This document shows positions 1 to 61,859 of a stretch of DNA of 61,859 bases, in pieces. The notes below the pieces were generated by a model. The model saw only the letters and a list, made by a program, of their open reading frames with translations. It was not told the origin of the DNA and made no database searches. The stretch is from assembly GCF_004168285.1 (NCBI RefSeq), contig NZ_SEWF01000034.1:1-61859 (forward strand), written 5' to 3'. The position numbers and the translations under genes are program-made. The stretch's first letter is position 1; each line of letters opens with the position of its first letter. The stretch comes from Emticicia agri. GTDB taxonomy: Bacteria; Bacteroidota; Bacteroidia; Cytophagales; Spirosomataceae.

Positions 1-294
1 GGTCAGGATTGGTTTGTGAATGAATCCGATAAAATTCTTATTAACAAACTACTCTTGGAGAGAATATCTTTATCCGGTATTTGTCGAGTATGTGATTTGA
101 GTCAGCAGTGGCTATTATCTTACATCAAAGACTTATATAAATCCCTACCCGATGATTTAAACGCTGATTTGACTTTGCCGGATATTGAATCTTATTTAGG
201 AGATAGAATGGATGAAGAAATCGGAAGGATAGAGGTTATAAAAAAAATTCGATTGCATTACAAGAGTACATTCAAGTATCAGATAATGAGGTAG
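1..294 (+). CDS. IS1 transposase, upstream frame (InsA-like), partial
   Basis: This is the first frame of an IS1-type transposase, open from base 1; the first visible ATG is at 16, but the true start lies upstream of the window. The visible part corresponds to the end of the N-terminal zinc-ribbon segment and a helix-turn-helix-like DNA-binding region (LSGICRVCDLSQQWLLSYIK). In IS1 elements this product alone acts as a DNA-binding repressor. A run of eight A residues at 240-247 lies in this frame. A -1 slip there leads into the catalytic frame, while unshifted reading stops at 294. Partial gene, confident family call. Confidence 0.75.
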   Translation, partial: GQDWFVNESDKILINKLLLERISLSGICRVCDLSQQWLLSYIKDLYKSLPDDLNADLTLPDIESYLGDRMDEEIGRIEVIKKIRLHYKSTFKYQIMR

Positions 295-821
295 TTATAG
301 AAGATGTAGTTACTAATTATTACTTATCTGACATAGAAAATAACGATTTATTAGTCAATGAATTATATAGTAAACAGAGAGGGGTAAGGGTTGAGTATTA
401 TGGTATTCAATTAGATGAGATGTGGACTTTTGTAGGTAAGAGAGCCAATAAACAATGGTTATGGTTAGCACTAAACCCTATTAATAGACAAATTATTGCC
501 TTTCATATAGGCAGTCGTTCAAGCAAAGATGCACAAGTTTTCTATGAAAAAATACCTGCTGTTTTCAAGAGTAATACTGGTTTTTTCTCTGACTACTGGC
601 AAGCATACATAACTACTTTTGAAAAAGAGAATCATTTTGGAGTAGGAAAGGATAGTGGTTTGACGGCATATATTGAACGTTTTAATGGAACATTAAGACA
701 AAGGGTAGCCAGATTAGTTAGAAAATCATTAAGTTTTTCTAAATCTTTAGAAAACCATATAGGAGCAATAAAGTATTTTATTTGCAATTACAATCTTGAA
801 ATAAAAGCATTACATTATTAG
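246..821 (+). CDS. IS1 transposase, catalytic frame (InsB-like, expressed by -1 frameshift)
   Basis: The catalytic half of an IS1-family DDE transposase. The frame is open without a stop from the A8 run at 240-247 to 821, and its first ATG is only at 420, inside the first catalytic motif (LDEMWTFVGKR, the first Asp). Later motifs include SDYWQAY (second Asp) and IERFNGTLRQRVARLVRKS (the Glu region and basic block). Reading codon by codon from 246 to 420 shows no stop, so the product is best expressed as an InsAB' fusion after -1 frameshifting. No disruption is seen, so it may be active. Confidence 0.8.
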   Translation, partial: NSIALQEYIQVSDNEVVIEDVVTNYYLSDIENNDLLVNELYSKQRGVRVEYYGIQLDEMWTFVGKRANKQWLWLALNPINRQIIAFHIGSRSSKDAQVFYEKIPAVFKSNTGFFSDYWQAYITTFEKENHFGVGKDSGLTAYIERFNGTLRQRVARLVRKSLSFSKSLENHIGAIKYFICNYNLEIKALHY

Positions 822-885
822 GATTACCAAGATTTGATTAGAATTGATTGGTAGAGGAGTTGAAACCATAAAATGGATAAAACAA

Positions 886-919
886 AAAAGTCTCACAATC
901 ATTTGATTATGAGACTTTT
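886..919 (-). terminator. Terminator of the tRNA-Ala gene
   Basis: A perfect 10-bp inverted repeat (AAAAGTCTCA / TGAGACTTTT), with a further AATC/GATT pair inside the loop, lies directly after the 3' end of the tRNA on the minus strand. It ends in a T-run when read on that strand. It also lies just downstream of the IS1 right end. Confidence 0.75.
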
Positions 920-926
920 AATGATG

Positions 927-1000
927 TGGAGAAGATGGGACTCGAACCCACGACCTCTTGACTGCCAGTCAAGCGCTCTAGCCAACTGAGCTACATCCCC
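927..1000 (-). tRNA. tRNA-Ala, anticodon GGC
   Basis: A 74-nt cloverleaf can be folded on the minus strand: acceptor GGGGATG with CTTCTCC, D arm GCTC/GAGC, anticodon stem CTTGA/TCAAG with loop CTGGCAG (anticodon GGC), a 5-nt variable loop, T arm GTGGG-TTCGAGT-CCCAT, and discriminator A. The G3:U70 wobble, the alanine identity element, is present. Pair 6-67 is a U-U mismatch. CCA is not encoded. Confidence 0.93.
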
Positions 1001-1104
1001 GACTGGTGTCCCCGACTTGGCGTCCCCGACTTATTGTACCAGAAAAAATATTACTATTTTCTTAGGGAACGCAAAAATGCAAATTTTCTTTTAAACTCCA
1101 AACA

Positions 1105-4100
1105 TTACCAGCCCGGAATCATAAAATTAATTCCTGTAACTGCCCTCTGCACTTTTCCATTATAAATCGGGAAAGCCAGATAAGGCTCTAAAATCAGATA
1201 GCCCAGCGCATTGATACGCAAACTTAAACCTGTACTGATAATCGGTTTTAAAGCTAAGCGTTGTTTTTCGCCATCGCTGAAAATATACTCATAGGTTTTA
1301 CCGGGCGAACGATTATCGTCCCATGCCATGCCCATATCAAAAAAGAAATTCAAATCGGTTGGCACATAGGCAAAATCTATCAGGGCTAATTTCTTAGGAC
1401 CCGTAAAAGGCAATCTTACTTCAATATTGGTTAATCCCATCTGTGAGCCTTTGAGTTGCTCTTCGCTCAGGGCTAAAGTAGAGGTCTGGTTGCCCAAAGC
1501 TTTGCCCCAGAAACCGTGCATATACCACGGGTACCCCAGAAACATCGGGTATAAACGGTTATAGTCTTCTATATTTTTAGTGCCCAGGCGGCCATAATAA
1601 TACAGCCTCGCCGCCACTGTAACAGGTTTCAGGTATTTATACCGACGGTAATCGGCAGTAATGCCATTATGGGCAATATCACCAAAATAACGGGAGAACT
1701 CAAAGCGATAACGATAACCATTGAGCGGAGCAGTAGTACCGAAAGTTGTATTATCACCTACATAAGCCACATATAACTGTTGCAGGTTAAAAGGTTTGAA
1801 CCCTTTCTCCAGTAATTCTGCCTGTGGAATCCGGCGAGGGGTTTCGCTACCCCGGTAATAACTTCCTACGGCATCGTTGGCACCATAATAATCACTATAG
1901 ATGCGTCCGCTGTAACTATACCAGTTTGCGCTGCCACCTACCTCAATACGATTACTTTTGCTGAGTGGATAAAAAGCAAAAAGTCCTACTTCATTGATAA
2001 ATAAACGATACAGATTATAACTCGACTGAATCAATGAATCAGTAGCCGGAATACCCAGGCTTGCTTTTACCTTGGGGTCAGTTATGTATTTGTTGGTAAG
2101 TTGATAGTCAGAAAAGCGATAAGGAATACGGGAGATACTGGCACCCCATTGCAAAGGTTTTTTCTGATTCAGATAGGCAAATTGTCCGCCAAAATCCTGC
2201 AACTCACCATTCAAAGCCAATACACCCGATACCTGGTTATTATTGAGCATATCGCTGGCTAAACCTACAATACCCCCGCCAAGACCTGTTCCCCAACGAC
2301 TGGTGGACATGCCTACACCCGAACTACCCAGATAATCTAATTTGAATTTCGGATTATACCTCAGTGTTTGCAGTTTATCGGTTTGTATTCTCCCTAAAAT
2401 ATTCTGTTTATTCAGGTTGGTCTGTACAATGTTTCTGCCTTCTTTCCAGTCAATAGGTGCCAGTGTAGCAGGTGTTTTATCAATCTTATTGTCAACAGGT
2501 TTCCCTGTCAGTTCTCTTTCTTTTACTACATACAGATTGTATTTGCCTCCCTGAAAATACGAATACACCAGCGTTCCTGTTTTAGAAGCCATACTCACTG
2601 CAGGAGAATACATCGTAATACCACTAATGCCCGTAAAATAGTTGGTCAGTTTTTCGATACTACTTTCGGCAAGCGAGTAGCGATACAGATTTCTGAAGCC
2701 ATCGGCATCAGATAAGAAGTAGATAAAATTGCCTGTGGGGTCAACCAGAGGGTTCAGGTTATCAGCCCCTTGAAAGAAAGCAAAAGTTTCTACTTTTGAA
2801 GAACCTATTTCTAACCTTGAAATAGAAAAATCAGCTTTTTCTAAACGGGCAAAGTTATGCGCACGGTCGGATACGAAATAAATCCACTTGCCATCGGGCG
2901 ACCATGTAGGTTGCAGGTCTGAATGCTCATCATTAGTCAGGTTTCTGACTGTTTCTTCTTTAATATTAAAGGCATACAAATCACTTACCCCGTTCATCAG
3001 GCCGGAAACTACAATGGTGCTACCATCGGGCGACCAGGCAGGGTTTGAAAACGAGTCAACACCTTTCAGTTCAAAAGTGCGTTTATTCCCGTTAGCTACA
3101 TCAATAATCGATAATTTATTACGCCCTTTGCTCTGAATCACCAGAGCTAAGTTGCGGCTATCGGGCGACCACGCTCCGGCGGTCTCTAAAAAACTATAAG
3201 AATCTACATGTGAACCAAATGAAGTGCTTTCAATCTTTCTGACGATTTTACCAGTATGGGCTTCTGCAATAAAAATATCTAAAGAAATAACATTTTTGGA
3301 AGAGATATAGGCAACAAAATTACCGTCAGGGCTAATAGTAGGGGAGAGGTTCATTTCCCCTGCATTTTTAGACGAAGCTACCTCTTTTCCGACTGGAATG
3401 GTAGAGGTGCCTTGCCGTAAGGGGATATAGGTATCAACCAATGCCTTTTTCCATCTGGTCGAAAAACGCTCAATATCCATTTTCAGGTTCCGCTTAAAAG
3501 CTGCTTCAATGCCATATTTAGCCGTTTCTCTGAATAGCGGACGAATCATGTCATCTCCATAAGTTCCGGCAATATAAGCCCAGAAAGCCTGCCCCCAGCG
3601 GTACGGAAAATATTTATATTCTTTAGTTACCAAATCTCTGATAGTTGGAATATCGTCGCTCATCACGGCATCACGCATCCACATAGCGGTATGTGCGTCT
3701 ACTCTACCCAGCGACATATATTCTGCCAGCCCCTCTACCATAAACAAAGGTAGGTTCTGAATATTGGCTAAAGAAGTAGAGTCTCCGGCGGTCATTAACT
3801 GGTACTGAAACGCATGCACCAGTTCATGTCCTAACACATGGTCGGTCTGGCGTTTAGAATACATCATGGGCATTACAACCCTGTTGCGAAGCCCTTCGGT
3901 TACGCCACCTGTGCCTTCGCCTATTTGTCCGTTGATTGCTGTAGTTTCCTGAAAATCGGGGTGATTCTGATAGATAATGAGGGGATTGGGTTTGATAAAA
4001 GCGAGCTTGAAAACTTCCTGATGAATTTTGTACCAATGTTCACTATTCACAATCAGGTCGTTCGGTATGGTATTATCTTTAAAATAGTGGTATAACTCAA

Positions 4101-4236
4101 AGTGTGGGCTTTGTAAAACTTTAAATCCGAATGATTTGTAACGAGGTTTGTTTTGTCCGAAATATTGTGATTGCGAAAATGATAAGTTACTGATAATCAG
4201 GCTTATCATTACCAACAAGGCTTTTCTCATACTCAC
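1105..4236 (-). CDS. Secreted HELVH metalloprotease-like / PD40 propeller / outer-membrane barrel protein
   Basis: A 1043-residue envelope protein with a signal peptide (residues 1-21). A gluzincin-like zinc site HELVH is at 137-141, with a possible third ligand in VEGLAEY (Glu168/172). From about 290 to 590 there are repeated PD40/TolB-type blades (WSPDG, SPDGN, WSPDSR motifs). The last 400 residues are rich in aromatic-glycine beta strands and end in a terminal barrel signature (GINFMIPGW), resembling Omp85/surface-antigen barrels. From family knowledge, this architecture suggests a surface peptidase anchored by its own barrel; the substrate is unknown. It is followed 86 bases further on the minus strand by an unlinked NlpC/P60 gene. 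The N-terminal motif is clear and the barrel assignment is inferred from composition. Confidence 0.75.
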   Translation of the reverse strand: MSMRKALLVMISLIISNLSFSQSQYFGQNKPRYKSFGFKVLQSPHFELYHYFKDNTIPNDLIVNSEHWYKIHQEVFKLAFIKPNPLIIYQNHPDFQETTAINGQIGEGTGGVTEGLRNRVVMPMMYSKRQTDHVLGHELVHAFQYQLMTAGDSTSLANIQNLPLFMVEGLAEYMSLGRVDAHTAMWMRDAVMSDDIPTIRDLVTKEYKYFPYRWGQAFWAYIAGTYGDDMIRPLFRETAKYGIEAAFKRNLKMDIERFSTRWKKALVDTYIPLRQGTSTIPVGKEVASSKNAGEMNLSPTISPDGNFVAYISSKNVISLDIFIAEAHTGKIVRKIESTSFGSHVDSYSFLETAGAWSPDSRNLALVIQSKGRNKLSIIDVANGNKRTFELKGVDSFSNPAWSPDGSTIVVSGLMNGVSDLYAFNIKEETVRNLTNDEHSDLQPTWSPDGKWIYFVSDRAHNFARLEKADFSISRLEIGSSKVETFAFFQGADNLNPLVDPTGNFIYFLSDADGFRNLYRYSLAESSIEKLTNYFTGISGITMYSPAVSMASKTGTLVYSYFQGGKYNLYVVKERELTGKPVDNKIDKTPATLAPIDWKEGRNIVQTNLNKQNILGRIQTDKLQTLRYNPKFKLDYLGSSGVGMSTSRWGTGLGGGIVGLASDMLNNNQVSGVLALNGELQDFGGQFAYLNQKKPLQWGASISRIPYRFSDYQLTNKYITDPKVKASLGIPATDSLIQSSYNLYRLFINEVGLFAFYPLSKSNRIEVGGSANWYSYSGRIYSDYYGANDAVGSYYRGSETPRRIPQAELLEKGFKPFNLQQLYVAYVGDNTTFGTTAPLNGYRYRFEFSRYFGDIAHNGITADYRRYKYLKPVTVAARLYYYGRLGTKNIEDYNRLYPMFLGYPWYMHGFWGKALGNQTSTLALSEEQLKGSQMGLTNIEVRLPFTGPKKLALIDFAYVPTDLNFFFDMGMAWDDNRSPGKTYEYIFSDGEKQRLALKPIISTGLSLRINALGYLILEPYLAFPIYNGKVQRAVTGINFMIPGW

Positions 4237-4322
4237 GATGTAGTGTTATTTTCTCTTTATAACGAAATTTAAGAGAAAATAGCTTAACAGCCTATCTAAA
4301 AATTATCATTCGGCCTGAAAAT

Positions 4323-4916
4323 TTATTTACCGAAATCAGGGCGGCAGGCACTGGCAAATCTGGCTTTCCAGTAATTGGTCATCATATTATCTTCAATCAC
4401 GCCCTTGCTGGTAGAAGCATGAATAAAAATAACCTCATCTTCACTTCGTACTTCGGTTACAATACCTGCATGATTCACTACTTTTCCGTTGACAGAAAAG
4501 AAAACCAGGTCGCCTGTACGAATATTCGGGATATCAATGGCAGGAAAAAACTCTGATTGCTGCCATGAAACACGAGGAAGTTTAATGCCAAATTCTTTGA
4601 AAGTATTGCATAACAGACCCGAGCAGTCAATGCCTTGCTCGTCATTACCACCGATACGGTACGGTACACCTGTATACGAGCGAGCTATCTTAATCAGGTT
4701 TCGGGTATTGGCCGATACATATACTTCAGGTTTTCTGACCGTGCGTTTTTCGGCAGTATGTTTCTCGACAGTCTTTTTTTCGTAAGTAGATTTAGGCTTA
4801 TTTTTAGCGGCCAGTTCTTCTGCTTTGCTTTTGGAACGCAAAACTTCGCAAGACGAAACGCTCGACAATATACTTATCAAGCATAGGAATCTGATTAGTT
4901 TTTTTGAGTTAAGCAC
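4323..4916 (-). CDS. NlpC/P60 (C40) peptidoglycan hydrolase lipoprotein
   Basis: A 197-residue cell-wall endopeptidase of the NlpC/P60 family, which cleaves bonds in peptidoglycan stem peptides. A lipoprotein signal ends at VSSC (Cys23), followed by a charged Lys/Glu/Thr-rich linker (about 25-65). The catalytic domain shows Cys98 in GIDCSGL, His149 in VNHAGIV and a third polar residue His166 in FIHAS. The size is typical of short lipid-anchored members. It is transcribed on the minus strand, upstream of the large protease-barrel gene, with a gap of about 86 bases, so co-transcription is possible. Confidence 0.9.
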   Translation of the reverse strand: MLNSKKLIRFLCLISILSSVSSCEVLRSKSKAEELAAKNKPKSTYEKKTVEKHTAEKRTVRKPEVYVSANTRNLIKIARSYTGVPYRIGGNDEQGIDCSGLLCNTFKEFGIKLPRVSWQQSEFFPAIDIPNIRTGDLVFFSVNGKVVNHAGIVTEVRSEDEVIFIHASTSKGVIEDNMMTNYWKARFASACRPDFGK

Positions 4917-5006
4917 GTTTGGAAAGCATTTTTTTATTCTAACGTTAAAATTATGCCAAAGTATAAAATTTCAAAACTTTTTATTTTAATTTATCGTAAT
5001 TATAAA

Positions 5007-5031
5007 TGTATCACGATTTTCCAAATCGTCG
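5007..5031. repeat. Short dispersed palindrome, TGTATCACGATTT type
   Basis: ACGATTT (5013-5019) faces AAATCGT (5023-5029) between two divergently transcribed genes. A related copy with the same TGTATCACGATTT start lies at 49071-49093. The ACGGATT/AATCCGT hairpins at 31975 and 38034 are similar in design. Confidence 0.55.
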
Positions 5032-5128
5032 TTAGTAAATAGGATACAACTAAAATACGGGCCTGTTTTTTAGTGAATACAAGTCTATCAATTGTGCAGC
5101 GTTCGCATACATAAAACTTATAAAAACA

Positions 5129-5632
5129 ATGAAAAATAAAACATTCTGGAAAAATATCACACTCATGATAGGTGTGTTGCTGACAGTCCAAACCTACGCA
5201 CAAAATAAAACCAAAGCCAATGCAAAACCCGATTGCAAGATTGCCGTAATACAGAAATCGGAAGAGGAATGGAAAAAACAATTGAGCCCGGTGCAGTTTG
5301 CTGTTGCCCGCAAAGCAGGTACTGAACGTGCGTTTACAGGTGAATACTGGGATAACCACGAAAAAGGCATTTATAAATGTGTCTGCTGCGATTTAGACCT
5401 TTTCAGTTCAGATACCAAATTTGAATCAGGCACCGGCTGGCCCAGTTTCTATAAACCGCTCAACGATTGCGCTGTAGAAAATAAAGTAGATGCCAGCCAC
5501 GGCATGGTGCGTACTGAGGTGGTTTGTAACCGTTGTAAAGCCCATTTAGGCCACGTTTTCGACGATGGCCCTAAACCTACAGGCTTACGGTATTGTATGA
5601 ACTCGGTATCAATGAAATTTGTGAAGAAGTAG
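5129..5632 (+). CDS. msrB: Peptide-methionine (R)-S-oxide reductase MsrB, exported
   Basis: A 167-residue MsrB that reduces methionine-R-sulfoxide in oxidised proteins. An N-terminal signal peptide (cleavage after QTYA, about residue 24) places it in the periplasm. The zinc site is complete: Cys84/Cys87 and Cys133/Cys136. GTGWPSF and GHVFDDGP are the family core motifs, and the catalytic Cys156 is in RYCMNSVSM. It stands alone, with a terminator-like hairpin right after it. Exported MsrB enzymes depend on an envelope reductant, and thioredoxin-fold proteins are encoded elsewhere in this window, but no link is shown by position. Confidence 0.95.
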
Positions 5633-5642
5633 GAAAAGCAAT

Positions 5643-5669
5643 AAAGGTCTCTCAGAAATGGGAGACTTT
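5643..5669 (+). terminator. Terminator-like hairpin after msrB
   Basis: AAAGGTCTC and GAGACTTT can pair around a short loop, starting 10 bases after the msrB stop. One G bulges. The T-run is short, so strength is uncertain. Confidence 0.5.
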
Positions 5670-5783
5670 ATTAATATACTTCCGTAAAATAAGTACTTTG
5701 CCATAAAATAAGTTTTTGCACGGGTTGATTTGGATAGTGCCAATAAAGGCGATAATCTTGCCTTTATTATAAACCTCCGAATC

Positions 5784-7334
5784 ATGAAACTGTCTTTTAC
5801 TATTGCTGTGTGCTTCTTTTTTACAGTTAGCTGTCTGCAAGCTCAGAATTTAACACTAACTCCCGGCAATCAGGGGAAATTAAATTTACCAAGGCTTAAT
5901 TATGAGCAGATTCTGGCTATTCCTTCACCTGAAAGTGGCAGTATTGTCTACGACCTCACTACCAATTGTATCCGGTTCTTTAATGGTACAAAATGGATTC
6001 GGACTGACCAGAAAAGCGGTGATTTTGCGCCTACCGCACTTTCTGCCTGGAAGGTTTCTGAATTGAATCCTCAAAATGGTTTTCAGTCTAATCATATTGC
6101 TGTCGATAATCAGGGTAATATCTATATTACCGGTCTTTTTATGGACAATTTCAAAATTAAAGGCGTTACCTACCAGGCATTGGGCTATGGCGATTTTTTT
6201 GTGATAAAATACAACAATGCAGGTGTACCGCAATGGGTAAAGACCGGAGGCAGTCAGAATAGTTATGCTACTGCGGCTAATGTAGAAGTTGATAATCAGG
6301 GAAATGTTTTTTTTGCGGGAGGCTTTTTCAATACTTTAGTTTTTGATGGTAGTTCTTATCCTGCCAATAATTCGTCAGAAGATATATTCGTCTGCAAATT
6401 ATCTGCTGCTGATGGCAGTGTGTTAGCCATGAAAACCTTTGGCGGCAGCAATTATGATACCATAGGCAGAATTTTTGTCGATAACCAAAGTAATGTCTAT
6501 GTAACAGGCACTTTTGTGGGAGCTTGTAATTTTGATGCTTTTTCGGTAACAGGGATTGATAATAACGATATATTTATTGCAAAATGCAATGCCAATCTGC
6601 AATTTCTGTGGGTAAATAAAATTGTAGGAGTTAGTTCCGATTATGGCAGTCGTATCTATGGAGACAATGCCGGAAGTGTTTATATTACAGGAGCTATTGG
6701 GTCTGATGCCACTTTTGCTCCGGGCTATACATTCTCTCCGGGTATGCAAACCATGTTTGTGGCTAAATACGATGCTTCTAACGGAAGTTATCTCTGGCAT
6801 AGAAACCAGACTAATACAGGGTTTATGAGTTATGCCCATAATATTGTGGTAGATAGTGAAGGAAATGCCTATATAGGGGGATACTTTTTTACCTATATTG
6901 ATTTAGGAGGCCTACAATTCAATGCATCAGGAAGTGCTTCTGACCTGTTTTTAGCTAAAATTTCAAAAGATGGTGTCTGGCAATGGTGTCAGAAATCGCT
7001 GAGCAATGACTCTTATGATACCGAATATTTCAGTGATTTGAAAATAACTTCCACTGATGAGTTGTTTTTAGTTTGTAAAACTTCTTACAACCCGAATTTC
7101 GGGTTTGGTGATAAGCGATATGCAGGTAATAATTTTATATTCAAGTTTGATAAAAACGGAGGTGTAAAAGGAGGGAACGCCATTCAGTCAGGTATGAATC
7201 AGTATATTCAGAGTGTAGCTATTGGCGGCAATTACCATTACCTGACGGGTTATTTTCAGAGTTCTATCTCTTTTGGTAACATTTCGTTGGCATCTCCTTC
7301 GTATAACGGTTTTGTGGTGAAATTGGTGGAATGA
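5784..7334 (+). CDS. Secreted SBBP-repeat propeller protein
   Basis: A 516-residue exported protein. The start is placed at the ATG at 5784 because a normal signal peptide (MKLSFTIAVCFFFTVSCLQAQ) begins there; the frame is open 54 bases further up without signal character. The N-terminal segment (about 20-80, LPRLNYEQILAIPSPESG ... GTKWIRT) is a conserved head shared with the decayed gene at 57645. Repeats of about 50 residues follow, with the pattern VDNQGNVYITG and IFIAKCN or FFVIKYN, typical of SBBP beta-propellers. No T9SS sorting domain is evident at the C-terminus. Function unknown; probably a surface or periplasmic adhesion/binding protein. Confidence 0.75.
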   Translation: MKLSFTIAVCFFFTVSCLQAQNLTLTPGNQGKLNLPRLNYEQILAIPSPESGSIVYDLTTNCIRFFNGTKWIRTDQKSGDFAPTALSAWKVSELNPQNGFQSNHIAVDNQGNIYITGLFMDNFKIKGVTYQALGYGDFFVIKYNNAGVPQWVKTGGSQNSYATAANVEVDNQGNVFFAGGFFNTLVFDGSSYPANNSSEDIFVCKLSAADGSVLAMKTFGGSNYDTIGRIFVDNQSNVYVTGTFVGACNFDAFSVTGIDNNDIFIAKCNANLQFLWVNKIVGVSSDYGSRIYGDNAGSVYITGAIGSDATFAPGYTFSPGMQTMFVAKYDASNGSYLWHRNQTNTGFMSYAHNIVVDSEGNAYIGGYFFTYIDLGGLQFNASGSASDLFLAKISKDGVWQWCQKSLSNDSYDTEYFSDLKITSTDELFLVCKTSYNPNFGFGDKRYAGNNFIFKFDKNGGVKGGNAIQSGMNQYIQSVAIGGNYHYLTGYFQSSISFGNISLASPSYNGFVVKLVE

Positions 7335-8058
7335 TTAGAAATTAATTGGGTGATGTTAATTCGCTCTCAGAAATTAAAAGACTTTACTGCTGATAAATTG
7401 GGGTTCAAAATTTTGAACCCTAACAAAAAACTGCTATTCCCATAAGCAAATATCAATAGTCATTCAAAACATTTTGTATTACATCTTCTATTAGTAAAGT
7501 GAATCTTCAGAAATGATTAATTTTTAGCCCTTTGTAATCTGTATTCTCTTCTTCAATAATTAATTGGCTCAAAACTCAATCTTTTTACAAAAAAATCATC
7601 TGAGTTTTTACTGCTTTTACAATTAAGGTTCTAAATTTGCCCTATTAACCGACTAAATTTTTTTAAACAATTTGGCGTTAAATTTGTATATATTACTCTG
7701 TCCGAAGTCAATTATCTGGAATAGAATTGTGCCAATAAAAACCTTTTTCAATCGTTATTATTAGCTATTTTAAAAAGCATTATTATTGGGCTTGTTGTGA
7801 AGGAGCAAAGGTGATTTAGTAAAATTTATCGGATTTCGTAGAGACGACATGCTTGGCGTCTCAAAAGGCTGTGGGTATAGTAGAATTATCTATTGTAATT
7901 TCATCTTCACAAACAGCATTTGTTGGATTGCATAACCCCTTGGAGACGCCAAGCATGTCGTCTCTACGAAAAAAAATGAATCCGATAAGAAATCCATTTT
8001 ATTCGCTCGCTTCAAACAAGTTCTTTTAATAGCTTAATCACTCAAAAAAGCTTTTTTC
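7335..8058. other. Intergenic gap with AT-rich sequence and one large inverted repeat
   Basis: No coding frame or RNA gene is recognisable over 724 bases. The only structure seen is the 29-bp inverted repeat at 7834-7971. The recN start follows at 8059. Confidence 0.6.
7834..7971. repeat. Perfect 29-bp inverted repeat, TTTCGTAGAGACGACATG type
   Basis: Arms 7834-7862 and 7943-7971 are exact reverse complements with an 80-base spacer. The pairing continues imperfectly outward (TTATCGGAT before the left arm, ATCCGATAAG after the right). The motif GTAGAGACG at a palindrome end is a type I recall from Bacteroidota and cyanobacterial intergenic repeats. Neither arm is followed by a T-run that would fit a simple terminator. 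Confidence 0.85.
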
Positions 8059-9717
8059 ATGCTTTCACATCTTCTGATTAAGAATTATGCCCTGATTGAG
8101 CACCTCGAGCTTTCTCCTGATGCTCATCTGAATATTGTAACAGGCGAAACCGGTGCAGGAAAATCTATTATGCTGGGTGCAATAGGTTTATTGTTAGGGA
8201 ATCGTGCTGATGTAAAAACACTTTACAATGAAGCCGAGAAATGTATCATTGAAGGTACTTTTTCTATGGATGGCTTCTATGTACAAAATATATTCGACGA
8301 AGAAGAACTCGACTTCGAAAACCCCTGTCATATCCGTCGCGAAATTGCGCCAAGTGGTAAGTCCAGAGCCTTTATCAATGATACACCCGTAACCCTTGAA
8401 ACGCTTCGCAAAATCACTTCACAGTTGATGGATATTCACTCACAGCACGACTCTATCCAGTTGGGTTCTAACGAATATCAGTTGACTATTGTTGATACGT
8501 ATGCCCAGTCGTACGATAAACTGGTAGAGTATCAGGATAAATACCGCACCTATAAAAAACTACAGGATGCGTATGAGCAATTACAGGCCGAATCTGACCA
8601 GAACAAGAAAGAATTTGAATACAATAGTTTTCAGTTAGACGAATTGTTGAAAGCAAAACTGGAAGCCAACGAGCAGGAACTATTAGAGCAGGAACTGAAT
8701 ATTTTAGAGCATGCCGAAGAAGTAAAGCAACGCTTACGTACGGCCTATGCCTACTTAACAGATACCGAACAATCGGTACTTTCGGTTTTGCAAAGTACTA
8801 TTGGTAACCTGAATCCGATTTCTACGTATTCGCCTGAATATCAACAGTATAAAGACCGTATTCAGTCTTGCCTGCTTGAATTGAAAGATGTAGCCCGTGA
8901 CATTGAATCGGAAGAAGAAGGGATTGAATTAGACAGCAGTCAGATAGAGACTATCCAGACCCGTCTGGATTTACTGTATAAATTGCAGCAAAAACACGCA
9001 GTGAAATCAAACGGGGAGTTATTAGAAATACAGGCGATTTTAGAAGAGAAAGTAAGTAAAGTATTGAATCTGAGTGAAAACCTGGCGGCTGCCAAAGAGC
9101 GTGTGGATAAGGCTTTTGAAACAGCCACCAAATCGGCAGAGGTATTGTCAAAAGCCCGTCAGAGAGTATTACCCGAAGTAGAAAGACGTGTAGTAGGTTT
9201 GCTCGTAGAATTAGGAATGCCCAATGCTACATTGAAGATTAACCATGATACCGGAAAACTTACCAACGATGGTATTGACCAGATAAACTTCCTGTTCAGT
9301 GCCAACAAAGGCATTACCCCACGTCAGTTAAAAGATGTAGCTTCGGGGGGAGAGTTTTCTCGTCTGATGTTAGCAATTAAATATGTTTTGGGTGATAAAC
9401 GCTCGTTGCCTACTATTATTTTCGATGAAATTGATACAGGTATTTCGGGCGAGGTTGCCATTAAAGTGGGTAAAATGATGCGTGAAATGGCACAGAGTTT
9501 ACAGGTAATTGCTATTACCCATCTGCACCAGATAGCAGGCCGGGGAACCAGCCATTTCTTTGTCTATAAGGATAATAGTTCAGCAAGAACGGTGAGTAGA
9601 ATGCGTGAACTGAAAGCCGACGAACGTATTGTGGAAATAGCCAAAATGATTGGTGGCGAAAACCCCTCAGAAAGTGCCATTCACAGCGCTATAGAGATTT
9701 TAGGAGTCAATGTATAA
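8059..9717 (+). CDS. recN: DNA repair protein RecN
   Basis: A 552-residue SMC-like ATPase that acts at double-strand breaks in the cytoplasm. The Walker A motif GETGAGKS is at 29-36, followed by a conserved head region (LLLGNRADV), a central coiled coil (about 160-370, rich in Glu/Gln/Leu), the signature SGGEFSRLMLAIK, Walker B (TIIFDEIDTGISG) and the ITHLHQIAG segment. Length is usual for the family. It is preceded by a long non-coding gap and followed 30 bases later by a small lipoprotein gene. Confidence 0.96.
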   Translation: MLSHLLIKNYALIEHLELSPDAHLNIVTGETGAGKSIMLGAIGLLLGNRADVKTLYNEAEKCIIEGTFSMDGFYVQNIFDEEELDFENPCHIRREIAPSGKSRAFINDTPVTLETLRKITSQLMDIHSQHDSIQLGSNEYQLTIVDTYAQSYDKLVEYQDKYRTYKKLQDAYEQLQAESDQNKKEFEYNSFQLDELLKAKLEANEQELLEQELNILEHAEEVKQRLRTAYAYLTDTEQSVLSVLQSTIGNLNPISTYSPEYQQYKDRIQSCLLELKDVARDIESEEEGIELDSSQIETIQTRLDLLYKLQQKHAVKSNGELLEIQAILEEKVSKVLNLSENLAAAKERVDKAFETATKSAEVLSKARQRVLPEVERRVVGLLVELGMPNATLKINHDTGKLTNDGIDQINFLFSANKGITPRQLKDVASGGEFSRLMLAIKYVLGDKRSLPTIIFDEIDTGISGEVAIKVGKMMREMAQSLQVIAITHLHQIAGRGTSHFFVYKDNSSARTVSRMRELKADERIVEIAKMIGGENPSESAIHSAIEILGVNV

Positions 9718-9747
9718 AATAATCAATAAACCAACACACCCATTACA

Positions 9748-10140
9748 ATGAAAGCACTATTGTATGTATTTACCATTATTTTTGCTGTTGCCTGTGCCAA
9801 TAAATTTGCAGACGAATCGGCTAAACTGACAAAAGAAACGTTCGACCTGCATGATGAAGTAATGCCCGTTACGATGCAATTAGAAGGTCTTCGTTCAAAA
9901 GTCATGTCAAAAGCAGAAACGATGGATACTACTTCTAAACAACAGGCATTAGAAATTTCGAAATTGCTTAATGAAGCCGAAACCGAGATGAACGAATGGA
10001 TGCCCAAATTGGCTGACCTCGAAAAAATGAAAGATAACCAGGAAAAGATTGATACATTAGTTGAATTGAAAACCGAAGGCGATAAAATCAAACAAAAAAC
10101 GCTTGATGCCAAGAAAAAAGCTGAGGATTTTCTGAAGTAA
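9748..10140 (+). CDS. Small helical lipoprotein, function unknown
   Basis: A 130-residue protein with a short lipoprotein-like signal (FAVAC, Cys16) and then an almost wholly helical, charged body rich in Lys/Glu/Leu with coiled-coil heptads (about 25-125). Similar small lipoproteins are common in Cytophagales; I do not recognise a named domain. It lies between recN and a SCO-family gene with short gaps (30 and 67 bases), so it may share transcripts with them. The function cannot be read from the sequence. Confidence 0.6.
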   Translation: MKALLYVFTIIFAVACANKFADESAKLTKETFDLHDEVMPVTMQLEGLRSKVMSKAETMDTTSKQQALEISKLLNEAETEMNEWMPKLADLEKMKDNQEKIDTLVELKTEGDKIKQKTLDAKKKAEDFLK

Positions 10141-10207
10141 TACCATTTAATTATTGATAAACCCTCTCGTTTCAGAACAGCCTGTTATAGAGAGGGATTT
10201 TTACTAT

Positions 10208-10816
10208 ATGAAGTACTTATTGATTATATGTATTGGCTTGTTTATAATTGCAGGCGCTTGTCAACCTAAAAAACTACCGATTTTAGGCGACCGTGATTTT
10301 GTGAATGGAGATTCTGTCTATCATACTATTCCTGATTTTCAATTGGTTGACCAGGATAGCAATGTAGTTACTAACAAAACCTACGAAAACAAAATTTATG
10401 TAGCCGATTTCTTCTTTAGCACTTGCCCCACCATCTGTCCGATAATGAAAACTCAGATGCTACGCATATATGATAAATTCAAGGATAACCCTGAGGTAGG
10501 TATTCTTTCACATACCATCAACCCCAAATACGATTCGGTGGCTGTGTTGAAAGCATACGCTGACCGTTTGGGTGTTCCAGCCAGTTTCTGGCACTTTGTA
10601 ACAGGCGACAAAGAGAAAATTTATGAATTGGGCGAGAAAGAGTATTATGTAACCGCAGGTGAAGATTCTACCGCCGCAGGTGGGTATATACATAGTGGAG
10701 CTTTTATATTGGTTGATAAAAAACGTAGGGTAAGAGGCATGTACGACGGTACCAAAGAAGACCAGGTAAGCCGCCTGATGAAAGATATGGATATTTTGTT
10801 GAAGGAAGAGGAATGA
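10208..10816 (+). CDS. SCO1/SenC family lipoprotein
   Basis: A 202-residue thioredoxin-fold lipoprotein of the SCO family, which delivers or reduces copper centres of cytochrome oxidase on the outer face of the membrane. The start at 10208 is chosen because it gives a lipoprotein signal ending at GAC (Cys18); the frame is open 54 bases upstream. The copper-binding pair CPTIC (Cys73, Cys77) and the conserved His162 (YIHSGAF) are all present. The next gene is a cytochrome c lipoprotein whose open frame overlaps this stop, supporting a respiratory operon. Confidence 0.9.
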   Translation: MKYLLIICIGLFIIAGACQPKKLPILGDRDFVNGDSVYHTIPDFQLVDQDSNVVTNKTYENKIYVADFFFSTCPTICPIMKTQMLRIYDKFKDNPEVGILSHTINPKYDSVAVLKAYADRLGVPASFWHFVTGDKEKIYELGEKEYYVTAGEDSTAAGGYIHSGAFILVDKKRRVRGMYDGTKEDQVSRLMKDMDILLKEEE

Positions 10817-10896
10817 TTAGGACTTTGTACAGATTGATATACATATTCAAAAAAAATCTTACCAATCGTATTTGTTTTGGCGAACTGCACAAATTC

Positions 10897-11301
10897 ATGA
10901 TAAAAAAAATAAAATATCTTCCTTTATTAACTCTCTTGGCTTCTTGTCAATCGGCAGAAAAAGTAAAGTTAGAGCAATATTATATCGGAGGAAAAGAAAT
11001 ATTTGAAAAGAATTGCGCTAACTGCCACCAGAAAGATGGAAAAGGCTTACAAAACCTTTATCCACCTATTGCAGGTAGCGATTATCTTGATGACAAATCA
11101 AAGGTAATTACAGCTATTAAATACGGTCTGGTGGGTGAATTAAAAGTAAATGGCAAGACGTATAACCAGCCTATGCCTGCCAATACCCACTTGCAGAATT
11201 TAGACATTGCCGAAGTAGTTACCTATATCTATGCTGAATGGAGAAATGAAACAGCAGTCACGAGTGTTGAGGAAGTAGAGAAGGCTTTGAAGAATAAATG
11301 A
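10897..11301 (+). CDS. Monohaem cytochrome c lipoprotein
   Basis: A 134-residue class I cytochrome c. The ATG at 10897 gives a lipoprotein signal ending at LLASC (Cys17); the frame extends upstream to 10813, overlapping the SCO gene, but that part has no signal character. The haem site CANCH is at 40-44 and the likely axial Met93 is in QPMPAN. The DIAEVVTYIYAEW segment is the usual C-terminal helix. Its position right after a SCO protein suggests a role in periplasmic electron transfer; the partner oxidase is not in the window. Confidence 0.9.
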   Translation: MIKKIKYLPLLTLLASCQSAEKVKLEQYYIGGKEIFEKNCANCHQKDGKGLQNLYPPIAGSDYLDDKSKVITAIKYGLVGELKVNGKTYNQPMPANTHLQNLDIAEVVTYIYAEWRNETAVTSVEEVEKALKNK

Positions 11302-11536
11302 TTTCGCAAAGGTAGAGGTTTTAGCTGATTTGGTTATGTGTGTAATGAACAGGATAATATTTGATAAATGAAAGTCAAATATTGTTTAATTAATCGGTTT
11401 TATCGTCTGAATTATAGTAACTTACCAATCCGAAAAACTAACTGCTATAGCCGACTATTCAAACATTTAAAATATCTGCTTTGGCAGACTTATTAACGAC
11501 AAAACCCCAATAACCGGAATAAAACTGAACACTGAT

Positions 11537-12706
11537 ATGAAAACAAACATAAAGTTTATAGCTATCCTGATAGCTTGTTTTTGTACTGAATCAACTTTCG
11601 CTCAGACTTCGCCTGACTGGAAGAAAACGACTATTACAAGAGATTTTATTTCAGAAGGAGTGGCAGTGGCCGATTTGAATAAAGATGGCAAAATGGATAT
11701 TGCGGCAGGCTACTACTGGTTTGAGGCTCCAAACTGGACACGCCATGAAATGGCTCCCTCACGTACCTTCGACCCTCGCAAAGAATACAGTGAGTCTTTT
11801 CTGAATCTGGGTATGGATGTAAACTTAGACGGTTGGGATGATGTGGTGATTGTGGACTTCCCCGGTAAAGTGGGTTTCTGGTTTGAGAACCCTAAAAACA
11901 AACCCGGACAATGGACTAAACATATTATTGATGACTCAGTAGGAATATCCAACGAATCGCCGGGTTTTATTGATATTGATGGCGATGGTCGTTTAGATAT
12001 TCTTTGCGGAGATAAGAACAAAAAGCAGATTGTTTGGCTACAAGCGCCTACAAAAAAAGGCGAAACGACATGGAAACGTCATAACCTGACCAAAGAAAAT
12101 GTAGCCGGAACAGAGATATTTTCTCATGGAATAGGTTTCGGTGATATAGATAAAGACGGTATTAACGATGTGGTTGTGCGTGAAGGTTGGTATAAAGGAA
12201 CAAAAGATACTAAAGCAGGCAACTGGGTATTTCATCCGGCTAATTTAGGCGAACCTTGTTCGCACATGCAGATTCTTGATGTGAACGGTGATGGCAAGAA
12301 CGATGTAGTAAGTGCTTCTGCTCACGCTTTGGGTATTTGGTTTCATGAGCAGGTGACTGATGAGCAAGGTAAAATCAACTTCAAAACTCACACCATGAGC
12401 AAAACTACTGCCCAGACTCACTCGTCTATCATGGCTGATGTGAATGGTGACGGCAAAAAAGAATATATTACAGGAAAAAGATTTCTGGCACACCACGGTC
12501 GCGACCCGGGTGATGCCGATGCTGCCTATTTATTGTATTTTGAGTTTACACCCGATAAAGCTCCTTACTGGAAAGAACACGTAATAGACAATGATTCAGG
12601 CGCAGGACTAAACATTGTAGCGCAAGACATCAATAAAGACAAAAAAATCGACATCGTAATAGCGAATAAGAACGGAGTGTTTTTATTTGAGAATGTGCGT
12701 AAATAA
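11537..12706 (+). CDS. Secreted FG-GAP/VCBS repeat protein
   Basis: A 389-residue exported protein (signal peptide 1-22, ending TFAQ). The body is a seven-bladed FG-GAP-like propeller. Calcium-loop motifs of the DxNxDG kind recur: DLNKDGKMD, DVNLDGWDD, DIDGDGRLD, DIDKDGIND, DVNGDGKND, DVNGDGKKE, DINKDKKID. The first blade carries AAGYYWFEAPNW. Proteins of this kind in Bacteroidota often accompany DUF1080 proteins in sugar catabolism, and a DUF1080 gene follows here. The exact ligand is unknown. Confidence 0.85.
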   Translation: MKTNIKFIAILIACFCTESTFAQTSPDWKKTTITRDFISEGVAVADLNKDGKMDIAAGYYWFEAPNWTRHEMAPSRTFDPRKEYSESFLNLGMDVNLDGWDDVVIVDFPGKVGFWFENPKNKPGQWTKHIIDDSVGISNESPGFIDIDGDGRLDILCGDKNKKQIVWLQAPTKKGETTWKRHNLTKENVAGTEIFSHGIGFGDIDKDGINDVVVREGWYKGTKDTKAGNWVFHPANLGEPCSHMQILDVNGDGKNDVVSASAHALGIWFHEQVTDEQGKINFKTHTMSKTTAQTHSSIMADVNGDGKKEYITGKRFLAHHGRDPGDADAAYLLYFEFTPDKAPYWKEHVIDNDSGAGLNIVAQDINKDKKIDIVIANKNGVFLFENVRK

Positions 12707-12824
12707 TTGAGTGATTGAGCGATTTAGTGAATGAGTGATTATAATTTTGAGTACTCAATATGTATCTCGAATTTTAAATAACAAATAATCTGTTTTTAAT
12801 TACTAAATCGCTCAATCACTCAAT
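12706..12824. repeat. Perfect 23-bp inverted repeat built of ATTGAGTGATT-like units
   Basis: Arms 12706-12728 and 12802-12824 are exact reverse complements with a 73-base spacer. The arms themselves contain a tandem 8-base unit (GAGTGATT/GAGCGATT). It fills the gap between the FG-GAP and DUF1080 genes; the left arm begins inside the stop codon of the former. Confidence 0.8.
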
Positions 12825-12847
12825 CACTCAATTTAAAGAATACATTC

Positions 12848-13537
12848 ATGAAAAAACTCATACTTATACTATTAATCACATGCTATGGACTAACATCCTC
12901 GGCACAGACGCCCGGCAAATGGATAACCTTATTTGATGGAAAAAGTGCTGATGGCCTGAGAGGTTACAAAATGGATAAATTTCCTGATGGGGTTTGGGTT
13001 ATCAAAGATGGCTCGCTGCAAACCATTCCGAAAGTGAAGAATGTTGATTTAGTTACTAAAGAACAATTTGGTAATTTTGAACTGGAATATGAATGGGCAG
13101 TGGATACAGCTGCTAATTCGGGTATATTTTTTCATTTGCAGGAAGACAAAGCAATGGTTTCTAACCACGGCAATAGCCCTAACTGGCTCGATAATTTTGA
13201 GATTCAGATATTAGATGATAAATATTTCAATGATACGGCGGCCGTTCGTTCGGCAGGTTCATTATACGATTTAATGAGACCTGTAAACAAAAAACTAATG
13301 CCTATCGGACAGTTTAACAAAGCTCGACTGATACATAAAGACGGTCATGTACAACACTGGCTGAATGAAGCAAAAGTACTTGATTTTGAAATCGGAAGTC
13401 AGGCAGTAAGAGAACTCATTATCAGAAGTAAATACAGTAAAAACCCACGTTTTCAGGCCTACAAAGAAGGCCATATCATGCTACAACACCACGGGCAGAA
13501 AGTTTATTTTAAGAATGTGCGGGTGAGGCGGATATAG
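12848..13537 (+). CDS. DUF1080 (3-keto-disaccharide hydrolase domain) secreted protein
   Basis: A 229-residue exported protein (signal peptide 1-19). The family opening WITLFDGKSADGLRGY is at about 25-40, followed by a concanavalin-like beta sandwich with NFELEYEWAVDTAANSGIFFH and NFEIQILDD, ending IMLQHHGQKVYFKNVRVR. Members are assigned to hydrolysis of 3-keto-glycosides in Bacteroidota. The preceding FG-GAP gene and the shared direction suggest joint function. Family call firm, substrate inferred. Confidence 0.9.
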   Translation: MKKLILILLITCYGLTSSAQTPGKWITLFDGKSADGLRGYKMDKFPDGVWVIKDGSLQTIPKVKNVDLVTKEQFGNFELEYEWAVDTAANSGIFFHLQEDKAMVSNHGNSPNWLDNFEIQILDDKYFNDTAAVRSAGSLYDLMRPVNKKLMPIGQFNKARLIHKDGHVQHWLNEAKVLDFEIGSQAVRELIIRSKYSKNPRFQAYKEGHIMLQHHGQKVYFKNVRVRRI

Positions 13538-13550
13538 TGGAGTTTATTTG

Positions 13551-13608
13551 CAGATTAATAATAGACAAAGGACTGATTTTAGTCTGGTCTTTGTCTATTA
13601 TTAATCTG
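13551..13608. terminator. Long hairpin, probable bidirectional terminator
   Basis: A perfect 20-bp inverted repeat (13551-13570 and 13589-13608) with an 18-base loop that itself can pair GACT/AGTC. It sits between the convergent DUF1080 gene and mnmE, where a two-way terminator is expected. No long T-run flanks it, so it could also be a repeat element. Confidence 0.6.
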
Positions 13609-13629
13609 CCAACTGTTTTCATTTATGAA

Positions 13630-15555
13630 CTATTTTCCAATACAAAACTTACTGAAAATATTTGCTAATAAATCATCGGTAGTTATTTGGCCTGTAATTT
13701 CTCCTAAATGATAGAGAGATAAACGAATATCCTGTGCCAAGAAATCGCCTGTGATGCCCGAACTTAAACCGTTTAAAACTTCACTTAAAGCATCGTGGGC
13801 TTTTATCAGGTGTTCGTAGTGACGTAAGTTGGTAAGCATAGTATCTGATTGCTTTTTTAGCTTGGACTTGGCTAAGATGGTGTTTTTTAAGTCTTCAATA
13901 CCGATATTGTTTTTGGCTGAGATATGGATGGTGGAGTACACCTCACCCAACCCTCTCCTTGAAGGAGAGGGCTTAACAGCCTCTACCACGGATTCACTCC
14001 CCTCTCCTCCTTCAAGGAGAGGGGTAGGAGGTGAGGAGGCCGCCGCTGCGGAAAAACTCTCAGTTATCGTCTCTAAAACTTTCTCAATATTTCTTAGTAC
14101 TTCCTCATTCGTAAATCTCAGAATCTTTATGCCATAAATAAACTCAATGTCAGTAGTTCTGGCTTTATCATATTTTTTTTGAGTTTCATTACCATGATGT
14201 ACACCGTCTATTTCTATGCCTAATTTGCACTCATCGCAATAAAAATCGAGTATATAGTTTTCCTCTAATGGATGTTGTCTTCTAAATTTTTTGCCTCCTA
14301 ATAGCCTGTCTCTCAATAATTCCCAAAGGATTTTTTCAGTCTCCGTTGAGTTCCTACGTAATTCTCTTGCTTTTTTTAGGAGATTTGTAGAGACGATATT
14401 AAAGGCAGATTTCACTTTCTCCGAAGTAACGCCCTCCTCACCCCCAACCCCTCTCCCTGAGGGAGAGGGGAGTTTTTTTAAGCCCTCTCCTTCCAGGAGA
14501 GGGTTGGGTGAGGCGGCCGCCGCTGTGGAATACAAATCAATCTTATTCCTAACCCAAATCACTTCCTTGTCTTTAACTATGTCAGCAAAAGTATTAGCCA
14601 GGAAAAGCTGGTCGATTTCGTTTTCAAAGAGTAGAATCACAATCTCAGCTTTTTCCATTGCTTGTTTTGAGCGTTCGATGCCGATGGTTTCTACTACGTC
14701 TTTGGTTTCGCGGATACCTGCGGTGTCGATGATGCGGAATTTCATGCCACCGATGAAAAGAATGTCTTCGATTACATCACGGGTGGTGCCGGCTATTTCT
14801 GTAACAATGGCTTTTTCTTCGTTGAGCAGGATATTAAGCAAGGTCGATTTTCCGGCATTAGGTGGGCCGATAATGGCTACCGGAATCCCTTCTTTAATAA
14901 CATTGCCTGCATCGAAAGAATCTATTAGTTTTTTCAGAAAATTCTGAATTTTCAATATTAATTGTCTTAAATCTTCTCGCCCGGCAAATTCTACATCCTC
15001 TTCACCGAAATCTAACTCTAATTCTACCAGTGAAGCAAAATGGACTAGTTCTTCACGCAAGATTTTTAATTGGGTTGAGAACCCGCCTCGCATCTGGTTT
15101 AAGGCAGTTTTATGAGCTGCCTCTGAGTCTGCCGCAATCAGGTCGGCTACTGCTTCGGCTTGTACCAAATCAAACTGTCCGTTCAGGAATGCTCTTTGGG
15201 TAAACTCACCCGGCTTTGCCATGTGGCAGCCGTTCTGAATGAGTAGTTTAAGAATATATCTGATAATATAGTCGCTGCCATGACAGGAGATTTCTATGAC
15301 ATCTTCTTTAGTAAAACTACGAGGTGTTTTGAACACCGAAAGCAGCACTTCGTCAATGATTTTTCCTTTGGTGTTGTCAGTATAATCTCTGATAGTACCA
15401 AAATGAATGGTGTGTGATTCAACTTTAGTTAAATCTTTCCCTTTAAAAATCTTGTTTACAATTGCTAAGGTTTGCTCGCCCGAAACCCTGATTACCCCAA
15501 TAGCCCCTACACCTTGTGGCGTGGCTAAGGCACATATTGTGTCTAACTGAACCAT
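13630..15555 (-). CDS. mnmE: tRNA-modifying GTPase MnmE carrying an in-frame DUF559 nuclease insert
   Basis: MnmE works with MnmG to modify wobble uridine 34 of tRNAs. It has 641 residues, against about 450-460 in the family. The N-terminal folate-binding domain is complete (DTICALATPQGVGAIGVIRVSG). The G domain has P-loop GPPNAGKST (230-238), GTTRD (256-260), DTAG (277-280), NKID (337-340) and SAK (546-548). The C-terminal FCIGK (637-641) with the active Cys638 is intact. Residues 344-541 are foreign: palindrome-encoded peptide, a DUF559 nuclease-like domain (about 388-500), then palindrome-encoded peptide. The whole frame is open, so the fusion should be translated. Removing exactly 198 codons at the flanking 10-bp repeat leaves a 443-residue MnmE. 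Convergent with the DUF1080 gene. Confidence 0.93.
   Translation of the reverse strand: MVQLDTICALATPQGVGAIGVIRVSGEQTLAIVNKIFKGKDLTKVESHTIHFGTIRDYTDNTKGKIIDEVLLSVFKTPRSFTKEDVIEISCHGSDYIIRYILKLLIQNGCHMAKPGEFTQRAFLNGQFDLVQAEAVADLIAADSEAAHKTALNQMRGGFSTQLKILREELVHFASLVELELDFGEEDVEFAGREDLRQLILKIQNFLKKLIDSFDAGNVIKEGIPVAIIGPPNAGKSTLLNILLNEEKAIVTEIAGTTRDVIEDILFIGGMKFRIIDTAGIRETKDVVETIGIERSKQAMEKAEIVILLFENEIDQLFLANTFADIVKDKEVIWVRNKIDLYSTAAAASPNPLLEGEGLKKLPSPSGRGVGGEEGVTSEKVKSAFNIVSTNLLKKARELRRNSTETEKILWELLRDRLLGGKKFRRQHPLEENYILDFYCDECKLGIEIDGVHHGNETQKKYDKARTTDIEFIYGIKILRFTNEEVLRNIEKVLETITESFSAAAASSPPTPLLEGGEGSESVVEAVKPSPSRRGLGEVYSTIHISAKNNIGIEDLKNTILAKSKLKKQSDTMLTNLRHYEHLIKAHDALSEVLNGLSSGITGDFLAQDIRLSLYHLGEITGQITTDDLLANIFSKFCIGK
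13941..14052. repeat. Palindromic repeat cassette, copy 1 (mnmE insert)
   Basis: It reads CCTCACCC ... GGTGAGG ... GCCGCCGCTGCGGAA and contains two internal palindromes (CCCTCTCCTT-G-AAGGAGAGGG and CCCCTCTCC ... GGAGAGGGG). The same start, palindromes and end occur in copy 2 in the same orientation. In mnmE it encodes residues of about 503-538 with the pattern PPTPLLEGG ... PSPSRRGLGE. Confidence 0.85.
14436..14530. repeat. Palindromic repeat cassette, copy 2 (mnmE insert)
   Basis: It starts CCTCACCCCC and ends GCGGCCGCCGCTGTGGAA, with palindromes CCCCTCTCCCT-G-AGGGAGAGGGG and CCCTCTCCT ... AGGAGAGGG. It is a direct repeat of copy 1, shorter by 17 bases, and encodes residues of about 344-377 of MnmE (PNPLLEGEGL ... 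PSPSGRGVGGEE). The opposite strand encodes a near-identical peptide because the unit is palindromic. Confidence 0.85.
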
Positions 15556-15638
15556 ATTTTTTGATTGAAAACAGACTATTTAATTACATAAATTAGTCAA
15601 ACTGGTCTGATTTCAAGGAAATTTGATTAAAATTTATT

Positions 15639-15646
15639 TACTTTTG
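15639..15646 (+). promoter_or_regulatory. TACTTTTG, Bacteroidota -7 element
   Basis: Matches the TAnnTTTG consensus, 80 bases before the start of the 905-residue protein gene. No -33 TTG at the usual 19-21 spacing is obvious; a TTTG lies only 13 bases upstream. Confidence 0.45.
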
Positions 15647-15726
15647 CAAATCTACTTTTAAACTTTCTCGATTAAAAGTAGTTATGCTGTTGATGCCGTC
15701 TATACGAAGAATTACGTTGCTTTCTT

Positions 15727-18444
15727 ATGATAAAAACTAAGTACCTGTGGTATATCAATGCCTTTCTGACATTGGTGGCGATATACATAGCCTACCGCAT
15801 CTGGTTTGCTCCCCGAAGAGATGCCTGGAATTATATTCCTGACAACGCTTTTTTAGTGGTCGAAAGTTCGCAAATCCAAAGTTCGCTTTTCAATAAGAAA
15901 GGTCTCGATTCTACGCAACTGGCCGATATTCCATTTTTTTATGATGCGTTGCAACCTCTGAAACAAATTGCTCAAAGTATCGACGATTCTGTAGTAGCCC
16001 GTAAATTCTTAGCCCGTAAGCGTATTACTTATTCACTCCACAGAGAAACCAAGAAGAACCTCGAATACATTATTTATATCCCGACAGCCGCTTTCGGCGA
16101 TGCCAATTTTCTTAATAAACTAACCTCTCCTGACCCTGCCAAAAGAAAAGGCTACGGGCGCACCTATAAGGGTGTCAGATTGGAAGAACTCTACAGTATC
16201 AATAACCAATTGTTGTTTAATTTTCTGTTGTACGACGATTATCTGATTTGTACGGGCTCGAAAGTATTACTGGAAGAAGTGGTAAATCGTATTAAGTTGG
16301 GTGCTCCTATCGAAAGCATGCCTTTTAAAGAAAGCCGTCGGGGGATAGCTCATATCTATTTTAAAAGCCGTAACCTGCAAGATGTGGCAGATATTCTGCC
16401 TTCGCAATTATCGCCTAATCTGATTGAGTTTTTTGGAAATATTACCCCAAGAAACCCTGATATTGTGTTTGAAAAGCCCAAAATACCAAATACCGTTTCA
16501 GCCTATATTTATTCGCAAGGCACCAATACAATTCCGTTTCTGGGTATTTTTGGTCAACAAATGCCGCAACCTTTTACCTGTACTGACCTGATTCCAGAAA
16601 ATACTGCTATCACTTTTCGTGTCAGTTTCAAGAATAAAACCAAATTGGCGCAGGATTTCAATAATTATTTCAGGGGAAATGAACAGGCATTGCTGGCCGA
16701 ACGTGACAGCCTGAATCGTTTTCTGAATATCAACCTGACGAGCCTCTACACCATCTTAAAAAATGAAATAGTATTGTGCGAAATGGAGACTTCATCAGAT
16801 GAACCTTCAAAGAAGATATTGCTGATTAAAACAGAAGACCCCGCCGAAGCGCTGAATATGTTTGATGACCTGGCCGATAATGCCGGAAAACTCTCTTCGT
16901 ATTTTAAACCACAGCCTTTCAGCTACCTGAATAATTATGTACGAAACATTCAGATAAGTCAATTGCCTGCTTTGCTTTTTGGCTCTATTTTCAGAGGTTT
17001 TGCCGACTGTTATTATACTCAGATTGGCGATTATATGATTCTATCAAGTGATGATGATGCCATGCGCGAATATCTGAATAGTCTGAATTTTGGGCAAACC
17101 TGGGCAAAATCGAATATATATACCGATTTTGTCAAAAAACTTCGTCCGCAGGCGCAGGTAACGGCCATTATCAGTCCGCAAAGAATCTGGAACAACCTTT
17201 ATTACTCTTTGCCACAAAAATGGCGCAGTACTACTATTAAACATGAGCAACGAGCCAAAGCATTACGTTTTGTGGCGGTTGAAAACTTTGTGATTAACAA
17301 TACTTTCGGGACAAAATTGCTGATTGAAAAAATTCCGCAAACACAAAAAGAGGTGTTAGTAAATCGTTTCTTTTTACAGGATAGCCTGAGTATAAACACG
17401 GCTTTTGTAGGTAAACCTTTTATTATTAAAAATGCCCATAATACCTCAGAAGAGATATTGCTTCAACGAGCCGACAATCAGGCAGTTTTGCTAAGTAATT
17501 CGGCTAAGGAAATTAATAAGATTCCATTAAGTCAACCACTGACGAGTGCTTACCTGTTGCCGACCGATTATTTTCAGAATGGTACATTGCATTATCTGGC
17601 TACTACTGCCGATAAATTGCTGTTTTTTACAAGAGAAAATGCAACAGGTTTAGTAGCCAACTACGCCGATATTGATTTCAGTGGGTCGATAAGAGCCGTG
17701 GCTGCCAGTGAAACGAAAATCTATGTAGCCGACGACGGGGGTAATGTTTTTATAATTAATGAAGAAACCCAAAAGATTAATAAGGTAAGAACTCCCGGAC
17801 ACCTGACTGATATTATGTGGATTCAGCCTGTGAAATTCAAAAACAACACCCATCTGGCTATTCTGCAAAAAGATGGTACACTCAATGTCATTTATGAAGA
17901 CGGGCCATTCCTGAAAGGCTTTCCAAAAGTACCATTAGCTGCTCGTCCTTCTGAAATGATAATAGAAGAGGGGCAGGGGAAAAATTCTGTTATCACCCTG
18001 ATTTCAGAAAACGGAGAGATAAAAAAAGTGGATATGAATGGAAATTCATTGAGTAGGGGTAATATTCAATTAGAACGACCGGATAAAGCGACTGTTTTTG
18101 AGGTGATTTTCGACCAAAACCATAAAGACTGGCTGATTGCCCGCCGAACGCCAACCTCTTTGTTGATTATGAATAAAGTAGGTGGGTCAATTATAGAAAT
18201 AGGTAGTACCAATTTCATGAAATCGCAATTGCGTTATTTTGATTTAGGCAATGACCTGCGGTTTGTTAGCATTTTTGACGGTAAAAATAATACACTCTTC
18301 GATTTGAAAGGCAGAATGTTAGGCGATAAACCGCTACCTGCTACGGCTTTACCTGCCGTATCATATTCAGAAGCCTATAATAAACTCTTTATTTATAATG
18401 CTAATAAGACAAGGTTTGAAGTGTGGTCGGTTAAATTGAAGTAG
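15727..18444 (+). CDS. Large membrane-anchored protein of unknown function
   Basis: A 905-residue protein with one N-terminal membrane segment (about 8-27, YLWYINAFLTLVAIYIAYRIW) and the rest presumably outside the cytoplasmic membrane. The first 550 residues alternate helices and strands (DNAFLVVESSQI, RISFKNK-like segments), reminiscent of DUF3352-type proteins, but I do not claim that family. The last 300 residues look like a propeller (KIYVADDGGNVFIINEETQKI, NTLFDLKGRML). It stands divergent from mnmE with 171 bases between them. No catalytic motif is recognised. Confidence 0.6.
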   Translation: MIKTKYLWYINAFLTLVAIYIAYRIWFAPRRDAWNYIPDNAFLVVESSQIQSSLFNKKGLDSTQLADIPFFYDALQPLKQIAQSIDDSVVARKFLARKRITYSLHRETKKNLEYIIYIPTAAFGDANFLNKLTSPDPAKRKGYGRTYKGVRLEELYSINNQLLFNFLLYDDYLICTGSKVLLEEVVNRIKLGAPIESMPFKESRRGIAHIYFKSRNLQDVADILPSQLSPNLIEFFGNITPRNPDIVFEKPKIPNTVSAYIYSQGTNTIPFLGIFGQQMPQPFTCTDLIPENTAITFRVSFKNKTKLAQDFNNYFRGNEQALLAERDSLNRFLNINLTSLYTILKNEIVLCEMETSSDEPSKKILLIKTEDPAEALNMFDDLADNAGKLSSYFKPQPFSYLNNYVRNIQISQLPALLFGSIFRGFADCYYTQIGDYMILSSDDDAMREYLNSLNFGQTWAKSNIYTDFVKKLRPQAQVTAIISPQRIWNNLYYSLPQKWRSTTIKHEQRAKALRFVAVENFVINNTFGTKLLIEKIPQTQKEVLVNRFFLQDSLSINTAFVGKPFIIKNAHNTSEEILLQRADNQAVLLSNSAKEINKIPLSQPLTSAYLLPTDYFQNGTLHYLATTADKLLFFTRENATGLVANYADIDFSGSIRAVAASETKIYVADDGGNVFIINEETQKINKVRTPGHLTDIMWIQPVKFKNNTHLAILQKDGTLNVIYEDGPFLKGFPKVPLAARPSEMIIEEGQGKNSVITLISENGEIKKVDMNGNSLSRGNIQLERPDKATVFEVIFDQNHKDWLIARRTPTSLLIMNKVGGSIIEIGSTNFMKSQLRYFDLGNDLRFVSIFDGKNNTLFDLKGRMLGDKPLPATALPAVSYSEAYNKLFIYNANKTRFEVWSVKLK

Positions 18445-18498
18445 AAAAAATTTGAAATATTTGACGGGTAGTGTAGCTAAAGTAATAAAGATTGAAGT

Positions 18499-19326
18499 AT
18501 GTTTAAGAAAATCCTCATCACTTTTATAACAAGTATTCTCTTATTCTCGTGCGAAGATACTGAACTGATTGAAGGAAGAGATGATAACCTTGCTATAGGG
18601 AATCCTTCTGACGCAGGGGTGAATGAGAATAATTATTTGATGGAGAAAGCCCCATACGCCTTATCTTATAACCGTTCGAAGGGAACTGCTAATTGGGTTG
18701 CCTGGCATTTATCTAAAGGCTGGAAAGGAAATGCTGTAAAGGCAGATAATTTTAAATCAGATGAGTCATTACCTTCTGGCTGGTATAGGGTTAAAACAAG
18801 TGACTATGTAGGCTCCGGTTTTGACAGAGGGCATTTATGTCCGTCAGCTGATAGAGATGGTTCTACGCAGGATAATGAAGCTACTTTCTTAATGACCAAT
18901 ATAGTGCCTCAATCACCCAATAGTAACAGAGACACCTGGGTAGCTTTAGAAACTTATTGTAGAAAAATGGTTGATGCAGGTAACGAATTATACATTGTGG
19001 TCGGTGTCTTAGGACAGGGAGGCTCTGGCAGCAATGGCGGTACCACCAAAACACTGGCTGATGGGAAAGTGGTAGTACCGGAGTCTCTTTGGAAAGTGAT
19101 TGTAGTTTTGCCTGTAGGAGAGAATGATATAGATAGAATTGACAGCGACACACGGGTAATTGCTATAAAAATACCCAATCGCCAGTCGATAAAAAGCGAT
19201 TGGGGAGAGTATCGGCTAAGTGTTGATGAACTGGAGGCTTTAACGGGCTACGACTTTCTGTCAAATGTATCCAACACGCTACAAAAACAATTAGAAGGCA
19301 AAGCTGATAAAGGACCGACTTATTAA
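18499..19326 (+). CDS. DNA/RNA non-specific endonuclease (NUC1 type), lipoprotein
   Basis: A 275-residue beta-beta-alpha-metal nuclease. The signal is of lipoprotein type, with Cys18 in LLFSC. The active-site motif DRGH is at 109-112 (general base His112), followed by NIVPQSPNSNRDTW, which supplies the magnesium-binding Asn and the family NxxPQ pattern. Substrate recognition is without sequence preference in this family. Anchored outside the cell, it would serve nutrient nucleic-acid degradation, a role inferred from location. It follows the 905-residue gene by 54 bases on the same strand; the next gene is convergent. Confidence 0.9.
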   Translation: MFKKILITFITSILLFSCEDTELIEGRDDNLAIGNPSDAGVNENNYLMEKAPYALSYNRSKGTANWVAWHLSKGWKGNAVKADNFKSDESLPSGWYRVKTSDYVGSGFDRGHLCPSADRDGSTQDNEATFLMTNIVPQSPNSNRDTWVALETYCRKMVDAGNELYIVVGVLGQGGSGSNGGTTKTLADGKVVVPESLWKVIVVLPVGENDIDRIDSDTRVIAIKIPNRQSIKSDWGEYRLSVDELEALTGYDFLSNVSNTLQKQLEGKADKGPTY

Positions 19327-19354
19327 CTTTTTCAGAGATGTGTATGTTATTACA

Positions 19355-20839
19355 TTATCGCTTCAATACTTCTTCAATCTGTACATTCAAAATTCCTTTT
19401 TCTTCAAGAGAATCTGCTCTTGTTTTCTCAATTTTTCCGTATTTATCAATAATGGCATAGCTTGGGTAGGAGGTACTTTTTATTTTTTTCATGATTTCCT
19501 TGGTCAACTCTTCTGACGCAAAAATATGATTCCCTTCCAGTTTATAAAAAGCTATCAACTGTTTCCATTTTTCTTCATTGTCATAATTGGTTATGTACAG
19601 AAAAGTCAGGCCTTTATTTTTATACTGTTTTTTCAAATCAGCCGCATATAAACTTATCTCTTCTCTACAAGGTCTGCACCAACTTCCCCACATATCCAGA
19701 AATACAGTTTGCCCTTTGAAATGCGTCAGAATCTCATCCCAGTTTTTCATGGTTAAAAAGACTGTTCTTTTATTGAGTGTCCTTTCCGTATTTGAAATAG
19801 CTTCTTCGATAGGCTTCTTGAAATATTCATTGAATTTGCTACGGGGATACTGATTCCTGAAGTCGCTATAAATAGCCTCTACGTTTGTAAAGTCTTTGTT
19901 TCTAATCATTGAGTCAAACAGAAAAGCATACATCTGCTCTTTTACTTTACCTTCAAAGTACCTTTCAATGATTTTTTGTTTTAATTGATTACTGAAATCC
20001 TTTCGCATGGCTGTTTCTGCTTTCAGGCTATCACCACCATACCATTCTTTATAAAATTCGTGTTCACGATTCAGGTAATCATCATAGGCATCAATGTATT
20101 TTGTATTAAGAAACAGACTGATATAAGCATGGTAGGAAGGAGCAACCAAAGCCTTTTCATCAGACAAGGGTGCTTCTTTTTGTAAACTGTTAAATACATT
20201 CTGCCAGTATTGTCTGTTGTTTTTCAAGCCTTCTTTCTGGCTACTATTCAAATCGTCGTAGGTATAATATAATGATGATTGACGGGCATATTTCAGATGA
20301 TAATTCCAGAATTCTATAAAATCATCGGAAGGCTTTTGTACAGTTATCACTGAATCGATGATTCGCTTATCTTTTTCATAAAACTGATTAACAATTGTAG
20401 CTATTCTGTCTGGTAAAGAGTCCTGTTTAGTTTGTCCATAATTATAAAACAGAGATATGCCTTTTAATTGATTATTGTTTGCTCCGGTGCCACTAATGGA
20501 AAGTAGCTTATCCTCATTTTCAGTAATGAGTAGTTTATCTCCTTTGGTAATAAAGAAAAACTGCTCGAAGAGTTTCCTGTTTCGTAAACTATCTTTGATT
20601 GAAATACTGATAATTTCTTTGTCAGCAACGTCTATATTCAAAACAAAATCTCCGGTTGGACTAATAAATTTCTCAATAAAAGGCTTTTGCGGGTCATCAT
20701 TTTCCAGACGTTTTGTTGGCTGCTCAATAGTAAGTATCCCTCTTTTCATAGAAGGAATTTTGCCCGAGATAGTAGTTTTTTGTCCGAAAGCGTTGTAAAA
20801 TGTCACGAAGCACAACAAAATAACGAAATAGGTTTTCAT
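19355..20839 (-). CDS. TlpA-like thioredoxin-domain protein
   Basis: A 494-residue exported protein with a signal peptide (1-19). Residues 20-340 form an N-terminal region of the kind seen in Bacteroidota TlpA-like proteins (a small beta domain, then a helical segment with DFIEFWNYHLKYARQ). The C-terminal thioredoxin fold (about 370-494) has the redox pair WCRPC (Cys388, Cys391) and a cis-Pro region (TSYPSYAIID). It likely acts as a periplasmic disulfide reductase. It is convergent with the endonuclease gene (28-base gap). Confidence 0.85.
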   Translation of the reverse strand: MKTYFVILLCFVTFYNAFGQKTTISGKIPSMKRGILTIEQPTKRLENDDPQKPFIEKFISPTGDFVLNIDVADKEIISISIKDSLRNRKLFEQFFFITKGDKLLITENEDKLLSISGTGANNNQLKGISLFYNYGQTKQDSLPDRIATIVNQFYEKDKRIIDSVITVQKPSDDFIEFWNYHLKYARQSSLYYTYDDLNSSQKEGLKNNRQYWQNVFNSLQKEAPLSDEKALVAPSYHAYISLFLNTKYIDAYDDYLNREHEFYKEWYGGDSLKAETAMRKDFSNQLKQKIIERYFEGKVKEQMYAFLFDSMIRNKDFTNVEAIYSDFRNQYPRSKFNEYFKKPIEEAISNTERTLNKRTVFLTMKNWDEILTHFKGQTVFLDMWGSWCRPCREEISLYAADLKKQYKNKGLTFLYITNYDNEEKWKQLIAFYKLEGNHIFASEELTKEIMKKIKSTSYPSYAIIDKYGKIEKTRADSLEEKGILNVQIEEVLKR

Positions 20840-21031
20840 ACTGTTAAGACTGAAAATGGGTGGATACTGAAATACTCTTAGTGTCTTAAAAGTACGTAAT
20901 TTTCTTTTTCTACATTTATCTGGGCTAAGTTATTCGCTAATAAACTTATTTAAGGTTTATCAGGTCGCCAATTTAAAGAATAGTGCAAAATAAGCTGACT
21001 GTTTTACTTGGTAAAAACAATGTTGTCCGGC

Positions 21032-21925
21032 TTATCTGCTTAGTTGTGCTATCTTTTCTCTGGCGCTTGCTAAAGTGCCATCAATCTGTAAGGCCTTTTC
21101 ATAATAATATAAAGCTTTCTTTTGATCTCCGGCTATCAGATACGCCTCTGCCAGACTATCAAAAGTATTGGCCTCTTGTAGATATACGTTGGTGTTGAAT
21201 TCTAATACGGCAATGGCTTCTTTATAACGCTTTTGCCCCAGCAGTACGTAGCCATAAGCATTGAGTTCGCTTGAATTTCGGAGTAAAGATTTTATTTCGA
21301 CACTTGCATGCTGTAATTCTCTGGCAATCTGCTTGGTAGCATAATTATAAACGATATGTGCTACTGTGGCCTGTGCCTTATAGGCTGGTTGATAAGGTTG
21401 ATGTGTGAGGATTTTAGCTAAATCGTGCTCCAATGACTCCACAGGGCGCTCAATAATTCTACCGATTTCTTTACCTTTCTCTATGATAATAAAGGTAGGC
21501 ACTCTGAAAATATTCCAGTTGACTTCTTCATGCGAAGGGCTTTGCTTGTAGCGTTCCGGCGCATTATCTACCATTATGAATCGGAGTTTGCTGTTAGGTA
21601 CTTCTGCTTTTTCAAGAACTTTCAGGAAACGAGGCAGGTTTTGCTGGGTGTCTCCGCACCAGGTGGCACCAAAAATCAATACTTCTATGTCTTTCAGGTC
21701 TGTTTTGAGAGATTGTGTGGATATAGTATCGACGGCATATTCCTGATAGTATTTATCATACCATCGGTTATAGGGGAAACGCATAAAAGCTACCTTGGAA
21801 CAAGGCCCTGCAAGCATGGTATTGCCACGGGCATCGAGGCTTTCCTGATTAATAAAAGGGCTTGAGTTTTGCGCAAAAGTGGCAAAACTCAAGCACAACA
21901 AAAGTAAAGTGTAATGCTTTTTCAT
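21032..21925 (-). CDS. Thioredoxin-fold and TPR protein with single-Cys active site
   Basis: A 297-residue exported protein (signal peptide 1-18). A thioredoxin-like domain (about 70-180) carries WCGDT (Cys90), so the second Cys of CxxC is replaced by Thr; disulfide exchange by the usual mechanism is unlikely, though a monothiol role is possible. The last 100 residues are tetratricopeptide-like (SSELNAYGYVLLGQKRYKEAI, ANTFDSLAEAYLIAGDQKKAL). It lies upstream of, and on the same strand as, the TlpA-like gene but 192 bases away. Confidence 0.8.
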   Translation of the reverse strand: MKKHYTLLLLCLSFATFAQNSSPFINQESLDARGNTMLAGPCSKVAFMRFPYNRWYDKYYQEYAVDTISTQSLKTDLKDIEVLIFGATWCGDTQQNLPRFLKVLEKAEVPNSKLRFIMVDNAPERYKQSPSHEEVNWNIFRVPTFIIIEKGKEIGRIIERPVESLEHDLAKILTHQPYQPAYKAQATVAHIVYNYATKQIARELQHASVEIKSLLRNSSELNAYGYVLLGQKRYKEAIAVLEFNTNVYLQEANTFDSLAEAYLIAGDQKKALYYYEKALQIDGTLASAREKIAQLSR

Positions 21926-22276
21926 AAAGATGTATTTTGTAAAACGAAGCTCAAAAGTAGCCTTATTACGTATAGGGAGGTGTTAAGGATTTCCTAACGA
22001 TTTGTGAATATTTGTTAATGGGGGCTAACAACTATTGGCAGATGAATTTACTGGATGAAATGGCTGATTAATTCACTTGCTAATTATCCTCTTTATCAAT
22101 TGTTTTTTGTGAAATATTATCGATAATCATATATATTGCGAGGATACTATCGTTTAGCATAGTAATTTTGATTGGTCGTGATTACCACTACCATATAACC
22201 CTATTTTATTTGTCCCATGTGGTCTGGAGGAATCCTGCATACCATTAACGGGGAAATTATAAACCTTCCAAAAACG
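21926..22276. other. Divergent intergenic region with a candidate promoter for namZ
   Basis: The gap separates the thioredoxin/TPR gene from namZ. TAATTTTG at 22163-22170 fits the Bacteroidota -7 consensus; the nearest TTG is 24 bases upstream, slightly far. Nothing else is recognised. Confidence 0.4.
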
Positions 22277-23506
22277 ATGAGATTTATTTCAATACTTTTT
22301 TTAACGCTTTTTGCAATTAGCAATAGTAGATGTACCGCACAAATTGCATCAGCAAAACAAAGTACATCCAGTAAGTCAGGAATTATTACAGGTGCCGACC
22401 AGACCGAAAAATATTTACCTTATCTGAAAGGAAAACGAATTGGTATGGTAGCCAATCAGAGTTCTATCATAGGCAAGAAAAGCAGTGTGGATAGCTTATT
22501 GAGCCTTGGCATTAACATTGTAAAAGTGTTTGGGCCTGAGCATGGTTTCAGAGGTAATGCCAGCAATGGCGCTGCGGTGAGCAATGAGATAGACGCTAAA
22601 ACCGGTATCCCGATAATCTCTTTATATGGCAAAAACCAGAAACCAACCAAAGAACAACTGGCAGATGTTGACTTGATGGTCTTTGATATTCAGGATGTAG
22701 GTTGTCGCTATTATACCAATATTAATACACTTGAGTATATCATGGAAGCCTGCGCAGAAAACAATAAAGAACTGCTGATTCTTGACAGACCTAACCCAAA
22801 CGCCTATGTAGTAGATGGGCCTGTAATGACTGATGATAAATTTAAGTCTGCTATAGGAATCCATTATACACCTATGACTCATGGCATGACTATCGGTGAA
22901 TTTGCACAATACCTGAACGGCGAAGGTTACCTGAAAGAACCATGTAAACTCAATATTATAAAAGTTGCCAATTATAGTCATGATATGTCTTACGTATTAC
23001 CGATAAATCCGTCACCGAATTTGAATACACAGCAAGCGGTAATGCTTTTTCCGAGCTTATGTATGTTTGAAGGAACGGCTATCAACGAAGGTCGGGGAAC
23101 TTATATGCCATTTACTATATTGGGAGCACCCAAACTGAAAGACAAGTATTCATTCTCTTACAAACCCGTAGGTATTCCCGGCATGAGTGAGAGACCTAAT
23201 CATAAAGATTCTGTTTGTTATGGTCTTGACCTTCGGAATTATGATGTTAACCAACTTCGGAAGAGTCGCCAGATTAACTTAAAGTGGTTAATTGAATTAT
23301 ACAATGCTTATCCGGATAAGGCTAAGTTTTTCACTCCCGGAAGACCGGGTCAGGATATATCAGCTTTTGATTTGCGCATAGGTACAGACCAATTAAGAAA
23401 ACAGATTATAGCAGGCGTATCGGAAGAAGAAATCAGAAAAAGCTGGGAGCCTGAATTATCAAAGTTTAAAGCTATACGGGCTAAGTATTTGTTGTATGCT
23501 GATTGA
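22277..23506 (+). CDS. namZ: Exo-beta-N-acetylmuramidase NamZ (DUF1343)
   Basis: A 409-residue exported protein. The start at 22277 gives a signal peptide (MRFISILFLTLFAISNSRCTAQ); the frame is open 60 bases upstream without signal character. The DUF1343 core is clear: GKRIGMVANQSSI, FGPEHGFRG, PIISLYGK, DVDLMVFDIQDVGCRYYTN, LDRPNPN, YTPMTHGMTIGEFA, FEGTAINEGRGT, FTPGRPGQD. Members release terminal N-acetylmuramic acid from peptidoglycan fragments, serving cell-wall recycling or scavenging. It stands alone before the ribosomal cluster, at the place where rpsJ would often be found. Confidence 0.92.
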   Translation: MRFISILFLTLFAISNSRCTAQIASAKQSTSSKSGIITGADQTEKYLPYLKGKRIGMVANQSSIIGKKSSVDSLLSLGINIVKVFGPEHGFRGNASNGAAVSNEIDAKTGIPIISLYGKNQKPTKEQLADVDLMVFDIQDVGCRYYTNINTLEYIMEACAENNKELLILDRPNPNAYVVDGPVMTDDKFKSAIGIHYTPMTHGMTIGEFAQYLNGEGYLKEPCKLNIIKVANYSHDMSYVLPINPSPNLNTQQAVMLFPSLCMFEGTAINEGRGTYMPFTILGAPKLKDKYSFSYKPVGIPGMSERPNHKDSVCYGLDLRNYDVNQLRKSRQINLKWLIELYNAYPDKAKFFTPGRPGQDISAFDLRIGTDQLRKQIIAGVSEEEIRKSWEPELSKFKAIRAKYLLYAD

Positions 23507-23801
23507 TTAATTTTGCATAGAATATCTCCGTTATTTCGGCATGTCAGCGACTGAAACGGTCCGCCGTGCGGTCGCCATCTAAATTAACAAAGCGGACGCC
23601 GCGCGGGACTATTTTTGTACACTAACCCGACTAAAGTCGAAAGTCGGGCTTATTATTATGTAAGCCGGACTTAAGTCCGGCGATGTAAATAAAAGCCACC
23701 CAATTCTATTGGGTGAACACGGGGTGTCGTGGATGGGCAACAGTAACCACCTAACCCCCTCACTACAAACAAAATAATCAAAAAACTTTTTTGATTTATG
23801 A
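23507..23801. repeat. Intergenic cluster of palindromes
   Basis: This non-coding stretch contains several small palindromes: GCCGGACTTAAGTCCGGC at 23664-23681, CACCCAAT/ATTGGGTG at 23698-23716, a GACT...AGTCGGGCTT block at 23628-23650 and GC-rich inverted pieces around 23555-23605. No coding potential is seen. Such blocks occur repeatedly in Bacteroidota intergenic DNA. Confidence 0.55.
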
Positions 23802-23831
23802 TTGCATGAATCAAAAAAAGCTGTACCTTTG
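23802..23831 (+). promoter_or_regulatory. Promoter of the ribosomal protein cluster
   Basis: TACCTTTG at 23824-23831 is an exact TAnnTTTG -7 element with a TTG at 23802-23804, 19 bases upstream, the expected spacing for the Bacteroidota sigma factor. Transcription would start about seven bases downstream, leaving a leader of roughly 400 bases before rplC. Confidence 0.7.
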
Positions 23832-23837
23832 CACCTC

Positions 23838-24239
23838 AATTGAAAACGGAGTACCCCTCATTTGGTTAAATGAAGTCCCGACTCATTCGGGAAACCAGTT
23901 TAACTTTGACTGTAACATCCTACGACCAACGTCGTAATATAACTCAGAACAGTCTCCGAAAGCTATGAATTTTACAGGAATCACTGCAAGGTAACAAGGA
24001 ATCGTCCTGCACCTTTAGTTTTTTTTGACCTTACCGAAGCGAATTATTCGCAACGGTTTGCAGTGTAATGAACAAGTTGGCAGTGGCTAACCTCTGGAAA
24101 TAGTAAATAATTTTTTGACCGATGTTTGTTTTCGTGCATAATTTTTCGGAATTTTGCACCCCCGTTCGAGTGCCGAATGCAAATGCGGCAGAAGAAGAAG
24201 CAAAATAGGTTATAATAGCAAAATAAAGCGTAAAATACC
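23838..24239 (+). other. Long structured leader before rplC
   Basis: The region holds no gene. Small hairpins are visible: TGGTT/AACCA enclosing TCCCG/CGGGA (23860-23897), TACGA/TCGTA (23919-23938) and GCGAA/TTCGC (24039-24052). At 23975-24026, CAGGA/TCCTG and AAGGT/ACCTT overlap so that only one can form simply; the second is followed by T8. This looks like an attenuator or autoregulatory leader for ribosomal proteins; it does not match an L4 or S10 leader that I can recall. Confidence 0.45.
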
Positions 24240-24860
24240 ATGTCTGGAATTATCGGAAAGAAAGTTGGAATGACAACTATCTTCAACGCAGAAGGTCAAG
24301 CAGTACCTTGCACATTGATAGAGGCAGGTCCTTGTGTTGTAACTCAGGTTCGTACTGAAGAAAAAGATGGCTACAAAGCTATCCAGTTAGGCTACGGCGA
24401 CAAGAAAGAAAAAAACACAAGCCGTCCGTTAGTAGGTCATTTCAAAAAAGCAGGCACAACGCCTAAACGTAAATTAGTTGAGTTTAAAGAGTTTGAAAAA
24501 GAATACAGCCTTGGCGATACTATTCGTATTGAAGATGTTTTTGCAGAAGGTGATTTCTTGGATGCAAGCGGAAACTCAAAAGGTCGTGGTTTCCAAGGGG
24601 TTGTAAAACGCCACGGATTCAGCGGTGTTGGTGGTCAGACCCACGGTCAGCACAATAGAGGACGTCACCCGGGTTCAATCGGTGCATGTTCATTCCCATC
24701 AAGAGTATTCAAAGGTATTCGTATGGCAGGTCGTATGGGTAACACACGTACTACTGTACAAAACCTTAAAGTATTGAAAGTATTGACTGAGCAAAATTTG
24801 ATCGTTATCAGCGGTTCAATCCCTGGTGCGAAAAACTCATACATTACTTTACATAAATAA
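24240..24860 (+). CDS. rplC: 50S ribosomal protein L3
   Basis: 206 residues, normal length. It shows the L3 opening ([12 protein letters not shown]), the central loop [15 protein letters not shown] reaching toward the peptidyl-transferase centre, and [15 protein letters not shown]. It is the first gene of the cluster; rpsJ, its usual upstream neighbour, is absent. The start context is A-rich without a Shine-Dalgarno site. Confidence 0.98.
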
Positions 24861-24865
24861 AAACA

Positions 24866-24935
24866 CCCCCAGCCCCTAAAGGGGAGTGTTTAGAGTACAT
24901 GTTTTAAAAGCTCCCTTTAGGGCGGGGGGCGTTTA
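24866..24935. repeat. CCCCTAAAGGGG-type palindromic repeat between rplC and rplD
   Basis: The left half (CCCCCAGCCCCTAAAGGGGAG) and right half (GCTCCCTTTAGGGCGGGGGG) face each other about 30 bases apart, forming a large imperfect hairpin inside the operon. A second member of the family lies between infA and rpmJ. Confidence 0.7.
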
Positions 24936-24975
24936 GGTCGAAACCGGACGACATCGAAAAAATACGGCAAGCAAA

Positions 24976-25602
24976 ATGGAATTATCAGTATTCAGTAAAG
25001 ACGGAAAAGAATTAGGTCGTAAGGCTACATTAGCTGACGACATTTTCGGAATTGAGCCAAACGAACACGTGGTTTACCTTGATGTAAAACACTATCTGGC
25101 TAATCAGCGTCAGGGTACGCACAAAGCAAAACAAAGAGCCGAAATTGCACGTTCAACCAAGAAAATTGTTCGTCAGAAAGGTTCAGGAGGTGCGCGTCAT
25201 GGTTCAACCAAAGCACCAACTTTTGTAGGTGGTGGTCGTGTATTCGGACCTACTCCACGTGATTACGATTTCAAATTGAATAAAAAAGTAAAAGTATTAG
25301 CTCGTAAATCGGTTCTATCTGCCAGAGCTAAAGAAAATAACATCTCAGTTATTGAAGACTTTACTTTTGACTCTCCAAAAACAAAATCTTACTTAGCATT
25401 TTTGGGTGCATTGTCATTAAGTGGTAGCAAAACACTTTTCATTTTGCCTGCTCATGATGCCAATGTGTATTTATCAGCTCGTAACATTCCTAAAACTAAA
25501 GTTTTGAGTGCTGACGAAGTAAGTACTTATGACTTAATCAATGCTGATAAGTTAATCATTAGCGAAGGTGCTTTGTCGAAAATAGAATCAATATTGAACT
25601 AA
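24976..25602 (+). CDS. rplD: 50S ribosomal protein L4
   Basis: 208 residues. It shows the internal extended loop (RQKGSGGARHGSTKAPTFVGGG) that lines the exit tunnel, and the KVLARKSVLSARA helix. In other bacteria L4 also represses its own operon; whether it acts on the long leader upstream of rplC here is not known. It follows rplC after a palindromic repeat. Confidence 0.98.
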   Translation: MELSVFSKDGKELGRKATLADDIFGIEPNEHVVYLDVKHYLANQRQGTHKAKQRAEIARSTKKIVRQKGSGGARHGSTKAPTFVGGGRVFGPTPRDYDFKLNKKVKVLARKSVLSARAKENNISVIEDFTFDSPKTKSYLAFLGALSLSGSKTLFILPAHDANVYLSARNIPKTKVLSADEVSTYDLINADKLIISEGALSKIESILN

Positions 25603-25637
25603 GAAGCTGCCAGCAGCTTTGCTAATAAATTAAGAAA

Positions 25638-25925
25638 ATGAGTGTACTTAAAAGACCAATCGTCACCGAAAAATCACAAAAAGCTACCGCTAAAGGTAAG
25701 TTTGTGTTTGAGGTAGCTATCGATGCGAACAAAATCGAAATTGCAAAAGCTGTCGAAAAGATGTATGGTGTATCAGTTACTGATGTAAACACTATCCGTC
25801 AAATCGGTAAAAAGAAATCAAGAATGACTCGTAGCAGAGCTTCTTCAGGCGTTACGTCTACTTTCAAAAAAGCAGTAGTTACTTTGAAAGAGGGCGAAAT
25901 GATTGATTTCTACGAAAATTTATAA
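25638..25925 (+). CDS. rplW: 50S ribosomal protein L23
   Basis: 95 residues, full length. The core begins VLKRPIVTEKSQK and contains FEVAIDANKIEIAKAVEKMYGVSV. L23 lies at the tunnel exit and docks trigger factor and SRP. It is 35 bases after rplD. Confidence 0.98.
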   Translation: MSVLKRPIVTEKSQKATAKGKFVFEVAIDANKIEIAKAVEKMYGVSVTDVNTIRQIGKKKSRMTRSRASSGVTSTFKKAVVTLKEGEMIDFYENL

Positions 25926-26011
25926 GAATCGGTTCTGTGAGTTTTCTCACAAATCATTCCATCATTAAATTTCAAGTATAGCCTGTTAGGGCTGCAAAAG
26001 ATTAAGTAAAA

Positions 26012-26836
26012 ATGGGTATCAAGAAATTAAAACCAATCACCCCGGGTCAACGTCATCGTGTAGCTCCCGATTTCTCTGAGATTACTGCAAGTAAACCTGA
26101 GAAAAGCTTAACTACTACGATTAAGAAATCTGGTGGTCGTAATAATGAAGGACATCGCACAGCCCGTTATATCGGTGGTGGCCACAAACGCAGATATCGT
26201 ATCATTGATTTCAAAAGAAGCAAAGTAGATGTTTCTGCTGAAGTAAAAACAATCGAGTACGATCCAAACCGTTCAGCACGTATCGCATTGGTACAATATA
26301 CTGACGGCGAAAAAGCATATATCATTGCTCCACAAGGCCTTAAAGTAGGTCAGACAATCATCTCAGGTAAAACAGTTGCGCCTGAAATCGGTAACTCACT
26401 TCCATTAGGAAATATGCCGCTTGGTACAATTGTTCATAACATTGAGTTACACCCTGGCAAAGGTGCACAAATGGCACGTAGCGCAGGAACTTACGCTCAG
26501 GTATTGGCCAAAGATGGTAAATATGTAACCTTGAAAATGCCATCAGGCGAAATGAGAATGGTATTGGCTACTTGTATTGCTACAGTAGGTACCGTATCAA
26601 ACGCCGACCATATGAACGTAACTTACGGTAAAGCTGGTCGTAAACGTTGGTTAGGTGTTCGTCCACGTGTAAGAGGTGTGGCAATGAACCCGGTTGATCA
26701 CCCGATGGGTGGTGGTGAAGGCCGTGCTTCAGGAGGTCATCCACGTTCACGCAATGGCTTATTAGCTAAAGGCAAGAAAACACGTGACAAAACTAAGCCA
26801 TCAACCAAGCTAATCGTTTCAAGAAGAAGTAAATAA
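26012..26836 (+). CDS. rplB: 50S ribosomal protein L2
   Basis: 274 residues. The highly conserved C-terminal segment [16 protein letters not shown] with the key His near the peptidyl-transferase centre is present, as are [12 protein letters not shown] and [13 protein letters not shown]. Standard length and standard position after rplW. Confidence 0.98.
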
Positions 26837-26862
26837 TCATCATAAAGGATATATAAGTATTT

Positions 26863-27141
26863 ATGGCACGCTCACTAAAAAAAGGACCATATATTGATTA
26901 CCGCCTTGACAAAAAAGTTGTTGACATGAACAACTCAGGCAAAAAATCAGTCATCAAAACATGGTCGCGTCGCTCAATGATTTCTCCGGATTTCATTGGA
27001 CATACTTTCGCAGTACATAACGGAAACAAATTTATTCCGGTTTATGTAACTGATAACATGGTAGGTCACAAACTGGGTGAATTTTCTCCGACTCGTAACT
27101 TCCGTGGTCACATAGCAAAGAAAGATAAAGGAAAAAGATAA
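26863..27141 (+). CDS. rpsS: 30S ribosomal protein S19
   Basis: 92 residues. It starts [10 protein letters not shown] and includes [22 protein letters not shown] and [12 protein letters not shown]. It sits in the head of the small subunit next to S13. It follows rplB by 26 bases. Confidence 0.98.
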
Positions 27142-27161
27142 TAATTGTACATTTGTAAAAA

Positions 27162-27506
27162 ATGGAAGCAGTAGCAAAATTAAGTGATTATCCTACCTCG
27201 CCACGTAAGGCAAGACTGGTTGCAGACCTGATCAGAGGTAAAAAGGTAAGTTATGCGTTAGGTATCCTGAGTTTTCAGCCTCAACACGCATCACCTGTTA
27301 TCAAGAAGGTCTTGTTATCAGCAGTTGCTAACTGGCAACAAAGAAACGAAGACCAGAAAATTGAAGATGCCGAATTAGTAGTGAAATCAATTTTCGTTGA
27401 CGGTGGACGTATGATCAAACGTTTAAGACCAGCCCCTCAGGGCCGTGCTTACAGAGTACGTAAACGTTCGCATCACCTTACTATTGTAGTTGATAGTGCA
27501 GTTTAA
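27162..27506 (+). CDS. rplV: 50S ribosomal protein L22
   Basis: 114 residues. It has the N-terminal [17 protein letters not shown] segment and the tunnel-lining beta hairpin ([28 protein letters not shown]). It follows rpsS by 20 bases. Confidence 0.98.
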
Positions 27507-27589
27507 TCATTCATAAGCGAACGATATACTACTCGTATCGCATCAAATTACTACGACGTTGAAGTCGTAAAATCAAGAATTAAAAACTA

Positions 27590-28480
27590 ATGGGACAAAA
27601 AGTAAATCCTGTCAGTCTTAGACTTGGATATATCAGAGGATGGGAATCTAACTGGTATGGTGGTAAAACATTTGCCGAAAAACTTGTCGAAGACCAAGAA
27701 ATCCGTAAATACGTTGCAGCACGTATTCCAAAAGGAGCGATATCGAAAGTAGTTATCGAGCGTACCTTAAAACGTATCACCCTTACTATTCATACAGCCC
27801 GCCCAGGTGTGGTTATCGGAAAAGGTGGTAATGAGGTTGATAAGATTAAAGAAGAGTTGAAAAAACTGACCGGCAAAGACGTTCAGATCAACATCTACGA
27901 AATCAAACGCCCAGAGTTAGATGCCAAACTAATCGGTGAGTCTATTGCTCAACAATTAGAGGCTCGTATCTCTTACCGTCGTGCCATGAAACAAGCCATT
28001 CAGGCGGCTGTTCGTGTAGGTGCACAAGGTATCAAAGTAAAATTAGGTGGTCGTCTGGCTGGAGCTGAGATGGCACGTAATGAAATGTATAAAGAAGGAC
28101 GTATCCCGCTTCATACACTTCGTGCTGATATTGATTATGCAGTATCAGAAGCCCTTACAGTATACGGTAAAATCGGTATTAAAGTATGGGTATTCAAAGG
28201 CGAAGTATTTGGCAAGCGTGATTTAACTCCTGCTGGTGGTGCGCAATCTCAAGGTAACGAAAGAGGCGGCGAAGGCGGTGGACAAGACCGTGGACGTGGC
28301 GGACGTGACGATAACAGAGGCGGCGGACGTGACAACAGAGGCGGTGGACGTGATAACAGAGGCGGAGACAACAGAGGTGGTGGAGATCGCAACAACCGTG
28401 GCGGCAACAACCGTGGTGGTGGCCCAAACAATCGTGGTGGCAACAACAACAATAATAGAGGTAATAATAATAGAAGATAA
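27590..28480 (+). CDS. rpsC: 30S ribosomal protein S3 with RGG/Asn-rich C-terminal tail
   Basis: 296 residues. The core (1-211) is normal: [13 protein letters not shown], the KH domain [16 protein letters not shown], and [12 protein letters not shown]. Residues 212-296 are a low-complexity tail of RGGG, DNRGG and NNRGG units. S3 forms the mRNA entry site, so the tail would project near incoming mRNA, which is an inference. The underlying DNA is a degenerate tandem repeat, which also opens shadow frames on both strands. A tail of this length and composition is well beyond the usual 210-240 residue protein. Confidence 0.97.
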
Positions 28481-28591
28481 GAAGTTTTGAGTTTCAGGTT
28501 CGTAGGTTTCCTTGCTGGAAATTCATCCCTGAAACTTACGAATCTTAAAACTTGAAACGAAGCACAGCAGTGCTGAAAATATAATAGCGTC

Positions 28592-29020
28592 ATGTTACAA
28601 CCAAGAAGAACCAAATTCCGTAAGCAGCAAAAAGGCAGGATCAAAGGTCTCGCAACACGTGGACACGAGATTGCTTTCGGAACATTCGCTATCAAATCTT
28701 TAGAGCCGGGTCGTATCACTGCTCGTCAGATTGAGGCAGCTCGTATCGGGGTTACCCGTGCAATGAAACGTGAAGGTCAGGTATGGATTCGTATCTTCCC
28801 TGATAAACCTATCACTAAAAAGCCACTCGAAGTACGTATGGGTAAAGGTAAAGGTGCCCCTGAGTATTGGGTAGCAAGTGTAAAACCAGGTACTATTCTT
28901 TTCGAAGCAACAGGTGTGCCATTGGCAGTTGCTACTGAAGCGCTACGTTTGGCAGCCCAAAAATTGCCGGTACAAACCAAATTTGTAGTACGTAGAGATT
29001 ATCAGGAAGAAGCAGAATAA
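28592..29020 (+). CDS. rplP: 50S ribosomal protein L16
   Basis: 142 residues. It begins [16 protein letters not shown] and contains [22 protein letters not shown], the conserved tRNA-contacting region. The gap from rpsC (about 110 bases) contains an imperfect inverted repeat around 28490-28560. Confidence 0.98.
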
Positions 29021-29099
29021 TTCAACAGGCGAGAGCCTGATGAAAGTAACCTGAATGAGAACCTTTATTTTTTTACTCATTCATTCATTCAAGAACAAA

Positions 29100-29282
29100 A
29101 TGAAAAAGTCAGAAATCCAAGCATTGTCAGTTGAGCAGTTGCAGCAAAACATCGCTGTCGAAAAAGACAGAATCAATAAATTGAAGTTTGCTCATGCTAT
29201 CACGCCTATCGAAAATCCGATGCGTATCCGTCAGTCTCGCAGATTGATTGCTCAAATGTTGACAGAATTGAATGCCCGTTAA
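29100..29282 (+). CDS. rpmC: 50S ribosomal protein L29
   Basis: 60 residues. The true start is the ATG at 29100 ([10 protein letters not shown]); the frame is open 45 bases upstream but that part is not conserved-looking. It contains the helix-hairpin core with [23 protein letters not shown]29 sits beside L23 at the tunnel exit. Confidence 0.96.
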
Positions 29283-29323
29283 TATTTAAATACCCTGTTC
29301 AACAGGACATTAAGACAAATACA

Positions 29324-29581
29324 ATGGAAGAAAGAAATCTTAGAAAAGAGCGTATCGGAACAGTAGTTAGCAACAAGATGGATAAATCTGGTGTGGTAGC
29401 TGTAGTTCGTAAACTGAAACACCCGAAATACGGAAAGTTCATGCTCAAAACCAAGAAATTCATGTTCCATGACGAGAAAAATGAAGCTGGTATCGGTGAT
29501 ACCGTAAAGATTCAGGAAACTCGCCCATTGAGCAAGAATAAGAATTGGAGATTAGTAGAAATCGTAGAAAAAGCGAAGTAA
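29324..29581 (+). CDS. rpsQ: 30S ribosomal protein S17
   Basis: 85 residues. It shows the OB-fold core with [30 protein letters not shown] and [22 protein letters not shown]. The gap to rplN contains AGCTAATAGC-like repeated text. Confidence 0.98.
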
Positions 29582-29633
29582 TTTAAAGCTAATAGCTGTT
29601 AGCCTGATAGCTAATAGCCAACAAATTAAGACA

Positions 29634-30002
29634 ATGTTACAGCAAGAATCAAGAGCAGGTGTTGCCGATAATAGTGGAGCAAAAGAAGTGCTTGTAATCC
29701 GTGTATTGGGCGGAACAGGTAAACGTTATGCTTCTATTGGCGACAAAGTTGTCGTATCCGTAAAATCGGCCTTATCTTCGTCAAACATGAAGAAAGGAAC
29801 AGTATCTAAGGCTGTTGTAGTGAGAACCACTAAAGAGGTTCGTCGCAAAGATGGTTCATACATACGTTTTGAAGACAACGCAGTAGTATTATTAAACAAC
29901 CAAGACGAGCCACGTGGTACTCGTATTTTCGGACCTGTTGCACGTGAATTACGTGAGAAACAATTCATGAAAATCGTTTCTTTGGCTCCTGAAGTTCTTT
30001 AA
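29634..30002 (+). CDS. rplN: 50S ribosomal protein L14
   Basis: 122 residues. It has [27 protein letters not shown] and the C-terminal [14 protein letters not shown]. Standard length and place. Confidence 0.98.
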
Positions 30003-30106
30003 TTTGAAAGCGGACCTTCAGTGAAAACCTGAACCCCGCCATCAGGACAGACTGCCACGCAGATTTGTCTGATGCTTAACTATTCAAATTTTCAAATTTA
30101 AAAGTA

Positions 30107-30445
30107 ATGGAAAGAAAATTCAATAAGCAAAAGAAACAACACGTACGCACAGGCGATACAGTTGAGGTTATTGCAGGTAACTCTAAAGGCAAACGTGGTA
30201 AAGTAACTGAAATTCTTGCTGAGAAACAACGTGTAGTTGTAGATGGCGTGAACATTCAGAAAAAACACGTGAAACCTTCGGCACAAAACCCGCAAGGCGA
30301 AATCCGTGAGTTTGCTGGTCCGATTCACATCAGTAACGTAATGTTGGTTGACCCTGCAACAGGCAACCCTACACGCACTGGCCGTAAAGAAAACGACAAA
30401 GGCAAATTACAACGTTTCTCTAAAGAAACCGGTAAATTTATTTAA
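30107..30445 (+). CDS. rplX: 50S ribosomal protein L24
   Basis: 112 residues with a KOW motif ([22 protein letters not shown]) and [14 protein letters not shown]. It is an early assembly protein. Confidence 0.98.
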
Positions 30446-30519
30446 GGTATTATCATCTGGTTGTGAAACCGGATACATACAAGAGGGTCGGAAATCCTCG
30501 TAAAAAGCGATTTAAAAAA

Positions 30520-31071
30520 ATGGCACGTTTAAGAGAAAAATATACAACAGAAGTAGTACCGGCTTTGAAAGACAAGTTCGGATACAAGTCAGTAATGCAG
30601 GTACCTGTATTGCAAAAAATCGTAGTAAACCGTGGTGTAGGTGCTGCAACAGGCGATAAGAAATTAATCGACAGCAGCTTAGAAGAAATTACAAACATCA
30701 CAGGTCAGAAAGCCGTAGCAACTCTTTCAAAGAAAGCCGTATCAAACTTCAAACTTCGTGAAAATATGCCGATTGGTGTAAAAGTAACTTTGCGTGGAGA
30801 GAAAATGTACGAATTTCTTGACCGTTTGACAGCTATTGCGCTTCCACGTGTGAGAGACTTCAAAGGTATCAGCGACAAAGGTTTTGACGGACGCGGAAAT
30901 TATACCTTTGGTATTAAAGAGCAAATTATTTTCCCTGAGATTTCGATTGATAAAATCTCTAAAATTCAAGGGATGGATATAACTTTCGTAACATCGGCAC
31001 CAACAGATGCAGAGGCTTACGAATTATTAAAAGCAATGGGTCTTCCATTTGCAAGCAGTGCAAAAAAATAA
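30520..31071 (+). CDS. rplE: 50S ribosomal protein L5
   Basis: 183 residues from the ATG at 30520 (MARLREKY). The frame is open to a GTG at 30463, but that upstream part is a basic, unconserved-looking stretch. The core shows [34 protein letters not shown] and [15 protein letters not shown]5 binds 5S rRNA. Confidence 0.97.
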
Positions 31072-31105
31072 TTAAGAGATAACAGCTTAATCATAAAGTC
31101 ATACA

Positions 31106-31375
31106 ATGGCAAAAGAATCAATAAAAGCAAGAGATAGAAAAAAAGAGGCAGCCGTAGCAAGATATGCAGCTAAACGTGCCGCTTTGAAAGAAGCCAATGA
31201 TTATATCGGATTGGACAAATTACCTCGCAATGCTTCTCCGGTTAGATTACATAACCGTTGTAAACTGACAGGTCGCCCAAGAGGATATATGCGTAAATTC
31301 GGTATCAATCGTGTTACTTTCCGTGAAATGGCAGGTAAAGGTCTGATTCCGGGCGTTACTAAAGCATCTTGGTAA
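31106..31375 (+). CDS. rpsN: 30S ribosomal protein S14, zinc-free form
   Basis: 89 residues. It ends [20 protein letters not shown] and has [23 protein letters not shown]. Only one Cys is present, so this is the long, zinc-independent type. It is followed by a non-coding gap of about 190 bases. Confidence 0.98.
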
Positions 31376-31568
31376 GATAAGTAGTATTGTTTAGGAGAAT
31401 TCCTTGAATAAATGTTTTTTATTCAAGAATCATGGGTTCTGCTAAATAATATTTGCTTATATATATACTATTTATTAAAAATATTTTCTAATTTTGCAGC
31501 CCAATTGAGAAAGTCGTGCTCACGATACTGCTCAATGTTGGCTTAGGTATCCAAAATTAAACAGCAAA
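31376..31568 (+). promoter_or_regulatory. Gap between rpsN and rpsH with a -7-like element
   Basis: TAATTTTG at 31489-31496 matches TAnnTTTG, but no TTG is at proper spacing. It is followed by CAATTGAGAAAG and a TCGTG/CACGA hairpin at 31514-31524. A second CTCGTG...CACGA appears before rplF at 32124. An internal promoter or regulatory site is possible. Confidence 0.4.
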
Positions 31569-31970
31569 ATGATTACAACGGATCCAATAGCAGACTTCCT
31601 TACCAGAATCAGAAATGCCATCAAGGCACGTCACAGAGTGGTAGAAATTCCTGCTTCGAACATCAAAAAAGCGATTACACAAGTACTGTACGATAAAGGT
31701 TTTATTCAAAGCTATAAATTTGAGGAAACAGCTCCGCAGGGTGTTATCAAAATTGCGTTAAAGTACAATCCAGTAACCAAACAATCGGCAATCGTAGAAT
31801 TGAAACGTGTTTCTAAACCTGGTTTACGTAAATACGCAGGTACAACTGAAATTCCACGTGTATTAAATGGATTAGGTATTGCTATCGTTTCAACCTCTAA
31901 AGGTGTAATGACAGACAAAGAAGCCCGTTCATTGAAAGTAGGTGGTGAAGTATTGTGCTATATCTATTAG
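31569..31970 (+). CDS. rpsH: 30S ribosomal protein S8
   Basis: 133 residues. It begins [16 protein letters not shown] and ends with [25 protein letters not shown], the rRNA-binding C-terminus. In E. coli S8 is the repressor of the spc operon. Confidence 0.98.
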
Positions 31971-31993
31971 TAGAACGGATTGTGAATCCGTCG
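31971..31993. repeat. Short palindrome ACGGATT-GTG-AATCCGT
   Basis: It begins directly after the rpsH stop (arms 31975-31981 and 31985-31991). The preceding TAGTAGA is also shared with the copy at 38030-38050. Confidence 0.65.
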
Positions 31994-32164
31994 CTTTTAT
32001 AAAGTGTAATACGTCGGAATATAGTATTTTCAATATTTAGTAGATTTCGGCTTATTAATAAAAGTACCTCTCGTTGCAGCACTGCAACATAATTAAATGA
32101 ATTGTTGACCGCTCCTGATAACTCGTGCTCACGAAAGTGTCTTGAAGCCTTAAACTCAAAAAAA

Positions 32165-32725
32165 ATGTCAAGAATTGGTAAAAAACCAGTTGCTCTTCCA
32201 AGCGGAGTAAGTATCACAGTTGATGAATTTAACGTAGTAACTGTAAAAGGCCCGAAAGGAGAACTCACTCAGAAAGTTGATTCAGATATCAAAGTAGGTG
32301 TTGAAAACAACGAATTGAAAGTTGAAAGACCAACCGAACAAAAACGCCACAAAGCATTGCATGGCTTGTATCGTTCTTTAATCAATAACATGGTTATTGG
32401 TGTAAGTACCGGATACAAAACAACGATGGAAATTGTAGGGGTAGGTTATAAAGCGTCAAACAACGGAAACGTATTAGATTTGAGCTTAGGGTTCTCTCAC
32501 AACGTATATTTTGTAGTTCCGTCTGAGTTGAAAGTAACAACTGCGATGGAAAAAGGTAAAAACCCTATTGTAACCCTTGAAGGAACTGACAAACAACTGA
32601 TTGGGCTGGTAGCTTCAAAAATCAAAGGTTTACGTAAAGTTGAGCCTTACAAAGGTAAAGGTATCCGTTTTGCTGGTGAAGTTGTTCGTCGTAAGGCTGG
32701 TAAAACCTCAGGTAAGAAGAAATAA
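32165..32725 (+). CDS. rplF: 50S ribosomal protein L6
   Basis: 186 residues from the ATG at 32165 (MSRIGKKPVALP); the open frame upstream to 32102 is not L6-like. It contains VKGPKGELTQ and YKGKGIRFAGEVVRRKAGK. Confidence 0.97.
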   Translation: MSRIGKKPVALPSGVSITVDEFNVVTVKGPKGELTQKVDSDIKVGVENNELKVERPTEQKRHKALHGLYRSLINNMVIGVSTGYKTTMEIVGVGYKASNNGNVLDLSLGFSHNVYFVVPSELKVTTAMEKGKNPIVTLEGTDKQLIGLVASKIKGLRKVEPYKGKGIRFAGEVVRRKAGKTSGKKK

Positions 32726-32780
32726 TCATTAGACATACAGACCCCGAAATTCGTTTCAAAGTCTTAAAATATTTACAACA

Positions 32781-33128
32781 ATGTCAAGTGTAAAAACTGA
32801 TAGAAGACAAAAAATTAAGTGGAGTATCCGTAGCAAGGTTTCAGGAACCCCTGAAAGACCACGCTTATCGGTATTCCGCTCAAATACAGCCATATACGCT
32901 CAGTTAATCGACGACACCAAAGGCGTTACTTTAGCAGCAGCCTCTACAACAGGCTTAGGTTTGAAAGGTGTGAAAGTAGATAACTCTAAAGAAGTAGGCA
33001 AGAAAATTGCCGAAATCGCTTCTGAAAAAGGAATCGAAGCTTGTGTGTTCGACCGTAACGGTTATTTGTATCATGGTAATATTAAAGCCTTGGCCGAAGG
33101 TGCCAGAGAAGGCGGTTTGAAATTCTAA
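32781..33128 (+). CDS. rplR: 50S ribosomal protein L18
   Basis: 115 residues. It shows [20 protein letters not shown] and a C-terminal [27 protein letters not shown]. It binds 5S rRNA with L5. rpsE follows after 18 bases. Confidence 0.98.
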
Positions 33129-33146
33129 TCTTGCAATTCTCAATCA

Positions 33147-33650
33147 ATGAATAAAGCAAAAGTAAACGAGGCAGAACTTAAAGAAAGAGTTGTAGCCATT
33201 AACCGTGTAGCCAAAGTGGTGAAAGGTGGTCGTCGTTTTAGTTTCTCGGCAATCGTTGTGTTAGGCGACGGTAAAGGCGTAGTAGGACAAGGCTTAGGTA
33301 AAGCAAATGAGGTAACTGATGCTATTGCAAAGGCTATTGAAGATGCAAAGAAAAACCTGGTATCTGTACCTGTTATCAACGATACTGTGCCTCACGAAAT
33401 TCACGGTAAATTCTCAGGTGGTTTTGTATTTGTAAAACCTGCAGCCCCTGGTACGGGTATTATTGCCGGTGGTGCGATGCGTGCCGTATTAGAAGCAGCC
33501 GGTATCCACAATGTATTGGCGAAATCGAAAGGTTCATCAAACCCACATAACGTGGTAAAAGCTACGATTGATGCTTTGAGCCAGATGCGTGCTCCACACG
33601 CAGTTGCGTTCCAACGTAGTGTTAAAATGACTAAAGTATTTAACGGATAA
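33147..33650 (+). CDS. rpsE: 30S ribosomal protein S5
   Basis: 167 residues. It has the double-stranded RNA-binding-like N domain ([34 protein letters not shown]) and the [33 protein letters not shown] region. S5 lines the mRNA entry. Confidence 0.98.
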
Positions 33651-33732
33651 TAGCCCCCAGCTTTTAGCCCTATGCCCCAAGCCCCATGCTTAGGCACAAA
33701 GCTCGAAGCTCAGGCTCATAGCTAACACAATA

Positions 33733-33912
33733 ATGGCAAAGGTAAAGATTACTCAGGTAAGAAGTACAATTGGCAGACCAGAAGTACAAAAGCGTACCAT
33801 CGCTGCTTTAGGTCTTGGCAAATTGAACCGTACAGTAGAAAAAGAATTAAACCCTGCTATGCAAGGCATGATTAACAAGGTAAAACACTTGTTAGTGATT
33901 GAAGAAGCATAA
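33733..33912 (+). CDS. rpmD: 50S ribosomal protein L30
   Basis: 59 residues, read directly from the sequence between rpsE and rplO. It begins [19 protein letters not shown] and contains [21 protein letters not shown], the L30 core. It is one of the shortest genes of the cluster. The gap upstream is full of AGCCC/AGCTC-like near repeats. Confidence 0.95.
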
Positions 33913-34040
33913 GCCGATTCTTCTCTGAAGGGTACCCCCTCAAGGAGTCCTCCAGACCGAGTTATGGGTAGGCGCATAAGCCGAGTGATTCCGAAAATCG
34001 GAATTGCGTATGTTTAACCGATTAAAATAATCGAATTACA

Positions 34041-34889
34041 ATGAAATTAAGTTCATTACAACCTGCTAAAGGTTCAGTTAAAGCAAATGATAGAGTAGGC
34101 CGTGGACATGGTTCTGGCGGTGGTGGTACTGCGAAACGTGGTCATAAAGGTGCAAAATCTCGTTCAGGTTACAGCCAGAAACGTGGTTTTGAAGGTGGTC
34201 AGATGCCATTGCAACGCCGTGTGCCTAAGTTTGGTTTCAAAAATATTAACAGAGTAGAATATAAAGCTATCAATCTTGATACTATCCAGGCTTTGTTCGA
34301 CAAAACTGGTGCAGCTAACATGGATTTAGGCTTCTTATATAACAACGGTTTGACTCAGAAATCTGACCGTGTGAAAATCTTAGGTCGTGGTGAGTTGACA
34401 GCAGCGGTTGCTTTAAAAGCAAATGCTTTCTCGGCATCAGCTATTGCAGCTATCGAAAAAGCAGGTGGTTCGGCAACTGTAGATGCAACTTTTGACCCAT
34501 CAGCTTCGGCAGGTGCGGTTAAAACTGCAAAACCAGCTGAAAAATTAGTAGCACAAGAAGTGGTGGCTGCTCCGGTTACAACAGAAGAAACAGCAACAGA
34601 AGCAAAACCAAAAAAAGCTAAAAAAACAGCTGAAGGAGACGATTTAAAAATAGTTGAAGGTATTGGTCCGAAGATTGCAGATTTGCTTATTAACGAAGGA
34701 ATCGTTAGCTTTGCAGATTTAGCAGCGACACCTGCAGAAAGAGTGAAAGAAATTCTTGACGCAGCGGGTTCAAGTTATGCAATGCACGACCCAACTACTT
34801 GGGCACAACAAGCGGAATTAGCGCGTGATGGCAAGTGGGATGAGTTGAAAGAATTGCAGGATAAACTTAACGCAGGTAGAGCTGAGTAA
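34041..34889 (+). CDS. rplO: 50S ribosomal protein L15 with C-terminal helix-hairpin-helix module
   Basis: 282 residues, nearly twice the usual 145-150. The L15 core spans 1-150 (MKLSSLQPAKGSVK, RGHGSGGGGTAKRGHKG, GFEGGQMPLQRRVPKFGF, KILGRGELTAAV). An Ala/Lys/Thr/Glu-rich linker (about 155-199) leads to a compact module (200-282) with IVEGIGPKIADLLINEGI (helix-hairpin-helix) and AMHDPTTWAQQAELARDGKWDEL. Similar modules occur, from memory, at the end of L21 in some Bacteroidota. The module may bind rRNA or DNA; function unknown. The frame is continuous, so it is a real fusion. Confidence 0.96.
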   Translation: MKLSSLQPAKGSVKANDRVGRGHGSGGGGTAKRGHKGAKSRSGYSQKRGFEGGQMPLQRRVPKFGFKNINRVEYKAINLDTIQALFDKTGAANMDLGFLYNNGLTQKSDRVKILGRGELTAAVALKANAFSASAIAAIEKAGGSATVDATFDPSASAGAVKTAKPAEKLVAQEVVAAPVTTEETATEAKPKKAKKTAEGDDLKIVEGIGPKIADLLINEGIVSFADLAATPAERVKEILDAAGSSYAMHDPTTWAQQAELARDGKWDELKELQDKLNAGRAE

Positions 34890-34921
34890 TTTCAACCAAA
34901 AGCCTTGTTTCTCCTAACAAA

Positions 34922-36256
34922 ATGAACAAATTTATAACAACACTCAAGAACATCTGGTCAATCGAGGAATTGAGGAAACGTATTCTTCAGACTCTTTTGA
35001 TAATCGTTATTTTTCGTGTCGGATCCCATGTAGTTTTACCGGGTGTTGATGTGGCTAAATTAAAGGATTTAACAGCCGATAACGGTCTTTTAGGTCTTTT
35101 GAATACGTTGGTCGGTGGTGCGTTCCAGAATGCTTCAATCATGGCATTGGGTATTATGCCGTACATTTCGGCTTCAATCGCTATTCAGTTATTAACATTA
35201 GCATTGCCGTATTTCAGCAAATTGCAGAAAGAAGGTGAGTCGGGTCGTAGAAAATTAAATCAGATTACGCGTTGGTTAACTATTATAGTAGCCGCAGCAC
35301 AAGGATTTACCTACGTTCAGACTACTATTCCGACAGATGCAATCATGGTTAGTCAGGGCTTATTTTATATCAGCTCAGTAGTATTAATCATTGCAGGAAC
35401 TATTATGTGTATGTGGATGGGTGAGCGTATGACCGAAAAAGGTATCGGAAATGGTATATCAATGATGATTATGATTGGTATCGTATCAAGACTTCCGGGT
35501 GCAATTATCGGTGAGGCAAACTCAAGAGGTGGAAGCGGTCAGATTTTATTCTTTATTATCGAAATCGTAGCTCTATTTATGGTGGTTCTGTTTGCCGTAG
35601 CTATTACACAGGCAACACGCAGAATACCGGTACAATACGCTAAACAGATTGTAGGTAATAAAGTTGTAACAGGTCAACGTCAGTATTTACCTTTAAAACT
35701 GAATATAGCAGGGGTTATGCCAATCATCTTCGGACAAGCATTAATGTTTATTCCGGGTCTGATTCTGACTTACCTTGCAGAAAGCACTAAGAGTGATAAT
35801 TTCCAGAACTGGGCAATTATCATGAATAGTCCAACCTCGTGGCAGTATTGTTTAATTTATGCGGTATTAATCATTGGTTTCACATTCTTCTATACAGCTA
35901 TTTCGATTAACCCTAATCAGATTGCAGATGATATGAAACGTGGTGGTGGGTTTATTCCGGGTGTAAAACCGGGTCAGCCAACCTCTGATTACATTGCCAA
36001 TATCTTAGACAGAATTACGCTTCCGGGTGGTATATTATTAGCAGTAATTGCAGTTTTACCAGCCCTTGCAGGATTATTAGGAATGACTCAGAACTTTGCT
36101 TCATTCTTCGGTGGTACATCCTTGTTAATTCTGGTAGGTGTGGTTTTAGATACCTTACAACAAATTGAAAGTTACTTGTTGATGAAACGTTACGAGGGCT
36201 TGATGCAATCAGGTCGTATTCAGGGACGTCAGACCGTATCAACAGTATCTATCTAA
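34922..36256 (+). CDS. secY: Preprotein translocase subunit SecY
   Basis: 444 residues, ten membrane segments. It shows RKRILQTLLIIVIFRVGSHVVLPGVD at the start, the plug/channel segment GGAFQNASIMALGIMPYISASIAIQLL, GERMTEKGIGNGISM and IQIPVQYAK-like (RRIPVQYAKQ) cytoplasmic loops. It forms the protein-conducting channel with SecE and SecG. It is placed, as usual, between rplO and map. Confidence 0.98.
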   Translation: MNKFITTLKNIWSIEELRKRILQTLLIIVIFRVGSHVVLPGVDVAKLKDLTADNGLLGLLNTLVGGAFQNASIMALGIMPYISASIAIQLLTLALPYFSKLQKEGESGRRKLNQITRWLTIIVAAAQGFTYVQTTIPTDAIMVSQGLFYISSVVLIIAGTIMCMWMGERMTEKGIGNGISMMIMIGIVSRLPGAIIGEANSRGGSGQILFFIIEIVALFMVVLFAVAITQATRRIPVQYAKQIVGNKVVTGQRQYLPLKLNIAGVMPIIFGQALMFIPGLILTYLAESTKSDNFQNWAIIMNSPTSWQYCLIYAVLIIGFTFFYTAISINPNQIADDMKRGGGFIPGVKPGQPTSDYIANILDRITLPGGILLAVIAVLPALAGLLGMTQNFASFFGGTSLLILVGVVLDTLQQIESYLLMKRYEGLMQSGRIQGRQTVSTVSI

Positions 36257-36273
36257 TACAGGAGGGTAATACC

Positions 36274-37095
36274 ATGAGCAAAAAGGATAGAATCATATAT
36301 TTGAAATCGGACGAGGAGTTAGAGATTATCCGAAACAATGGCCGGATTTTAGGCAAAGCTCAGGCAGAAGTAGCGAAAGCAATTGCTCCGGGTGTTACTA
36401 CCAAAGAATTAGACAAAATTGCTTACGAGTACATCAAAGACCAAAAAGGGCATCCGTCTTTTTTAGGGTATGATGTAGGAGGGCTTAAATTCCCTGCTTC
36501 GCTTTGTATTTCTGTGAACGATGTGGTAGTACACGGCATACCAAGTAACAGAACACTGAAAGAGGGAGATACCGTTTCGATTGACTGTGGTGTTTACAAA
36601 GATGGGTATCATGCAGATAGTGCTTATACCTATGCTGTAGGCGAAATAGCCAAAGATGTAGCAGACCTTTTGAAACGTACTTACGAGTCGCTTTTTAAAG
36701 GGATAGAGCAGGCAAAAACAGGTAATAGAGTTGGTGATATTAGTTTTGCAGTACAAGACCACGCCGAAAAACACGGATATGGCGTAGTACGCGAACTGGT
36801 AGGACACGGCGTAGGAAAATTATTACACGAGTCTCCGGAAGTACCAAACTTTGGCAAACGTGGCAATGGCCCGAAATTGCAGGAAGGCATGGTACTGGCT
36901 ATTGAACCCATGATTACGCTGGGCCGCAGAAGTGTAGTACAGGAAAACGACCAGTGGACCATACGCACCGAAGATCGCAAAGCAGCAGCACACTTTGAAC
37001 ATACCATAGTAGTAAGAAAAGGTGCAGGCGAAATACTAACTACTTTTGAATACATTGAAGAAGTATTAGCCAAAAAGAATTTAGTAGTAGCATAG
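36274..37095 (+). CDS. map: Methionine aminopeptidase type I
   Basis: 273 residues. It removes the initiator Met from nascent proteins. Metal and catalytic ligands are all present: His87, Asp104, Asp115, His178, Glu211 and Glu242. A strong Shine-Dalgarno-like AGGAGGG lies 8 bases before the ATG, which is rare in this window, where other starts are A-rich without one. It follows secY by 17 bases. Confidence 0.98.
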   Translation: MSKKDRIIYLKSDEELEIIRNNGRILGKAQAEVAKAIAPGVTTKELDKIAYEYIKDQKGHPSFLGYDVGGLKFPASLCISVNDVVVHGIPSNRTLKEGDTVSIDCGVYKDGYHADSAYTYAVGEIAKDVADLLKRTYESLFKGIEQAKTGNRVGDISFAVQDHAEKHGYGVVRELVGHGVGKLLHESPEVPNFGKRGNGPKLQEGMVLAIEPMITLGRRSVVQENDQWTIRTEDRKAAAHFEHTIVVRKGAGEILTTFEYIEEVLAKKNLVVA

Positions 37096-37153
37096 GAGAT
37101 TAGCGTAGGAAGCCAGGAATGTAAAAACATATTTTCTGCGCAGTTTAAAATAT

Positions 37154-37372
37154 ATGGCAAAACAATCAAATATCGAAGTTGACGGCATCATCACAGAAGC
37201 TCTTTCAAACGCCATGTTTCGTGTGCGTCTGGAGAATAAACATGAACTGGTTGCCCATATCTCTGGTAAAATGAGAATGAACTACATTCGTATTCTACCA
37301 GGCGATAAGGTAAGATTAGAGATGTCTCCTTACGATTTAACAAAAGCAAGAATTACTTATCGTTACAAATAA
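37154..37372 (+). CDS. infA: Translation initiation factor IF-1
   Basis: 72 residues, single OB fold: [22 protein letters not shown], then [19 protein letters not shown] and [13 protein letters not shown]. Standard length and position between map and rpmJ. Confidence 0.98.
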
Positions 37373-37504
37373 GCCCCAGGCCCCTAAAGGGGAGAGAAGG
37401 CACAATTTCGACGATTGAATTATTTATAGAAAATTCATGTTTTATCATAACCCCTAAACATGAAGACTTTCGTACAAAATTCCCCTTCAGGGGTTAGGGG
37501 TGTG
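37373..37504. repeat. CCCCTAAAGGGG-type palindromic repeat between infA and rpmJ
   Basis: CCCCAGGCCCCTAAAGGGGAG right after the infA stop and TTCCCCTTCAGGGGTTAGGGG at 37480-37500 form the two arms of a large imperfect hairpin, with about 80 bases between them. It is the same family as the repeat between rplC and rplD. Confidence 0.7.
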
Positions 37505-37514
37505 TTTTACTATT

Positions 37515-37631
37515 ATGAAAGTTAAAGCATCAGTAAAGAAGCGCAGTGCTGAATGTAAAGTTATCCGTCGTAAGGGTAAAATTTACGTTATTAACAAAAA
37601 AAATCCGAAGTTTAAACAAAGACAAGGTTAA
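37515..37631 (+). CDS. rpmJ: 50S ribosomal protein L36, zinc-free form
   Basis: 38 residues read directly ([20 protein letters not shown] ... NPKFKQRQG). Only one of the usual zinc-binding residues (Cys14) is present, so this is the zinc-independent type common in this phylum. rpsM starts six bases after the stop. Confidence 0.96.
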
Positions 37632-37637
37632 TTATCT

Positions 37638-38012
37638 ATGAGGATTGCAGGTGTTGACATCCCAGACAAAAAAAGAGGCGAGATCGCCCTTACGTACATC
37701 TACGGTATTGGTCGTAGCGCGTCAGTAAAGATTTTAGAAAAAGCAAATATTAGCTTGGATAAAAAAGCTGGCGAGTGGAATGACGCTGAAGCGAATGCTA
37801 TTCGTGGTATTATCAGTGAAGAATTCACCGTAGAAGGTCAGTTGCGTTCTGAAGTGCAGCTTGCCATAAAACGATTAATGGATATTGGTTGTTACCGTGG
37901 CGTTCGTCACCGTAAAGGTTTACCACTTCGTGGTCAACGTACCAAAAACAATTCACGTACTCGTAAAGGTAAGCGTAAGACTGTAGCAAACAAAAAGAAA
38001 GCTACTAAGTAA
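37638..38012 (+). CDS. rpsM: 30S ribosomal protein S13
   Basis: 124 residues. It shows [51 protein letters not shown] and a basic tail. It contacts P-site tRNA. Confidence 0.98.
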
Positions 38013-38029
38013 TCCCGGGTATCTGATAG

Positions 38030-38050
38030 TAGAACGGATTGTTAATCCGT
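38030..38050. repeat. Short palindrome ACGGATT-GTT-AATCCGT
   Basis: Arms 38034-38040 and 38044-38050, with the same preceding TAGTAGA as the copy after rpsH at 31971. Confidence 0.65.
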
Positions 38051-38183
38051 TACTTATGTGGAAAATATATTATTTTTCATTACTAATTAGAATACTAAAC
38101 AGGATTTTACGAATCACGGGAGTAAAATCGAACAGAATACAGGTATTTCTGTATTGCCTATCATTTAACACTGTTTTGTCACA

Positions 38184-38579
38184 ATGGCACAAGCTAAAAG
38201 AAAAGATAAAGCTAAAAAAAGAGTTGTAATTGTAGAGCCGGTAGGTCAGGTACATATTAGAGCTTCATTTAATAATATTATTATCTCAGTTACCAACAGT
38301 CAGGGTCAGGTTATTTCCTGGGGTTCGGCTGGTAAAATGGGATTCAAAGGGTCAAAGAAAAACACCCCTTATGCCGCACAAATGGCCGCACAAAACTGTG
38401 CACAAGTGGCTTATGATGCAGGTATGCGTAAGGCAGAGGTTTTTGTAAAAGGACCCGGCGCTGGCCGTGAATCGGCTATTCGTACGGTACAAAGCACCGG
38501 TATTGAAGTAACTTCAATCACTGATGTAACGCCTCTACCGCACAATGGCTGTCGCCCTCCAAAACGCAGAAGAGTTTAG
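38184..38579 (+). CDS. rpsK: 30S ribosomal protein S11
   Basis: 131 residues. It contains [28 protein letters not shown] and the terminal [18 protein letters not shown]. The gap from rpsM is about 170 bases. Confidence 0.98.
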
Positions 38580-38808
38580 TTTTAAGCAGAAGAGTGAAAA
38601 AATTAAAATAAAGCCCGAAGAATTTCGTTTATTAGGGCAATAATGTTTTAAGTTTTTCATTCTTCTGTTTCTTAATTTTTAATAATCAACTATAAGTCCT
38701 TTAAAAGAAAGGCATCAGAAGTAACACATAGCAGTGATTGCTATACATAAATTGATAGTTTGGACATTGGGGCTAATCAATTTGTTACTTCATTTAACTC
38801 AAACAAAA

Positions 38809-39414
38809 ATGGCAAGATACACAGGTCCGAAAGTAAGAATTTCAAGAAAGTTTGGCGAACCAGTAATGGGCCCAAGCAAAGCGCTTAGCAAAAAGAATTA
38901 TGCTCCTGGCCAACATGGCAAAGGACGTAAAGGTAAAAAATCGGAGTACGGTCAACAATTAATTGAAAAACAAAAAGTAAAATATACTTACGGTATATTA
39001 GAGCGTCAGTTTGCTCGCTTTTTCCATTTAGCTTCAGTAAAACAAGGACGTACAGGTGAAAACCTTCTTCAGTTATGCGAAGCCCGCTTAGATAACACCG
39101 TATATCGTTTAGGTATTGCTCCAACACGCCGTGCTGCACGTCAGTTGGTTAATCACCGTCATATTACGGTTGATGGCGAAGTTTTAAACATTCCATCATC
39201 AATATTGAAACCGGGTCAGATAGTAGGTGTTCGTGAAAAATCAAAAGCTTTAGAAGCTATTACAGATAGCTTGAAAGCCCGTAATGCCAAACGTTATAAC
39301 TGGTTGGAATGGGATAGCGCAGAATTAGCAGGTAAGTTTATCAATTTCCCTGAGCGTGATCAGATTCCTGAAAACTTCAACGAGCAAGCAATCGTCGAGT
39401 TATATAACAAATAA
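38809..39414 (+). CDS. rpsD: 30S ribosomal protein S4
   Basis: 201 residues from the ATG at 38809 ([16 protein letters not shown]); the frame is open upstream to 38734 without S4 character. It shows the S4 RNA-binding domain ([32 protein letters not shown]). No N-terminal zinc Cys cluster. Confidence 0.97.
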
Positions 39415-39429
39415 TATTTATATAATAGT

Positions 39430-39475
39430 TGTGCCATTGCCGCCAAAAACGGTAGTGGCACAGCTACGTTTTTTT
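39430..39475 (+). terminator. Hairpin with T-tract between rpsD and rpoA
   Basis: A 13-bp stem (39430-39442 with 39450-39462, two G-T wobbles), a 7-base loop, and T7 at 39469-39475, six bases after the stem. It may attenuate transcription before rpoA. Confidence 0.55.
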
Positions 39476-39533
39476 ATTGGTGGGTATAGCTAACCACCTT
39501 TTTCGTTAACGAAAACAAACACACTGCATACGT

Positions 39534-40523
39534 ATGTCAATATTAGCATTTCAAATGCCTGACAAGGTCGTCATGGAAAAAGCTGACGACTTCCATGGCT
39601 TTTTCGAGTTTAAGCCACTTGAAAGAGGGTATGGTGTGACCATCGGGAACGCCTTACGTCGTATTCTATTATCTTCATTAGAAGGGTATGCAATCACGTC
39701 GGTAAGATTTCCGGGGGTATTACACGAATTTTCGAGCATTGATGGGGTTGTAGATGATGTGACGGAAATCATCTTGAATCTTAAAATGGTTCGTTTTAAA
39801 AAAGTTTCTGATTATGTAGATAATAAATTCACCGTCAGAGTAAAAAATCAAAGTGTTTTAACTGCGGGCGACCTAAGTAAATTCACGCAAAGTTTCCAGA
39901 TTCTTAATCCTGACCTGGTAATTGCCCGTCTGGACGACCAAAAGGAAATTGAAATTGAAATTATAGTAGATAAAGGACGTGGATACGTTTCCGCTGAAGA
40001 ACATAAGCAAAACGATTTACCAATTGGTTTTATCTCGGTTGACTCAATTTATACTCCTATCAAAAATGTGAAGTATAGCATTGAAAATACCCGTGTAGAA
40101 CAACGTACTGACTACGAAAAATTGTTGCTTGAAATCAAGACGGATGGTTCAATCCACCCTGAAAGAGCTTTGCAGGAAGCGGCTCATATCTTGATTCAGC
40201 ACTTCCTGAAGTTTACTGATGAGAACATGGTGTTCGACACTAAGAAAGATGATGAAGACAATATCGTTGACGAAGAATTCTTACATATGCGCAAGCTATT
40301 GAAGACTTCTCTTCAGGATCTGGATTTGTCGGTTCGTGCGTACAACTGTTTAAAATCGGCAGATATTCGTACATTAGGCGACCTTGCAAGACTGGAAGTA
40401 GCCGATATGATGAAGTTCCGCAATTTCGGTAAAAAATCATTAACAGAGTTAGAGCAATTAGTAGCTGATAAAGGTTTGCATTTCGGAATGGACGTGCAAA
40501 AGTATAAATTAGACGAAGATTGA
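39534..40523 (+). CDS. rpoA: DNA-directed RNA polymerase subunit alpha
   Basis: 329 residues. The N-terminal dimerisation domain shows [21 protein letters not shown] and the C-terminal domain shows [20 protein letters not shown] ... [15 protein letters not shown]. Normal length. It is followed by a terminator hairpin. Confidence 0.98.
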
Positions 40524-40532
40524 TATTAATTC

Positions 40533-40576
40533 AATTCCCCTCTTCCTATTTACCAATAGCAGAGGGGAATTTTTTG
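40533..40576 (+). terminator. Terminator after rpoA
   Basis: AATTCCCCTC (40533-40542) pairs with GAGGGGAATT (40562-40571), followed by further Ts to 40575. It separates rpoA from rplQ, so rplQ may need its own promoter or readthrough. Confidence 0.8.
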
Positions 40577-40681
40577 TATAATCGAAACCGCAGTATTCGA
40601 ATAAAATAATTACTAATCGTAATAGGTGGAGTACCCAAGACTGCGTAGGATATTCTGACCGTTACTTACGAAAATAATACA

Positions 40682-41293
40682 ATGAGACACGGTAACAAAA
40701 CCAATCATTTAGGTAGAACACATTCGCACAGAGATGCGTTATTGAAAAACTTAGCTATTTCATTAATCCAGTACAAACGTATTGAAACAACTTTGGCTAA
40801 AGCTAAAGAATTGCGTAAATATGTTGAGCCTTTGATTACAAAAGCTAAAAACGATACTACGCACTCACGCCGTACGGTATTCTCTTACCTACAAGATAAA
40901 GAGTCAATCAAAACTTTGTTTGGCGAAATCGCCGAGAAAGTAGCAAGCCGTAATGGTGGCTACACACGTATCATTAAATTGGGTTCTCGTTTTGGTGATA
41001 ATGCAGAAGTAGCTTTGATTGAACTGGTTGATTACAACGAAGCGTTATTGACAGCAGTAGAAGAAAAAACTACTAAGACCCGTCGTAGCCGTCGTGGTGG
41101 TAAAAAATCTGAAGGCACTGCTGAAACTACTGCTACGCCAGTAGCTGCAGTAGATGAATCATCAGCAGAAGTAGTAGAAGACGAAACTCCTGTAGCAGTT
41201 GCTGAAGCGGAACCAGCTACAGAAAAAGTAGCAGACACTACTCCGGCACAAGATGAAACTCCAGCTTCAGAAGAAGATAAAAAAGAAGCGTAA
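40682..41293 (+). CDS. rplQ: 50S ribosomal protein L17 with acidic C-terminal tail
   Basis: 203 residues, against 115-130 in most bacteria. The core (1-120) shows [45 protein letters not shown] and [24 protein letters not shown]. Residues 130-203 form an Ala/Glu/Thr/Val-rich acidic tail after a basic [11 protein letters not shown] patch. Last gene of the cluster; a strong terminator follows. Confidence 0.97.
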
Positions 41294-41313
41294 GATTTCA
41301 GATACGTATACAG

Positions 41314-41345
41314 AAAGCCCCGTCATTTGATGGGGCTTTTTTGTT
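41314..41345 (+). terminator. Terminator after rplQ
   Basis: AAAGCCCC (41314-41321) pairs with GGGGCTTT (41332-41339), followed by a T-rich tract. It closes the ribosomal cluster. Confidence 0.9.
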
Positions 41346-41588
41346 TTTTTTCAGAAGCAGGTTTAATGGTGATTTTTACAAAAAATGATTCTTTGCGTGA
41401 TTGAATAAGAAACTTACTCCGACTTTAGCAGCACAATTTGTCTGCTCAGATCCAACATTGGTTAAGTATATCGTACCGCTTTTAAAATTATATTGAATTT
41501 TTCCCAATTTCATCCAACCTTTCGCACGTATAGACTGTCAATAGTATAGTTGAATTGCAAAGCTGTGCATACACGCAAAAGAGAAAAG

Positions 41589-42716
41589 ATGGATACAATT
41601 AATTTGTGGTCATTATTTAACCCATTAGAATCGTTTTTAGAAAAATCAATCCTTAGCAGTAAATACTGGAAAACCAGAGTGCTGTTTTTTTCATGTCTTT
41701 TTAGTTTTACATGGTTATTTGTTTTTAACCGAGGGTATATATACGAGAATTTCAGAAGTTTTTATGCCGATGTAATTTTGCATAACCCGCAACCTTATTT
41801 TTTTTGGAATAGCATTATAGAGCAGGGAGAAGCACCGCTTACATTTCACAAATACGAATCAGGCTCACATGAGGCCAACCGTATTTTCAGACTGACTATT
41901 CCGATGGTTGCGCATTATTTACATCTGAATAGTCTGGGTTTATATATGTTGCAGGTGCTATTAGGGGGAGTTTTTTTGTATATATTAATAAAAATACTGA
42001 GCAGAATTCTTGATGATAAGTTATTGACTTTCTATTTGTTTTTTGCATTCGTTAATGTGTATGTAGGCTCATGTTTTTTCTTTAATTGTTTCGGTCATGG
42101 TGATGGTTATACTTTTTTCTTTATGCTGTGTGCTTTAATAGTAAGGGTACCATTATTAATGACTCTATTTTGTCAGTTGGCGTTCTGGTGCGACGAACGT
42201 AGTGTAGTGATGGCTGTGGCGTTATGGTGGTTTCATCATTTGTATTATCAACTCGGTAAAAAAGACTCTTCAAAGGTGTTATTATTGGTGGCAGGCAATG
42301 TATTGTTGTATTTGGGTGTGAGAGTCTATTTGTCAAGAGCATATCATCTGGCATCAGAGGACGTTGAGAATTTTAGTTTCGACCGATATCTGTATTTTAT
42401 TAAATTTACAAGCTTGTGGTATGGTAAACGCAGCTCGGTATCGCTTGAGGGCTTTACTCTGGTGATTATGATGGTATTAATCATTTTGTATCGCGACAGA
42501 CAGTATCTCAGAATATTGCTGGCATTAGGTAGCTGGTTGCCCATTGTAGCCATTAGTTTTTTGGTAGGAGATACCGTAAGAACGCTTTCATTTACCTTTG
42601 TGTTCTGGATGATAGCGCTTATGATTATCAAAGAGCGCATAAATTCAGTACAATTAAAGGTTTTAATAATAGTTATTGCCTTTGTTAATTTATTAATTCC
42701 TGTTTCATTTCCGTAG
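41589..42716 (+). CDS. Polytopic membrane protein of unknown function
   Basis: 375 residues from the ATG at 41589; the open frame reaches 41550. About eight to ten hydrophobic segments are visible (VLFFSCLFSFTWLFVF, LGLYMLQVLLGGVFLYILI, TLSFTFVFWMIALMI). It has the general look of a lipid-linked sugar transferase or a wzy-like membrane protein, but no signature motif is recognised. A family 2 glycosyltransferase and a GT-C-like protein lie several kb downstream. A cargo gene follows 26 bases after the stop. Confidence 0.55.
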   Translation: MDTINLWSLFNPLESFLEKSILSSKYWKTRVLFFSCLFSFTWLFVFNRGYIYENFRSFYADVILHNPQPYFFWNSIIEQGEAPLTFHKYESGSHEANRIFRLTIPMVAHYLHLNSLGLYMLQVLLGGVFLYILIKILSRILDDKLLTFYLFFAFVNVYVGSCFFFNCFGHGDGYTFFFMLCALIVRVPLLMTLFCQLAFWCDERSVVMAVALWWFHHLYYQLGKKDSSKVLLLVAGNVLLYLGVRVYLSRAYHLASEDVENFSFDRYLYFIKFTSLWYGKRSSVSLEGFTLVIMMVLIILYRDRQYLRILLALGSWLPIVAISFLVGDTVRTLSFTFVFWMIALMIIKERINSVQLKVLIIVIAFVNLLIPVSFP

Positions 42717-42742
42717 TAAAGACTGCTGTAGCAGCTTATTAT

Positions 42743-45700
42743 ATGCCCATGAGGATAATTTTTTTACTCACTCTATTTTTAATTATTTGTTTCACCAGCC
42801 TTGCGCAAGATGCCAGTAATATCACATTCGGGATTGGTGAAAAAGTGAATGTGGATTGTGCAATAGTTGATACACAAGACAACCTCATTGCCAGCGGCAA
42901 TTATAAAAAAGACAATATAGAAAGCGACTTGATAATTGAGTCGAAACGCTTTGTAGTGCCTAAAGAAGGAGCGAGTTTTGTAGTGAAATTTGACCAGAAG
43001 AAAAATGTTCAATGGTTTCATTATATTACAAGTTACAGCAAGCCCGAAATTAGAATCCTGAGCGATGACAGCAGTAATGTATATGTAGTAGGAGTATACG
43101 AGCGTTTTCTGAATTTTGATGGTAAGTCAACTTTTCTGGGTGGATTGGATAAAGAAATTTTTGTTGCCAAATATAACGCTACCGGAGCCTTAATCTGGAT
43201 AAAAAGATATGGCGGCAACTGGGATGAAACCATCGGTAAACCAACTATTGATAAAAACAGGAATCTCTACATTGTAGGACGATTTGATGGCAGAAACTTT
43301 GAGGCTGATGGCGAAACTGCAATGATAGACCCGAATGCGGAATGGAGGAACTCTTTTCTGCTAAAATTAGATAAAAATGGTAAACTGGTCTGGTTTCATA
43401 AATTTGATGATACAGGGATTGTTGTCAATGCAGTAGAGGTAAACCAGCAGGCTCAGATTTTTATTAGTGGAACATTCAGCGAGTCAAGGAATTTTGGGAA
43501 TAATATTCTTCTTCAATCGAAAGGAAAGCAAGATGTATTTTATGCCCGATGCAGTCAGAATGGAGACATGGTATGGGTGAAACAGATTGGAGGAGCAGCC
43601 ACGGATATGTGTCATGATATTGCCGTAGATAACAACGGGAATGTTTTTGTATCCGGCCAGAGTTCTGATAATATAGGGCAAAGAGGTATATTTCTGATAA
43701 AAGCCAATGAAACAGACGGGGTGCCAGTCTGGAGTAACACTATCCATACCAGCACTGATAAACTCCCGGACTATCTGCTGGTAAATGACCTGGCTATTAG
43801 CAAGGCCGGAGAACCGTATCTTCTGGGCTTTGCTGGAGGAACCGAACTGACCTTTAATGCGCAGATAAAGCTATCTCAGCCTAACCAGCGTTTTATCTTT
43901 TTAGCCAAATATACTGCCGATGGCAATGTAACGTATGTAGATAAAGAAGCCATTTTCGACCAGTTTGGCTATGCTACTTCAATGGCTCTTGATTCCCGTC
44001 GGAACGTTTATCTCACCAATTTCTATGAGTTTAATGGGTTTACTTATTCAATACTTAAACGAAAAACCGAATTAGATACTAAAAACTGCGCTTCTGCAAG
44101 CGTGGTAATTGCCCATGAGGAAAGCTGTAGCGGACAGGCAATGAAGCTATCAGAGAATGTAATTATACCAACGAGCGATTTTAATTTTCAATGGTATAAA
44201 AACGGTGAAATTATCAGACGGGCTACTCAGTCAAACTATCAGGGTTCGGAGGAAGGCTATTATAGTTTAAAGCTGATTAATAAAGCTGACAAAAACTGTG
44301 AGGTAAAAGCCATTAATCACGTATTGGTATCGTCTAAAGAAGTATATGCGCACAGAACTACCGATATAGTTTTTCATTATGAGCCGGATAATTCAAGACT
44401 TTATACCAATGGAGAGAAAGATGAGTGGTACAGGAATAATGAGTTAATTAGTGTTCCAGGAAATATGCTGGTAAATCCGCCTGATGGAAGGTATAAAATA
44501 AAAAGACCTATACCCGGTTGTGGAGTTACGGTTGAGTCGAAAGAAATTATTGTTGAGGATGGCTACGGGATTGAACTTCATAAAGAAAGTATAGACGGTT
44601 TAGGCAACCACTGCGAGCCATTTCCGTATTTTAGAATTGCTACCAATATTACAGGAGAAGGGTTATTGTACCGATGGTTTTTAAATGACCAACTAATACC
44701 AGATTCTACCGAGACGCACCTGATGGCCGTTGCTTCGGGCGATTATCACGCCAGTATTATTAATCTGAGTACCGGAAAAGTCTATGCCTCTGGCAAATAC
44801 AGATTAGACCGTAAAGATTACCTGCAGGCATTGCCACTCTCGAAAGTAGATAATGGATGCGGTACAGCTGCAGTTATTAAGATTGATGATGCCTTTGCTG
44901 CCAAATATCTGATAGAAGACATTACCTGGAAACTGAACGGGCAGGAATTACCCAATGAAAAAAGCCTGTTTATCAGAGCTACTGTTAGTGGAGATTATAC
45001 TTCTTCGGTCAGGTACACAAGCTTTTATTCAGACAAGGCTTCATGTAAGTATAATTCATTTACCCATTTTGAAAAGAAGCCCGATTTCAATGTAAACATC
45101 GGCTATGGTTATGCAGGCTCAGGGTGCAAGGTTGATTCTTTTAAGGTGTTTCTTGAAGCGAATAAAGAATATACCTATGAATGGACGAGAAATGATACGC
45201 TACTCAGTAACCGGACTTCTAACGAATTGTTTATTAAAGATAAAAACATTTACAGAGCGTATGTAAATAGGGGAGACGGGTGTATTAAAGAAACTGATGA
45301 GATAAGCCTGACAGGTTGCGCTTCTGATGCCTTTAACCAGTTTGTGATGCTCAATCCGCCCCTAATCAGTGCTGAAAAAACAACTGTTTTAGCCCACGAG
45401 AAAAGTTTTATCAAAGCAGAGGGATGTACCGATGTGAATTTTCAGTGGCTGAAAGACGAAATGCCGCTTATTGGAGCAAATCAGTCGGCTCTTGAACTGC
45501 GGCAGACCGGAACATACAGTTTGCAGATTGAAAAGTTTGGCTGTAAAAGTGTTTCAAATACCATTGATATTGTTGTGGAAAGTATATTATCAGAAGAAGG
45601 CACAGCCGACATACAAATCAAGGCTTTCCCGAATCCGACGAATGAAATTCTACAAATAGTACTACCCGACTGGCATGAAGGCAAGGCTTCGTTAACGCTA

Positions 45701-45844
45701 CTTAACAGTAAGGGCGAAGTGCTCAGAAAAGATTCTTTTACTGACACTACTACCTTAGACTTAAAAGGAACCCCGGAAGGGGTTTATCTGCTCACAATCG
45801 ATACGCTCAAACAGCGTTTTGTAAAAAAAATCATTAAAAAATAG
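42743..45844 (+). CDS. T9SS-secreted SBBP/Ig-like surface protein
   Basis: A 1033-residue exported protein with signal peptide 1-21. Residues 25-430 carry SBBP-type blades (VDNNGNVFVSGQ, IFVAKYNATGALIWIKRYGG). Residues 440-930 have repeated Ig-like segments of about 90 residues with FQWYKNGE, YRWFLNDQ and FQWLKDE. The last 80 residues are a type A sorting domain (IKAFPNPTNEILQI ... LDLKGTPEGVYLLTIDTLKQRFVKKIIKK), which directs export through the type IX system and surface attachment. The Ig-like and C-terminal part is paralogous to the next gene. Confidence 0.85.
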   Translation: MPMRIIFLLTLFLIICFTSLAQDASNITFGIGEKVNVDCAIVDTQDNLIASGNYKKDNIESDLIIESKRFVVPKEGASFVVKFDQKKNVQWFHYITSYSKPEIRILSDDSSNVYVVGVYERFLNFDGKSTFLGGLDKEIFVAKYNATGALIWIKRYGGNWDETIGKPTIDKNRNLYIVGRFDGRNFEADGETAMIDPNAEWRNSFLLKLDKNGKLVWFHKFDDTGIVVNAVEVNQQAQIFISGTFSESRNFGNNILLQSKGKQDVFYARCSQNGDMVWVKQIGGAATDMCHDIAVDNNGNVFVSGQSSDNIGQRGIFLIKANETDGVPVWSNTIHTSTDKLPDYLLVNDLAISKAGEPYLLGFAGGTELTFNAQIKLSQPNQRFIFLAKYTADGNVTYVDKEAIFDQFGYATSMALDSRRNVYLTNFYEFNGFTYSILKRKTELDTKNCASASVVIAHEESCSGQAMKLSENVIIPTSDFNFQWYKNGEIIRRATQSNYQGSEEGYYSLKLINKADKNCEVKAINHVLVSSKEVYAHRTTDIVFHYEPDNSRLYTNGEKDEWYRNNELISVPGNMLVNPPDGRYKIKRPIPGCGVTVESKEIIVEDGYGIELHKESIDGLGNHCEPFPYFRIATNITGEGLLYRWFLNDQLIPDSTETHLMAVASGDYHASIINLSTGKVYASGKYRLDRKDYLQALPLSKVDNGCGTAAVIKIDDAFAAKYLIEDITWKLNGQELPNEKSLFIRATVSGDYTSSVRYTSFYSDKASCKYNSFTHFEKKPDFNVNIGYGYAGSGCKVDSFKVFLEANKEYTYEWTRNDTLLSNRTSNELFIKDKNIYRAYVNRGDGCIKETDEISLTGCASDAFNQFVMLNPPLISAEKTTVLAHEKSFIKAEGCTDVNFQWLKDEMPLIGANQSALELRQTGTYSLQIEKFGCKSVSNTIDIVVESILSEEGTADIQIKAFPNPTNEILQIVLPDWHEGKASLTLLNSKGEVLRKDSFTDTTTLDLKGTPEGVYLLTIDTLKQRFVKKIIKK

Positions 45845-46227
45845 CAGGAGTAGTTTGTTATATGTCCCAGTGCGTCTCAAAAATTCGAAACCTTAATTGA
45901 GATGAAACTTTATCCACACAACTCTACTTTTACGTATATATATTTTTATCGCCTCTTACAACTTTATCAATGCTTATAAAGTCATTATTATATTATTTTA
46001 ATCTTTGCCTAAGCGATAAATAAGTAATTTTGAGATTTTAATGAGGTATTACCTTATGCTATAATTATGTTTATTATTTGATAAACTTTGTGTTGATAAC
46101 ATTGCCAGGCATGAAGTAAGCGTTTTATAAGAAAATGGGTTGTCTGTACTAAGGTATCAGTTAATTTAAACTTGTATTATTAAGATTGATGTAAGCTTAT
46201 GCCTTGCGAATGCAATCATTCAGTTTT
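45845..46227. other. AT-rich gap with a candidate promoter
   Basis: No gene is seen. TTTG at 46004-46007 and TAATTTTG at 46025-46032, 17 bases apart, make a plausible promoter for the downstream T9SS cargo gene. Confidence 0.45.
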
Positions 46228-48090
46228 ATGAGGAAAACACTACTATGCACATATTTCTGTATCTGTTGGTGTCAGTTAGCTTTCGGGCGAAGTGATATGA
46301 CTGATAGTATGCGTATGGGTGCAAGTTTTCTGCCTGTTAAAACTGAGGTTGATACCTGTAATAGTCCGGCTTTCAGAATAGAAAGAACAGGTGACGTATT
46401 GAAAATTGCTGGCTCTGTATTGGCAGAGAATGATTTTACCTACCAGTGGTATAAAAACGGAGAAGCTATACCCAACGCCACCGGAAAAACATGGCAGACA
46501 AAAGAAGCGGGCTATTATACGCTGAAACTGACTACTAAAACAAGTCCTGCTTGCGTAAAAACTTCTGCTAATTTTATTAGTATATATGCTCCTGCGTCTG
46601 ATACCTCTCTGATACTTTTTGTTGATTATAGAGCCAACAAACTGACCACTATCCCTACCATAGCCGGAAGTTCTTTAGAATGGTACAGGGATAATCAGTT
46701 GCTGGTGGGCGAGACCTCAAATGCGATTGATTATCAGGCTACCGGAACCTATCAGGTTAAAGAACGATATCAGAATATTACGAGGGAGTCGAATGAATTA
46801 GTTTTGAATACAGGCGTAGCCATAGAAATAGTGAAAGAAACTTATTTACAGTTAGGCGACCCTTGTCGCCCCGGCCCGTATCTGAAAACTAATTTTTTGT
46901 CTGATATTCCTGTACAATATCAATGGTATCTCAATGGAAATCCTGTGAAAGATTCAACCAACAGTCACTTTAATCCGATTACTATCGGTGAATATCAGGT
47001 AAGTGTATATATACCCAGCCGAAACAGAACGTATGTGTCAGGTAAATATAAATTATTACCTATTGACTTCCCGAAATCGTTGCCTATCAGTGTTGAAGAA
47101 GCCTGTAGCGGTAATGCCTTATTAAAGGTGAATGATGCTTTCATGCAGAAATATCAGTTTCAGAGCATTATCTGGCGATTAGACGGGCAGGAAATACCCA
47201 ATGAAATTTATCCTTATTATAGGGCTACAAAAAGCGGATACTATACTTTTTCCGTGAAGTATTTGGTTAATGCCCAAACCCAGGAATGTACCTATAACTC
47301 GTTTATAGAATATACTAAAAAAACGGACTCTGACCTGAATGTAGGGTATGCTTATGCAGGCTCAGGCTGTGTGGTTGATTCATTCAAGATATTTGTGGAC
47401 TATAACAAAAGCTATACGTATTCGTGGATGAAAAACGATACCTTACTTAAAAATCAGACCACTCATGAGTTGTTCATCAGAGATAAGAGTATTTATAAAT
47501 CTTTTATCAACAAGGGCAATGGTTGTATTAATGAAACAAATCCTATTACCTTGAAAGGCTGTACGCCCGATGAATCAGGCCAGTTTCTGCTGTTGAATCC
47601 GCCTGTGGTGACGGCAGATAAAACAACAGTGTTTGTGAATGAACAGAGTTATATCAGAGCCAATGGTTGTAGCAACGTAAGTTTTCAATGGCTGAAAGAT
47701 ACTGAACCGATTGTGGGAGCTAATAAGGCTGAGTTTGAAATCAAGCAGAGTGGCACGTACCGTTTGCAGATTGAGAAATCCGGTTGTAAGGCTGTTTCGG
47801 AACCTGTCAGAATTGTGGTTGAAAATCTGCTTTCGGAAGAACCTGACATAGATTTACAAGTAAAGGTTTTTCCTAATCCTTTCAATGAGTCGGTGATTAT
47901 TGAACTACCTACCTCGGTAGGTAAAGAAACGGAAGTAAAACTGACCGATGTAACTGGAAAACTGGTAAAAAACCAAAAAGTAGATAGTAAACATAGCTTA
48001 GAATTAAGCAATTTGCCTGATGGGGTATATTTATTAAGTTTTTATATAGGGGAGAAGCGTGTTGTGAAGAAGATTGTAAAAAGGCATTAG
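46228..48090 (+). CDS. T9SS-secreted Ig-like surface protein, paralogue of the upstream gene
   Basis: 620 residues from the ATG at 46228, which gives a signal peptide (MRKTLLCTYFCICWCQLAFG); an ATG at 46210 and a TTG at 46204 are alternatives. The body consists of the same Ig-like units as the gene at 42743 (YQWYKNGE, YQWYLNGN, FQWLKDT) with near-identical stretches (GYAYAGSGC, FLLLNPPVVTADKTTV), and ends in a type A sorting domain (VKVFPNPFNESVII ... LPDGVYLLSFYIGEKRVVKKIVK). It lacks the SBBP half, so it is a partial tandem duplicate of its neighbour. Confidence 0.85.
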   Translation: MRKTLLCTYFCICWCQLAFGRSDMTDSMRMGASFLPVKTEVDTCNSPAFRIERTGDVLKIAGSVLAENDFTYQWYKNGEAIPNATGKTWQTKEAGYYTLKLTTKTSPACVKTSANFISIYAPASDTSLILFVDYRANKLTTIPTIAGSSLEWYRDNQLLVGETSNAIDYQATGTYQVKERYQNITRESNELVLNTGVAIEIVKETYLQLGDPCRPGPYLKTNFLSDIPVQYQWYLNGNPVKDSTNSHFNPITIGEYQVSVYIPSRNRTYVSGKYKLLPIDFPKSLPISVEEACSGNALLKVNDAFMQKYQFQSIIWRLDGQEIPNEIYPYYRATKSGYYTFSVKYLVNAQTQECTYNSFIEYTKKTDSDLNVGYAYAGSGCVVDSFKIFVDYNKSYTYSWMKNDTLLKNQTTHELFIRDKSIYKSFINKGNGCINETNPITLKGCTPDESGQFLLLNPPVVTADKTTVFVNEQSYIRANGCSNVSFQWLKDTEPIVGANKAEFEIKQSGTYRLQIEKSGCKAVSEPVRIVVENLLSEEPDIDLQVKVFPNPFNESVIIELPTSVGKETEVKLTDVTGKLVKNQKVDSKHSLELSNLPDGVYLLSFYIGEKRVVKKIVKRH

Positions 48091-48200
48091 CCCCATGCCA
48101 CACAAAGCCTTAAACATTATTCCACTATTTATACCAATACCCAACTGATATTCATTAATTTTACGGCTGATTTCTCATAGCTACCTCGTATTTTATCATC

Positions 48201-49061
48201 ATGAGTGATATTTCTATCGTTATTCTGACCTACAACGAGTCTGTACACATCAAAAGATTATTGTCTAAAATTGCCGGATTGCAAGCACCTATTTTTATTG
48301 TGGATTCGGGTAGTACAGATGATACTGTAGCCATTGCGGAACAGTACGGAGCTATTGTAAAGTTGAACAAGTTTGAAAACCACCCGAAACAATGGGATTT
48401 TGCTTTAAAAAACTGCCCCATTACTACCCCCTGGATTGTAGGTCTGGATGCCGACCAGTATCCGTCAGAAGAATTATTTAATAAACTCAAATCTTTTTCA
48501 GATACGGCTGTTCCGGCTGATGTGAATGGGATTTATCTGAATCGACATAACTATTTTCAGGGCGAAAGATTGAAGTATGGCGGGTATAGAAATTTTTATA
48601 TGCTAAAAATGTTCAGAAATGGCAAAGGCTGGTCTGACCTGAACGAAAACATGGACCACCGTTTTGTGATAGAAGGCAAAGCCATTATCTGGAAAGATGA
48701 AATACTGATAGAAGACAACCTGAAAGAGCATGACCTTGATTTCTGGTTACATAAACAGATTCGCTACAGTAACCTGACTGCGCAGGAAGAGTTTCAGCGT
48801 AAAAAAGGATTGCGAGGACAAACCTTAAAACCTAATCTCTTCGGAAGTCCAGATGAAAGAAAGGCGGTTTTTAAGAAAATATGGTGGAATATGCCACTCT
48901 TTGTCAGACCGATGATATACTTTTTCTACCGTTTTGTAATTCGTTTGGGCTTTTTAGAAACCACCTCCGGCCGTACTTTCCATTATCTGCAAGGTTTCTG
49001 GTTTCGTTTTTTAGTTGATGCTAAAATCAATGAAATGGAAAAGAAGGAAAAGAATAAATAG
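48201..49061 (+). CDS. Family 2 glycosyltransferase (WaaE-like)
   Basis: A 286-residue cytoplasmic GT-A enzyme. It shows the nucleotide-sugar site ISIVILTYNES, IVDSGSTDDTV and the DxD equivalent GLDADQYP. Members of this branch add sugars to lipid-linked or core oligosaccharides in envelope glycan synthesis. The C-terminal part has an amphipathic segment (MPLFVRPMIYFFYRFVIRLGFLE), likely membrane-associated. The next gene is convergent and GT-C-like, so the two may serve the same glycan, an inference from position. Confidence 0.88.
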   Translation: MSDISIVILTYNESVHIKRLLSKIAGLQAPIFIVDSGSTDDTVAIAEQYGAIVKLNKFENHPKQWDFALKNCPITTPWIVGLDADQYPSEELFNKLKSFSDTAVPADVNGIYLNRHNYFQGERLKYGGYRNFYMLKMFRNGKGWSDLNENMDHRFVIEGKAIIWKDEILIEDNLKEHDLDFWLHKQIRYSNLTAQEEFQRKKGLRGQTLKPNLFGSPDERKAVFKKIWWNMPLFVRPMIYFFYRFVIRLGFLETTSGRTFHYLQGFWFRFLVDAKINEMEKKEKNK

Positions 49062-49070
49062 GTGTTCTTG

Positions 49071-49093
49071 TGTATCACGATTTTTTAAATCGG
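49071..49093. repeat. Short palindrome CGATTT-TTT-AAATCG
   Basis: It lies right after the glycosyltransferase gene, with the same TGTATCACGATTT start as the copy at 5007. Confidence 0.55.
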
Positions 49094-49116
49094 TTTATCG
49101 TCATACATACGAATGC

Positions 49117-50214
49117 CTACTCATCAAGCGCAGAAGTTTTGATTTTTCCTGATGATAACTGGCTCAGAAAATAGACAAAATAGATGCATAGCCCTAAATA
49201 CACCAATTGCAAGAGGTATTCTACTACATTCAGGAAATTCCACCCGTTGAAAGAGTCATAGTATTTCCCACCTAAATAATACCAGAGTGAGGGATGAACA
49301 GCCCCGATGATATTCAGCAGTATCAGCAAAGTCCATTGTCTGGTTTTAAACGACTCCCCAAAGAAATAGATAACAGGTAACAGAATGGTATATAAGTAAT
49401 TCGGTAACGAATTTTTATGTACAATAATGGTAATCATATTGGTGAGTATAAAGGCAAATACCAACAATTTGGTTTCGCTATATGGTTTCAGGTTTTTCAG
49501 ATAATAGAACGCACCTGCCAGAATAATCAACAATCCTCCCCAGTTAAGTACCTTACTTTGCGGTTGTACACCCCCAATAAAAGGACTCAGAATACTTACT
49601 AAATTAGGAGCAAAAGGTAAATCGCCTAATTGGAGCGGAGCCAGAATTTTTTCGCCAACCAGATATAGCATAACACCCAAGGAAGGAATACCAACGAGTA
49701 CAAGCCCTACAATGATTTTGCTCCTGTATTTAGAAAAAATCAATACTAAGGCTATAGGAATAATGAGCAGAATTTTGGTACATAATATCCCAACGGCCAA
49801 TATCAAACCTATGTGTAACGCATTAGCAGTTTTTTTGTAATACCAGATAGCCAAAGCAATAAACAACCACAGAAATATGTCTTCTTGTCCGCCGAATAGT
49901 AGAAAGATAAACGGCGCAGGTAGAGCGAGATAAAGTACGATATAGAAAACGCTGTATTTATTGCTGAACAGGGCTTTAGTAAGATAGATGGCTATTAACT
50001 CATAAATCATCATCAGGAAGATAATAGATTTAGGAGAGTCAATAATGGCTAAGGTAATGGCATTCAGATACGGGAATAGGGGAGAATAAGGTTGCCAGAA
50101 ATCACGGTAAACTATCAGCCCGTCTAAGGCCAGTTTGGCAGTGTCATAAAAAAAGATAACATCAGACTTTACCGCAAAATTCAGTATAATGTAAACAATA
50201 CAAAAGGGGAGCAA
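49117..50214 (-). CDS. Polytopic GT-C-like membrane protein, start uncertain
   Basis: At least 365 residues with many membrane segments and the typical GT-C extracytoplasmic loop YDTAKLALDGLIVYRDFWQPYSPLFPY (Asp/Tyr/Arg-rich, near residue 20-45). It would transfer sugars from lipid carriers outside the membrane; the substrate is unknown. The start at 50214 is a TTG. The same frame is open 45 codons further upstream to about 50170+170 (near 50340) and encodes another plausible helix (YLFFLSLITIILLAKK) but contains no ATG, GTG or TTG. An ATG at 50357 lies in another frame and would join across a T8 run (50318-50325), so the N-terminus may be frameshifted. Confidence 0.65.
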   Translation of the reverse strand: MLPFCIVYIILNFAVKSDVIFFYDTAKLALDGLIVYRDFWQPYSPLFPYLNAITLAIIDSPKSIIFLMMIYELIAIYLTKALFSNKYSVFYIVLYLALPAPFIFLLFGGQEDIFLWLFIALAIWYYKKTANALHIGLILAVGILCTKILLIIPIALVLIFSKYRSKIIVGLVLVGIPSLGVMLYLVGEKILAPLQLGDLPFAPNLVSILSPFIGGVQPQSKVLNWGGLLIILAGAFYYLKNLKPYSETKLLVFAFILTNMITIIVHKNSLPNYLYTILLPVIYFFGESFKTRQWTLLILLNIIGAVHPSLWYYLGGKYYDSFNGWNFLNVVEYLLQLVYLGLCIYFVYFLSQLSSGKIKTSALDE

Positions 50215-50537
50215 ACGTAAACCAACCCAGGCACCAATGATAGATAATTGACTGTTAGCAGAGAAGAAATTGTTGAATTTTTCCTTTTTGGCAAGTAAAA
50301 TAATGGTAATCAGGCTTAAAAAAAAGAGATAGCTACTTTCCCTAAAACTACAGACATCGGTAAATGATTTTTACGTTGGTTCGCAAAGGTACGATTGAAA
50401 TATTGATTTTACCAATATGCGCTTGTGTGAATTAGCGATTAGGGTAGTAATGAATGGCAAATAGTAAATAGAGTTAAAGTAAGACTTCTGTTTAACTATT
50501 GCCTTCAACCGCATAGTTGAAGGCAATAGAATATATA

Positions 50538-52139
50538 TCACTTTCCTGTAGGTGTTTTAGTCAATTGTGCTTCAATCGCTTCCAATCGGGCAGAGAAATC
50601 AGACTTCATTTGTTTCAGTTGCAGCTTTAGTTCCTCATTTTCTTTGGCCAGTTGCTGAATGGCACTGATACCTAACATTGAAAGTGCTTCGTAATCAACA
50701 CTACGGAAGTCATTCACCTCACGGCCATAGACAAAGATTTTATCTGTCGGGTGCTCCCAGTCTTTTACGGTAAAACTATTACCTGAAACTTCAATCACTT
50801 CGACTTTTAGTTTGCCTTTCTCCGGGTGAATAAACTGTAGCTTTTCACCCACTTTTATATTATACAGTTTTGTTAAACTACAAGTTAGGGTTTTGCTTTT
50901 TTCATTAAAAACAACCTTTTCTGCTAAAGTATAAATATCGGGTACTATATCTGTAATTTGACTTACAGCTTGAGGATATACCTTTTCTACCTGTTGTGCT
51001 ATCACTTTCTTAAAAGATTGAGTGCCATATTGTAATTGGTCTTTCATAGTATAGTCGGTTATCTGCAAGGTCTTAATGGTTTCCAAGTCTTGTGCTGAAT
51101 TACTGATACCAACAATGTTTTTGATACGTGCATCTGAAACTGCAATGAACTGAGTGGATAAAATACCCGCTTGCGCATAAATTGAAACAGCTGCAGTACC
51201 TGTTGAACCACTATTTACAACAGGCGCACCAGTCTCATTATTACGTAGAAAGTAGGCATAAGGTGCTGCGGCGCTCGTCCAACTTCCAACATCTAATGGT
51301 CCTCTTGGTGTGCTGGTAAGGATACCAACGAAAGCTTCACTTCCGCCTGGGAACAAAAGGATTTTAGTGGTGGAGTTTATGAGCATATGGGTACTTGCTT
51401 GATAAAACCCTGTTGCATGCGTGCCATTGCCTATAGCAATTTCATAATTAGCATAGCCTGTTGAACCTACCGATCCGATTTGCAATCTGTTGACAGGATT
51501 AGGGACATTGATGCCTACATAACCACTTGAAGAAGCACGAGGTCTTAGAACAATATCTGATGTAGAGGCTATAATGGTAGTAGAGCTGGATTGAAAAAGC
51601 CCTGTAGCATGTGAGCCGTTGCCATAGGCTATATGGTTGCCGGCATAACCTGTTGAACCTACTGAACCGATTTGTAATTTATTTTCAGGATAGGCTGTAT
51701 TAATGCCCACATTCCCGCTTCCAGAACGGGGATATAATGAAATATCAGTTGAACTATTCATCAGACTTGAATAATATCCTTGCAAAATTCCGAAGGCATC
51801 ATAGCTGTCTCCCACCGCAAAATGATAACCACTAATTCCTGATGAGCCTACAGAGCCGATTTGCAGCTTATTGTCGGGATTAGTAACGCCAATGCCTACG
51901 TTGCCAGTATTGTTATTTCTGATATGCGTACCATTTAATGCCCAACCTGTTCCGGAGGCAGCATTGGTAACAGGTATCCAGGCAGAGCCATTCCAGTATT
52001 GGAGTTGGTTGGTAGTATTGTTATAGACTACCGTACCCTTGGTAGGGTTAGCTGTTGTAGTAGCTAAAGTAACCGATTGTGCATAAGCTAATTGACTTAT
52101 CAATAATAGACTGCCGAAAAGTAAAGTTGTTGTTTTCAT
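50538..52139 (-). CDS. Fibre-like protein with S74 intramolecular chaperone domain
   Basis: A 533-residue exported protein (signal peptide 1-20, ending LAYA). Residues 25-75 form a head (TKGTVVYNNTTNQLQYWNGSAWIPV). Repeats of about 63 residues follow with NKLQIGSVGSTGY (near 90, 153 and 217). The C-terminal chaperone of endosialidase type starts SDARIKNI (335-342) with the Ser335/Lys340 self-cleavage dyad, and ends in a coiled coil (ENEELKLQLKQMKSDFSARLEAIEAQL). Such chaperones trimerise fibres and then are cleaved off. It is in tandem with a close paralogue on the same strand. Confidence 0.85.
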   Translation of the reverse strand: MKTTTLLFGSLLLISQLAYAQSVTLATTTANPTKGTVVYNNTTNQLQYWNGSAWIPVTNAASGTGWALNGTHIRNNNTGNVGIGVTNPDNKLQIGSVGSSGISGYHFAVGDSYDAFGILQGYYSSLMNSSTDISLYPRSGSGNVGINTAYPENKLQIGSVGSTGYAGNHIAYGNGSHATGLFQSSSTTIIASTSDIVLRPRASSSGYVGINVPNPVNRLQIGSVGSTGYANYEIAIGNGTHATGFYQASTHMLINSTTKILLFPGGSEAFVGILTSTPRGPLDVGSWTSAAAPYAYFLRNNETGAPVVNSGSTGTAAVSIYAQAGILSTQFIAVSDARIKNIVGISNSAQDLETIKTLQITDYTMKDQLQYGTQSFKKVIAQQVEKVYPQAVSQITDIVPDIYTLAEKVVFNEKSKTLTCSLTKLYNIKVGEKLQFIHPEKGKLKVEVIEVSGNSFTVKDWEHPTDKIFVYGREVNDFRSVDYEALSMLGISAIQQLAKENEELKLQLKQMKSDFSARLEAIEAQLTKTPTGK

Positions 52140-52280
52140 GGCTGATTTTAGTTTGTAAATTAATAGATAATCTGTTTACAGATTACTTCAAATTTACAAG
52201 GCTTCAGCAAATGAACCAACTAAACTTACTGAGTGGTTATTTCAATTGTAAAATGAGCTAAAAGACTGAAGTAAGCCCCA

Positions 52281-53978
52281 TTAATTGCCTGTTGGTGTTT
52301 TAGACAACTGTGCTTCAATGGCTTCAAGTCTGGCAGAGAAGTCAGATTTCATTTGTTCCAGTTTTCTGTTTAATTCATCATTCTTTCTGTTTAATTCATT
52401 ATTCCTGAGTCTTACTTCCTCATTTTCTTTGGCCAGTTGCTGAATGGCACTAATACCCAACATCGAAAGGGCTTCATAGTCCACACTTCTGAAATCGTTT
52501 ACCTCACGGCCATAGACAAAGATTTTATCGGTAGGATATTGCCAGTCTTTTACGGTAAAACTATTGTCGGATACTTCAATAACTTCGGCTTTTAGTTTGC
52601 CTTTCTCCGGGTGAATAAACTGGAGTATCTCACCAATTTTTAACTCATAGTTTTTTTCCAATAGGCATTGTAGTGTTTTGTTTTTCTCATCAAAAACAGC
52701 TTTTTCTGCCAGTGCATAAATATCCGGTACAACATCGGTTATATGAGTTACTGCTTGCGGATATACCTTCTCCACCTGTTGGGCTATCACTTTTTTATAA
52801 GTTTTAGTGCCATGTTGCAGGTGGTCTTTCATGGTATAGTCTGTTATGTGCAAAGTCTTAACTGTTTCTAAATCTTTTACTGAACTGCTGATGCCTATAA
52901 TATTTTTGATACGGGCATCGGAAATTGCTACAAATGCTGTTGATAAAACACCGTTATCTGCATAAATAGAAATAGGGGCAACATAGGATGAATTACTACT
53001 CACTACTGGGTTGCCGGTACTTGAACTCCTAAAAAAATAGGCAACAGACAAGGGTGCCGTATTTGAATAACTTGCCACATCTAACGGCCCACGTGGCGTA
53101 AGGGTGTTTATACCTACCCGACCACCACCAATACCTACCTGAGTAGTATTATTATTAGCTCTGAAAACAACATCAGTGGTAGTAGCTATTGTGAGTGCAG
53201 CATTGGTCTGAGAAATACCTGTTACGTTTGAGCCATTGCCAAAGGCAATATCATTACCGGCATAACCTGTTCCACCCATTGAACCGATTTGCAGTAAGTT
53301 GGCAGGAGAAAATGTATTGATGCCAACATAGCCACCCCCGGATGAAAAATAGCGAGGGTTCAAAATAATATCTGTCGAGGAACCTAAAAATGCTACTGAA
53401 TTTGTCTGATTAATTGCCATAGCATGCGTTCCATTACCAAGTGCAAGTTGATTACCGACAAAGCCATTTGAACCTAATGAACCTATTTGTAATTTATTAT
53501 TAGGTGTCGGAGTGCCAATGCCAATATTCCCACTATTATGTTTTATATACACCCTGGGGCTACCGTTACCTGTAGCAAAAGTTAAATCATGAGGGGTATG
53601 GGTTTGTACGGTGGCCACACTACTACCTTCCGTATAAAAACCCATTCTTACTTCACTACCATTAGTTTCCTGGCTTATGCCTATCCCTTCTGCTCTTACC
53701 GATAACGGTGCCTCAGGAGCCGGAATTCCAATGCCTACAAAACCTGTATTAGTAGTGCGGAGATGAGTGCCGTTTAATGCCCAACCTGTGCCTGAAGCAG
53801 CATTAATAACAGGTATCCAGGCAGTACCATTCCAGTATTGTAATATATTGGTGCCGTTGTTATATACTACAGTACCCTTGGTGGGGTTTAGGGTGCTGGT
53901 AGCTAAAGTTACCGATTGGGCCTGAACAAATGCGTTTGTCAGTAGTAAAACTGTAAAAAATAAAGATATATTTTTCAT
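52281..53978 (-). CDS. Fibre-like protein with S74 domain, paralogue
   Basis: 565 residues from the ATG at 53978 (signal MKNISLFFTVLLLTNAFVQAQ); the frame is open 30 bases upstream. It has the same architecture as the gene at 50538: TKGTVVYNNGTNILQYWNGTAWIPV head, NKLQIGSLGS-type repeats and a C-terminal chaperone beginning SDARIKNI. The C-terminal halves are nearly identical apart from an extra coiled-coil segment (RNNELNRKNDELNRK). Tandem duplication is evident; surface filaments or adhesins are the likely role. Confidence 0.85.
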   Translation of the reverse strand: MKNISLFFTVLLLTNAFVQAQSVTLATSTLNPTKGTVVYNNGTNILQYWNGTAWIPVINAASGTGWALNGTHLRTTNTGFVGIGIPAPEAPLSVRAEGIGISQETNGSEVRMGFYTEGSSVATVQTHTPHDLTFATGNGSPRVYIKHNSGNIGIGTPTPNNKLQIGSLGSNGFVGNQLALGNGTHAMAINQTNSVAFLGSSTDIILNPRYFSSGGGYVGINTFSPANLLQIGSMGGTGYAGNDIAFGNGSNVTGISQTNAALTIATTTDVVFRANNNTTQVGIGGGRVGINTLTPRGPLDVASYSNTAPLSVAYFFRSSSTGNPVVSSNSSYVAPISIYADNGVLSTAFVAISDARIKNIIGISSSVKDLETVKTLHITDYTMKDHLQHGTKTYKKVIAQQVEKVYPQAVTHITDVVPDIYALAEKAVFDEKNKTLQCLLEKNYELKIGEILQFIHPEKGKLKAEVIEVSDNSFTVKDWQYPTDKIFVYGREVNDFRSVDYEALSMLGISAIQQLAKENEEVRLRNNELNRKNDELNRKLEQMKSDFSARLEAIEAQLSKTPTGN

Positions 53979-54242
53979 GACTTGTTTTGTATGTTGGTTT
54001 ATGATCATACTTTAGAAGTTCTGATGAAATTGATTGAGAAATCTCATAAATTTCTGATAGAAAGATAATTAATAAAAACCTGATATGTTGAGTATTAAGG
54101 TTAAATCTTTCTAAGTGGTAATCAGACGTGAAAGAATTCAGGTAATTGCCGGATAGAATTTGGTGATAATTCATAATTTTTTTTTATATTCATTACAACC
54201 TTTTCAAAGGGCTGGCAGTCAAGTCAGTAATTAACCAGAAAA

Positions 54243-55190
54243 ATGCTTCGGAGATTATATATACTTATATTGTTGGTAACAGTTACCTCTTGCGACATCG
54301 CTAAGGAAGATGCAGTAGCACCGGATATCGGAGACGAGAATCCGGCTAATATTTTCTATACCTTGCAGGAGAATAACCTGACCATAGACCCCACTGCGTT
54401 TGCTGAACTAAAGGAAGCTACTTCTCTTTCGATTAGCCAATTGCCAAAAAACGGTGAGGCAAAGTTTATAGAAAATGGGTTTATTTTCTATCGTCTTACC
54501 AATAAGGCGGCTACATCAGATGCTTTCTCTGTTGAGGGTAAAACTGCAACCGGAGGAAGCATCACAGAAGAAGTAAAAATCAACTTTGTCAGCAACCCCT
54601 CAGACCTGCCTTGCTATGCAGGTGCTTTAGGCGATAATGCCAGAACCGAACCCGAAAAAGGCGTTGAAGTGAATGTAATGCTGAATGACAAAACCTGTAG
54701 TTCGATTGCAGATAACTCGTTGGTGATTGAGATTCCGCCTAAAAATGGTAAGGCTGAAGTGATGAATCAGCGGATTGTTTATACGCCTAATAAAGATTAT
54801 GTAGGCGACGATATTTTCTTTTATCGGGTGGGTATCAATACCAAAAAGAACCCTGTGGCTTCGGTTGATTTAAAAATAGCCGAATCGGCAGAGTGTACCA
54901 GTAGTATCATAGACGATATTATTAATATATTGAGCTATACGCCTAATTCTGAATTGCCATTAGACGTTTTACAAAACGACAGGCTGTGTGTCTTGTATAA
55001 AGATGCCGAGTTGAAAATTCTGACGAATCCGACTGTCGGAACACTCAGAATTGACAAAACAGTTGGCACACGCCCTGTAATTATGTATAAATTAACAGAA
55101 CCATATAAAGGTCAGCAAAGTTTTGAATATGCCTTGTATCGTTCTGAAAAGCTTTTTATTAAAGCAAAAGTAACTGTGAACTTTAATTAG
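54243..55190 (+). CDS. Lipoprotein with Ig/cadherin-like repeats
   Basis: A 315-residue outer-surface or periplasmic lipoprotein (lipobox TSC, Cys17). Three beta-sandwich-like repeats of about 90 residues contain a shared pattern (LPKNGEAKFIENGFIFYRL, PPKNGKAEVMNQRIVYTPNKDYVGDDIFFYRV, NPTVGTLRIDKTVG), resembling VCBS/cadherin-like domains. No enzyme motif. It stands alone, next to a large palindromic repeat. Confidence 0.75.
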   Translation: MLRRLYILILLVTVTSCDIAKEDAVAPDIGDENPANIFYTLQENNLTIDPTAFAELKEATSLSISQLPKNGEAKFIENGFIFYRLTNKAATSDAFSVEGKTATGGSITEEVKINFVSNPSDLPCYAGALGDNARTEPEKGVEVNVMLNDKTCSSIADNSLVIEIPPKNGKAEVMNQRIVYTPNKDYVGDDIFFYRVGINTKKNPVASVDLKIAESAECTSSIIDDIINILSYTPNSELPLDVLQNDRLCVLYKDAELKILTNPTVGTLRIDKTVGTRPVIMYKLTEPYKGQQSFEYALYRSEKLFIKAKVTVNFN

Positions 55191-55194
55191 GGAT

Positions 55195-55341
55195 TTGTCT
55201 GAACTTTGATTTACCTGATTCATGTGATTTAAATGATTTTTATAAATTTCAGAATTTCATTATTAAAATCATTGATTTATAATGTTGGTGTATTAATAAT
55301 CAGTGTAATCACATGAATCAGGTAAATCAAAGTTCAGACAA
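55195..55341. repeat. Perfect 35-bp inverted repeat, TTGTCTGAAC type
   Basis: Arms 55195-55229 and 55307-55341 are exact reverse complements with a 77-base spacer that itself holds a second inner inverted repeat (AATGATTTT / AAAATCATT). The full 147-base unit would fold into one long hairpin. Elements starting TGTCTGAAC and ending GTTCAGACA are, from memory, a recurrent intergenic family in Bacteroidota. Confidence 0.85.
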
Positions 55342-55415
55342 TTAGTCACTCAATTTTACCGCCCAGGCGGCCACAAAAATAAATTTATTATTAGCCTCGA
55401 TTTTTACCAGCTTTT

Positions 55416-55964
55416 GTGCAAACAAAAAGTGACCTTGAACTCTTAGAAGGGTGCTTAAGAAGAGATTCTAAAGCACAAGCGGCTCTTTACCATCAGTATA
55501 AGGGTCGCTTTTTCGGTATTTGCCGAAGGTACGCACAAAGTAAAGAAGATGCCGAAGACATCTTTCAGGACGCTTTCGTAAAGATTTTCCTTAACCTTAA
55601 AGAGTTGCGTAGCGCCGACCAGCTAAGTGCCTGGATTCGTCGTGTGGTGGTTAATGTATGTATTGACTACTACCATAAACGCGTCAATTTTGTGGACATA
55701 AGCGAAATACCCGAAGCTATGCCGACAGACTGGCAGAGTGAGTCGGTGATTTCACAGATGAGTAATCAGGAATTATTGAGTGCGGTGAACGAGTTGCCCG
55801 ACGGCGCTCGTATGGTATTTAACCTATATGTGATTGATGGTTACAGCCATCAGGAAATAGCCGAGATGATGAAGATTTCAGAAGGCACTTCTAAATCTCA
55901 ACTATTCTTTGCGAAGAAAGTACTTAAAAAAAAATTACAGACCATTGGGGTAGCCATTGATTAG
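55416..55964 (+). CDS. ECF-type RNA polymerase sigma factor
   Basis: A 182-residue sigma-70 family protein of extracytoplasmic function type. Region 2 is AALYHQYKGRFFGICRRYAQ and EDAEDIFQDAFVKIF; region 4 is ELPDGARMVFNLYVIDGYSHQEIAEMM with a helix-turn-helix. It is followed after 11 bases by a probable membrane-anchored partner, the usual sigma/anti-sigma arrangement in this phylum. Confidence 0.92.
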   Translation: MQTKSDLELLEGCLRRDSKAQAALYHQYKGRFFGICRRYAQSKEDAEDIFQDAFVKIFLNLKELRSADQLSAWIRRVVVNVCIDYYHKRVNFVDISEIPEAMPTDWQSESVISQMSNQELLSAVNELPDGARMVFNLYVIDGYSHQEIAEMMKISEGTSKSQLFFAKKVLKKKLQTIGVAID

Positions 55965-55975
55965 CTTGTTAAAAG

Positions 55976-57517
55976 ATGGAAAATTTTGATGAAAACTTAG
56001 AAAATGAGTATCGGAAGCGTTTCGAGAATTTTGACGAAATGCCTGACGATATGTTATGGGAAAAGATACAGGCACGCATAAAACCTGAAAAGGAACGACC
56101 ATTTGTTGTATGGTGGAACAATATGCGTAGCCCGGCCATGCGTGGCCCGATAGGTATTGCGGCAAGTGTATTGATAGGCTTGCTGATAGGTGTTTATTTC
56201 TTTGTAAAAACAGACAATACCCAACCATTAGGTGATTTGCCTGAGAAATCAGATACGAGTGCATCGCAACCCAAAAATCCGGACGTAACCCAAAAGGTAA
56301 ATCCTGCTGAGTCGGAGACAAAATCGACTGATAAAATAGGTAATAGTATTGCTAACGAATCGCACTCGTTGGCATCAACAAAAACCAGTAAAGACAAAAC
56401 GGCTATTGATGAATCTAATCAGGCTCTGAAAAACAAACAATTGCCAACCGTGAGTAAAGAAAATAACGATGCAATAGCACAGACACCTGTTGAGAAGAAG
56501 ACTGCAAACACAGAAGAAAACAAACCGGAAGTTATAGTTAATCCGATTACAGCTAAACCTGAAACTATGCCATCAGTTATAGCAGAGTCTAACCAAATTG
56601 AAGAAGAAAAAGCAGTACTGGCACAAAACACTGAAAAGAAAGTAAACAAAGACGCAACAACCGTAGCGGAAGAAAAGGCTGGTGAAACCAAAGTTGCCTT
56701 GAGTACTAAGTTAGAGAATGCAATGCCAAATGGTGCAATTGTAAAGAATGAGCCTTCTGAAGTTTTTGGCGTGAAAGATACTTTGTTTCAAAATATGCAG
56801 ATTAACTCACTAAACAGAAAAGAAGCGCAACAACTGGCTGTAACCGGAAAGAAGCCTGAAGCACCTGAATTGCCGGAAGCAGAAATGCCGATGGTTGAAG
56901 AGGAAAGACGCAGACTGGTATTTATACCACCATCAGAGATATTTGCCAATGTTACTTCTACCCTGAGCTATTATATGTTTTCGCCTAATAAGGGCGACAA
57001 GATAATGGTAAATAATTTTAGTAGTTCTTCGCAACGTTTAGGGTTCGCCGCCCAGTTAGGTTTTGTTTATCCGATTGCCAGAAAGATGGATTTACGCACA
57101 GGACTCAGTTATTTTCAGGGCAAATCACGTATCAGCTATGGTGTAACTGATGATTCGCAGAAAAGTATAACGGTGCTAAATAATAACTCGATTCAGATTA
57201 ATCCTGGTAAATCGACAAAAGACGAAAACAGAAACTGGCAATATCTTGAATTACAAAGCGATGTGCTGTATGAAGTAAAGAAAATGCAGGCGTTATCGTT
57301 AGGAATGAAGTTCGGAGTACAGACTTCTGCTGTTAATAAACCGTTGTTGCAGGCCCGCTTAGGATACAGAGTAAGCAAGGCCATTGCCGACCATTGGGCG
57401 CTGTGGTTAGAGCCAACTGTATCTGTATCTTTATCTTCTCATCAGGCTTTAGAAAATCTGTTCATGTATCGTACTACAGGTTTTGGCTTGAATATGGGCG
57501 TGAGTTTGTTAAGATAA
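55976..57517 (+). CDS. Membrane-anchored protein with N-terminal anti-sigma-like part and C-terminal beta barrel
   Basis: 513 residues. A cytoplasmic N-terminal stretch (1-55) contains DEMPDDMLWEKIQARI, a pattern seen in Bacteroidota proteins paired with ECF sigma factors. One membrane segment follows (about 61-81, GIAASVLIGLLIGVYFFV). A long disordered Lys/Glu/Thr/Asn-rich linker (85-310) leads to a C-terminal half with porin-like strands (LGFAAQLGFVYPIARKMDLRTGLSY ... TGFGLNMGVSLLR). It may sense the envelope and control the sigma factor next to it; this is inferred from the gene pair. Confidence 0.75.
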   Translation: MENFDENLENEYRKRFENFDEMPDDMLWEKIQARIKPEKERPFVVWWNNMRSPAMRGPIGIAASVLIGLLIGVYFFVKTDNTQPLGDLPEKSDTSASQPKNPDVTQKVNPAESETKSTDKIGNSIANESHSLASTKTSKDKTAIDESNQALKNKQLPTVSKENNDAIAQTPVEKKTANTEENKPEVIVNPITAKPETMPSVIAESNQIEEEKAVLAQNTEKKVNKDATTVAEEKAGETKVALSTKLENAMPNGAIVKNEPSEVFGVKDTLFQNMQINSLNRKEAQQLAVTGKKPEAPELPEAEMPMVEEERRRLVFIPPSEIFANVTSTLSYYMFSPNKGDKIMVNNFSSSSQRLGFAAQLGFVYPIARKMDLRTGLSYFQGKSRISYGVTDDSQKSITVLNNNSIQINPGKSTKDENRNWQYLELQSDVLYEVKKMQALSLGMKFGVQTSAVNKPLLQARLGYRVSKAIADHWALWLEPTVSVSLSSHQALENLFMYRTTGFGLNMGVSLLR

Positions 57518-57644
57518 ATTCAGAGTAACTATTTCGTTAGACAACTGGCAGCGATTGAACTTTCGCTGAAGGGGATTGCTATTTGTAAACTTTCTGTGCT
57601 AAAATGAATTTTCTTCTCATCTGCTTTAAAAAACGCTCAAACTC

Positions 57645-59179
57645 ATGAAAAAAATCATCTATTGTTGTGTACTGATTAGTCTATATATGAACCTACAGGC
57701 TCAGAATGTAACCATTACACCCGATGGTATTACGCCTGTTAGCACCCATCCACGCATAAGTTACGATGCTATTTTAGCTTTGCCTTCTCCACAGGAAGGT
57801 GATTTGGCCTACGACACCACTTTTAAATGTTTACGTATTTATACCGACGGCAAATGGCTATGCAGTTACCAGGACCCTGTTAATTATACACCCAACATAA
57901 TGCCTCTTATATCAGTAAAAGGGGTGGTTTTCCAAACCTCACCAGCCATCGCAACAGACGCCAGCGGTAATGTATATATCATAGGGCATTATTCGGGTAG
58001 CATTACACTTGGTGCAAATACTTTAACGCCTCGGGCAGTAATGATATATTTATAGCTAAGTATAACAAAAGTGGTGTGGTACAATGGGCTCAGTCGGCAG
58101 GTGGAACAGCAAGTGAGCTTGGCACTGATATAGCAGTAGATGCCGCTGGCAATGTATATATTACAGGTGGATTTTCTGGTACAGCCTCATTCGGGTCAGA
58201 AAGTGTTATTGCCAATGGAAGTAATATGGATATTTTTGTGGCCAAATATAGCAATGCTGGTGTTGTACAGTGGGCAAAGTCGGCAAGTGGGACGGGTAAT
58301 GATGTAGGTGCAAGTATAGTAGTTGATGCCAGTAGCAATGCGTATATTACAGGTAATTATGCCAGTATTATTATGTTTGGCGATCACTTAGTCAGTTCAC
58401 AGTCGTCGAGTGCTGATATTTTTGTAGCCAAGTGCAATAGTAGTGGTGAGTTTCTGTGGGTACAATCGGCAGGTGGTGCAGGGAATGACTCCGGCTCAGG
58501 CATTGGTATTGATGGTAGCGGAAATATTTATCTGATCGGGAGTTATACAGGTACTGCTACATTCGGAAATACACAGACCACCTCTAATGGAAACTTAGAT
58601 ATTTTTGTTGCCAAGTATGATAACAGCGGTGAATTTAAGTGGGTAAAATCAGCAGGGGCAGCCGATTATGATACAGGGCAGAGCCTGGCTGTTGAAAGCA
58701 ATGGGAATGTTTATGTAACAGGTAGTTATTTCGGTACTATCACCTTTGGAAGCCAATCTGTTAGCTCACAAGGCTCAAGAGACCTGTTTGTAACTAAATA
58801 TGATAGCAATGGAAGTGCTTTATGGGCAAAAACGGCAGGAGGAACATTTCTTGAAGGAGGCTTAGGTATTGCTGTTGACGCAGGAGGGGTTTAGATTAAA
58901 GGACATTATTCAAGCACGGTATCATTCGGCCTAAAAACAATCAATTCAAACGGAAGTCAATATGATATTCTAATAGTTAAATATAATAAAGCTAATGGTA
59001 ATTTTATATGGGTGCAAGCAGCAGGTGGCTCAGACCGTGATGAGGGAAACAATATTGCAGTTGACGGAAACGGTAATGTGTATGCCGTTGGTACTTATAC
59101 AGGCACTGCCCAGTTTGGCAAAGTAACCAAAACTTCTCAGGGACCTTCCGATGTTTTTGTGGTTCGGATTGATAAATAA
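57645..59179 (+). pseudogene. Decayed SBBP-repeat protein gene
   Basis: A gene of about 511 codons broken twice. The N-terminal part (signal peptide and the head ISYDAILALPSPQEG) reads from 57645 but runs into a stop at 58055. The same protein continues in a different frame from about 58034 (GSNDIFIAKYN), consistent with loss of one base near 58031. A second defect is an in-frame TAG at 58892-58894, where the family pattern (GGVYIKG) predicts Tyr. After it the frame is open to 59179 with normal SBBP repeats. It is a paralogue of the gene at 5784. Confidence 0.8.
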
Positions 59180-59538
59180 TAAATCCCTTTTTCGTAAACT
59201 TCCTGAATCCGGTTGTAACTTTTTTGCGTAGGAGAAAGAACTAATGGGTTTTAATCGGCTCTTTTATGACTAAAAACCAGATGCCATTATTTGCTTCGGT
59301 TTTATCGCTTATATGGCCCTTATAGTCAAAAATAAAGAGCCACTCAATGAATAGCTCTTATCCCAAAACAACTTTTTGCTGTTGACTAAAACCTTAAGTT
59401 AGCCGATTTGCCAATGTTGTCAAAAGTTTATAGAGTAATTTTATTAAATGGTATGAGATGTAAAGAAGCAGACGTAAAGCCTGTTTCTTTATACTTGTTT
59501 GCTTTAAAGAGATTTATAAAAACATATTTTAGGACGAG
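59180..59538. other. AT-rich gap before the nuclease cassette
   Basis: No gene is recognised. AAGAGC/GCTCTT (59335-59358) can form a small hairpin. A short plus-strand frame at 59408-59701 overlaps the real minus-strand gene and shows no coding character. Confidence 0.4.
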
Positions 59539-59931
59539 TCACTTACTTTGCATCATCAGAGAGTTAAGTACAGCTGCTGTCTCAGATTTATTTAGTATTT
59601 CTTTAAGGTTTCTTTGTAATTCTTCAAAATTGTTACACTTAATGGATTTTTCATTTGTAAAACTCCCAATAAGGACTGGGTATATTGCCACTAAGTCATG
59701 AACTAAGTAAAAAAGCATAAACTTAAAATCTTCAAATAAAGGAGCTCTAAGAAAAAATTCAAATCGTAAAGCACTACCTGTTGGCCAATGACTGTGGTTA
59801 ATAGTTTTTTTATCAATAAAATAAGTTAAAACCCCATTAGTATTTTGTTCTAACAAGTCACCCTGTATTTTTATCAAATTGAAAGGGCTGTCAAAATTGT
59901 TTGTATCTATTTTAGGCCAAAAACTTTCCAT
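59539..59931 (-). CDS. Hypothetical protein in tandem with the EEP nuclease
   Basis: 130 residues, AT-rich, not recognised. It has aromatic-rich central helices (FEFFLRAPLFEDFKFMLFYLVHDLVAIYPVLIGSF) and a charged C-terminal helix (NFEELQRNLKEILNK). It starts four bases after the stop of the nuclease gene on the same strand, so the two should be co-transcribed. Being next to an IS630 element and richer in A/T than the neighbourhood suggests acquisition. Role in immunity, modification or partner binding cannot be decided. Confidence 0.6.
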   Translation of the reverse strand: MESFWPKIDTNNFDSPFNLIKIQGDLLEQNTNGVLTYFIDKKTINHSHWPTGSALRFEFFLRAPLFEDFKFMLFYLVHDLVAIYPVLIGSFTNEKSIKCNNFEELQRNLKEILNKSETAAVLNSLMMQSK

Positions 59932-59935
59932 ATTT

Positions 59936-60754
59936 TTAAAATTTATCTGTTTTTAATTCAAGTTTTATTGGTAAATGGTCTGAAAAAGTATTGTCGATTA
60001 TTTTATCTGCTCTAATTAAATCTTGTTTTCCTGTATTAGTTATTATTTCTAAGCCTTTTAAAGGTACAAAATCAATTATATCAGGACTTAATAAAACTTG
60101 ATCGAAAATATTCCAATCTAATTGTAAATGTTCAGAACTACTGTATAAATACGTTCCTGGTACTTTCCCAATACTTTGATCTCCAAAAAAATTCCACATA
60201 GGGTTATAAAAAAAATTATACTCATTTCCTTGTACGCGCCTCTTTATCCTTTTAGCAATATTTCTATCTTGTGTTGAATGAAAAGCGGTAGTCGAAATTA
60301 ATCCGCTTTCATATGGGTTCATATTAAAATCACCAATAATTACTGTTCTTGAAATATTTGTCTCCACCTGTGCTCTATTTATTGCATTTCTGAATATTGA
60401 TGCTTCTATTAATTGAGAATCATCATGCCAATTATTTTTGCTTGGTAAATGGGTAGAAGCTAAAATAAATGGCGAATAAAATGGGTGGTCAATAACCCTT
60501 ATTGCCCATCTTTTAGATTCACTATGTAGTTTGAAAAATTTTAAGTTATATTTTGTGAAATGTTTCAACTTTATTGCGCCAATTGAGGGCATTAATTTGA
60601 ATATAGTAGTCCCAGTATTAATATAATTTAGAAAGAAGAAATCATCTATTTCATATTCACAAAAAAGTAAAATATCAAAATCATTATGAACAATTAGTTC
60701 TTTAATTTCTTTTGATAAATCTTTCTTATTTAGATTCCAGAATAGAATTTTCAT
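59936..60754 (-). CDS. Endonuclease/exonuclease/phosphatase (EEP) family protein
   Basis: 272 residues, cytoplasmic (no signal peptide). All EEP core motifs are seen: WNLNKKD (Asn), CEYE (metal Glu), ASTHLPSK (His), IGDFNMNP (Asp/Asn) and the terminal FSDHLPI (Asp-His pair). The substrate may be nucleic acid, nucleotide-linked lipid or phosphodiester; the sequence does not decide. It is AT-rich compared with its neighbours. First gene of a two-gene unit, followed by a 130-residue unknown protein. Confidence 0.85.
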   Translation of the reverse strand: MKILFWNLNKKDLSKEIKELIVHNDFDILLFCEYEIDDFFFLNYINTGTTIFKLMPSIGAIKLKHFTKYNLKFFKLHSESKRWAIRVIDHPFYSPFILASTHLPSKNNWHDDSQLIEASIFRNAINRAQVETNISRTVIIGDFNMNPYESGLISTTAFHSTQDRNIAKRIKRRVQGNEYNFFYNPMWNFFGDQSIGKVPGTYLYSSSEHLQLDWNIFDQVLLSPDIIDFVPLKGLEIITNTGKQDLIRADKIIDNTFSDHLPIKLELKTDKF

Positions 60755-60803
60755 TTACGAATAGGAGTAATTAAGTAATGCGACAAAATTATTTTAAAAT
60801 TGT

Positions 60804-60811
60804 TAACTTTG
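60804..60811 (+). promoter_or_regulatory. TAACTTTG, probable transposase -7 element
   Basis: An exact match to TAnnTTTG that lies just inside the left terminal repeat of the IS630 element, five bases before the ATG. The leader would be nearly absent; the start could lie further down. Confidence 0.35.
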
Positions 60812-60815
60812 CTCT

Positions 60816-61247
60816 ATGCGAGCAAAACGATATATTAAATTAGAGCCAAGTGAGGTCATCACAATGGAAGAAGGGTACAAAAATGCTACCCATCATCAAT
60901 TCAAACAACGTTGTCATTGTCTATTGCTAAGTCATCAGGGGTATGATATGTATAGCCTAAAATCTATATTTCAAGTAAGCCACCCTACCATCACTAACTG
61001 GTTTGACAGTTGGGAAACGCATGGGATAGTAGGTTTACGCAATCAATTGGGTCAGGGTCGCAAACCTATTTTCAATGCAGCTGATGAATCATTGGTAAAA
61101 AGCAAAGTAAAATCAAGCCCTCAGACTCTGAAAAAAGTACGTCAAGAACTGAAAGAAGCATTACAGAAAGACTTCTCTCAAAGAACATTAGAGCGTTTTT
61201 TAAAAACACTTGTCGAGCCAGTTGGAAAAGAGCCAGAAAAAGTTTAA
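60816..61247 (+). CDS. IS630 transposase, upstream frame (DNA-binding)
   Basis: 143 residues. A helix-turn-helix domain of the IS630/homeodomain-like kind is seen (SHQGYDMYSLKSIFQVSHPTITNWFDSWETHGIVGLRNQLGQGRKP), followed by a winged-helix region with SQRTLERFLKTL. At 61196-61202 lies TTTTTTA in the zero frame (cgT TTT TTA), a canonical -1 slippery heptamer, followed by A4. Reading on in frame gives a stop at 61247; a -1 slip enters the catalytic frame. Confidence 0.82.
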   Translation: MRAKRYIKLEPSEVITMEEGYKNATHHQFKQRCHCLLLSHQGYDMYSLKSIFQVSHPTITNWFDSWETHGIVGLRNQLGQGRKPIFNAADESLVKSKVKSSPQTLKKVRQELKEALQKDFSQRTLERFLKTLVEPVGKEPEKV

Positions 61248-61837
61248 AGTCAAAGCAAAACACTTCTGAGTACGCATATAAAGAAGACTGCTTAAATGAC
61301 TTACTCGAGCTCCACCAACAAAGTCATATTGACTTATTTTATGGTGATCAGGCTGGTTTTTCGCTCAATTGTGTCGTACCTTACTGCTGGCAATTTCCAG
61401 ATGAACCCGTTTATATTCTGCCACAAAAAGGCAAGAATATCAATGTATTTGGGTTGATGAATGCTGATGGAAATGAACTTTACACTTTTGATGTAAAAGG
61501 TACTATTAATGCTGATTTTGTCATCAATTCAATAGAAATATTTATTGATAAAATTAGAAAACCAACAGTTTTAGTAATTGATAATGCCAGAATTCATCAC
61601 GCCAAAGTTTTTCAAGAAAAGTTAGAATTGTGGCAAAACAAAGGGCTCTATATTTTCTATTTGCCTGCTTACAGTCCACATCTAAACAGAATCGAAAGGC
61701 TTTGGAGGCATACTAAATATTATTGGCTTAAGCCTAGTGATTATCAAGATTTGGAAACCCTCAAAAAAGCCCTTGACAAAATTTGGTCTAAATTTGGTTT
61801 TGACTATCAAATCGACTTTTCTAAAATTAAAATTTAA
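61203..61837 (+). CDS. IS630 transposase, catalytic frame (via -1 frameshift)
   Basis: The frame is open from the slippery site at 61196-61202 to 61837; its first ATG is only at 61454. It contains the expected junction (CRASWKRARKSLKSK), the first catalytic Asp in IDLFYGDQAGFS, the second in LVIDNARIHHAK, and the Glu region in PAYSPHLNRIERLWRHTKYYW. The complete DDE triad and intact ends suggest a recently active element. Expression by frameshifting is inferred. Confidence 0.82.
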
Positions 61838-61859
61838 AATAATTTTGTCGTATTACTTA

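Follow-up and report, generated by a model that had tools for sequence, protein, structure and literature searches.

The window analysed here, i.e., the whole stretch of 61,859 nucleotides from an Emticicia agri contig (NZ_SEWF01000034.1), contains an mnmE gene whose open reading frame continues through an in-frame nuclease insert (Table 1). The translated frame comprises 641 codons with zero stops, the insert is flanked by the motifs NKID and SAK, and the MnmE C-terminus reads FCIGK. Pfam recognizes TrmE_N, MMR_HSR1 (residues 226–338), DUF559 and MnmE_helical, the latter as one match spanning residues 130–638, and the insert-bearing protein reaches 398 bits with the NCBIfam model for MnmE (NF003661; cut-off 380). 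The initial annotation had described a continuous frame, two intact MnmE halves and a DUF559 domain with an intact core, all of which were confirmed. Among those listed of the seven matches in this genome there is one full-length MnmE; the other listed ones are a GTPase-domain match and a second DUF559.

Table 1. Features of the mnmE gene and its insert, in window coordinates.
Feature	Position	Strand	Basis
mnmE open reading frame with in-frame DUF559 insert	13630..15555	minus	open frame, Pfam, NCBIfam
Element including both terminal repeats (573 bp, 191 codons)	13941..14513	minus	36-bp inverted repeats
Terminal inverted repeat, gene-distal, CCTCACCCAACCCTCTCCTTGAAGGAGAGGGCTTAA	13941..13976		inverted-repeat search
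Terminal inverted repeat, gene-proximal	14478..14513		inverted-repeat search
REPIN-like hairpin pair, opposite orientation (CTCACCC..hairpin....hairpin..GGTGAGG)	13942..14036		as in other genomic copies
Second REPIN-like hairpin pair	14437..14513		as in other genomic copies
DUF559 (PF04480) nuclease domain, residues 392-499	14059..14382	minus	Pfam, whole-protein E 3.4e-31
Asp437, catalytic position by homology	14245..14247	minus	kept 79/79
Glu448, catalytic position by homology	14212..14214	minus	kept 79/79
Asp450, catalytic position by homology	14206..14208	minus	kept 79/79
Direct repeat GTGGAGTAC beside the element, candidate duplication of the target site	13931..13939		one mismatch to 14525-14533
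Direct repeat GTGGAATAC beside the element, candidate duplication of the target site	14525..14533		one mismatch to 13931-13939
GC-rich palindrome GCGGCCGCCGCTG adjoining element end	14514..14526		similar stretch at 14037-14049

Architecture of the insert

The distance from KID to ISA amounts to 630 nt in the window versus 54 nt in all seven genomes read of the same genus, G004–G010, which gives a net gain of 576 nt or 192 codons; the initial annotation had given an insert of 198 codons. In G001 and G002 the linker is slightly longer than in these seven, and in G003 it measures 150 nt and contains decayed palindromes without a nuclease. The mnmE sites of these relatives (G001–G010), which the initial annotation had suggested for comparison, are thus empty, scarred or relics lacking the nuclease.

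The length of the element is a multiple of three, its 36-bp terminal inverted repeats are 97% complementary, and the nuclease is enclosed by one REPIN-like hairpin pair on either side. In the protein, the pairs are read as SSPPTPLLEGGEG...PSPSRRGLGEV and SPNPLLEGEG...PSPSGRGVGGE, respectively. The hairpin pattern occurs four times in the window compared to a mean of 0.07 in shuffles, and 36 times in the genome compared to none in the reversed control; at 9 of the 15 loci read, the hairpin is not covered by an open frame of 110 codons. Paired inverted hairpins, a conserved tail and many, mostly intergenic copies, as they characterize REPIN/REP sequences, were all found, and no RAYT (Y1/HUH) gene flanked by REPs, as in REPIN/RAYT systems, was found in this genome. 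The interpretation as a nuclease element in a housekeeping gene was supported, but the hairpin-pair build had been missed, and the bounds given initially (13931–14534) cover the insert region while extending beyond the repeat ends to take in the direct repeat.

This direct repeat of 9 nt is imperfect and lies outside the inverted repeats. With a best flanking repeat of 8 the window's element ranks highest of 51 elements, which together show no general target-site duplication (mean best flanking repeat 4.35 vs. 4.17 in shuffled pairs) and differ in the sequence of their ends. The target-site duplication of a DDE-type insertion sequence or MITE was thus not found. GC palindromes such as GCGGCCGCCGCTG are also nested within other copies of the repeat.

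Nuclease fold and fate of the insert in the host protein

The triad formed by D437, E448 and D450, as annotated initially, is retained in 79 of 79 embedded elements scoring above 60 bits. The closest solved relative is the uncharacterised structure 3hrl, followed, by sequence as well as by fold, by I-Bth0305I (5.8e-7 and 2.1e-4, respectively), and in PHROGs the nuclease matches an HNH endonuclease (5.1e-8) and a homing endonuclease (4.5e-5). It accordingly combines the nuclease fold and the conserved catalytic residues of Vsr-like/EDxHD homing endonucleases. Of 22 pairs, 4 have a dS below 1, and in these dN/dS ranges from about 0.005 to 0.10; judged by these codon comparisons purifying selection on the nuclease is strong.

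In the AlphaFold model the insert is predicted to loop out of MnmE, which agrees with the accommodation considered in the initial annotation. Its folded part (residues 390–506) has block pLDDT values mostly above 90 within the MnmE model and of 91.8 when folded alone; in the input alignment MnmE rows were partly misaligned into the nuclease region, and the nuclease agrees with the separately folded one. Outside of residues 390–506 the insert is mostly predicted to be disordered, the translated repeats forming the linkers.

The insert might be removed from the product by unrecognised intein-like splicing, by proteolysis or by ribosomal bypass, and the strong hairpins on either side of the nuclease as well as the benefit that essential hosts would draw from removal are in favor of such processing. 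However, no Hint or intein domain was found in the MnmE protein by Pfam at E 0.001, and the Hint splicing domain with junction residues that defines an intein is thus lacking; the insert beyond the nuclease is mostly predicted disordered, so that a splicing domain would hardly fit. An intein was rejected on these grounds. Furthermore, no Rfam family exceeded its gathering score over positions 13500–15700, intron families are absent from the 38 weak matches in this region, and a group I or II intron was rejected as no catalytic RNA core was found there, consistent with the intein- and intron-free reading of the initial annotation. Finally, the reading frames are kept open across the repeats, although bypass would need no open frame there, and the end sequences vary between elements. 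Processing of the insert is therefore considered very improbable, and the insert seems to stay in the host protein without a removal step.

Occurrence at other sites, descent and mobility

The survey covered 390 genomes of the order and the best 150 DUF559 hits by score; hits below 60 bits (e.g., L146, L147) were excluded before counting, and L144 and L145 were excluded from the tree. Open frames of at least 400 codons contain 63 of the 150 hits and include MetH, LeuRS, IleRS, MnmE, UvrA, a RecB-like helicase, a CoA-transferase and others, as the search for DUF559 in unrelated genes proposed initially had envisaged. Another 85 hits lie in frames below 250 codons, showing that embedding in a gene is not obligatory. 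All 17 embedded proteins scanned match their host family (PurQ and the RecB-like helicase under curated cut-offs), and further embedded elements occur in named genomes, which belong to Runella, to Flavobacterium (e.g., in MetH of Flavobacterium cucumis DSM 18830) and to other phyla. In 56 of 79 elements the two flanks are joined by inverted repeats scoring at least 16, compared to 0 of 76 control flanks.

Across families, elements recur in the same linkers: the MetH B12 linker by 13 elements (8 genera, 5 families), the LeuRS editing site by 10 (8 genera, 5 families), the IleRS site by 7 (6 genera, 3 families) and the MnmE site by 3 (3 genera, 1 family), plus Runella zeae DSM 19591. Related species have empty or relic sites, and filled and empty sites coexist within one genus for MetH (six genera, g95 and g136 among them), UvrA (one) and IleRS (one); at the MetH site the genomes G131, G144 and G169 of genus g72 were uninformative. 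Moreover, the element is borne by essential synthetase genes of which no other copy was found: by the sole LeuRS in 14 of 15 genomes, and by the sole IleRS above the cut-off in 6 of 7.

None of the 112 stand-alone DUF559 loci, set against the tested host families, lies between two pieces of one host; rows labelled 'over', and those labelled 'down' for L187 and L262, were left out because of an unmasked second nuclease in one query. L209 and L224 are located just after MetH, and L037 adjoins RecQ. Two observations count against the selfish-element reading preferred below: G167 also contains an insert-free LeuRS fragment, and in G208 the MetH insert is frameshifted and the gene split.

The pattern could also stem from ancient, vertically inherited insertions with many losses, the nuclease now being immobile or domesticated, e.g., as a regulatory or repair domain of its host. 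Identical sites are occupied across families, relics are found in sister species, and on the nuclease tree the site labels cluster overall (26 changes vs. 54.7 when shuffled). Additionally, the divergence of the MetH and LeuRS_cat elements of genus g45 equals or falls short of that of their hosts, as if they had descended vertically. Within genera, however, presence is patchy, the hosts have no obvious function in common, and related elements occupy different sites, LeuRS_cat and LeuRS_edit, in genus g44 (SH-aLRT 97). Furthermore, of 79 same-genus pairs whose hosts are unsaturated, 47 show a nuclease that is synonymously more diverged than the host gene at the same site; 4-fold sites were normalised since codon composition confounds the plain synonymous comparison of nuclease and host. 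The other 32 pairs have no such excess, which counts against the selfish-element reading, as does the tree, where there is hardly any clustering of the LeuRS_edit, LeuRS_cat and UvrA labels and the element of the window stands apart from the other two MnmE elements. Among the rows shown, no recent cross-family transfer was seen by protein identity, the best pair with a well-aligned host being only 0.03 above host identity. Purely vertical inheritance is judged quite unlikely, and the spreading of the nuclease gene proposed initially may be inferred from the patchy and recurrent occurrence and the excess divergence of the cores.

Alternatively, the element might be a passive hitch-hiker: REP/RPE-type palindromes would be moved by another enzyme, DUF559 being cargo captured between two of them, and in-frame placement would reflect mere selection against broken genes. 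This would fit the nuclease-less palindromes that lie in frame at the LeuRS, IleRS, MetH, UvrA and MnmE sites, translated inside conserved genes like RPEs, and the four Y1-transposase (Y1_Tnp) hits in this genome. In-frame REPs within uvrA, uvrB and other genes, and RPEs, are already known, and the excerpted text of PMC3733652 mentions no nuclease of such kind for them. However, none of the four Y1 loci has element hairpins within 1.5 kb, and the nuclease itself is under purifying selection. Moreover, DUF559 is present in 27 of 28 genomes with at least 30 hairpins, and genomes with DUF559 contain hairpins in 140 of 223 cases compared to 29 of 167 for those without (raw counts ignoring kinship). 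Hitch-hiking, including its account of frame placement, is therefore considered unlikely.

Interpretation and comparison with known systems

Taken together, the insert is probably a translated, unspliced selfish nuclease element homing to permissive linkers of conserved, often essential genes. As far as sequences can tell, it is a Vsr/I-Bth0305I-like nuclease (DUF559) bracketed by REPIN-like palindromes and placed in frame in host linkers; the sequence comparisons give good support for its placement in frame and for its being tolerated, and it may home actively. The host protein would fold around the nuclease, looped out on disordered linkers as predicted by the model. The nuclease might cut the unoccupied allele, and repair from the occupied copy would insert the element; alternatively, it might act on the palindromes themselves. 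Out-of-frame insertions would be purged by selection as they break the host gene, whereas residence in essential genes might provide promoterless expression and protection from deletion. Loss of the nuclease would leave in-frame palindromes as relics.

More tentatively, with the balance slightly against it, these elements may constitute a new and widespread class of bacterial mobile elements, in which palindrome-bounded DUF559 nucleases are translated inside single-copy essential proteins and home to permissive linkers that adjoin conserved motifs, tolerance replacing splicing, and which would supply the missing mobilising nuclease of the REP-like repeat class. The elements also suggest a role for DUF559, and with it a candidate mobilising enzyme for a family of REP-like repeats that has no Y1 transposase next to it in this genome. 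The usual explanation of inteins and introns is that the product must be left without a trace; the elements described here apparently do without removal even in such critical genes as those for leucyl- and isoleucyl-tRNA synthetase, so that one can test directly what a retained insertion costs and how permissive linkers are chosen. Some fusion proteins annotated as multidomain enzymes may be explained in this way as well, and the recurrent sites offer a natural catalogue of loops tolerating a domain of about 110 residues, which might be used in protein engineering.

Inteins with homing endonucleases are in-frame nuclease insertions at conserved sites of essential genes with a sporadic distribution; these traits, the sporadic distribution included, are common to both, but no splicing domain was found here. 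REPIN/RAYT systems consist of inverted hairpin pairs in many copies and a RAYT gene flanked by hairpins. The many-copy inverted hairpin pairs and a hairpin-flanked nuclease-type gene are shared, whereas here a DUF559 nuclease takes the place of the HUH Y1 transposase and copies lie in frame within essential genes. I-Bth0305I (EDxHD/Vsr-like) is listed in the PDB as a mobile intron protein, in contrast to the element here, which has no intron.

In the open-licence literature, as excerpted, no description was found of DUF559 accompanied by repeats of this kind or lying in frame inside a gene. According to the excerpted text, intragenic REPs and Rickettsia palindromic elements (RPE) are short palindromic repeats translated in frame within conserved genes including uvrA, flexible linkers or loops being suggested as their location, and more than half of the inserts are dimers or groups encoding 20–30 residues (PMC3733652). 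In-frame translated palindromes are thus common to both, but the tag here is CTCACCCC, while theirs is GTAG, the class that goes with RAYT transposases, or CGTC, and the nuclease here has no counterpart in that excerpt (PMC3733652). The WHO/HO elements of yeasts, described in the text available as intein-zinc finger fusion proteins, home into an aldolase gene with no protein splicing involved; in FBA1 it is the 3' end that they replace, whereas the element here is internal (PMC7282813). The ShiLan domain is, in the excerpted account, an insertion of 202 amino acids that lacks intein and intron features and can be read in the frame of its host; it is proposed to home and predicted to loop out of the host methylase (Arsenault et al., 2025, PMC11855218). 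Its HNH nuclease is encoded out of the host frame, whereas the DUF559 nuclease lies in the host frame, has another nuclease fold, is bounded by palindromes and resides in many unrelated genes (PMC11855218).

The nuclease region of MnmE

The initial annotation had described mnmE of Emticicia agri as open through a DUF559-bearing insert, and the gene, the one full-length MnmE match found in this genome, is indeed a single frame, in which Pfam places DUF559 at residues 392-499 and the helical-domain match is stretched around it. Among 33 other genomes searched, MnmE matches span the first half of the protein, plus the last hundred residues where listed, in 31, there was no match at the MnmE level in G017 and G020, and no MnmE match listed traverses the nuclease. 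The DNA read between the KID and ISA motifs measures 630 nt in the window vs 54 nt in seven of seven relatives (G004-G010); G001 and G002 have a few additional codons here, and G003 has 150 nt with decayed palindromes and without the nuclease. Since these same-genus relatives have no nuclease between KID and ISA, the region is, judging from the sequences compared, an insertion and not an ancestral domain, the alternative considered at the outset.

The element is built as hairpin pair, nuclease and hairpin pair, with CTCACCC tails pointing outward in each pair. Exact CCCTCTCC-loop-GGAGAGGG hairpins occur 36 times in the genome (reversed control: 0), four of them in the MnmE element. Nine of 15 other hairpin loci read have no frame of at least 110 codons across the hairpin; the remaining six do, but by reading these are short or have the hairpin near one end. 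The paired layout is repeated at several of the 15. A GC-rich palindrome, found in the window and also in loci L157, L158, L163 and L166, is nested in, or adjoins, several REPIN-like repeat copies, as might result from the insertion of a small element into another. The IleRS linkers of two relatives, G009 and G004 (L336, L337), encode ATTCACTC units similar to the near-tandem units of an intergenic gap in the window; this linker is the place of the nuclease element in G006.

In the predicted structure of the window's MnmE (pTM 0.55, with the MnmE rows of the input alignment partly misaligned), the nuclease (390-506) is confident, the translated repeats at 341-385 and 508-538 have pLDDT < 50, and confidence extends to most of the MnmE portions, with block means of 59-98 as far as residue 340 and of 72-93 over most of 541-640. 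The insert leaves the G domain, in which it had been placed initially, at a point flanked by the strands that precede NKxD on one side and SAK on the other.

Coordinates of features in the window and elsewhere
Feature	Sequence	Position	Strand	Remark
mnmE	window	13630-15555	minus	single uninterrupted frame, 641 codons
Terminal inverted repeats	window	13941-13976 and 14478-14513		36 bp, 97% complementary
GC-rich palindrome	window	14037-14052 and 14514-14526		GCGGCCGCCGCGCGG-like
Near-tandem units	window	12700-12835		intergenic gap; short units TGAGTGATTGAGCGATTTAGTGAATGAG and complement
Second DUF559 of the window's genome	contig C2 (L141)	136506-136850		in frame, N-terminus of glycosidase-like ORF
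Tandem DUF559 domains	L187 (Pedobacter sandarakinus)	4992-6434		three domains, spacing about 560 bp
LeuRS N-terminal fragment	G167, contig C49	15024-16202		insert-free, frame 420

Host genes, sites and retention of the frame

DUF559 was found in 26 of 58 relatives and, across the order, in 223 of 390 genomes. Of the best 150 matches listed, 63 lie in frames of at least 400 codons, 2 in frames of 250-399 and 85 in shorter ones. All 63 long-frame loci, 17 further stretches and the window yielded 79 elements scoring above 60 bits, with hosts and sites named by motif: the MetH B12 linker (13), PurQ C-terminus (12), LeuRS editing site (10), IleRS (7), an AddA/RecB-like helicase (6), the LeuRS catalytic site (5), MnmE (3), the 3-oxoacid CoA-transferase A/B junction (3), UvrA, the MetH C-terminus and the RecQ N-terminus (2 each), the MetH homocysteine domain (1) and others (13). 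By reading, about 55 are internal, the others being terminal fusions or unclear. The expectation that DUF559 would be found in frame within unrelated genes is borne out by MetH, LeuRS, IleRS, UvrA, CoA-transferase and others. Host families were matched in 10 of 10 proteins against NCBIfam and 7 of 7 against Pfam; despite the insert, curated cut-offs were passed by MetH, LeuRS, IleRS, RecQ, orotidine-5'-phosphate decarboxylase, acetate--CoA ligase and both CoA-transferase subunits. UvrA lies above the TIGR00630 and just below the NF001503 cut-off (1125.6 vs 1147), and PurQ and the RecB-like helicase fall under those of their best models.

At L085, L125 and L135 the element joins CoA-transferase subunits A and B (assigned by scores from a scan of L125) in one frame, apparently bridging two genes on insertion. 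The glycosidase-like ORF of the window's genome (454 aa, identified by eye) has the same arrangement in the sister species G003 (L142). Weak DUF559-profile matches below 60 bits elsewhere in LeuRS (L071, L086, second matches; L147) are possibly degenerate old insertions or chance.

Sites are filled or empty by species within genera. For MetH, filled and empty sites number 3 and 1 in g136, 2 and 2 in g117, 1 and 1 in g72, 2 and 1 in g45, and 1 (frameshifted) and 1 in g113, while g95 has 2 filled, 5 empty and 1 nuclease-less relic. In the window's genus G001 has a filled UvrA site and G003 a relic, while the site is empty in G000 and G007; for G002, G004, G006 and G008-G010 an empty site is likewise indicated by unbroken alignments. 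At the IleRS site the element is present in G006, and six relatives read are empty there. In-frame palindromes without a nuclease occur at LeuRS sites that are occupied by nucleases in other genomes (catalytic: L087, L096; editing: L099), and in IleRS of L120, at a place where G006 likewise has a short repeat.

The frame is kept in 12 of 13 filled MetH loci, a count biased towards in-frame cases by the selection of loci for long open frames; in the exception, G208 (L302), the frameshifted insert leaves MetH in two pieces, with frames of 909 and 573 codons. None of 112 stand-alone DUF559 loci lies between two pieces of the embedded-element hosts. Fifteen genomes have a filled LeuRS, and 14 of them gave no further LeuRS match at E 1e-60; in the 15th, G167, a fragment below the cut-off on a separate contig overlaps the filled gene on C174, which may reflect contamination, a second strain or another copy of the gene. 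The filled IleRS is the sole one above the cut-off in six of seven genomes carrying one, and in G006 its pieces lie on two contigs, with the element start visible on both. As the filled gene is mostly the sole copy found, these essential synthetases apparently function with the insert in place, unless it is taken out after translation.

At least 80 loci came from a scan of 84,980 species; the counts are no frequencies, since the loci are those listed and the pattern required part of the active site. In 17 of these 80 the frame that holds the nuclease has over 170 codons besides it. Hosts named by eye include MnmE of Runella zeae (the same site as in the window), MetH of Flavobacterium cucumis and LeuRS of an uncultured Dokdonia; family models gave orotidine decarboxylase in Dehalococcoidia, riboflavin synthase in Patescibacteria and a methylase in Spirulina. 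The taxonomy of several loci is less sure because the contigs come from metagenome-assembled genomes. A viral collection gave 37 loci, including a nuclease inside valyl-tRNA synthetase (L252) and four further, doubtful long frames.

Nuclease, element ends and probable movement

The catalytic core reported as intact in MnmE (D437, E448, D450) is conserved with the following His in 79 of 79 embedded elements. The best match by sequence and fold is 3hrl (endonuclease-like protein), followed by the homing endonuclease I-Bth0305I (3r3p); PHROGs HNH and homing endonucleases and PADLOC mREase_II match more weakly. Because the catalytic residues are kept and dN/dS is low in the four pairs, of 22, that have dS <1 (0.020/0.278, 0.024/0.441, 0.048/0.491, 0.004/0.791), the nuclease appears to be functional and under selection.

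Inverted repeats joining the flanks with a score of at least 16 were found for 56 of 79 elements vs 0 of 76 control flanks. A common end reads GCCTCACCCCC-NN-CCCCTCTCC-loop-GGAGAGGGGGAGCC, and GCCCCC-NN-CCCCC-loop-GGGGG in other lineages. Target-site duplication is not general (51 elements, mean best flanking repeat 4.35 vs 4.17 in shuffled pairs), the strongest flanking repeat being that of the window's element. Hairpins occur in 140 of 223 genomes with DUF559 vs 29 of 167 lacking it, an odds ratio of 8 with no correction for phylogeny, and 27 of 28 genomes with at least 30 copies have DUF559, the exception being G351; a count of the reversed control pattern gives one or two copies in 9 of 390 genomes. 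In the window's genome there are four Y1 transposase loci, and the 1.5 kb around each is free of these hairpins.

On a nuclease tree of 111 columns, which resolves little, same-site elements group more than by chance (26 changes vs 54.7), clearly for the MetH B12 linker, PurQ, IleRS and AddA and weakly or not at all for both LeuRS sites and UvrA. Jumps are also seen: elements of the two LeuRS sites adjoin in genus g44 (SH-aLRT 97), and CoA-transferase elements fall among MetH elements. The window's element stands apart from the other two in MnmE. Among 79 same-genus pairs whose hosts are unsaturated, nuclease divergence at 4-fold sites, composition-corrected, exceeds that of the host gene by >0.2 in 47 (37 of 63 PurQ pairs, non-independent as they derive from 12 sequences, and 10 of 16 others). 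The g45 elements instead track their hosts, and protein identities among the rows listed reveal no recent cross-family transfer. Re-invasion of the same sites is thus likely rather than certain.

Relation to known elements

Translated intragenic palindromes are already known as Rickettsia palindromic elements and intragenic REPs (PMC3733652). Homing without splicing is described for yeast WHO elements (PMC7282813), and PMC11855218 mentions a lone LAGLIDADG insertion with no splicing domain detected and an unspliced insertion in a phage methylase, thought to home, whose nuclease is out of the host frame, whereas that of the MnmE element is in it. Titles and abstract openings of the papers found to mention DUF559 give no sign of this arrangement, and the literature searched holds no report of the combination seen here, a nuclease kept in the host frame, bounded by REP-like ends and present in many essential genes and several phyla. 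The DUF559 elements are not classed here as a member of any single known kind; they combine features of known kinds.
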